From IMG/VR virus record IMGVR_UViG_3300027499_000378, positions 1-25,236 of that record: DNA of 25,236 bases; one strand, written 5' to 3'. The stretch is from a virus. The notes beneath the pieces were generated by a model. It did not search any database, had not been told where the DNA came from, and worked only from the letters and a program-made list of their open reading frames with translations. Below, one piece after another: positions 1 through 25,236 of this stretch. A program made the position numbers and the translations under genes. How positions within the stretch are numbered: position 1 is the stretch's first letter; the number at the start of each line of letters is the position of its first letter.

Positions 1-799
1 TAACTATAGTTGTAACTTCTGGAATAATATTAGGGTTATTATCTGACCAGGCAATTGCTTCTGCAGTTACCCCTTCTGAGCTTTCATACGGGAATCCTTC
101 TATGTTTGCAGATAAAAGGGTGTCGCCAATCTGTAAATCTCCTGCTTTGACAAGGCCGTCCGTGGTTCTAACTAACGTCTCAATGCCAACACTTTTACTC
201 GGGCCGCTAAATAGCGAACTAAGGTCTAATGAAGCTAAAGTAATATCAAATCCTGGATCAGCAAATCCTGGGTTGCTAAAGTCTGGTTCATTGAATCCTG
301 GGTTGCTAAAGTCTGGTTCATTGAATCCTGGGTTAGAAAATCCTGGGTTAGGAACACCACAGAAACTTCTTCCTAAATAAACATCTGGACATCCAGCTGT
401 CCATGACCGCTGATAAGCATCTCCATAGCCTTGAGAGTCTACATTAGTACAGTAAGTTGGTGCATCAACATAATCACAAACAACACCAAATCCTGGGTTA
501 AATCCTGGGTTAGCAAATCCTGGGTTGAATCCTGGGTTAAAGTTTGGTGGAGCTACATAATTATAATAATTAAAAGAAACTTGTGATCCAATTAAAACTG
601 TAGATCCTGCAGCTTGCGATTGAGAAACAATTCCTAGATTTAAATTAATATTTTCTGTATTTGTTGGAGTATCTACTGGCACTAAGCCAACGGCATTTAA
701 TACAGCTATTGCCTGGTCTCTATTTAATCCAGATAGGTTGGGTACATCTACTTTTCTGATACCTAATCGGCTAAAAAATTTTTTATTGAGTCTTGACAT
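1..799 (-). CDS. PASTA + NPGF-repeat + Hint-like virion protein (partial, runs off left edge)
   Basis: The frame is open from the ATG at 799 to the window edge (266 codons, C-terminus missing). Residues about 17-84 read as a PASTA domain: VPNLSGLNRDQAIAVLN near the start and GIVSQSQAAGSTVLIGSQV at its end. PASTA domains bind peptidoglycan or muropeptides. Residues 87-185 hold NPGF/NEPDF repeats interrupted by a Cys-containing stretch (C108, C117, C137, C147). From S203, SVGIETLVRTTDG followed by KAGDLQIGDTLLSA matches the start of a Hint (hedgehog/intein) domain, with Ser where Cys is usual. It is the last visible gene of the tail operon, 3 bp after the upstream fibre gene and without a clear Shine-Dalgarno, so it is probably translationally coupled. 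I infer a cell-wall-binding virion or fibre protein with a self-processing domain. The missing C-terminus prevents telling an intein from a cleaving Hint domain. Confidence 0.75.
   Translation of the reverse strand, partial: MSRLNKKFFSRLGIRKVDVPNLSGLNRDQAIAVLNAVGLVPVDTPTNTENINLNLGIVSQSQAAGSTVLIGSQVSFNYYNYVAPPNFNPGFNPGFANPGFNPGFGVVCDYVDAPTYCTNVDSQGYGDAYQRSWTAGCPDVYLGRSFCGVPNPGFSNPGFNEPDFSNPGFNEPDFSNPGFADPGFDITLASLDLSSLFSGPSKSVGIETLVRTTDGLVKAGDLQIGDTLLSANIEGFPYESSEGVTAEAIAWSDNNPNIIPEVTTIV
271..330. repeat. 30-bp perfect tandem duplication in the NPGF-repeat region
   Basis: Bases 271-300 and 301-330 are identical. Each codes on the minus strand for one NEPDF-SNPGF decapeptide. It marks recent slippage or expansion of the repeat domain of the PASTA/Hint protein. 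Confidence 0.9.
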
Positions 800-802
800 T
801 TA

Positions 803-2275
803 TCAAGCTACCAAGTCTCCAAAAGCGACCCAGCTATTCGTGCCTCTTTTGATTATAGTTGCGGCAGACCACTGTGTTCTGAGCTTTAAACCTGGTGTAG
901 CATTAATAGTAAAACCATCTCCAGCTATTGTTACTTGAGAAGAGCCTGTTTGAAGAACTTCAAATGTTGTTCCTACTGGGAATGATGCTGAATCTGTTAT
1001 TGTAAATGTTCCGCCACCTGACATTTCAACAATCTTTCCCATATCCATTAAGACTGCAGTATAAGATCCAGTCTTGGCAGAAAATGTCTGAAGACTGCTA
1101 TCTTTTTCAAATAAAACAACACCCTTCATTGGCTCATGGAATTGACATGCATAGTAAAGCTGTGGAGCATCTAGTGGAAGCAAAATTACAATCTGTCCAG
1201 TAGCTGTTCCAGATCCTTCTATGCCAGTCTCATAAACATTTGCTGCATTATATGCTCCATATGAAGTTTGAAACCAAAGCGGGTGTCCTGGTGCTTGGAT
1301 AGATATTCTGGCAGGCTTTCCAGGAGTTAAGGTAATTGGTCCATTCAGGGTTCCATTTACAATATATCCACCTGTTCCGCTATTAAAAATTTGATAGTCT
1401 AAAGCTGGCTGTGTTTTATCTAGGTAGGTTGCTGTAGCTGCTGTTTGCGCTAAATATGTAGAAGCTGCATCAGTTATTTTTAAGTAATCAGAAGTTGCTG
1501 TTGTTATATTTAACTTTGTTCCTAAAGCGGTTGTAATAGTGGTTGCAAAGTTTTGATCATCATTTATTGCTGCTGCAAGTTCATTTAAAGTATTTAAAGC
1601 TGTCGGAGCAGAGTCCAATATATTATTAAATACTGCAGTAGCTGCTGTAGTAGCTGTTGTGTCAGCATATGTTTTAGTAGATATAATTGAAGTATCTACA
1701 GATATTGCACCAGTTGTATCATTGTAGGATAATCCAGACCCAAGGCTGTTTCCTACCGCATCTTGTGCTCTCTCATCTGTAAAATAAAGATTTGTTCCTT
1801 CTGATAGGGAAGATGTTGATGATGGAATTTCTGTATCTCTAGCAATAGTATCTGGAATTTCTGAGTCTGGAATCTTACCATTTGAATCTAGTGAAGCCAC
1901 TCCATCTGGCTGCCCGATATCCCCGTATGGAACATATCCAGTTGTTGAATCTGTTAAAGTTGTTGAAAGACTAGTTGTTGTTACTACATCTGGGCCAGTT
2001 GAAAGGCTTATGCTGTTATTCTCATCACTGTAAGATACAACTATATTTGAATGCGTTCCAGCAGATAAAGCTGCGGCTACTCCGTCTTGTGCCATTTCTT
2101 GTACTTCTGCAACTGGTGGGGTTAGATAAGGCAAAGCCGACCAGATATTAATTCCGTTTCCTGCTTTTACCTTGTTTAAAGTTGTGTCAATACCAAGTTC
2201 GCCAGACTCCAAAATTTTGGTGGAAGAGTTCCATTGAGTTGTTGTGCCTCTTCTTATTCTTATTCTAGATGCCAT
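803..2275 (-). CDS. Tail fibre with Mtd_N-like start and cupredoxin-like domain
   Basis: 490 residues. Residues 1-52 (RIRRGTTTQWN, then GELGID, then KAGNGINIWSALPYL) match the short module found at the N-terminus of many phage fibre proteins (major tropism determinant N-terminal type). The middle, about 55-300, is Ser/Thr/Ala-rich and fibrous, with a SLDSNGKIPDSEIPDTIA linker typical of fibres. Residues about 305-390 resemble a cupredoxin: H331 in APGHPLWF, then C377-x2-H380-x2-M383, the amicyanin-type copper loop. The C-terminal 90 residues form a small beta domain like other fibre tips. The gene starts directly after the stop of the 76-residue gene (TAAATG). Fibre function is well supported; copper binding is inference. 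Confidence 0.85.
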   Translation of the reverse strand: MASRIRIRRGTTTQWNSSTKILESGELGIDTTLNKVKAGNGINIWSALPYLTPPVAEVQEMAQDGVAAALSAGTHSNIVVSYSDENNSISLSTGPDVVTTTSLSTTLTDSTTGYVPYGDIGQPDGVASLDSNGKIPDSEIPDTIARDTEIPSSTSSLSEGTNLYFTDERAQDAVGNSLGSGLSYNDTTGAISVDTSIISTKTYADTTATTAATAVFNNILDSAPTALNTLNELAAAINDDQNFATTITTALGTKLNITTATSDYLKITDAASTYLAQTAATATYLDKTQPALDYQIFNSGTGGYIVNGTLNGPITLTPGKPARISIQAPGHPLWFQTSYGAYNAANVYETGIEGSGTATGQIVILLPLDAPQLYYACQFHEPMKGVVLFEKDSSLQTFSAKTGSYTAVLMDMGKIVEMSGGGTFTITDSASFPVGTTFEVLQTGSSQVTIAGDGFTINATPGLKLRTQWSAATIIKRGTNSWVAFGDLVA

Positions 2276-2506
2276 TTATATCATCACAACCTTTCCTTCA
2301 AGACAGCAATTGTCTCCTCCGCTTAGAGTTTCGATTGCCATATTGTAAGAGTGCTCTAAAAAGTCTTCTCTTCCAGTAGCCCAATTAATATTAAGTAGTT
2401 TTACTGTTTTATTTTCAGAAATATTTTTGATGGTCAAATTAAGCAGAGGCGCTGTATCGCTTTCCTCTACTTCCCATTCCCAATTGCCTACGGTCTCTAT
2501 TGTCAT
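2276..2506 (-). CDS. Small structural-operon protein, unknown function
   Basis: 76 residues, acidic, rich in beta-type residues, with no motif I recognise ([20 protein letters not shown] near the start, CC at 68-69). It sits between two fibre genes: its start overlaps the end of the collagen-like fibre gene by 4 bp (ATGA) and its stop abuts the next ATG, so it is translationally coupled within the tail operon. A fibre accessory or chaperone role is possible from position only. Confidence 0.75.
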
Positions 2507-3459
2507 ATCGTTGCTATATCCTTAATAGTTATAGTACCAGTCATTCCACTATGAAACGAACAAAGGTATCCGTAATTCCCGCTTATACCTTGAGGAATTT
2601 GCCAATATAAAGTTCCGCTAGTTTTGCCTTGAGCATCGGTGCCAGTAGATACAACTCCTGTTGTTGAAACGTGGATCAATCCTGTGTTGTAATTTGCTCC
2701 AGAAAATCTAATCAAAAACGGGTGTCCCGTAACATTTAAATTAAATGCTATAGTAGTTCCTGAAATTGCATATATTGTTGGATTGCTTCCACCATATTGA
2801 TTCATAAATAGATATGCTGAAGCTCCACTATTTGTTACATCTAACCTAGTAATTGCAGGATAGGCAATTTTATCAATTGTAATACCAGCGGTTGTTACAT
2901 CTGTTTGTCCGTTAAAAGTTGCTGCGCCTGCTGGACCGACGTCACCAGTATCACCTTTTAAACCTTGCGGACCTTGAGGGCCTGTGTCACCAGTATCTCC
3001 CTTTAAACCCTGTGGTCCAGGTACAGTGCTTGCTGCACCTGCTGGTCCTGTTAAACCTGTTTCTCCTCTTAAACCTTGTGGACCTGTTAAACCTTGAATT
3101 CCTTGTGCACCTGCTGCACCAGTTAATCCTGTATCGCCTTTTGGTCCTGTTAAACCAGTGTCACCTTTTAAACCTTGCGGACCTTGCGGACCTGCTGGTC
3201 CTTGTGGTCCAGGTACAGTGCTTGCTGCACCTGCTGGTCCTACTGGGCCCTGATCTCCAGTATCGCCCTTTGGACCTGGAACTGTACTATCTGCACCTGT
3301 GTCTCCTATAATAAAAGGAAGGTCGGCCCAAAGACTGGTTCCGTTACCAATTTTTAATCTATTAAGGGTTCTATCTATTCCAAGCTCGCCTACTTTTAAA
3401 ATTTTAGTAGATTGAGCCCATTGAGCTGTGGTGCCACGTCTTATTTGTACAATAGCCAT
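2503..3459 (-). CDS. Collagen-like tail fibre with cupredoxin-like tip
   Basis: 318 residues. Residues 1-50 are a second copy of the Mtd_N-like module ([19 protein letters not shown], then [17 protein letters not shown]), clearly paralogous to the start of the 803-2275 product. Residues about 53-178 are collagen-like Gly-X-Y triplets ([13 protein letters not shown] type) that should form a trimeric helix. Residues 205-318 resemble a cupredoxin: H246 in [10 protein letters not shown] and C300-x2-H303-x2-M306 in [10 protein letters not shown], ligands spaced as in amicyanin-type blue copper proteins. The start overlaps the previous stop by 1 bp. Fibre function is clear; copper occupancy is inference. 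Confidence 0.88.
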
Positions 3460-3761
3460 TACGCTTCACCTGCATCAAGATTTCCTGGTAAGTTTCCAAA
3501 CTCTGAAAATGGATTTCCTCCATCTAAGGTTCCAGTTGATCCAACTGTAGATTCCGAAACAGAAAAAATATTTCCGTCGTATGAATGAACATGGTCTAAT
3601 AAACCAGTAATTGCTCCGCCACCAATTGGATTCCAGGTGGTACCGTCATAGTATCTTAGCTCTGATTCTGTTGAATTATAATACAGATCACCAATTCTAC
3701 CTTCAACTGGATCTGATTCTAATGCTACTGCATGTAAAGGGACTAATCTTTTTACAGACAC
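3459..3761 (-). CDS. Short tail/fibre-associated protein
   Basis: 100 residues. [20 protein letters not shown] followed by TWNPIG is the short beta-turn module seen at the start of many phage fibre proteins, and a related GQIYYNTVENVMYYYNG is in the next product upstream in the operon. The C-terminal half is Gly/Ser-rich. The gene lies 11 bp after the 461-residue fibre gene and overlaps the collagen-fibre start by 1 bp. Likely a minor fibre or baseplate component. Confidence 0.7.
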
Positions 3762-3772
3762 TTAATGCCCCC

Positions 3773-5158
3773 TTATCCTACGATTACTACCGTATATGCT
3801 CCAGCGGCTGGTGCTACTGTGAATCCTAATGTTACAACACTTGTAGAAGTTCTAACTACATCGCACTCTACGGTTTCGTATGTATTAGAATCATAAACTT
3901 GAACAGAGACATCTCTTGCTCCAAGGTTGTGGGTTACAGGTATCTGTGTTAAAACACCGTTTCCAATTGTTCCTGAAAACTTTCTCGTAATTGCGTGATA
4001 ATTTGTACCATTATTTGTAAGGGTCCAGCGATCATCAGACTCGTTCCATAGAATTTCTACATCTGCACCTTCGCCACGCTCTACACGAATTCCAGCATCT
4101 GCTGTTGGAGTTCCAGTAAAGTCAGTATTAAGGTTAATCTTATTATCAACAATATTTACCTGAGTGGTATTTACTGAGTTAATTGTTCCAGTTACATTAA
4201 GGTTTCCGCCAACATTTAAGTTGTTGGTAATTGTTACATCATCTGGTAAACCAATTGTTACTGTGGTTCCTTCTCCAGATGTAGGGCTAACTGTTACTTC
4301 GTTAGCTGTTCCTGTGATATTTGCAACGTAATCACCAGTGGTTTGTGTTCCAAGGTCTACATTCTTAACAGATACTGCGCCATCTGTTACGGTAAAATCT
4401 GCTGTAGCAAAAGAAGCAACACCACGGTTTGTAGTTGTTGCAATTTCTGCATCTACTGTTAGGGTTCCTGCTGTATCATCGTATGTTACATCGATGCCTT
4501 CGCCTGCAACAATTTGTCCGCCAACAATATCTTGTACACGCTCAGCATTTAATGTTACTGCGCCTGATGTTACTGTAAAGTCTGTTGCGTCAAAGCTTGC
4601 AACACCCTTATTTGATGAGGTTGCATCTTCTGCTGATATTGTAATTGTGTTATCTGTTACAAGAACATCAATTCCTTCTCCGCCGTTAACCTCTAATGTT
4701 TCTGTCAATAAATTGATTGATGTTGAATCTGCTCCATCGCCTGAAACTGTAAGTGTTGTTGCAACATCTACTGTTCCTGCTGCTGTTAAGCGACCTTGTG
4801 CATCTACTGTAAAAGTAGGAATCTGTGTTTGTGATCCATATGATCCTGGTGTTACTGTAGTATCATTAAGTTTAAGAGTTGTTGTTCCTGCTGTATCGTT
4901 ATATGTAGCAGTTAATGCTGTTCCGCCTAATACTGATGAACCAATAACATCTTGAATGACTTCTTCGGAGCCAGACATTGGCACCCATGGACCATTAGGT
5001 GATGCAAGTCCATTGTAGTAGTACATTACATTTTCTACTGTGTTGTAGTAAATCTGTCCAGTTACAGGAGCTGATGGATTTGCTGTAAGCCCCTGAATTC
5101 TGGCATTCTGAAGTTCATTCTTATTCAGATTGATATCAGTTACAAATAATCTTGCCAT
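3773..5158 (-). CDS. Large tail fibre protein
   Basis: 461 residues, almost entirely beta-repeat. Residues 1-60 carry the ARLFVTDINLNKNELQNARI and GQIYYNT modules typical of fibre N-termini. The body has repeated VASFDATDFTVTSGAV-type units (two close copies, VASFDATDFTV and VASFATADFTV) and GDGADST segments. The C-terminus (VTHNLGARDVSVQVYDS to the end) is an H-N-L-G domain also seen in the 149-residue product upstream in the operon. A clear Shine-Dalgarno (AAAGGAGAA) precedes the ATG. Probable receptor-binding or side-fibre protein. Confidence 0.85.
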   Translation of the reverse strand: MARLFVTDINLNKNELQNARIQGLTANPSAPVTGQIYYNTVENVMYYYNGLASPNGPWVPMSGSEEVIQDVIGSSVLGGTALTATYNDTAGTTTLKLNDTTVTPGSYGSQTQIPTFTVDAQGRLTAAGTVDVATTLTVSGDGADSTSINLLTETLEVNGGEGIDVLVTDNTITISAEDATSSNKGVASFDATDFTVTSGAVTLNAERVQDIVGGQIVAGEGIDVTYDDTAGTLTVDAEIATTTNRGVASFATADFTVTDGAVSVKNVDLGTQTTGDYVANITGTANEVTVSPTSGEGTTVTIGLPDDVTITNNLNVGGNLNVTGTINSVNTTQVNIVDNKINLNTDFTGTPTADAGIRVERGEGADVEILWNESDDRWTLTNNGTNYHAITRKFSGTIGNGVLTQIPVTHNLGARDVSVQVYDSNTYETVECDVVRTSTSVVTLGFTVAPAAGAYTVVIVG

Positions 5159-5171
5159 TTTCTATTCTCCT

Positions 5172-5621
5172 TTAAGACAGGTATGCTGTCCCGCCGAATG
5201 GTTGAGCCATTGTCAGCGTAATCTTCATGTTACTATTATAGTCTATTCCTGTTTCTAATATGTCTCCTGCGCTATTTTTAACAGTGACATTTGGGTTGTA
5301 TCCCATGTTGTGAGTTATTTCAAGCGCCCAATAAGATCCTTGATCTATGACCTGACTTATTGAAAATGGGTAAGTTAGGGTTGCTGTGCTTAAAAGGTAA
5401 TTTGTTGCTCCCGCCCAAGAAAGATCGTTTGGCTTTGGGCCATAGAATCTTGTTGTATTTTTGTCGTAGTAGAAATCTCCTTCGACACCAAAATTGGCTG
5501 CGGGCTCTCCAAGACCGTTGAGTATACTCTTTCCTCTAGGTCCTTGAATTCCAACATTAGGAATTACGACCTTGTGAACTTCTTCGGTTACTACGATATT
5601 ATTACTGTTATTAGTTGGCAT
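5172..5621 (-). CDS. Short tail fibre / baseplate-associated protein
   Basis: 149 residues. GIQGPRGKSILNGLGEPA followed by GVEGDFYYDKNTTRFYGPK is a common phage-fibre module, and the C-terminal ITHNMGYNPNVTVKNSAGD segment continuing to GTAYLS is the H-N-x-G tip domain shared with the 461-residue fibre. The start overlaps the stop of the upstream gene by 1 bp (TAATG), which implies coupled translation. Likely a short fibre or a baseplate-fibre connector. Confidence 0.78.
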   Translation of the reverse strand: MPTNNSNNIVVTEEVHKVVIPNVGIQGPRGKSILNGLGEPAANFGVEGDFYYDKNTTRFYGPKPNDLSWAGATNYLLSTATLTYPFSISQVIDQGSYWALEITHNMGYNPNVTVKNSAGDILETGIDYNSNMKITLTMAQPFGGTAYLS

Positions 5622-5968
5622 TAGATGGTCACCGTTTTATTAAGGGTTAAAAATCCCTCAATAATTTTTATTCTGTTTGAATTGCTGTCTACCAAGATTA
5701 AATCGTAAGCAGACTTTGGATAAAATAATTTATTTGTTTGAGTTGGCGTCATGGTGACTGTTATCTTTCCCAGAAGAGGGTCTATCACAATTCCACCCAA
5801 TGGTGATGTTAAAGTTGCTGCTAGCTTAGAAGCAGATGTTCCATCTCTTACCTGCATTTTTGCAGAAGACCCAGTCAAGTTAATAGGATTGTCTTGGCTA
5901 TCTTTATATTCAACAACAAACCTGAAGGTTGTGTTTTGATCAACTTGAAAGTTTTTTTGGGCTGACAT
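5621..5968 (-). CDS. Baseplate upper-protein-like (BppU N-terminal type)
   Basis: 115 residues. The pattern FRFVVEYKDSQDNPINLTG, KMQVRDG, GKITVTMTPTQTNKLFY and YDLILVDS, ending in EGFLTLNKTVTI, is the beta-sandwich read in phage baseplate upper proteins and related tail-attachment domains. It opens the fibre gene block, downstream of the holin-like gene and a 12-bp hairpin, with an AGGAGAGAA Shine-Dalgarno. It probably anchors the fibres to the baseplate. The family name is by motif recognition only. Confidence 0.65.
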   Translation of the reverse strand: MSAQKNFQVDQNTTFRFVVEYKDSQDNPINLTGSSAKMQVRDGTSASKLAATLTSPLGGIVIDPLLGKITVTMTPTQTNKLFYPKSAYDLILVDSNSNRIKIIEGFLTLNKTVTI

Positions 5969-5985
5969 TTCTCTCCTAATAGGAA

Positions 5986-6015
5986 GACTCCTATGCTTAT
6001 TTTAGCACAGGAGTC
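5986..6015 (-). other. Intercistronic hairpin
   Basis: GACTCCT (5986-5992) pairs with AGGAGTC (6009-6015), and the inner TGCT/AGCA extends the stem to about 12 bp with one mismatch. No T-tract follows in the direction of transcription, so it is more likely a processing or stability element between the holin-like and baseplate genes than a terminator. Confidence 0.5.
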
Positions 6016-6035
6016 ATCCCAATTACTTATTAGAA

Positions 6036-6260
6036 TTACTTCTTAGTAAATCCAAAAGCTGGCTCGTTACTGTTGAGAGCCTTTAGGATAACTGGCAGGC
6101 ATGCTGCAATTCCACCCTTAAGTAAGTCTCCTGGGTCAGTATTTCCAGTCATGTAAAGAGCGATGGCTGCACCCAAAAAGTGACGACCATAACTTGCTAA
6201 CGCTGCTAGAATTTTCTCTTGCATAGTTACCTTTCCATCATTGTTTAGATCTTGTTTCAT
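6036..6260 (-). CDS. Holin-like small membrane protein with an EF-hand loop
   Basis: 74 residues. Residues 4-15 (DLNNDGKVTMQE) are a complete 12-residue EF-hand/dockerin-type calcium loop. A hydrophobic segment follows (about 28-40, FLGAAIALYMTG), and a second weakly hydrophobic stretch (GGIAACLPVILKAL, about 49-62). Size, membrane segments and position next to virion genes suggest a holin or other lysis-related membrane protein, but the lysin lies across a strand switch at 9436, so this is inference. Its own promoter lies in the 3' end of the reductase gene. Confidence 0.6.
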   Translation of the reverse strand: MKQDLNNDGKVTMQEKILAALASYGRHFLGAAIALYMTGNTDPGDLLKGGIAACLPVILKALNSNEPAFGFTKK

Positions 6261-6275
6261 TAGATCCTCCTATTT

Positions 6276-6292
6276 CTGGGCATTGTGCCCAG
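6276..6292 (-). other. Leader hairpin upstream of the holin-like gene
   Basis: CTGGGCA-TTG-TGCCCAG is a perfect 7-bp stem with a 3-nt loop, in the leader between the promoter and the Shine-Dalgarno. A second stem of 6 bp (TTGGGG/CCCCAA, 6298-6313) would sit at the extreme 5' end of the transcript. They may stabilise the mRNA or reduce read-through from the reductase gene. Confidence 0.5.
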
Positions 6293-6318
6293 GAATTTTG
6301 GGGTTTCCCCCAATATTT

Positions 6319-6347
6319 ATTATATACCGTTTAGGCAGAAATGTCTA
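6319..6347 (-). promoter_or_regulatory. Sigma70-type promoter for holin and tail genes
   Basis: Minus strand: TAGACA (6347-6342), 17-bp spacer, TATAAT (6324-6319). The -35 differs from TTGACA at one position. It overlaps the end of the reductase gene and would start transcription near 6312. Confidence 0.6.
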
Positions 6348-8265
6348 CAAGCTCGCAATTACCGTCTGAACTGCAGGCAAGCGTAGCATTTGTAGAAGTT
6401 CCATCCTCTGTTTCATAAAAAGACAAATCTTCCCAGCGAATTTCTTTTGGCATCTTTGCAACAAGTGCTTCGTAATCTTCTTTTGTTACTTCTTGGTATG
6501 GAGCCTGCTTGTATGAGTGGTCAGAATGTGGCAGGAATGAAATTCCAGAGACTTCGTCAAAATGCTTATAGACCCATGCTCCAACTTCCATCCACTCATC
6601 TTCTTTTACGGAAACTGTAATAGACGGCTTATGCTCACACCACGCACGTTGATAAACTAACCAAATGTTTAGGTGTTCAATAGCTGTTAAATCATTTCTA
6701 ACAATTGCACCTTCTGGTGCCTTTACTGGAAACGAAAATACGTAAGTTTCGTTTGGCTTCATTACGTCGTCTTCTACTGGAATTCCAACTTCTTTCAAAA
6801 ATGTAGAAATAGGATCTCCCTTTGAACCACGTACTGTACGAATGTAATATGGAGAATGCCATGCATGCATTCCTGAAGATACCCCGACCAATTGAGATAC
6901 TGTTCCAGATGGCTTTACACAAGTAATGGCGGCAGACTCAGGAATCCCAATTTTCCCAGCCTCATCTTTATTCTTTGCTCTTGCTGATTCTCTAAGAGTC
7001 ATCAAGAATGCTTCTAGGGAAACCAAATCTTCTTTGCCTGACATAAACTTATGTCCAAATTGTCCAGTTAAAGATACTCCTAGCAGACGCTCTTCTTCTG
7101 TGTTATCTTTCCAGATTTTACGTAGGTACTTAAAGTCTGTAAGAGTAGACTGCCATGTGCCAAGGATTGTAGCTAATTGAACCTTACGTTCGATATCTTT
7201 CTTTGTATCATTTTCACGTAATACGACTTCTGAAAGATTACAAAACTGGTAAGGACGTAGAATAATCTCTGAGCACGGGTTAGTTCCGTAGTGAATATCT
7301 GGATCTCTTCTTCCATACTTGGCTGCTTGGGCCTGAGCTGCGGCCACGTTGTATATACCTCGTTCTCCTGACTTTGAGTCATACAAAGATTTCCATTCTG
7401 CAATAAACTGCTCCATATCTGGTTTGCGTGAATACGCAACAGAATTATTTGATAATGCACGTTGTGTGTTATTTTCCCACCAATTACCAGACTTTGCTGC
7501 AGCCATTTCAATATCATTAATATTAGAAAGAGAAATCATTGCTGAGCGACGAACTCCTCCGACTACAACTACTTCGCCAATCTTGCACATAATGTCATGC
7601 GCTTCAATAGGCTTTAACTGGCGTCCTGCTGCTGACTTAAACTTTGCAATAGTAAAATCAAATAAATTAACTAATGGTTGTGGACCAGATGATCTGCCAC
7701 CCATTGTTTTAAGTCTTGCGCCTGCGGGACGAACTTTAGATACATCAATTGCTGGAATTTGTCCAGACCAAAGCAATGCAAGTAGTTCACGGTATGACTT
7801 TGCCCAACCTTGCTTAGAATCTTCTACAACTATTACTGTATCAGACTTTTCAAATGATTCTGGCACTGCGGGAAGTTTATTAACATACTTGTACTCAACA
7901 GAAAAGCCAACACCTGTGCCACACATAAGAATATACATTGTTTCATCAAATGATCTTGGATTGTCTACTGGTACAAATGAACAGTTGTACCCTGCAACAT
8001 TATCTCTGTCTAGGGCAGCACCTGCAGTCATTACGGATCTCATTGATGGCATTACATTTCTATTGAACACAGCAGACTTTAGTTCTTCAACTAGTTTTGA
8101 TTCTGGCTCATATGAGTATTCTTTAAAAAGGTGATTCAACATAAAATCAAAGTATCTATCTACTGTCTCTCCCCATGTCTCACGACGGTTATCCTCTGGA
8201 ATCCATCGTGCATATCTAGATAAAGCAATAAAGTTTTCGTATGGGTTTTCAATAGTTTTTGACAT
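6331..8265 (-). CDS. nrdJ: Adenosylcobalamin-dependent (class II) ribonucleotide reductase
   Basis: 644 residues. Reduces ribonucleotides to deoxyribonucleotides for phage DNA synthesis, using coenzyme B12 in place of a separate radical subunit. The N-terminus (SRYARWIPEDNRRETW) and C95 (GYNCSF) match monomeric RTPR-type enzymes. N329-P-C331-S-E333 is the active site (radical Cys and catalytic Glu), and C342 lies 11 residues on, as C408 and C419 do in the Lactobacillus leichmannii enzyme. C95 and C342 would be the reducing pair. A C-terminal pair, C631 and C637, could re-reduce the active site, but the spacing is CX5C. It is about 90 residues shorter than the Lactobacillus enzyme. It sits between a glycosyltransferase and the tail genes; the 88-bp leader is too short for a cobalamin riboswitch. 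Confidence 0.93.
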   Translation of the reverse strand: MSKTIENPYENFIALSRYARWIPEDNRRETWGETVDRYFDFMLNHLFKEYSYEPESKLVEELKSAVFNRNVMPSMRSVMTAGAALDRDNVAGYNCSFVPVDNPRSFDETMYILMCGTGVGFSVEYKYVNKLPAVPESFEKSDTVIVVEDSKQGWAKSYRELLALLWSGQIPAIDVSKVRPAGARLKTMGGRSSGPQPLVNLFDFTIAKFKSAAGRQLKPIEAHDIMCKIGEVVVVGGVRRSAMISLSNINDIEMAAAKSGNWWENNTQRALSNNSVAYSRKPDMEQFIAEWKSLYDSKSGERGIYNVAAAQAQAAKYGRRDPDIHYGTNPCSEIILRPYQFCNLSEVVLRENDTKKDIERKVQLATILGTWQSTLTDFKYLRKIWKDNTEEERLLGVSLTGQFGHKFMSGKEDLVSLEAFLMTLRESARAKNKDEAGKIGIPESAAITCVKPSGTVSQLVGVSSGMHAWHSPYYIRTVRGSKGDPISTFLKEVGIPVEDDVMKPNETYVFSFPVKAPEGAIVRNDLTAIEHLNIWLVYQRAWCEHKPSITVSVKEDEWMEVGAWVYKHFDEVSGISFLPHSDHSYKQAPYQEVTKEDYEALVAKMPKEIRWEDLSFYETEDGTSTNATLACSSDGNCELVDISA

Positions 8266-8353
8266 TTTTAAGTAACACCTTTTCTCCGCCTTGCGGTATA
8301 TGATTTTTTAGTTGAAGCTTAATTCTACCAAAGTTTAATTAAAAGGGGAAGGG

Positions 8354-9349
8354 CTAGGAAAACTTTTTATCTAAATCGCTAAAAGCATTCTTGGTCAACT
8401 TAATCCAATTATACTTTTCATGTATCCTAGTCGACTGAGCAAAGTAATAACCTGAGTATGCCTTAAAGTTAATAACAGAATCATACATTAAATCTTCTAA
8501 ATGTTTTGCATTTGGTTTAAACATTTTACCAATATGTGGGTCACCTACTGCTTTTGGGAGAGTCTCATCTGTAAGTGTAGACTTTAATGCAAGTGGTCCG
8601 ATAAACTCTTTATACTCCGCCCATGGATAAGTTGTTATTGTTGGCATACCCGATGCAAGTGCCTGTAGCGGAATAAAACCAAAGCCTTCTCCCCAAGTAG
8701 GATAAATAAGGACGTGATGTCTATGATAAAGGCTTACCAATTCATTGATATTGTACTCATCTGTAATTATAGTAATGTTATTATAAACAGATGACGGAGA
8801 AACTAAGTCTCCATGTTGATTATAAATTCTAATTGAAGTAGTTAAATGAGCTTTAATGGTTAAATGATACTTTGGGTCATTGCCAAACATTTTAATAAAA
8901 GTATCTAAAACTAATTGTCCGTCTTTTCTGGGAGAAGGCTCTCCAATATGCAAAAATTTGAAAACATCTTTAACAACTCTTCGCTTTGGTTTCCACACAT
9001 CTTCGATACCATGAGGATAAACCTTTATGTCTTTAGTAACACCGTTTTCTTTAAATACTTCTGAGTTCCAGGTTGAAGTTGCCCAAACTTCGTCGCATAA
9101 ATTAAATCTATCTACCCAGTCTGGTCGCATCCCAGTAGACTCCCAGGGAGTATATCCAATTTGATATTGCCCCTTATGTAATTTATATAAATGAGGTTGA
9201 GTAAAGTTTATTTGTACTGGAGCTTTTGGATTTGACCAAGTTACGGTATGACCTAATTGTTGTAATGATTTAACTATATGTTGTGAAGCATATCCAAAGC
9301 CTACAGCAGGATTTAATCCTGATCTTGGCGTATAAAGAGATATGTTCAT
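8354..9349 (-). CDS. GT4-type glycosyltransferase
   Basis: 331 residues. The N-terminal half starts MNISLYTPRSGLNPAVGFG, the usual opening beta strand and glycine loop. The second Rossmann domain has FLHIGEPSPRKDG (about 132-144) and YPTWGEGFGFIPLQALASG (216-234), the nucleotide-sugar-binding region of family GT4. The EX7E motif reads E221...Q229: the second Glu is Gln, which may change the donor or the activity. It could glycosylate virion proteins, phage DNA or a host surface polymer; nothing in the sequence decides. It heads the late minus operon from a divergent intergenic region shared with the lysin gene. Confidence 0.85.
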   Translation of the reverse strand: MNISLYTPRSGLNPAVGFGYASQHIVKSLQQLGHTVTWSNPKAPVQINFTQPHLYKLHKGQYQIGYTPWESTGMRPDWVDRFNLCDEVWATSTWNSEVFKENGVTKDIKVYPHGIEDVWKPKRRVVKDVFKFLHIGEPSPRKDGQLVLDTFIKMFGNDPKYHLTIKAHLTTSIRIYNQHGDLVSPSSVYNNITIITDEYNINELVSLYHRHHVLIYPTWGEGFGFIPLQALASGMPTITTYPWAEYKEFIGPLALKSTLTDETLPKAVGDPHIGKMFKPNAKHLEDLMYDSVINFKAYSGYYFAQSTRIHEKYNWIKLTKNAFSDLDKKFS

Positions 9350-9371
9350 GTATTTCTTTCTGGTTGACTAA

Positions 9372-9402
9372 CTTGACAGCTACTGTCAAGTAATGTTATT
9401 AT
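9372..9402. promoter_or_regulatory. Inverted repeat and candidate promoter in the divergent intergenic region
   Basis: CTTGACAG-CTA-CTGTCAAG (9372-9390) is a perfect 8-bp inverted repeat. Its left arm contains TTGACA (9373-9378), and TATTAT (9397-9402) lies 18 bp later on the plus strand, upstream of the lysin gene. The palindrome therefore overlaps the putative -35 and could be an operator controlling the divergent lysin and glycosyltransferase genes. Confidence 0.5.
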
Positions 9403-9435
9403 TATAGTTCGTTATCTCTAAAGGAGGAAATGCCA

Positions 9436-9987
9436 ATGGAGAATATAAAACAGCGCTTGAGTGATGTTGCTCATAACTGGTCGTATATAGGAATGATAAC
9501 ATTATTTTTATTTACTGTCCAGCCTGGACCAACAGTTACACAAGCATTGCAGGTGGAAACACCTAAATCAACAGTACAACTAAAGAAAGAAACCTTAGAG
9601 AAGTACAGCACTACTGTGTACAAGCCTTCTGAGATGCTAACAGACGGAGAACTAAAAGAACTCCTATCAGCTGTTGGTTTTGAAGGAAAAGCCCTTAAAC
9701 AGGCTTGGGCTATTGTTAAGGCAGAGTCTAATTCAAGACCTATGGCTTACAATGGTAACAGGAAAACTGGAGACAGTTCCTACGGAATTTTTCAGATTAA
9801 TATGTTGGGTGAACTCGGCATTGATCGTAAAGAAAAATTTGATCTAAAGTCAAACATATTATTGTTTGACCCCGTAATAAATGCAGAGATAACGTATTAT
9901 ATGACTAAAGGCGGCACTGATTGGTCATCGTGGTCTTCCCTCAATGGGGCAAGATACAAAGAGTTCCTAACCGAATTCAAAGATTAG
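9436..9987 (+). CDS. Membrane-anchored lytic transglycosylase (SLT/lysozyme fold)
   Basis: 183 residues from the ATG at 9436. I chose this start because AAGGAGG (9421-9427) is 8 nt upstream; an ATG at 9430 is only 2 nt away. Residues 15-30 (WSYIGMITLFLFTVQP) are a hydrophobic signal-anchor. Residues about 85-175 are a lysozyme-like SLT domain: catalytic E97 in AIVKAESNSRP, GDSSYGIFQINM (about 112-123), and the C-terminal DPVINAEITYY...WSSWS segment. It cleaves the glycan backbone of peptidoglycan. The anchor suggests a SAR-type endolysin, though a virion-associated lysin is possible. It is the first gene of a plus-strand run of five. Confidence 0.87.
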   Translation: MENIKQRLSDVAHNWSYIGMITLFLFTVQPGPTVTQALQVETPKSTVQLKKETLEKYSTTVYKPSEMLTDGELKELLSAVGFEGKALKQAWAIVKAESNSRPMAYNGNRKTGDSSYGIFQINMLGELGIDRKEKFDLKSNILLFDPVINAEITYYMTKGGTDWSSWSSLNGARYKEFLTEFKD

Positions 9988-9999
9988 AGAGGAAGGTAC

Positions 10000-10206
10000 A
10001 TGAAGATACAGTACGTGTCTAAGTACCTTCAACTCGCAGAGAAGGGCCTTGTTCCTAGACTTGAATGTCCGATGGATCAGGGCCCTTTAATGTGCAACGA
10101 AACAAATGAGGGTATAATTTATCTATACTGCTTATCTTGCCAGTATAAAAATAATATAGGGCTGGAGATATATGGAAACCTCAAAAGAGCCGTCGATTCA
10201 AATTAA
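10000..10206 (+). CDS. Small zinc-ribbon-like protein
   Basis: 68 residues. Four cysteines arranged C23-x8-C32 and C44-LS-C47 suggest a small zinc ribbon. A Shine-Dalgarno GAGGAAGG lies just before the ATG. It follows the lysin by 12 bp and its end overlaps the next small gene. Function unknown. Confidence 0.7.
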   Translation: MKIQYVSKYLQLAEKGLVPRLECPMDQGPLMCNETNEGIIYLYCLSCQYKNNIGLEIYGNLKRAVDSN

Positions 10207-10294
10207 TACTGATGGCGGACAAATAAAAGAAACAGACCAAATGGGTCGAGAGAAGTTTTGGGAAGATTTAGGACGACCAAGTGATCGAGGATGA
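10172..10294 (+). CDS. 40-residue acidic hypothetical protein
   Basis: Begins METSKEPSIQINTDGG and ends DLGRPSDRG. GGAG lies 6 nt upstream of the ATG. It overlaps the preceding zinc-ribbon gene by 35 bp and the next gene by 14 bp, the overlapping layout seen throughout this run. No domain recognised. Confidence 0.55.
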   Translation: METSKEPSIQINTDGGQIKETDQMGREKFWEDLGRPSDRG

Positions 10295-10502
10295 AAAGCC
10301 ACAAAATTTAGAAGACAACCTACCTATGGTTAATTACATTATGCTACATAGAATATATGACCTTTTGACACTTATTGCCAATAAGCTAGTCGGTCCAGAA
10401 GATGTATCAAAGATGGTTGAATATCACGATCAGGGATACCTATTGGGTCCTGCCCCATCATTTAGCCCTGGAGAACAAGAAGATGACGCACAGTCCTCAT
10501 AG
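10281..10502 (+). CDS. 73-residue hypothetical protein (GTG start)
   Basis: Starts with GTG at 10281 (reads MIEDEKPQNLEDNLPMVN), with AGGA 7 nt upstream. The central part (YIMLHRIYDLLTLIANKLV) is amphipathic and helical; the ends are acidic. Its 3' end overlaps the following gene by 20 bp. No family recognised. Confidence 0.6.
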   Translation: MIEDEKPQNLEDNLPMVNYIMLHRIYDLLTLIANKLVGPEDVSKMVEYHDQGYLLGPAPSFSPGEQEDDAQSS

Positions 10503-10686
10503 TATTAATGTTATAGAAGGATATTTAAACAAGTGCTTAAACGTAGAAAACGGCAGGTGCAACTTAACCTGGAAGCACGAAGATTGTAGAGTCCTAATGG
10601 AAATACTTTACGAAATGACAGAAGACAACAAGTACAAAGAAAAAGAATGGACATTTGATCCAGGGAAAAAGCTTCTCTGGGAATAA
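10483..10686 (+). CDS. 67-residue hypothetical protein
   Basis: I place the start at the ATG at 10483 (MTHSPHSINVIEGYLN), 9 nt after GGAG, rather than the upstream in-frame ATG at 10402, which would overlap the previous gene by 100 bp. Cysteines at 17, 25 and 34, a tryptophan pair, and a basic C-terminus (FDPGKKLLWE). Last gene before the small-RNA locus. Function unknown. Confidence 0.6.
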   Translation: MTHSPHSINVIEGYLNKCLNVENGRCNLTWKHEDCRVLMEILYEMTEDNKYKEKEWTFDPGKKLLWE

Positions 10687-10691
10687 AATGC

Positions 10692-10720
10692 TTGACATAG
10701 AATTTACCTTATTTTATACT
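10692..10720 (+). promoter_or_regulatory. Near-consensus sigma70 promoter for the small RNA
   Basis: TTGACA (10692-10697), 17-bp spacer, TATACT (10715-10720). One of the best-matching promoters in the window; no open reading frame follows before the terminator. Confidence 0.75.
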
Positions 10721-10725
10721 TCATA

Positions 10726-10823
10726 GGTACTGGTTGTAGCATCCCACAGATTAAGCTCCCAGTATAACGTGTAGCAATACACTAGAAAACCCCAATCGGA
10801 TCCGCCTCTGATTGGGGTTTTTT
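10726..10823 (+). ncRNA. Candidate structured small RNA (about 98 nt)
   Basis: The transcript would run from the promoter at 10692-10720 to the terminator ending near 10823. Inside: TACTGG (10728-10733) pairs with CCAGTA (10759-10764), enclosing a 25-nt loop; then a perfect 5-bp hairpin, GTGTA-GCAA-TACAC (10769-10782), with a GNRA tetraloop; then the terminator stem. There is no ORF with a start and Shine-Dalgarno. I do not recognise the RNA family. It could be a regulatory RNA or an antisense/decoy RNA. Confidence 0.6.
10786..10823. terminator. Bidirectional rho-independent terminator
   Basis: CCCCAATC (10790-10797) pairs with GATTGGGG (10810-10817), with A-run before and T-run after, so it can stop transcription in both directions. 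It separates the plus-strand small RNA from the minus-strand tRNA genes. Confidence 0.85.
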
Positions 10824-10834
10824 CTTTTACTAAG

Positions 10835-10907
10835 CCTCTTCGGCAGGAGTCGAACCTGCGACCAGTCGGGTAGAAACCGAATGCTCTGTCCTCTGAGCTA
10901 CGAAGAG
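10835..10907 (-). tRNA. tRNA-Arg (anticodon TCT)
   Basis: Acceptor arms CTCTTCG/CGAAGAG pair perfectly, D-arm GCTCAGAGGACAGAGC, T-arm GCAGG-TTCGACT-CCTGC, anticodon loop TTTCTAC giving TCT (plus-strand 10872-10874). It reads AGA/AGG codons, which AT-rich phage genes favour. No CCA encoded. Confidence 0.93.
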
Positions 10908-10908
10908 T

Positions 10909-10982
10909 TGGAGCGAGTGACCAGAATCGAACTGGCACTATCTGCTTGGAAGGCAGAGACACTACCATTATGTAACACTCGC
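10909..10982 (-). tRNA. tRNA-Gly (anticodon TCC)
   Basis: Acceptor GCGAGTG/CACTCGC, anticodon stem TCTGC/GCAGA with loop CTTCCAA giving TCC. Unlike its neighbours it carries an encoded 3' CCA. It reads GGA codons. Confidence 0.92.
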
Positions 10983-10986
10983 ATCG

Positions 10987-11059
10987 CTGCCCCACCTGGC
11001 CTCGATCCAGGGACATCCGAATTAACAGTTCGGCGCTCTACCAACTGAGCTATGGGGCA
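10987..11059 (-). tRNA. tRNA-Asn (anticodon GTT)
   Basis: Acceptor TGCCCCA/TGGGGCA pairs perfectly, anticodon stem CCGAA/TTCGG, loop CTGTTAA giving GTT. First of three tRNAs in transcription order. A TATACT hexamer on the minus strand about 8 nt upstream may be its -10. Confidence 0.93.
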
Positions 11060-11319
11060 TTATATTATAAGTATACTAAATAAAGTGCGAATTGAAAAGT
11101 GCGCCCGAAAAAGTGCGGCGGAACTAGAAGCCTATACAAATATAAGATATAATTATTATATGCCCAGACATTTCTCTAATCTATGGAACAGTCCTAAAAG
11201 TTTTAATAAGAAGGATATTACAGTCGAGCAGAAAATAAATAAGATTATCCAGTCTATTAAATTTAAGCTTTGGTTTATATTTAGAAGATAGCAGCGAAAG
11301 TGCGTCGGCGGAAGAAGAG
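11060..11319. other. Intergenic stretch with no convincing gene
   Basis: Between tRNA-Asn and the HNH gene. It holds a weak plus-strand frame (43 codons from 11160) without Shine-Dalgarno and an imperfect direct repeat, AAAGTGCGGCGGAA at 11110-11123 and the same with an inserted TC at 11297-11313, flanking that frame. I see no other signal. Confidence 0.4.
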
Positions 11320-11601
11320 CTATTTAATTTTAGCTATACGTCTCATATGAGTCCTAATACGATGACAATTAGAACATACTATCTCACATTTGGCTATTTC
11401 TAAATCAATCTTCTTTTTATCCAGAGTAGGAATAAGTTCCATAACATTTGCATGCTTCTTACCACGTACGTGGTCAAAGTCCATGACATAGTATGGATAA
11501 TATTCCTTACAGTCCATACAAGGGGATGCTTCTTTAAGGTCTCTAATGTATTGCGCCAAATGAGCCTTCTGTTTGGCTATAGAGAGCTTTTCACTCTTCA
11601 T
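11320..11601 (-). CDS. HNH endonuclease (small, zinc-binding)
   Basis: 93 residues. C28-x2-C31 and C76-x2-C79 form a zinc site around the active site: D43-H44 in MDFDHVRGKKH, then N78 and H85 in CEIVCSNCHRIRTH. HNH nucleases nick or cut DNA; in phages they serve in packaging, homing or degradation of competitor DNA. It is a stand-alone gene next to a tRNA cluster, a common place for free-standing homing endonucleases. The Shine-Dalgarno is weak. Confidence 0.85.
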   Translation of the reverse strand: MKSEKLSIAKQKAHLAQYIRDLKEASPCMDCKEYYPYYVMDFDHVRGKKHANVMELIPTLDKKKIDLEIAKCEIVCSNCHRIRTHMRRIAKIK

Positions 11602-11683
11602 GCTAGATAATGCCTGAGATATAGATCATTATGGCTTAATTGTAGCAAAGAATGCTTCTTAGCCTATCCCGCTTTTTTATATC

Positions 11684-12514
11684 TTAGTCAACTACTTTAT
11701 TATTCTCTTGTATAATTTCATAAACTAATAAATCTACATCTGACTCTCTTTGAATTATAACGTCCGTACCATTATTTAAAAGAATATCTGTTACTCCCAT
11801 AGCCTCTAATTCTAAAATCTTTTTCTTAACAGTTTCTTTTGTTCCGTATATTGCCCATCTTTTAATTCTATGATGATCTGAAACACTTTCTTCTAACTCT
11901 TTAAGTGCCTGCTCATCTGTATCTCTAATTACAATTTGAGCACTGATCATAAGTCTTTTATAGTTTGATGTAAATAGATCTGGATTCCTTAAGAAGTCAT
12001 CTATCATAACCAAACCGATATCTGCGTACTTAGCGCATTTTAGTATTGTCTCTTCATGTCTAGAGCCTAATAAGATCAATGGCTTCTTGCCCATAACATA
12101 AGTCTGAGAAAGTCTTTCCATCCACCCCGTCATGAATTCAAGTCTTCCTAGAGGAGTTGATATATCGACATCTACTTCATAGCTTGGCTCTGGGAGAATA
12201 TTAGTTTCTTTGCCCCCCATTTCACCAGATACTACATTTAACATTAATCTGTTAGGAGAAATTTCAGCAAATGCGGCTGCCATCTGGTTTACAATTTGAG
12301 CACTTTGTTGATAAGGTCTGACTGCAATCATGTATTTTATTTTCTTTGCAGGATCTATTATGTGAGCAGATTTTATCCAGTTATCTGAGTTAACTCCTTT
12401 TGCTGTAAGCAATATAGAGTCGTATCCATATTTTTCTTTATGAGAATACATTCTTTTCATTGAAGATATTCCAAGATTGGTTTCGTTTCTATTCATCCAG
12501 TGGAATGTTACCAT
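11684..12514 (-). CDS. Luciferase-like flavin monooxygenase (SsuD/LLM superfamily)
   Basis: 276 residues from the ATG at 12514, 7 nt after AAGG; a second ATG at 12520 is too close to that site. N-terminal VTFHWMNRNETN, then GYDSILLTAKG, KIKYMIAVRPYQQSAQIVNQ and SPNRLMLNVVSGEMGG follow the strand order of the bacterial-luciferase TIM barrel, nearest to alkanesulfonate monooxygenases. It would use reduced FMN (or F420) and, for SsuD types, O2; the substrate is unknown. At 276 residues it is shorter than SsuD (about 380). It overlaps the DUF6065-like gene by 26 bp, so the two are translated together and probably act together. An auxiliary metabolic gene. Confidence 0.75.
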   Translation of the reverse strand: MVTFHWMNRNETNLGISSMKRMYSHKEKYGYDSILLTAKGVNSDNWIKSAHIIDPAKKIKYMIAVRPYQQSAQIVNQMAAAFAEISPNRLMLNVVSGEMGGKETNILPEPSYEVDVDISTPLGRLEFMTGWMERLSQTYVMGKKPLILLGSRHEETILKCAKYADIGLVMIDDFLRNPDLFTSNYKRLMISAQIVIRDTDEQALKELEESVSDHHRIKRWAIYGTKETVKKKILELEAMGVTDILLNNGTDVIIQRESDVDLLVYEIIQENNKVVD

Positions 12515-13205
12515 TATCATACCTTAATTTAATAGATTTTACTTCGTGCTTTCCGTAAAGTTTACCATTATGATTTACGCCATCTCTGTAGTTGCCAGTA
12601 GTTTTTCCAAGCTTCTGCATCATTGCATTGTGTCTGTAATACTCTTCTCCTGTATTTTTCTGATACTCTAATTCTTTAAATGGCTTCTTCGTTCCCACAG
12701 ACTCATTTAGCTGACTTAATGATATTGGCATAATAGCAGATACTGGAGTTCTTGCTGGTAGAACTATCTTATAATTTGATCTTGTAACCTGTCCAGCTAC
12801 TTGCCAAGGTCCTTCAAAAAAAGAAGTGGATATAAGTGTTGTAAAAATTTGAAATCCGTCAACAAATAGGTTTGGTACTGGATACGATAACATACTGACA
12901 TCTTCATCTGTCTTGAATATTAAACCTGTTCTAAAACTTACAGTTCCCCAGCCTCTGTCCATGTTAACCCACTTATGTCCAGAAGTTACTTTGATACTAG
13001 AAGGTAACACATTCATGTTCCCATCCCATTCAAATATGATATCGTCTGGAAAAGATATGCCATAACCCATTTGATTAGCAAGGGTCATTGGAAAACATTT
13101 ATATGCGTGAGGATAAGGCAGATCTGTAGCCCATTGTCTTTTCGTTGGTAAAGGTTCTAAAATTGCAGTAGGTCCTGGAAGTTCGTATACATCAAAATTA
13201 TACAT
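12489..13205 (-). CDS. DUF6065-like protein
   Basis: 238 residues. The pattern YKCFPMTLANQMGYGISFPD, IFEWDGN, then GWGTVSFRTGLIFKTDED, PVPNLFVDGFQIFTTLI, and a C-terminal PARTPVSAIMPISL segment matches what I know of DUF6065, a family of unknown function often found beside biosynthetic or oxygenase genes. No signal peptide or membrane segment. It precedes and overlaps the luciferase-family monooxygenase gene; a shared substrate is the natural inference. The family name is by recollection of motif order only. Confidence 0.6.
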   Translation of the reverse strand: MYNFDVYELPGPTAILEPLPTKRQWATDLPYPHAYKCFPMTLANQMGYGISFPDDIIFEWDGNMNVLPSSIKVTSGHKWVNMDRGWGTVSFRTGLIFKTDEDVSMLSYPVPNLFVDGFQIFTTLISTSFFEGPWQVAGQVTRSNYKIVLPARTPVSAIMPISLSQLNESVGTKKPFKELEYQKNTGEEYYRHNAMMQKLGKTTGNYRDGVNHNGKLYGKHEVKSIKLRYDNGNIPLDE

Positions 13206-13220
13206 ATTAATCCCAGTCGA

Positions 13221-13298
13221 CTAAGATATTACTTGAAATATTATTCCAGCAAAGAAAGTAAGAACTACTACTAAGGTAATAAGTGCAATAAGTTTCAC
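13221..13298 (-). CDS. 25-residue single-span membrane peptide (GTG start)
   Basis: Reads MKLIALITLVVVLTFFAGII plus five residues: one transmembrane helix with a single N-terminal Lys. GTG start, with a 4-bp GTGA overlap with the stop of the upstream 47-residue gene. Its end lies 15 bp before the DUF6065 gene. Too short for ordinary gene finding; the exact overlap and clean hydrophobic pattern support it. Confidence 0.5.
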   Translation of the reverse strand: MKLIALITLVVVLTFFAGIIFQVIS

Positions 13299-13438
13299 TT
13301 ACAGCTACAGTTTTTCTTTTTCATCTTCCACCACATCCATGCATGGTGAATAGCCATCAAGCCCATTAGGATCCACATTAAAGTCATCTCATCAATGGAT
13401 CCACCTGGGGTCAATGTCATATTGTTATGATCGTGCAT
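13295..13438 (-). CDS. 47-residue His/Met/Trp-rich membrane protein
   Basis: Begins MHDHNNMTLTPGGSIDEMTL, then a membrane span (about 21-37) carrying HHAW, then a basic KMKKKNCSCK tail. The density of His, Met and C-x-C could bind a soft metal, but that is inference. Coupled by 4 bp to the 25-residue membrane peptide and following the DUF6171 gene. Confidence 0.55.
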   Translation of the reverse strand: MHDHNNMTLTPGGSIDEMTLMWILMGLMAIHHAWMWWKMKKKNCSCK

Positions 13439-13450
13439 TATTAAATTATA

Positions 13451-13645
13451 TCACCATTTGCCTATAGGGCATGTGGCTTTTTCTAACTTGGCTTTCCAGT
13501 TCATTACGCACCCGCATTTTTTACATTGTGAAGTGAGCGAAATTAATTCTGGACAAAATTTGCATATCTCCCATCGTTCCTGAAATAGCTCTTCGCTAGC
13601 TCTAGGTTCATTGGGATTTAACATATCCCAAGGTTTGACAGACAT
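13451..13645 (-). CDS. DUF6171-like zinc-binding protein
   Basis: 64 residues: C28-KF-C31-P...C41-KK-C44-G-C46...C59-PIGKW. This Cys spacing ending in CPxGKW is the pattern I associate with DUF6171, a small phage protein of unknown function, probably zinc-binding. It lies 8 bp after the 49-residue gene in the same minus-strand run. Confidence 0.7.
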   Translation of the reverse strand: MSVKPWDMLNPNEPRASEELFQERWEICKFCPELISLTSQCKKCGCVMNWKAKLEKATCPIGKW

Positions 13646-13653
13646 GCTATGGG

Positions 13654-13803
13654 TTACGCAATATCTACAGTATTGACCAGCTTCTTCTCCATTGAGATCT
13701 GTGAAGCTTGTCCCTGGTCCATTTTTTCATTTGCTTCTTCTTCGGTTTCAGCCATTACAGCTACCTTGATTGCAATGTCATAAATAAATGCTTTGATTGT
13801 CAT
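13654..13803 (-). CDS. 49-residue hypothetical, related to the gene at 24645-24818
   Basis: MTIKAFIYDIAIKVAVMAET then a Glu-rich stretch (EEEANEK). The IK-x-A-x-VMA-x-x-E-x-EA pattern also occurs in the 57-residue product at 24645-24818 (FVIKLAGSVMANNEKEAHNK), so the two appear paralogous. Function unknown. Confidence 0.6.
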   Translation of the reverse strand: MTIKAFIYDIAIKVAVMAETEEEANEKMDQGQASQISMEKKLVNTVDIA

Positions 13804-13849
13804 TTTATGCCTAATCTACTTTTGGATTCTATTAAATGTTAATAAAATT

Positions 13850-13957
13850 TTATTTACAGCTTTTCTGATGATTATTAAGTGTCATATGTGCAAACCCAGA
13901 TCTTACTTCGATCTCCCGCCCACATTTATCACATTTTACTAATCTTGACGATGCCAT
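13850..13957 (-). CDS. 35-residue C2HC zinc-finger protein, leaderless
   Basis: CDKCGREIEV at 9-18, then H30-x3-SC34 at the end (HQKSC): a C-x2-C...H-x3-C finger, a nucleic-acid- or protein-binding fold. The ATG is exactly 6 nt after a TATAAT box, where transcription should start, so the mRNA would be leaderless. It is the first gene of the minus-strand run that ends at the tRNAs. Confidence 0.7.
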   Translation of the reverse strand: MASSRLVKCDKCGREIEVRSGFAHMTLNNHQKSCK

Positions 13958-13963
13958 TAATTT

Positions 13964-13992
13964 ATTATATACTATCTATACATTCTAGTCAA
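13964..13992 (-). promoter_or_regulatory. Sigma70-type promoter giving a leaderless transcript
   Basis: Minus strand TTGACT (13992-13987), 17-bp spacer, TATAAT (13969-13964), then 6 nt to the ATG of the zinc-finger gene. Confidence 0.8.
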
Positions 13993-14112
13993 CTATTATG
14001 TACTATATATGTTATATATGTTATATGTTTTATATTTTGTATTTTTTGTATTTTCTGACCCCCCGACCCCCCTATGGAAGTATAACATTTGAAATATTCT
14101 AAGGTCAAGGGG
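13993..14112. other. Divergent intergenic region, AT-rich with C-runs
   Basis: Separates two leaderless genes. It contains degenerate TATATGTTATATATGTT-type repeats (about 13997-14055) followed by two C-runs (CCCCCCGACCCCCC, about 14060-14073). No gene seen. Confidence 0.5.
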
Positions 14113-14141
14113 TTGACGAAACTTTTTTTATTTGATAATAT
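14113..14141 (+). promoter_or_regulatory. Sigma70-type promoter giving a leaderless transcript
   Basis: TTGACG (14113-14118), 17-bp spacer, TAATAT (14136-14141), then 6 nt to the ATG at 14148. No Shine-Dalgarno precedes the ATG. Confidence 0.7.
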
Positions 14142-14147
14142 TTTGTT

Positions 14148-14498
14148 ATGCCAGTAAACAATAAAGCAAACATAGAGAGATATACGGATCCACACCTATA
14201 CTCCTTCTATGAAATTTTTATTATACATGGGGGTAATTGTCACATATGTGGTATGCAGATAGATTACTCTGCACCCCGCCAAGCTTTTGTACCTGGATGG
14301 AAGTATGGACTACAGCTAGATCATGTAATCCCTTTAACCAAAGGAGGATCTGACGAGCTTATAAACGTAAAGCCTTCCCACGGTATCTGCAACCTTACTA
14401 AAGGCAATAGAACAAATGAGCCAAAGAAACATCCTAGGTATGCACCCGTCGATACTTCGTATAGAAAAAATCTTAAGAATAAAATCTCAGTCGACTAG
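14148..14498 (+). CDS. HNH endonuclease, leaderless
   Basis: 116 residues. C31-x2-C34 (NCHICGMQID), then LDHVIPLTKGGSDELINV (57-74) with H59 in the DH pair, then HGICNLTKGNR (78-88) with H78, C81 and N82: a complete McrA-like HNH core with zinc ligands. Cuts or nicks double-stranded DNA. It stands alone between the minus operon and the early region, with its ATG 6 nt after the -10. Confidence 0.88.
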   Translation: MPVNNKANIERYTDPHLYSFYEIFIIHGGNCHICGMQIDYSAPRQAFVPGWKYGLQLDHVIPLTKGGSDELINVKPSHGICNLTKGNRTNEPKKHPRYAPVDTSYRKNLKNKISVD

Positions 14499-14610
14499 CA
14501 TTTCATATTTCACAAAATGTTAATATATTTTTATCATGTATGATCCCGAATAAATAAATGTCCGTTTTGTCTATATAGTGCGCCCATAGCCTATTAACTT
14601 TGAGCGTGAG

Positions 14611-14626
14611 TGTGATGCTAATCACA
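14611..14626. promoter_or_regulatory. CRP/GlxR-type operator 1
   Basis: TGTGATGCTAATCACA, perfect TGTGA-N6-TCACA. The centre is 62.5 bp before the first base of the -10 of the promoter at 14665-14686. Confidence 0.65.
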
Positions 14627-14664
14627 AAAATAGTTTGAGAATACTTGCCAGTAACCCCCCTAAA

Positions 14665-14686
14665 TGTCAGTCCCCCGTGTTAGGCT
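14665..14686 (+). promoter_or_regulatory. TGTCAG-family promoter 1 (weaker match)
   Basis: TGTCAG, 10 bp, TAGGCT. An alternative -10, TATAGT (14687-14692), overlaps it. It lies upstream of the zinc-binding gene at 14737. Confidence 0.5.
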
Positions 14687-14736
14687 TATAGTATAAAGAA
14701 AGTAAGAAACACTTACTAAGAAAGGTTAGGTCTAAA

Positions 14737-14904
14737 ATGACTAACAGAATTTGGGAAAGTCGTAATGACTATCAGAATGACGCTCAGCGTCTAGGCTATG
14801 TAACTTGCTCAGCAGGTTGCGGTAGAGTAACCGCTTGGTCGCTCTGCGTAATGTGTGGCGGTAACTATGCCGAACATAACCTACTAGGAAAGGCGGTAAT
14901 CTAA
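14737..14904 (+). CDS. 55-residue zinc-binding protein
   Basis: MTNRIWESRNDYQND start; C24-x3-C28 and C37-x2-C40 (CSAGCGRVTAWSLCVMCGG) form a zinc ribbon. Shine-Dalgarno AAAGGTTAGG upstream. Its stop overlaps the next ATG by 1 bp (TAATG). Function unknown. Confidence 0.65.
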   Translation: MTNRIWESRNDYQNDAQRLGYVTCSAGCGRVTAWSLCVMCGGNYAEHNLLGKAVI

Positions 14905-15008
14905 TGAACGATTATCTAGACTATATGGACGAAATCTACGAGGAACTCGTAGAGGAATTCGGACACGAAATAGAGTCCGTGTGTGAGCATAATCACACTA
15001 ACGCCTAA
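14904..15008 (+). CDS. 34-residue acidic hypothetical protein
   Basis: Reads MNDYLDYMDEIYEELVEEFG then a His/Cys-containing tail. Strongly acidic, coupled by TAATG to the zinc-binding gene. CRP-type operator 2 lies inside its 3' end. A DNA-mimic or inhibitor role would be speculation. Confidence 0.5.
   Translation: MNDYLDYMDEIYEELVEEFGHEIESVCEHNHTNA
14982..14997. promoter_or_regulatory. CRP/GlxR-type operator 2
   Basis: TGTGAGCATAATCACA, perfect TGTGA-N6-TCACA. The centre is 53.5 bp before the -10 at 15043. It lies within the end of the 34-residue gene. Confidence 0.65.
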
Positions 15009-15026
15009 CGGCGTGTCGCTAGTAAA

Positions 15027-15048
15027 TGTCAGCCCTATCGGCTACAAT
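15027..15048 (+). promoter_or_regulatory. TGTCAG-family promoter 2
   Basis: TGTCAG, 10 bp ending in GGC, TACAAT. It drives the run from 15165 after a leader of about 110 nt that contains a direct repeat. Confidence 0.75.
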
Positions 15049-15079
15049 TACAGCATAACAACTAAATAAGAATTAGAGC

Positions 15080-15121
15080 GTGAGCCTAGCAAATAATCCG
15101 AAAGGTGAGCCTAGCAAATAA
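15080..15121 (+). repeat. 17-bp direct repeat in the leader
   Basis: GTGAGCCTAGCAAATAA occurs at 15080-15096 and 15105-15121 (25-bp period), between promoter 2 and the gene at 15165. The rest of the leader holds no gene I can support. Confidence 0.7.
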
Positions 15122-15164
15122 CCGCTCAACAACTAACTAACTACTAACGAAAGAAGAACAGATA

Positions 15165-15317
15165 ATGACTATCACTTATACACTATGGCAAGGCTCTCAA
15201 CTATTAGCCGTAAATCAAAAGGCTAGTAAGCCCGAAGAAATCTTAGCGGTAATCGCTGAACTAAATAAACTCGGTAAGGGTTTCACTTATAACATTAGAG
15301 AAGTAGAGGTAAAGTAA
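15165..15317 (+). CDS. 50-residue hypothetical protein
   Basis: MTITYTLWQGSQLLAVNQKA start, ending NIREVEVK; mixed alpha/beta. Shine-Dalgarno AACGAAAGAAG. First of five tightly coupled small genes; its stop overlaps the next start (TAATG). No family recognised. Confidence 0.65.
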   Translation: MTITYTLWQGSQLLAVNQKASKPEEILAVIAELNKLGKGFTYNIREVEVK

Positions 15318-15481
15318 TGATGTCTAAATGGGATACTATTCAGGCAGATGTAGCAGACGCTTATGTCTATCTAGAAGAAGAAGAAGCCTATAACAAGGCA
15401 CTAGCAGAGGGCTTAGACTTACGCCTTAGCGAATACGAAGAAGAAGAAATGTCCGCACTAACATTAGATTGGGATAACTAA
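15317..15481 (+). CDS. 54-residue very acidic protein
   Basis: Starts MMSKWDTIQADVADAYVYLE with two acidic clusters (EEEE at 20-23 and 41-44). Starts in the TAATG overlap; an ATG at 15320 is an equal alternative. Leucine codons here are mostly CTA/TTA. Function unknown. Confidence 0.65.
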   Translation: MMSKWDTIQADVADAYVYLEEEEAYNKALAEGLDLRLSEYEEEEMSALTLDWDN

Positions 15482-15483
15482 TA

Positions 15484-15639
15484 ATGATTACAGACGGATT
15501 TATATTAGAAATAAATAGCGACTACGGATTAGAATTAGATAGTTTCTTAGGGGCTATCTACTTACCTTGGCACACTATCGCTATTACTACCGCCCTACTA
15601 ATCGCCTATAAGATTTACAAGAGAAAGAAGAATAAGTAA
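15484..15639 (+). CDS. 51-residue single-span membrane protein
   Basis: Acidic N-terminus (MITDGFILEINSDYGLELDS), one transmembrane helix about 28-42 (WHTIAITTALLIAYK), and a basic RKKNK tail: N-out/C-in topology by the positive-inside rule. Coupled to both neighbours. Confidence 0.65.
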   Translation: MITDGFILEINSDYGLELDSFLGAIYLPWHTIAITTALLIAYKIYKRKKNK

Positions 15640-15752
15640 TGACTACTAATCGCTTACTAACTACCGCCGTCCAATTACTACTAGCGGGCGTGACTATCCC
15701 GCTACTAATTGCCGTAATCAAAGACATAAAAAATGGGGGACTAAATGAGTAA
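15639..15752 (+). CDS. 37-residue single-span membrane protein
   Basis: MTTNRLLTTAVQLLLAGVTI followed by PLLIAVIKDIKNGGLNE: one transmembrane helix. TAATG overlap with the upstream membrane gene; 8-bp overlap with the next. The two membrane genes may act as a pair. Confidence 0.6.
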   Translation: MTTNRLLTTAVQLLLAGVTIPLLIAVIKDIKNGGLNE

Positions 15753-15945
15753 ATCACAATTAGAAAAAGATTTAGAAATCAAAGAAAGTTTTATAGATTT
15801 ACTAAATGACCTTTACCCAACTGTAAAAATTGGTTATTCAACTTTTACTCCCGCCGAAATCTTAGAGTGTTGCGATCCCGTTGCGTTTGCGATTGGATTA
15901 GTAGAGCACGAAGATTATTTAGCAGAATTAGAAGATGAGACATAA
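15745..15945 (+). CDS. 66-residue hypothetical protein
   Basis: Acidic, helical (MSKSQLEKDLEIKESFIDLL), with PAEILECCDPVAFAIGLVEH in the centre. GGGGG before the ATG serves as Shine-Dalgarno. Last gene of this run. No domain recognised. Confidence 0.7.
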   Translation: MSKSQLEKDLEIKESFIDLLNDLYPTVKIGYSTFTPAEILECCDPVAFAIGLVEHEDYLAELEDET

Positions 15946-15989
15946 CTCACAATAAATAAACGGCGTGTCGGCTTGACAAAATCGAGCTG

Positions 15990-16050
15990 GCCCGCAACTA
16001 CTGCGGAGTCGGGCGTGTCGTTACGACATTGTTATAAAAAACCCTGAATT
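15990..16050 (+). repeat. Composite regulatory unit A (GCCCGCA-TTACGA-CCCTG)
   Basis: GCCCGCA at 15990, TTACGAC at 16021 and CCCTGAATT at 16042. CCGCA/TGCGG (15992-16006) can form a stem. It carries GGGCGTGTCG where units C and D have a DnaA box. It lies upstream of operator 3 and promoter 3. Confidence 0.7.
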
Positions 16051-16061
16051 TTACGGCGTGT

Positions 16062-16080
16062 CGATTTGACAGACAAATCG
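16062..16080. promoter_or_regulatory. Inverted repeat CGATTTG-N5-CAAATCG
   Basis: Perfect 7-bp arms with a 5-nt spacer, preceded by a CGGCGTGTCG copy and 10 bp before operator 3. A candidate regulator site or hairpin; unique in the window. Confidence 0.55.
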
Positions 16081-16090
16081 GACATTTTGA

Positions 16091-16106
16091 TGTGATGCTT
16101 ATCACA
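16091..16106. promoter_or_regulatory. CRP/GlxR-type operator 3
   Basis: TGTGATGCTTATCACA, perfect TGTGA-N6-TCACA. The centre is 72.5 bp before the -10 at 16171. Confidence 0.7.
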
Positions 16107-16154
16107 CGGCTTGAGCGTCTCACTATTTGGATTTACTGGCTAGTAATGTGAAAA

Positions 16155-16176
16155 TGTCAGTGGGTTCGTGTATAAT
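16155..16176 (+). promoter_or_regulatory. TGTCAG-family promoter 3
   Basis: TGTCAG, 10 bp, TATAAT; the element extends to AATGTCAGTGG. It drives the gene at 16212. Confidence 0.8.
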
Positions 16177-16211
16177 TCCATACATAACAACAAACGAAAG
16201 AAGGTCTGCCA

Positions 16212-16418
16212 ATGGCTACCAAACTATACACAATCGAAAGCCTACTTGTAGGAAAAAACTATCGCTCACGCAATCGCCACTTTTCTGGCGAAATTGTATC
16301 TGCCGAACACCGCCCAGAAATTTGGTATGGTGAAAAAACTGAAGCGTATCTAATCGAAATAAATGCGGGCGGTCTGCGAAATAAATTCGCAACAATCGCA
16401 GTAAAGGTTGGTGAATAA
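16212..16418 (+). CDS. 68-residue hypothetical protein
   Basis: MATKLYTIESLLVGKNYRSR start; basic N-terminal half, then beta-rich (TEAYLIEINAGG, FATIAVKVGE). Shine-Dalgarno CGAAAGAAGG. First of five closely packed genes under promoter 3. Function unknown. Confidence 0.7.
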   Translation: MATKLYTIESLLVGKNYRSRNRHFSGEIVSAEHRPEIWYGEKTEAYLIEINAGGLRNKFATIAVKVGE

Positions 16419-16420
16419 TA

Positions 16421-16546
16421 ATGGGATACATCGAAATTTTCCGAATGGACAACGAGGGTGCTGGCTGGGTAGATTTATCCGAAGCAACACCCGATGAATT
16501 ATTCAACATCGAATTAGGATTATTAGAGGAAGGTGCGTTCGAATGA
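16421..16546 (+). CDS. 41-residue acidic hypothetical protein
   Basis: MGYIEIFRMDNEGAGWVDLS then ATPDELFNIELGLLEEGAFE. It follows the previous stop by 2 bp and overlaps the next gene by ATGA. No family recognised. Confidence 0.6.
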   Translation: MGYIEIFRMDNEGAGWVDLSEATPDELFNIELGLLEEGAFE

Positions 16547-16668
16547 ACTTAGACGAATTCAAACAACACGTTATCGCACAACGTGAGGCAAGCAAGGCGC
16601 AAGCCTTGTCAGTGCTATCTGCTACAATTACAAAATCAACAAACGAAAGGGAAAACCTAAATGGGTAG
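16543..16668 (+). CDS. 41-residue protein whose 3' end holds the next promoter
   Basis: MNLDEFKQHVIAQREASKAQ then ALSVLSATITKSTNERENLN. Codons for the second half are promoter 4 and the Shine-Dalgarno of the next gene. A 4-bp ATGA overlap with the previous gene supports it being translated. Confidence 0.5.
   Translation: MNLDEFKQHVIAQREASKAQALSVLSATITKSTNERENLNG
16607..16628 (+). promoter_or_regulatory. TGTCAG-family promoter 4 (inside a gene)
   Basis: TGTCAG, 10 bp ending TGC, TACAAT, followed by AACGAAAGGG and the ATG at 16661. No upstream composite unit or operator. Confidence 0.7.
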
Positions 16669-16807
16669 AATGAAAGAATTATACACTCAGATTTTAGAGT
16701 GTGATACCTGCTACGGAAATGGCTGGCTATACTACGGAGATGAAAATAATTATGATGTAGAGGCTTGCCAATGTAATCCGCTCAGTTTTTTTCAGGAAAA
16801 TAAATAA
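16661..16807 (+). CDS. 48-residue zinc-binding protein (DnaJ-type Cys pattern)
   Basis: C14-DT-C17-YGNGW and C36-Q-C38-NP: a single CxxCxGxG-like unit plus CxC, a small zinc motif. Promoter 4 and an AACGAAAGGG Shine-Dalgarno lead into the ATG. Function unknown. Confidence 0.6.
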   Translation: MGRMKELYTQILECDTCYGNGWLYYGDENNYDVEACQCNPLSFFQENK

Positions 16808-16927
16808 ATGGAAATCTTTATCTGCGATAATTGCTCAACACTTGCCACCTTGTCGGTGGTCGGTGATACAATACAACTAACAAAATGCCTATGCTCAACT
16901 AACGAAAGGGAAAACCTAAATGTATAA
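16808..16927 (+). CDS. 39-residue Cys-rich peptide whose 3' end holds the next promoter
   Basis: MEIFICDNCSTLATLSVVGD start, C6-x2-C9 and C27-x-C29. As in 16543-16668, the end reads STNERENLN because the frame runs through the next Shine-Dalgarno. It starts next to the previous stop (TAAATG). Its Cys pairs look purposeful, but expression is unproven. Confidence 0.5.
   Translation: MEIFICDNCSTLATLSVVGDTIQLTKCLCSTNERENLNV
16851..16872 (+). promoter_or_regulatory. TGTCAG-family promoter 5 (inside a gene)
   Basis: TGTCGG, 10 bp, TACAAT, then AACGAAAGGG and the ATG at 16920. Confidence 0.7.
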
Positions 16928-17123
16928 ACTAACTTGCGCCTATGATAGCAACGCCCCGCATTGGTCTGCCGAATACGAAAACGAATTCGGTGCGTGGGAA
17001 AACTTTTTCCGTTTTACTGATTGGGGTTCGGCTCACGAATACTCAACTGTAAATTTATCAACGCCAACTGGCAAAATGTATACGAAAGTTTTTTATAGAA
17101 ATGGAATGGTATCAGTAAAATGA
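16920..17123 (+). CDS. 67-residue hypothetical protein
   Basis: Aromatic-rich (MYKLTCAYDSNAPHWSAEYE, FGAWENFFRFTDWG) with a beta-type C-terminus. Preceded by promoter 5 and its Shine-Dalgarno; overlaps the next gene by ATGA. No family recognised. Confidence 0.7.
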   Translation: MYKLTCAYDSNAPHWSAEYENEFGAWENFFRFTDWGSAHEYSTVNLSTPTGKMYTKVFYRNGMVSVK

Positions 17124-17311
17124 TGACACGAAAAGATTATGTCGCAACGGCAGAAATTCTAAAGTATGCGAGCAACAAAACTCACCCTGCTGTATTTTCT
17201 AAAATCGTAAATGATTTCGCTGAAATGTTTGCGAAAGATAATGAGCGATTTGATGTAAAACGATTTCACGAAGCGAGTGGGTATAATGTTCCTAACTTCT
17301 CTTCAAGATAA
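17120..17311 (+). CDS. 63-residue hypothetical protein
   Basis: Helical, soluble: MMTRKDYVATAEILKYASNK, then FSKIVNDFAEMFAKDNERFD and a GYNVPNF end. It resembles small conserved phage proteins of unknown role. Starts in the ATGA overlap; its end overlaps the basic 43-residue gene by 26 bp. Confidence 0.7.
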   Translation: MMTRKDYVATAEILKYASNKTHPAVFSKIVNDFAEMFAKDNERFDVKRFHEASGYNVPNFSSR

Positions 17312-17417
17312 AGTAAAACGCATTCAGGAATTGCGTCGCAGTAATGCGGCGCAACCTGTTCGCAATAAAAAAAAATACACACGCAAAATAAAACATAAAA
17401 ATAAATTCGATCAATAA
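17286..17417 (+). CDS. 43-residue strongly basic protein
   Basis: MFLTSLQDKVKRIQELRRSN start, then a Lys/Arg-rich tail (RNKKKYTRKIKHKNK). The charge suggests nucleic-acid binding. Overlaps the preceding gene by 26 bp; Shine-Dalgarno weak (GAGTGGG). Confidence 0.5.
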   Translation: MFLTSLQDKVKRIQELRRSNAAQPVRNKKKYTRKIKHKNKFDQ

Positions 17418-17440
17418 TTAATTAGAACAGGTGTTCGAAA

Positions 17441-17502
17441 GCCCGCAGAGCTGCGGAGTCGGGCGTGTCGTTACGACTGTGATCTAAAACACCCTGGAAT
17501 TT
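17441..17502 (+). repeat. Composite regulatory unit B
   Basis: GCCCGCA at 17441, TTACGAC at 17471, CCCTGGAATTT at 17492. CCGCAG-AG-CTGCGG forms a stem. It carries GGGCGTGTCG at the DnaA-box position, as unit A does. A degenerate CRP-like site (TGTGATCTAAAACACC, 17478-17493) lies 51.5 bp before the next -10. Confidence 0.7.
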
Positions 17503-17520
17503 GCAGCGTGTTGCGTAAAA

Positions 17521-17542
17521 TGTCGGTCCATTCTGCTATACT
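17521..17542 (+). promoter_or_regulatory. TGTCAG-family promoter 6
   Basis: TGTCGG, 10 bp ending TGC, TATACT. It drives the GP88 gene. Confidence 0.75.
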
Positions 17543-17570
17543 TACAACCTTACCAACGAAAGGCCAACTA

Positions 17571-18290
17571 ATGAAATTGAAACGCTCTAATGATAGAAAG
17601 GTGGCTAACCTTGTCACAAAAAATGGAAAGCAAGCCGCAATTGCTAACACGTTCGGATTACCCGCAGGAAAAGATTTCTCATGTCCTGGCGCTACGTCTA
17701 TCTGCGAGACTGTTTGCTATGCAGGCAAATTGGAAAAACTCTTCAAGGGAGTAAAAACTAATCTGCTACACAATTGGGAATTGCTACGCAATGCCGATAT
17801 GGAAACAATGTATCAATTGCTAAATGAAATGATTATTGATTTCAAGGCTGATTGTGTAAAGAAAGACGCTCCTATGCTATTCCGTATCCACTGGGACGGA
17901 GATTTCTTCAATGATTTCTATACTTATGCCTGGAAGAATGTAATCAATGAGCACACCGATGTTCAATTCTGGGTTTACACACGTGTAAAGTCTGCAGCGC
18001 TTATTCTAAAGGATGTATCTAATTTATCTCTTTACTATTCCACCGACGATGAGAATAAAGAAATCGGCCACGAACTAAAAGTAAATGAGGGAATTCGCCT
18101 TGCATATTTAGGGAAGACATTCGCCGTCACCGAAAGCACAATGAAAGAATTGACGGGCAAGCCTGGTGCTAAGTGCCCTGAGAATATGAAATCAATTCCA
18201 CTAATTAGCAATGCAGGTTCTGCGTGTGTATCGTGTGGGTTATGTGTTTATGGTAAAGCAGATATTAGATTTAGCGCAACTAAAAAATAA
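17571..18290 (+). CDS. GP88-family phage protein
   Basis: 239 residues from the ATG at 17571, which follows promoter 6 and an AACGAAAGG site; a longer frame from 17508 would start upstream of the promoter. The LPAGKDFSCPGAT-x2-C-x3-CYAGK segment (30-53; C38, C45, C49) is the hallmark of the GP88 family of actinophages. FRIHWDGDFFNDFYTYAW (104-121) and FWVYTR (133-138) are conserved acidic/aromatic motifs. C-terminal C202 and C219-x2-C222-x2-C225 suggest a metal or Fe-S site. The biochemical role is unknown to me. Confidence 0.85.
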   Translation: MKLKRSNDRKVANLVTKNGKQAAIANTFGLPAGKDFSCPGATSICETVCYAGKLEKLFKGVKTNLLHNWELLRNADMETMYQLLNEMIIDFKADCVKKDAPMLFRIHWDGDFFNDFYTYAWKNVINEHTDVQFWVYTRVKSAALILKDVSNLSLYYSTDDENKEIGHELKVNEGIRLAYLGKTFAVTESTMKELTGKPGAKCPENMKSIPLISNAGSACVSCGLCVYGKADIRFSATKK

Positions 18291-18302
18291 GGAGAAATAA
18301 AA

Positions 18303-18425
18303 ATGGCCGAGCTTAATTATTTTAATGCATTAATAAATTCTGTTGTTGGTGATCAAGATCAGAAAAAAGCTGCTAAAGAGTACTTAGCAGAAATAGATCC
18401 CGACATATGGGGCCAGGAGGAATAA
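18303..18425 (+). CDS. 40-residue hypothetical protein
   Basis: MAELNYFNALINSVVGDQDQ then KKAAKEYLAEIDPDIWGQEE; helical and acidic. An AAGGAG Shine-Dalgarno sits at the end of the GP88 gene, so it belongs to that transcript. Confidence 0.65.
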   Translation: MAELNYFNALINSVVGDQDQKKAAKEYLAEIDPDIWGQEE

Positions 18426-18446
18426 AAGGCCCGCAATACTACGGGG

Positions 18447-18455
18447 TTATCCACA
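18447..18455 (+). promoter_or_regulatory. DnaA box TTATCCACA
   Basis: Exact strong DnaA-box consensus, 18 bp after the GCCCGCA of unit C. Confidence 0.65.
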
Positions 18456-18467
18456 GGTTTACGGGAG

Positions 18468-18476
18468 TTATCCACA
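18468..18476 (+). promoter_or_regulatory. DnaA box TTATCCACA
   Basis: Second exact box, same orientation, start-to-start 21 bp (two helical turns) from the first. Confidence 0.65.
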
Positions 18477-18489
18477 AACCCTGGAAATT

Positions 18490-18505
18490 TGTGAGATTTA
18501 TCACA
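18490..18505. promoter_or_regulatory. CRP/GlxR-type operator 4
   Basis: TGTGAGATTTATCACA, perfect TGTGA-N6-TCACA. The centre is 52.5 bp before the -10 at 18550. Confidence 0.7.
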
Positions 18506-18533
18506 AGGCTTATGCGGGGAATAGATTAGGTAA

Positions 18534-18555
18534 TGTCAGTGCCCTATGCTAAAAT
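18534..18555 (+). promoter_or_regulatory. TGTCAG-family promoter 7
   Basis: TGTCAG, 10 bp ending TGC, TAAAAT. It drives 18584-19080. Confidence 0.75.
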
Positions 18556-18583
18556 ACTCTTATCCAACAACGAAAGGTAACAA

Positions 18584-18808
18584 ATGTCTAATCTAATCAA
18601 AGTTCCACACACAATAACTTTCGAGGCTATCATTAACCTTGATACTATCCCTGCAAACTTATTGCCACGCTTAATTGCTCTTGATGAAAAAACAATGACA
18701 GAGATGTGCAAGGAAGCAACGCTACACGCTCTTGCTCAATCTAATGTATTAAAAACTGCTAATGAGTTTAACACTTGGGCTGAAATGACTATCAAGGAAG
18801 GTAACTAA
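18584..18808 (+). CDS. 74-residue hypothetical protein
   Basis: MSNLIKVPHTITFEAIINLD start, then a helical half with alternating acidic and hydrophobic residues. Strong AACGAAAGG Shine-Dalgarno under promoter 7; 2 bp before the next gene. Function unknown. Confidence 0.72.
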   Translation: MSNLIKVPHTITFEAIINLDTIPANLLPRLIALDEKTMTEMCKEATLHALAQSNVLKTANEFNTWAEMTIKEGN

Positions 18809-18810
18809 CA

Positions 18811-19080
18811 ATGGGAAGCATAACTGCATTAGGTATTCAGGATAGCGTGTTAGATTTAGAAACACAATTAGCCTATCACTTACAGGGTAATCATTACCCA
18901 CCCGTTCCACTTTCTATGGTGCAACCTTGCATAGATGCTATTGACGCATACTATGATGAGGATTTTGATCGACAGATAAAGATGCCTGAAGGCGTATCTT
19001 ATAAAGGATTAGACACAGCACCTGCCTCCGCCATTATTGACCAACACCACTTAGGATTTTGGCTACCTGAGTGTGACTAG
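18811..19080 (+). CDS. Conserved actinophage-type protein of unknown function
   Basis: 89 residues. LAYHLQGNHYPPVPLSMVQP, then KMPEGVSYKGLDTAPASAII and DQHHLGFWLPE, is a pattern I associate with a small protein common in actinophage early regions; the HxxxNHYPP and QHHL motifs are its signature. No known role. Operator 5 overlaps its stop codon. Two bp after the preceding gene. Confidence 0.75.
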   Translation: MGSITALGIQDSVLDLETQLAYHLQGNHYPPVPLSMVQPCIDAIDAYYDEDFDRQIKMPEGVSYKGLDTAPASAIIDQHHLGFWLPECD

Positions 19081-19087
19081 TATCACA
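19072..19087. promoter_or_regulatory. CRP/GlxR-type operator 5
   Basis: TGTGACTAGTATCACA, perfect TGTGA-N6-TCACA, spanning a stop codon. The centre is 52.5 bp before the -10 at 19132. Confidence 0.7.
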
Positions 19088-19115
19088 CGACACTCCCCCT
19101 AGAAATGGGGGGAAA

Positions 19116-19137
19116 TGTCGGTGGTATCCGCTATAAT
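19116..19137 (+). promoter_or_regulatory. TGTCAG-family promoter 8
   Basis: TGTCGG, 10 bp ending CGC, TATAAT. It drives 19167. Confidence 0.8.
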
Positions 19138-19166
19138 ACTACTACCAACCAAACGAAAGGAAACAA

Positions 19167-19325
19167 ATGACAAACGCAACACTAGAGGTAGGTCAAACCT
19201 ACACAACAACAACAAGCGGTATCACAGGAGTTATCAAAGCCGTTGATAACCACCCTAGCGGAGTAAATCGTATTCTGCTTGATGTAGAAGGCAAGGAACG
19301 CTGGACAAGCGCAACTGCTAACTAA
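19167..19325 (+). CDS. 52-residue hypothetical protein
   Basis: MTNATLEVGQTYTTTTSGIT then GVIKAVDNHPSGVNRILLDV and a GKERW end; reads as a small SH3-like beta barrel. Clear AACGAAAGG Shine-Dalgarno. A single-gene unit between promoters 8 and 9. Confidence 0.68.
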   Translation: MTNATLEVGQTYTTTTSGITGVIKAVDNHPSGVNRILLDVEGKERWTSATAN

Positions 19326-19390
19326 ATAAGCATAACGAAACAGGGACAGTTTAGAGAGTGTTCTAGTCCAATGTCGTAAGTAAGAACTCT

Positions 19391-19404
19391 CCACCTTCGG
19401 GTGG
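19391..19404 (+). other. UUCG hairpin just upstream of promoter 9
   Basis: CCACC-TTCG-GGTGG: a 5-bp stem with a TTCG tetraloop ending 3 bp before TGTCAG. There is no T-run, so termination is unlikely to be strong. The 19326-19390 stretch before it shows nothing else clear. Confidence 0.5.
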
Positions 19405-19407
19405 AAA

Positions 19408-19429
19408 TGTCAGTAGCACCTGCTATACT
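19408..19429 (+). promoter_or_regulatory. TGTCAG-family promoter 9
   Basis: TGTCAG, 10 bp ending TGC, TATACT. No CRP-type site upstream. It drives 19464. Confidence 0.75.
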
Positions 19430-19463
19430 AATCAACCAACCAACCAACGAAAGGCAATACAAA

Positions 19464-19880
19464 ATGAGCAGACAAATCACAGTAAAGGTAGCAACAAGCA
19501 AAGTAATCAAGGCACTAGAGGCTCGTCTAGCAACGCTAGAAAATGATTACAGCACACAGACAGCAAAAGAAGCAAAGTTCGGCAAAGCGCAAGAAGCGTG
19601 GCGCAAGGAAATTGCTAAGTGGGCTATTGCCAACTTCTCAAAGGCTGAGAACCTTCGCACAAACTATCGTCAATGGAACAACACTCTCAATGTTGATTTT
19701 GACATCATCACAAAGGAAGGCAACTTCCCTGCTGAACCTGAAAAGGACTTTGAGGTTATCCATCAGCACCAGTATCGTGAGATGAAAGAGGACATCACAA
19801 ATGCCCTAACAATTCTCAAGATGACAGATGAGGAAACAGTAAATGCTTCTACAATGAAGCAGATTGCTAAGTATCTCTAA
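19464..19880 (+). CDS. 138-residue helical hypothetical protein
   Basis: The start at 19464 follows promoter 9 and the AACGAAAGG site; an upstream in-frame start at 19401 precedes the promoter. MSRQITVKVATSKVIKALEA then LATLENDY and a Lys/Ala/Glu-rich central part suggest a coiled coil at about 10-55. The C-terminal half has HQHQYREMKEDITNALTILK. No family recognised. Confidence 0.72.
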   Translation: MSRQITVKVATSKVIKALEARLATLENDYSTQTAKEAKFGKAQEAWRKEIAKWAIANFSKAENLRTNYRQWNNTLNVDFDIITKEGNFPAEPEKDFEVIHQHQYREMKEDITNALTILKMTDEETVNASTMKQIAKYL

Positions 19881-19968
19881 ATAGGTTTTGGGGGGTTAGC
19901 ACACAAAGTCTAGACACCTAAACCCAAACGACCTGAGTAAGTCGCAAAACTGCTCAACCCTTCGGGGC
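19881..19968. other. Intergenic stretch with small stems
   Basis: G-run after the stop, CGAC/GTCG stem around 19929-19944 and CCC-TTCG-GGG at about 19958-19967. It may be the 3' end of the preceding transcript; no T-tract terminator is visible. Confidence 0.35.
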
Positions 19969-19998
19969 TAGACAAACTCTAGTTCTAAATGCTATAAT
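19969..19998 (+). promoter_or_regulatory. Conventional promoter for the 80-residue gene
   Basis: TAGACA (19969-19974), 18-bp spacer ending TGC, TATAAT (19993-19998). It lacks TGTCAG, so it differs from its neighbours. Confidence 0.6.
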
Positions 19999-20025
19999 TA
20001 AAATCCCTACTAACTAAGGAACAAA

Positions 20026-20268
20026 ATGAAAAATCGTTATCGTGTAGAAATTTATGATGAAGTAAAAGCAAATGATTTAACTATTTATTCAGAGCAAGGT
20101 GTAGACAAAGAATATCTAACTGAATTAGTTTTTTCTAATATGCGCCGATTTAACGGAACTATTCGTGCTTATGTTTATGACAACTTAAAGAAAAAGAAAA
20201 CAACAGCGCTATTATTACCAATGGAATTTATTCCTAAGAAAACAGAATTAACTAATTTAGTTGGCTAA
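20026..20268 (+). CDS. 80-residue hypothetical protein
   Basis: MKNRYRVEIYDEVKANDLTI start, beta-alpha-beta reading, basic KKKK at about 56-59. Shine-Dalgarno TAAGGAA rather than the AACGAAAGG of its neighbours, in line with its different promoter. It may be a recent arrival or constitutively expressed. Confidence 0.7.
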   Translation: MKNRYRVEIYDEVKANDLTIYSEQGVDKEYLTELVFSNMRRFNGTIRAYVYDNLKKKKTTALLLPMEFIPKKTELTNLVG

Positions 20269-20320
20269 AAAGTTGCAGCGATCTTCTCTTTCGCTGCAGC
20301 TGGCCCGCAGAGCTGCGGGG

Positions 20321-20329
20321 TTATCCACA
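20321..20329 (+). promoter_or_regulatory. DnaA box TTATCCACA
   Basis: Exact consensus, 18 bp after the GCCCGCA of unit D, as in unit C. Confidence 0.65.
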
Positions 20330-20344
20330 GCCTTACGACCTACC

Positions 20345-20353
20345 TGTGGAAAA
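20345..20353 (-). promoter_or_regulatory. DnaA box TTTTCCACA (inverted)
   Basis: Fits TTWTNCACA on the minus strand and forms an inverted pair with the box at 20321. Confidence 0.5.
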
Positions 20354-20364
20354 CCCTGAAATTT

Positions 20365-20380
20365 TGTGATATTGATCACC
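20365..20380. promoter_or_regulatory. CRP/GlxR-type operator 6
   Basis: TGTGATATTGATCACC, 9 of 10 consensus bases. The centre is 62.5 bp before the -10 at 20435. Confidence 0.65.
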
Positions 20381-20418
20381 CTAGACAATTCGGACATCTT
20401 GTAACTAACTATAGATAA

Positions 20419-20440
20419 TGTCAGTGGGTTATGTTATACT
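20419..20440 (+). promoter_or_regulatory. TGTCAG-family promoter 10
   Basis: TGTCAG, 10 bp, TATACT, within AATGTCAGTGGG. It drives the DUF932 gene. Confidence 0.78.
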
Positions 20441-20471
20441 CAGTTTATCAACCAATCGAAAGGAAATAAAA

Positions 20472-21479
20472 ATGGCTCATAATCTAGAAATGGAAAACGG
20501 CGAAGTTGCTTTTGCTCTTCGTGGCGCTCCTGCTTGGCACAACCTTGCAAACCGCATCTTTACAAAAGATGAGGAAGTCACAACTCAAACAATGCTTGAC
20601 GAAGCAAAACTTTCCAACTGGAATGTTCGCTTGTCTCCACTGACTGACCACATTTCAGAATCTTGGAATGATGTATCTCAGGCATCTCTTGTCATTCGTG
20701 ACAACCCATTCAATAAGGGAATCGATGTTCTCGCAACTGTCGGCAAGCGTTACAAGCCTGTGCAGAATGAAGAACTATTTGCATTCGCTGATGCAATTCA
20801 CGATGCCAATGCTGATTGCCGTTGGGAATCTGCTGGCTCACTAAAAAAGGGTAAAGTTGTTTTCGGAACTGTGGACATTCCACGCACTATGGTTCTTGAC
20901 CCACAAGGCGCTAACGATGAGACAAAACTTTATCTTATCGTATGGACATCACACGATGGTTCTGTTGCTGTTCAAGCAGCCGTTACACCTGTTCGTGTTG
21001 TATGCCAAAACACGCTAAACCTTGCAATGAAGAATGCTAAGCAATCTTTCAAGATTCGCCACACGCAATCTGTTGAGGGTCGCATTCAAGTTGCTCGTGA
21101 AACTCTTGGGCTTGCTCTTGGATACTTTGATGAATTCGAAGTTCAAGCAAAAGCGCTTTACTCTCAGGCAATTACTGATGCTGAATTTTCTAAATTGATT
21201 CAAACAATTTATCCTAAGCCAGATAAAGATGCATCTAAGGTTGCACTAACTAAGTGGGAGAATAAGGTTGTCTTGCTTGATGACCTTTACCATAACTCAC
21301 CAACTAACGCTACAATCAAGGGAACTAAGTGGGGTGCGTTCAATGCACTAACTGAGCGTCTTGATTATTTCCGTTCAGGTCGTGGCAATTCTGAAACACT
21401 AATGGCTGGTGCATCAGGATTTGACCCAATTCTAACTGCTGAAAAAAATAAGTTGTATCGAATGGTTGCAACTTTCTAA
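20472..21479 (+). CDS. DUF932 (TIGR03299-type) phage/plasmid protein
   Basis: 335 residues from the ATG at 20472, just after promoter 10 and CGAAAGGAA; the in-frame start at 20418 would overlap the promoter. The order RGAPAWHNL (17-25), VGKRYKPVQNEE, then ESAGSLKKGKVVFGTVDIP and VTPVRVVCQNTLNLA (170s-180s) is typical of DUF932, found in phages and plasmids and often near DNA-replication or repair genes. Its function is not established. The C-terminus (SGFDPILTAEKNKLYRMV) is the usual end. It is the longest gene of the early region and has its own full regulatory unit. Confidence 0.87.
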   Translation: MAHNLEMENGEVAFALRGAPAWHNLANRIFTKDEEVTTQTMLDEAKLSNWNVRLSPLTDHISESWNDVSQASLVIRDNPFNKGIDVLATVGKRYKPVQNEELFAFADAIHDANADCRWESAGSLKKGKVVFGTVDIPRTMVLDPQGANDETKLYLIVWTSHDGSVAVQAAVTPVRVVCQNTLNLAMKNAKQSFKIRHTQSVEGRIQVARETLGLALGYFDEFEVQAKALYSQAITDAEFSKLIQTIYPKPDKDASKVALTKWENKVVLLDDLYHNSPTNATIKGTKWGAFNALTERLDYFRSGRGNSETLMAGASGFDPILTAEKNKLYRMVATF

Positions 21480-21517
21480 ATAAAAAAATCCTAGGCAAGA
21501 TTTAAAACTGCCTGCAA

Positions 21518-21591
21518 GATCTCTTAGCTCAGTTGGTTAGAGCGCTACCCTGTCACGGTAGAGGCCACGGGTTCAAGTCCCGTAGGGGTCG
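21518..21591 (+). tRNA. tRNA-Asp (anticodon GTC)
   Basis: Acceptor GATCTCT/AGGGGTC with G-T pairs, D-arm GCTCAGTTGGTTAGAGC, anticodon stem CTACC/GGTAG with loop CTGTCAC giving GTC, T-arm ACGGG-TTCAAGT-CCCGT. The only tRNA on the plus strand; no CCA encoded. Confidence 0.93.
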
Positions 21592-21610
21592 CATCTCAAT
21601 ATATGAGAAG

Positions 21611-21669
21611 GCCCGCAGACCTGAAGGCCAAATGTCCGTTTTACGACTTTTGTAAAAAAACCCCTGAAA
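21611..21669 (+). repeat. Composite regulatory unit E
   Basis: GCCCGCA at 21611, TTACGAC at 21641, CCCTGAAAG at 21662. There is no DnaA box and no convincing CRP-type site, and the start shows only a shorter stem. It precedes promoter 11 by 11 bp. Confidence 0.65.
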
Positions 21670-21680
21670 GCTATTGTATA

Positions 21681-21702
21681 TGTCAGTGGTGCCCGCTATA
21701 AT
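21681..21702 (+). promoter_or_regulatory. TGTCAG-family promoter 11, leaderless output
   Basis: TGTCAG, 10 bp ending CGC, TATAAT, then exactly 6 nt to the ATG at 21709. Confidence 0.78.
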
Positions 21703-21708
21703 ACTCGT

Positions 21709-22368
21709 ATGACAAAATATGAGAAGTATACCTGGGTGTGCACGGGAGACTGTGATGCACTAATCGAATATACAATTAAAGATGGATTTGGATGGCCTGC
21801 AGGTGAGATGAACCTCACATGCCGTTGCAATTCAAACTGCACATTATTGTCAGTGGAAGATGCTACAATACCATATACAGATACACCCCTACCAACGAAA
21901 GAGGAAAAAATGGAAGATGCAACAATAAGCACAACCGTGCCTGATACATACAACCCTAATCTATTGGTTACCTACAAAGTAATCCGTGGTTATTCAGATG
22001 CAGAATATGCAACTGATAAGGTTACATCAATTGAATGGGACCTGCACAATGCCCGTCAAGCACAAAAAACTAACGGCGTTTTAAATGGCAAGATTGATGC
22101 AGTTAAGGAAATTATCTGCGAGGCATATGCAGATTCAGGTGACCAAGATACATTGCGTGAAATTGCTGAAGCGCTATCAATTGAATTAATTAAGGAAGTT
22201 GAGTGGACCGCATCTATCGAAGTTAGCGGAACATATTCTTACAACATTCTTGAGAATGAGTATGACTTAGACCTTGAGTCAGAAATTACAGATGCTATCT
22301 TTGCTGAATCAAACAATGGTAACATTGAAATTGGTGACCAAGAAGTTTGCAATGTGAGGGAAGCATAA
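21709..22368 (+). CDS. Two-part protein: leaderless Cys-rich domain fused in frame to a 152-residue protein
   Basis: 219 residues from the leaderless ATG at 21709. Residues 1-48 are a small Cys-rich domain (VCTGDCDALIEYTIKDGFGW then NLTCRCNSNCTLLSVED; C11, C15, C38, C40, C44). Residues 49-67 are coded by a second promoter (21848-21869) and its AACGAAAGAGG site. M68 (ATG at 21910) would start a separate 152-residue protein (MEDATISTTVPDTYN...), acidic and helical, of unknown function. So two products are likely: a long form and the short one. The stop overlaps the next ATG by 1 bp. Confidence 0.7.
   Translation: MTKYEKYTWVCTGDCDALIEYTIKDGFGWPAGEMNLTCRCNSNCTLLSVEDATIPYTDTPLPTKEEKMEDATISTTVPDTYNPNLLVTYKVIRGYSDAEYATDKVTSIEWDLHNARQAQKTNGVLNGKIDAVKEIICEAYADSGDQDTLREIAEALSIELIKEVEWTASIEVSGTYSYNILENEYDLDLESEITDAIFAESNNGNIEIGDQEVCNVREA
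21848..21869 (+). promoter_or_regulatory. TGTCAG-family promoter 12 (inside the fused gene)
   Basis: TGTCAG, 10 bp ending TGC, TACAAT, then AACGAAAGAGG and the in-frame ATG at 21910. Confidence 0.72.
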
Positions 22369-22580
22369 TGTATTTTGAGTTGACTGCTCCTGATAGGCTA
22401 TCTATGGAGATGGCCTATTGGGATGCTCAGATGATTGGGCTGGACCCAACTGCATTATCACCGTTGACTTTCAACATTGGAACTGGTAGTATTGAGAAGG
22501 TAAGTCGCATTCGTGATAAGTATAATCTAACAGAATCATACGTATCAGACTACGAGCCAACAGGATATACAGGGAGATAA
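22368..22580 (+). CDS. 70-residue hypothetical protein
   Basis: The start is the TAATG overlap at 22368 with GAGGGAAG upstream; the in-frame ATG at 22347 lies within the previous gene. MYFELTAPDRLSMEMAYWDA then FNIGTGSIEKVSRIRDKYNL. No family recognised. Confidence 0.68.
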   Translation: MYFELTAPDRLSMEMAYWDAQMIGLDPTALSPLTFNIGTGSIEKVSRIRDKYNLTESYVSDYEPTGYTGR

Positions 22581-22581
22581 A

Positions 22582-22737
22582 ATGGATTATCAGGATGGAT
22601 TTGAAGACGGGGTCAAGTTTACTCGTGAAGTAATCATTGCCAATATTAGAGTATGGGCTGAAAAGTCTGAAGATGGAGCAGCATACGATGATATTGCTGA
22701 CCGACTAGAATTTGGAACCGTTGACTATGACATCTGA
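22582..22737 (+). CDS. 51-residue acidic hypothetical protein
   Basis: MDYQDGFEDGVKFTREVIIA then a helical AEKSEDGAAYDDIADRLEFG. AGGGAGA Shine-Dalgarno, 1 bp after the previous stop; its end overlaps the DUF7455-like gene by 11 bp. Confidence 0.6.
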   Translation: MDYQDGFEDGVKFTREVIIANIRVWAEKSEDGAAYDDIADRLEFGTVDYDI

Positions 22738-22936
22738 AGATCTAACTAGATGGATTGGCTGTGATCAATGCGGTACAGCTCAAGCTAGGTATCTAATTAA
22801 ACTAGTAGATGGTGAGCTTTTCTTTTGCCACCACCACTATAATAAAAACAAAGAGGCCCTTGACAAGGTCGCCTTTGAAATGATAGAATTGAATAAAACC
22901 GAAGAAGTACCTCAACTAGAAAAGGCGGAAATATAA
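22727..22936 (+). CDS. DUF7455-like zinc-binding protein
   Basis: 69 residues from the ATG at 22727. C12-DQ-C15-GTAQARYLI, then GELFFCHHHYNK with C34 and following His: the C-x2-C...FC-x-HH zinc pattern of DUF7455, common in actinobacteria and their phages; role unknown. Overlaps both neighbours slightly (TAATG with the next). Confidence 0.75.
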   Translation: MTSEDLTRWIGCDQCGTAQARYLIKLVDGELFFCHHHYNKNKEALDKVAFEMIELNKTEEVPQLEKAEI

Positions 22937-23340
22937 TGGGAGATAGAGCAAACTTTGGATTCGTCCAACCTAACGGAAATACAATTGTACTATACGGTCA
23001 CTGGGCTGGACATCAAATGCTAGCAAATTTAGCAGAGGCGGTCATTAAGGCCCAAGGACGTTGGTCGGACCCTTCATATGCAACACGTATTACAATCAGT
23101 CATATGATTGGTGAAGGCTGGGCAATGGAGACAGGCTGGGGCTTGCACGTAAATGAGATTGGTGACAATGAGCACAAGATTGCTGTTGTCGATTTTCAGC
23201 AACAAACATTCAGTCTACACGAAGAGGCGCCTTATTCGGATGAATCAAATAAGGTCCGTGGAATGAAGAATGAAGCAATCTTTACACAGGACCTAAGTAA
23301 CTTCTGTGAAAAGTATTCAGACCAATTGGTTCGAGTATAA
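22936..23340 (+). CDS. Conserved phage protein of unknown function
   Basis: 134 residues: MGDRANFGFVQPNGNTIVLY then GHWAGHQMLANLAEAVIKAQ, GWGLHVNEIGDNEHKIAVVD. The MGDRAN opening and YGHWAG motif recur in small phage proteins of unknown function. It ends the operon before a terminator. Confidence 0.75.
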   Translation: MGDRANFGFVQPNGNTIVLYGHWAGHQMLANLAEAVIKAQGRWSDPSYATRITISHMIGEGWAMETGWGLHVNEIGDNEHKIAVVDFQQQTFSLHEEAPYSDESNKVRGMKNEAIFTQDLSNFCEKYSDQLVRV

Positions 23341-23443
23341 CTAATTAATCTAAAGGTGCCCCTACTAGTCTTCGCAGGCCAGGGGTTAACTAAAGCATCG
23401 GATTTTACTTTCGTTGGTTACCGATAGCAGCCTTAGTAAGAAT
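23341..23443 (+). other. Structured 3' untranslated region or small RNA
   Basis: Between the last gene and the terminator. CCCCT/AGGGG at about 23359-23383 and ATCGG/CCGAT at about 23397-23425 can form stems. I see no ORF. It may be a processed 3' RNA. Confidence 0.3.
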
Positions 23444-23468
23444 CCCTGGATCATGTCCAGGGTTTTTT
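23444..23468 (+). terminator. Rho-independent terminator
   Basis: CCCTGGA-TCATG-TCCAGGG then six T: a classic intrinsic terminator closing the transcript from 21709-23340. It is the only strong T-tract terminator seen in the plus-strand early region. Confidence 0.9.
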
Positions 23469-23471
23469 ATT

Positions 23472-23534
23472 GCCCGCAACAGCTGAGGGTATATTATTCT
23501 GTTTACGATGTCAATATAAAAAGCCCTGAAAATT
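23472..23534 (+). repeat. Composite regulatory unit F
   Basis: GCCCGCA at 23472, TTACGA at 23503, CCCTGAAAATTT at 23524. It starts right after the terminator and runs into operator 7. Confidence 0.68.
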
Positions 23535-23550
23535 TGTGATCTTGACCACA
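23535..23550. promoter_or_regulatory. CRP/GlxR-type operator 7
   Basis: TGTGATCTTGACCACA, 9 of 10 consensus bases. The centre is 70.5 bp before the -10 at 23613. A further inverted repeat, GGTGTG-AAA-CACACC, follows at 23566-23580. Confidence 0.6.
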
Positions 23551-23565
23551 TAGCTTGGAAAATGT

Positions 23566-23580
23566 GGTGTGAAACACACC
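23566..23580. promoter_or_regulatory. Inverted repeat GGTGTG-AAA-CACACC
   Basis: Perfect 6-bp arms, 17 bp upstream of TGTCAG. A possible extra operator, unique to this promoter. Confidence 0.5.
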
Positions 23581-23596
23581 TATAGGGTATTCCAAT

Positions 23597-23618
23597 TGTC
23601 AGTGGTCCATTGTATAAT
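23597..23618 (+). promoter_or_regulatory. TGTCAG-family promoter 13
   Basis: TGTCAG, 10 bp, TATAAT. It drives the Api92-like gene and the run beyond. Confidence 0.78.
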
Positions 23619-23645
23619 TAAGCCATATCAACGAAAGGATATAAA

Positions 23646-24440
23646 ATGCCAAATTGGTGTTACAACACATTAACTATCCAAGGACCTAAGTCTGAGGTAG
23701 ATATGATTAAAGATAGACTGAATGCTCCATTTACATTAGCACAGGAAACATTTGGTATGGGTGATATTTCTACTATGGGTTTCCCCACCAAAATTGAACA
23801 GGTAAGTTATTCTAATCCTGTCTTTGCTTTCTTTAATATCCACTCATATAAGGATGACGGTATTACTGATGAGGAATATGCCTGCCAGCCTTCTCGTGGT
23901 GATATAGATATTCAGAATGACCCTGATTGGTTCCGCAAATCTGTTGAGTTTGCTAAGACTCAAAAGGATTGGTATTCGTGGAATAACTCTAACTGGGGAA
24001 CTAAGTGGGATGTAGCCGTCCGTGACGGTGATGAATATCCAAATACAGAATTGCTTGAATACAAATCAGAAGGTGATGACAACTGGGTTGTCTATAAATA
24101 TGAGACTGCTTGGTCACCTGCTGTAACTATCTTAACTAAACTAAGTAATCTTGTTCCTAACTGCCTACTCACATTAGAGTATGAGGAAGAAACAGGTTGG
24201 GGCGGAGAACTAGAGATTGTCCGTGGAGAAGTCAAAGAAATTCTAGACTATGAGAACCGTTGCTATGCTTGTCAATCTTTTGATACATTGTCTTATTGCG
24301 AGAATGACTGCGGTGAATTCTGCTCAGAATGCGGACAAGGCTCTTGGCAGAATGAAGTGGAAATGGCAGAATGTCAGACCCATAGTGTAGTATTAGCAAA
24401 TGAGAAAACATACACACAGGAGGAAGCGCTAAATGGCTAG
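23646..24440 (+). CDS. Api92-like (ferredoxin-like fold) phage protein with C-terminal zinc ribbon
   Basis: 264 residues. MPNWCYNTLTIQGPKSEVDM is the diagnostic start of the Api92-like/DUF1281 family, and the central WGTKWDVAVRDGDEYPN and FETAWSP-like (YETAWSPAVTILTKLS) motifs fit it. At 218-240 a Cys-rich tail (CYACQSFDTLSYCENDC, then FCSECG) adds a zinc ribbon not usual in the family. Its function is unknown. AACGAAAGG Shine-Dalgarno; its end overlaps the next gene by 8 bp. Confidence 0.82.
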   Translation: MPNWCYNTLTIQGPKSEVDMIKDRLNAPFTLAQETFGMGDISTMGFPTKIEQVSYSNPVFAFFNIHSYKDDGITDEEYACQPSRGDIDIQNDPDWFRKSVEFAKTQKDWYSWNNSNWGTKWDVAVRDGDEYPNTELLEYKSEGDDNWVVYKYETAWSPAVTILTKLSNLVPNCLLTLEYEEETGWGGELEIVRGEVKEILDYENRCYACQSFDTLSYCENDCGEFCSECGQGSWQNEVEMAECQTHSVVLANEKTYTQEEALNG

Positions 24441-24648
24441 TTTCTTAGAAGATGTAAATCAAATGGTAATTGACGCTTGCTATCAAGATATAGCAGAACA
24501 ATTACTTGAAGATTGGATTAATAGTAATCTTGACGAAGGGCAATATTATGCAGATAAGCAATTTGCTGAAATGTCAGGAGATAGGTTTATCCAAGATGAG
24601 TTTAATAAATTCTATAATCTAAAAGAAGGAGATGAGGACTACCTATGA
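24433..24648 (+). CDS. 71-residue acidic hypothetical protein
   Basis: MASFLEDVNQMVIDACYQDI then EQLLEDWINSNLDEGQ and an EGDEDYL end; helical. AGGAGGAAG Shine-Dalgarno. Overlaps both neighbours (8 bp and ATGA). Confidence 0.7.
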   Translation: MASFLEDVNQMVIDACYQDIAEQLLEDWINSNLDEGQYYADKQFAEMSGDRFIQDEFNKFYNLKEGDEDYL

Positions 24649-24818
24649 GAAGTTATGACTTTGTAATTAAATTAGCAGGTAGTGTAATGGCTAATAATGA
24701 GAAAGAAGCACATAATAAAATTAATGCTCATTTAGATGACCTAGGTGAAGTTGATAGTACAAGATATGATTTAGGTTGGCCTGATGTATCTTGGGATATG
24801 GAGTATGACTTATGCTAG
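24645..24818 (+). CDS. 57-residue hypothetical, related to the gene at 13654-13803
   Basis: MRSYDFVIKLAGSVMANNEK then EAHNKINAHLDD and a LGWPDVSWDMEYDLC end. The IK-x-A-x-x-VMA-NNEKEA stretch parallels the 49-residue minus-strand product. ATGA overlap with the preceding gene. Confidence 0.65.
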   Translation: MRSYDFVIKLAGSVMANNEKEAHNKINAHLDDLGEVDSTRYDLGWPDVSWDMEYDLC

Positions 24819-24994
24819 GTTATACTGAGTCTGATCTAAATAGGATGATTAATGCTATACACGATTCAAAGCTTTTCTATCTTAGGACCCCGTCCGATTT
24901 AATGGACAAGGAGCCTTTGAGGAAAGACCTAGAAGACGCTGTTAGTTTCTTGCAAGGTTTATGGGCGGAGGGTTACTTTGACCACACAGACTAA
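24812..24994 (+). CDS. 60-residue hypothetical protein
   Basis: MLGYTESDLNRMINAIHDSK then MDKEPLRKDLEDAVSFLQGL; helical. Overlaps the previous stop by 7 bp and the next gene by 17 bp. No family recognised. Confidence 0.68.
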   Translation: MLGYTESDLNRMINAIHDSKLFYLRTPSDLMDKEPLRKDLEDAVSFLQGLWAEGYFDHTD

Positions 24995-25211
24995 ATCATC
25001 ATACTTCTTGGAGTATATGAAGTTACATCTAATTAGTCTTAACCAGGACTTAGAGGGTGAATATAATATTCAATCTAAGATTAATATCCAGGGACAAATT
25101 ATGGCTACTGAGCATTTATTGTCAGTGGCTACTGATATAATGAATAACTCTAACGAAAGGTATAATAATGGAAACTACTACTCTCCCGTCCCATTTGCAA
25201 CGAATGGTTGA
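24978..25211 (+). CDS. 77-residue protein (TTG start) whose 3' end holds the next promoter
   Basis: TTG start at 24978 with GGAGGG 6 nt upstream. TTQTKSSYFLEYMKLHLISL then a helical KINIQGQIMATEHLLSVATD segment; the end (NNSNERYNNG) is coded by promoter 14 and its Shine-Dalgarno. It overlaps the next gene by 44 bp. Confidence 0.6.
   Translation: MTTQTKSSYFLEYMKLHLISLNQDLEGEYNIQSKINIQGQIMATEHLLSVATDIMNNSNERYNNGNYYSPVPFATNG
25120..25141 (+). promoter_or_regulatory. TGTCAG-family promoter 14 (inside a gene)
   Basis: TGTCAG, 10 bp, TATAAT, then TAACGAAAGG and the ATG at 25168. Confidence 0.75.
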
Positions 25212-25236
25212 CGCAGGCGTATCAGGCCTCGACATA
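25168..25236 (+). CDS. Partial gene running off the right edge
   Basis: Open frame from the ATG at 25168 with TAACGAAAGG upstream: METTTLPSHLQRMVDAGVSG, continuing to the edge. Only 23 codons are visible, so no function can be assigned. Confidence 0.65.
   Translation, partial: METTTLPSHLQRMVDAGVSGLDI

Follow-up and report, generated by a model that had tools for sequence, protein, structure and literature searches.

The 25,236-nucleotide stretch of viral DNA analyzed here (positions 1 to 25,236 of IMG/VR record IMGVR_UViG_3300027499_000378, hereafter the window) carries a gene for a structured small RNA (sRNA) which, we consider very likely (with a probability of roughly 0.82), is a phage-encoded antisense RNA acting in trans on the phage's own whiB operon. 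Comparison of related phages shows that a structured RNA gene exists in them, and that a matching site lies in the whiB-operon leader of every phage in which this could be checked. That the RNA is made, that the two RNAs pair, and that this pairing alters the output of the operon are inferred, and we have no expression or binding data. Furthermore, as the window is a fragment without whiB, the sRNA/whiB pair cannot be checked in the window's own phage.

The sRNA gene and its neighborhood are arranged as follows (positions are those of the window).

9430–10686, plus strand: small-gene operon upstream of the sRNA, found in 97 of 105 distinct sRNA contexts
9430–9987, plus strand: SLT_3 lysozyme-like gene (Pfam SLT_3), first of this operon
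10000–10206, 10281–10502 and 10483–10686, plus strand: further genes of this operon
10692–10697, plus strand: −35 hexamer TTGACA of the sRNA promoter, read directly from the sequence
10715–10720, plus strand: −10 hexamer TATACT, after a 17-nt spacer (TATAMT, TACAAT or GATAMT in relatives)
10727–10824, plus strand: sRNA, with an inferred 5′ end at about G10727 and a 3′ end within the T run
10727–10733, plus strand: 5′ strand of the closing stem P1, GUACUGG, pairing with 10759–10765
10734–10747, plus strand: antisense segment UUGUAGCAUCCCAC (UYGUAGCAUCCCAC family-wide), its predicted partner being the whiB-operon leader
10755–10757, plus strand: GCU of the inner helix, partner of AGC at 10738–10740 (GUU, with a G-U pair, in some relatives)
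10759–10765, plus strand: 3′ strand of P1, CCAGUAU, partner of 10727–10733, with covariation
10769–10782, plus strand: P2 hairpin GUGUA-GCAA-UACAC (in relatives, GNRA or UUCG/UUAG-type loops, with stems replaced as pairs)
10784–10823, plus strand: terminator hairpin of 17 bp plus T run, predicted to be bidirectional and common to the convergent tRNA genes; the stem covaries in part
10799–10807, plus strand: conserved terminator loop GAUCCGCCU, a candidate second pairing site (anti-AGGCGGA)
10834–11059, minus strand: three tRNA genes (Arg-TCT, Gly-TCC, Asn-GTT), convergent with the sRNA and using the same terminator

The promoter matches the consensus at 11 of 12 hexamer positions, and the sRNA of about 98 nt, which has its own promoter and intrinsic terminator, contains neither an ATG nor a coding frame. 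Its 5′ end is inferred from the 5–6 nt that separate the −10 hexamer from the base preceding P1 in pattern-matched family members. RNAfold assigns the sRNA a folding energy of −39.4 kcal mol–1, compared to a mean of −20.7 kcal mol–1 for shuffled sequences (z = −5.9, with none of 200 shuffles equaling it). In hairpin 1, P1 (GUACUGG/CCAGUAU) encloses a large loop containing the inner AGC/GCU helix, such that the unpaired part consists of AUCCCAC and a variable linker.

A sequence-only reading of the window had described this locus as a dedicated, stand-alone RNA gene of unrecognized family, and most of its claims held: the near-consensus TTGACA-17-TATACT promoter, the roughly 98 nt without an open reading frame, the perfect 5-bp GNRA-tetraloop hairpin (P2) and the strong terminator. 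The closing stem, given as 6 bp, is real but comprises 7 bp, the loop given as 25 nt is refined by the helix inside it, and the placement between two opposed operons holds only in part, the downstream unit being the three minus-strand tRNA genes. That this is a dedicated RNA is supported by some 150 related contigs, in which promoter and terminator are retained and the stems vary in a compensatory way, and by the absence of an Rfam match, with transcription still inferred. A lack of structural conservation in relatives had been named beforehand as refuting the idea; such conservation was looked for and found, far beyond chance.

An exact 22-mer of the sRNA is present in 45 IMG/VR contigs, and looser patterns extended this to 75, 94 and at least 120 contigs, a few of the matches being due to chance. 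The full motif occurs in about 150 IMG/VR phage contigs (151 matches, three of which are the window and its two copies). The promoter type is retained family-wide: among 95 distinct members, 63 carry TTGACW with a 17-nt spacer as found by regular expression, and the other 32, read by eye, have TTGACT with a GATAMT-type −10 hexamer. Hairpin 1 contributes one fixed single-stranded stretch, UYGUAGCAUCCCAC, and the terminator loop another, AUCCGCCU. These fixed loops are not a search artifact, since they are kept in matches of patterns that did not force them: GTAGCATCCCAC is present in 76/76 matches of a pattern that does not contain it, and GATCCGCC in 94/94 true-member matches of a pattern that likewise lacks it (three further matches are non-members). 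A single strong copy of the sRNA was found in each of 25 records, and the weak covariance-model matches on the opposite strand correspond to the terminator palindrome.

With a covariance model, 78 members were aligned, and the model matches the window at 10726–10824 with 89.3 bits. Paired cells make up 98.1% of this alignment, compared to 86.5% in shuffles, 17 pairs are changed on both sides, and the covariation score is 0.403, as opposed to 0.183 for shuffles, with slid structures not exceeding 0.055. All seven pairs of P1 show changes on both sides, with 100% of cells paired, and the P2 stem varies in sequence between members, its GNRA loop being exchanged for a UUCG-type loop. We note that the alignment was fitted to the structure, yet P1 and P2 pair in unfitted sequences too. 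Loop–loop dimerization through the palindrome GGAUCC was considered and dropped, as one member (L079) breaks the palindrome yet keeps the stem.

At the sRNA, no Rfam 15 family scored above its gathering cutoff, with only tRNAs matched, and relaxing the threshold to E 5 yielded only tRNAs and weak, unrelated sub-cutoff matches. A blastn search against cultured phages and plasmids found no match to the sRNA (short conserved blocks alone would miss significance), and the GTDB species genomes gave two matches, both in Marinobacter and outside the sRNA family.

The downstream side of the gene differs between phages (tRNAs, HNH endonucleases and others). Of the first 25 sRNA records, 11 encode WhiB, including every one of at least 85 kb, and the WhiB family is restricted to Actinomycetota;PMC10202952 the hosts are thus inferred to be Actinomycetota. 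The proteins neighboring the sRNA, as well as orf75-whiB, resemble those of Streptomyces phages of the Stanwilliamsviridae. From sequence alone, we infer that the carriers are a large freshwater group of uncultured, actinobacterium-infecting phages distantly related to the Stanwilliamsviridae, without assigning a host genus. As a separate observation, the window also encodes, at 11684–13205 on the minus strand, a luciferase-like monooxygenase adjoining a DUF6065 protein, in a phage.

The sequence-only reading had suggested target prediction with the hairpin 1 loop, and this loop complements the phage whiB-operon leader. Complements to both fixed stretches were sought on both strands of six near-complete genomes (G001, G006, G009, G010, G011 and G018). 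The top-ranked complement of UYGUAGCAUCCCAC is, in 6/6 genomes, the 5′ end of the whiB-operon mRNA (gene order orf75-whiB-orf108-orf65-orf78), where it would form 12–14 bp with the leader sequence G(U)GGGAUGCURCGG, directly after TATAAT. When the leaders of 103 ortholog groups were scanned, the whiB operon gave a mean of −25.8, compared to −13.3 for the next group and −17.7 for the best of 60 shuffled segments. The site is present in 13/13 of the records first found with both the sRNA and the whiB operon, with energies of −22.6 to −23.6 kcal mol–1. The sRNA has an accessible segment that complements the leader of an mRNA from another locus, and relatives conserve this feature. As for rRNA as a target, E. 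coli 16S, 23S and 5S rRNA offered only matches of 6–10 nt including G-U pairs, none outstanding, and this candidate was rejected.

A pattern search for the site by itself returned 75 contigs, of which 59 were then found by script to carry the orf75 motif; the remainder encode mostly orf75- or whiB-like proteins as judged by eye, with five having no readable open reading frame before the contig end. Searching 40 site-bearing records with the sRNA model recovered the sRNA in six, four of them clearly divergent (66–76 bits), with identical fixed loops and different stems. The neighboring lysozyme-like gene is present in exactly these six records, and its absence from the other 34 indicates that they do not cover the sRNA locus. 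The Streptomyces relatives keep orf75-whiB, and the site is absent from the five leaders of theirs that were examined. These Streptomyces phages of the Stanwilliamsviridae also share the upstream protein, and our R1 search found no RNA at the syntenic place; eight of their genomes gave no credible sRNA, the one weak match (E 0.04, 18.9 bits) lacking both conserved loops.

The whiB site starts 5–12 nt after TATAAT and lies about 17–31 nt upstream of the start codon. With the transcription start inferred, the predicted duplex covers approximately nucleotides 3–16 of the mRNA and ends 8–9 nt before the Shine-Dalgarno sequence, leaving the latter free. Exchanging seeds in silico weakened the predicted binding in 16/16 pairs, and cofolding of the full structures gave modest net energies (−1.1 to −11.2 kcal mol–1). 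Both partner stretches are near-invariant, and such variation as occurs is only wobble-compatible (Y in the sRNA facing G, and R in the mRNA facing U); because of this near-invariance, the duplex lacks any fully compensatory change.

In the mechanism we propose, the sRNA of about 98 nt would be transcribed independently, with hairpin 1 displaying UYGUAGCAUCCCAC. The seed AUCCCAC, in the open loop, would contact the extreme 5′ end of the whiB-operon mRNA, the product of a separate locus of the phage, and pairing could then spread into the weak AGC/GCU helix and reach the base of P1, to a total of 12–14 bp. A duplex beside the ribosome site may then either repress initiation or be cleaved. We prefer this outcome because of the position of the site relative to the start codon and Shine-Dalgarno sequence, and rank it as the most probable, at a confidence no better than that of its being as likely right as wrong. 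Stabilization of the mRNA at its 5′ end ranks next and remains conceivable, and any other outcome appears unlikely; in each case, the effect is inferred.

The closest rival thus retains the same sRNA and the same target, and differs in sign: pairing at the 5′ end could shield the whiB-operon mRNA from 5′-end-dependent decay and so activate the operon, in the manner of FasX, which is reported to stabilize streptokinase mRNA by binding its 5′ end.PMC3675131 The duplex position, at approximately nucleotides 3–16 with the Shine-Dalgarno sequence uncovered, agrees with 5′-end pairing, and for one leader group a helix between the site and the start codon is predicted (GAUGCUG:CAGCAUG); binding would free the start codon. 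However, such masking is not general, with a mean of 1.98 cis pairs compared to 1.61 in controls and none in many leaders, and the duplex adjoins the predicted ribosome site, a position at which pairing is often repressive. Activation is a possibility we keep, whereas start-codon unmasking as a general mechanism, being predicted in that one leader group only, is unsupported and was rejected.

The remaining alternatives dispense with the pairing or demote it. It could be argued that the common 12–14 nt are a DNA operator, with one phage regulator binding at the whiB promoter as well as at the sRNA gene, without RNA pairing. In support of this, a partial dyad, CCGYAG...CTRCGG, in the whiB promoter overlaps the site, and in the leaders inspected, A-type right halves always occur with T-type left halves, and a right-hand G with C or T. 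However, both CCGYAG and CTRCGG are absent from all matched sRNA promoters, the GGGAT half of the site is conserved in whiB leaders despite lying outside the dyad, and in the sRNA the sequence occupies the loop of a covarying stem, where its variable base can form either a G-C or a G-U pair with the mRNA; nor would an operator account for the fixed terminator loop. We thus consider this reading very unlikely as a whole, but because the partial dyad overlaps the site, a DNA-binding protein may share its CTRCGG part, and some of the conservation could conceivably reflect this. Action mainly on host RNAs or a host protein, with the whiB match as one target among several or a by-product, would fit the near-invariance of both loops across diverse phages, a pattern that added constraint from a conserved partner in the host would produce. 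Against this, in each phage genome searched, no other place matches as well as the whiB-operon leader (host genomes were outside the search), and the sRNA and the whiB site co-occur, such that we regard this explanation as unlikely. Finally, phage operons are commonly separated by promoters and terminators, and the locus might be functionless debris of this kind, but nothing else favors this, and the paired substitutions in P1 and P2, the fixed loops and the conserved promoter spacing all speak against it; with covariation refuting it, debris is all but excluded. Antisense pairing with the whiB-operon leader remains our preferred reading.

The fixed terminator loop probably has targets of its own, a second set marked by AGGCGGA at their ribosome-binding sites, but this is no more than a hypothesis, and is weaker than the whiB pairing. 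In the ortholog scan, 2 of the 60 shuffles did as well as the AGGCGGA signal. Upstream of starts, AGGCGGA occurs at 26 sites and is thereby the top heptamer among 105 of similar composition, and AGG+CGGA gives 23 sites compared to 9.5 expected. Coding sequence and the repeated counting of orthologous genes both confound this test, and several sites lie inside the coding ends of upstream genes. A two-armed regulator, in which hairpin 1 would set the level of the WhiB operon, itself a means of manipulating the host, and the terminator loop would simultaneously control replication and other genes with AGGCGGA sites, is possible.

Several further sequence features were observed alongside these analyses. 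GGCGGA is strongly strand-biased in the six near-complete genomes (113 vs 20 in G018). A small membrane protein is encoded under a separate TTGACA-TATAAT promoter (G001:1985, minus strand; G010:89561, plus strand; G009, at about 9950, plus strand), and the ribosome-binding site of this gene, GAGGCGGA(T)ATG, matches the terminator loop in full. The dyad formed by CCGYAG in the −35/−10 spacer and CTRCGG in the leader was seen in the whiB-operon promoters L220–L294 and, in the tested fully sequenced phages, essentially only there. Near the sRNA locus, a second conserved element without a long ATG-led open reading frame (L007:8558, L176:49, L196:9225 and about 20 other loci) consists of a TTGAC-TATACT promoter, GGTTTGTGGGGG(G)CTTACACT...CTC and, about 60 nt further on, GGGGGGWAGGGGGGCTTT; it may be another noncoding RNA or an unusual leader. 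At 14108 of the window (minus strand), as well as at L008:3247, L038:11442, L064:655 and L071:8899, a strong promoter is followed by CCATAGGGGGGTCGGGGGGTCAG and an A-rich tail, which is conserved and has no long open reading frame immediately after it.

Phage RNAs that control phage regulators are already known; novelty, within the searches made, lies with this family, its host group and its target. In VpdS of VP882, 24B_1 of Phi24B, sar and sas of P22 and OOP of lambda,PMC12197685 a phage-made RNA pairs with a phage mRNA and alters a regulator, as proposed here. However, sar, sas and OOP are cis-antisense RNAs, whereas our sRNA is encoded far from its target, comes from actinobacterial phages, and shows no sequence homology that we could find to any of the five. 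For VpdS, binding to Hfq is reported, and the maturation of 24B_1 involves Hfq;PMC12197685 most actinobacteria are not known to have a recognized Hfq. The actinobacterial 6C RNA (Rfam 6C / B11 sRNA) is, as general background, similarly built from two hairpins with C-containing loops, one of which is the terminator, but it carries runs of about six C in both loops, whereas the loops here contain AUCCCAC and UCCGCC, with an extra GNRA/UUCG hairpin between them. With no C runs, and no Rfam 6C match at the gathering threshold or at E 5, identity with 6C was rejected. FasX of Streptococcus pyogenes uses short pairing at the 5′ end of its target mRNA, as predicted here, without homology.PMC3675131 On the target side, the likeness is to mycobacteriophage TM4, whose own WhiB-like protein is reported to down-regulate host whiB2 and to affect division (Rybniker 2010, cited in PMC11797047). 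The literature we searched contains no case of RNA control of a phage WhiB-like gene.

RNA control is poorly charted in actinobacterial phages, and the present work provides a covarying family with a specific, testable target. The target side matters in its own right, as it is a WhiB regulator, of the kind reported in TM4 to interfere with host WhiB2, and as the pair extends across a large, uncultured group of freshwater phages, it should be open to a phage-free reporter assay. The sRNA also shows how a terminator hairpin can bear a fixed, possibly functional loop. If the two-armed reading is true, takeover and replication would be coupled by one 98-nt RNA in a widespread group of uncultured actinophages, presumably without Hfq.
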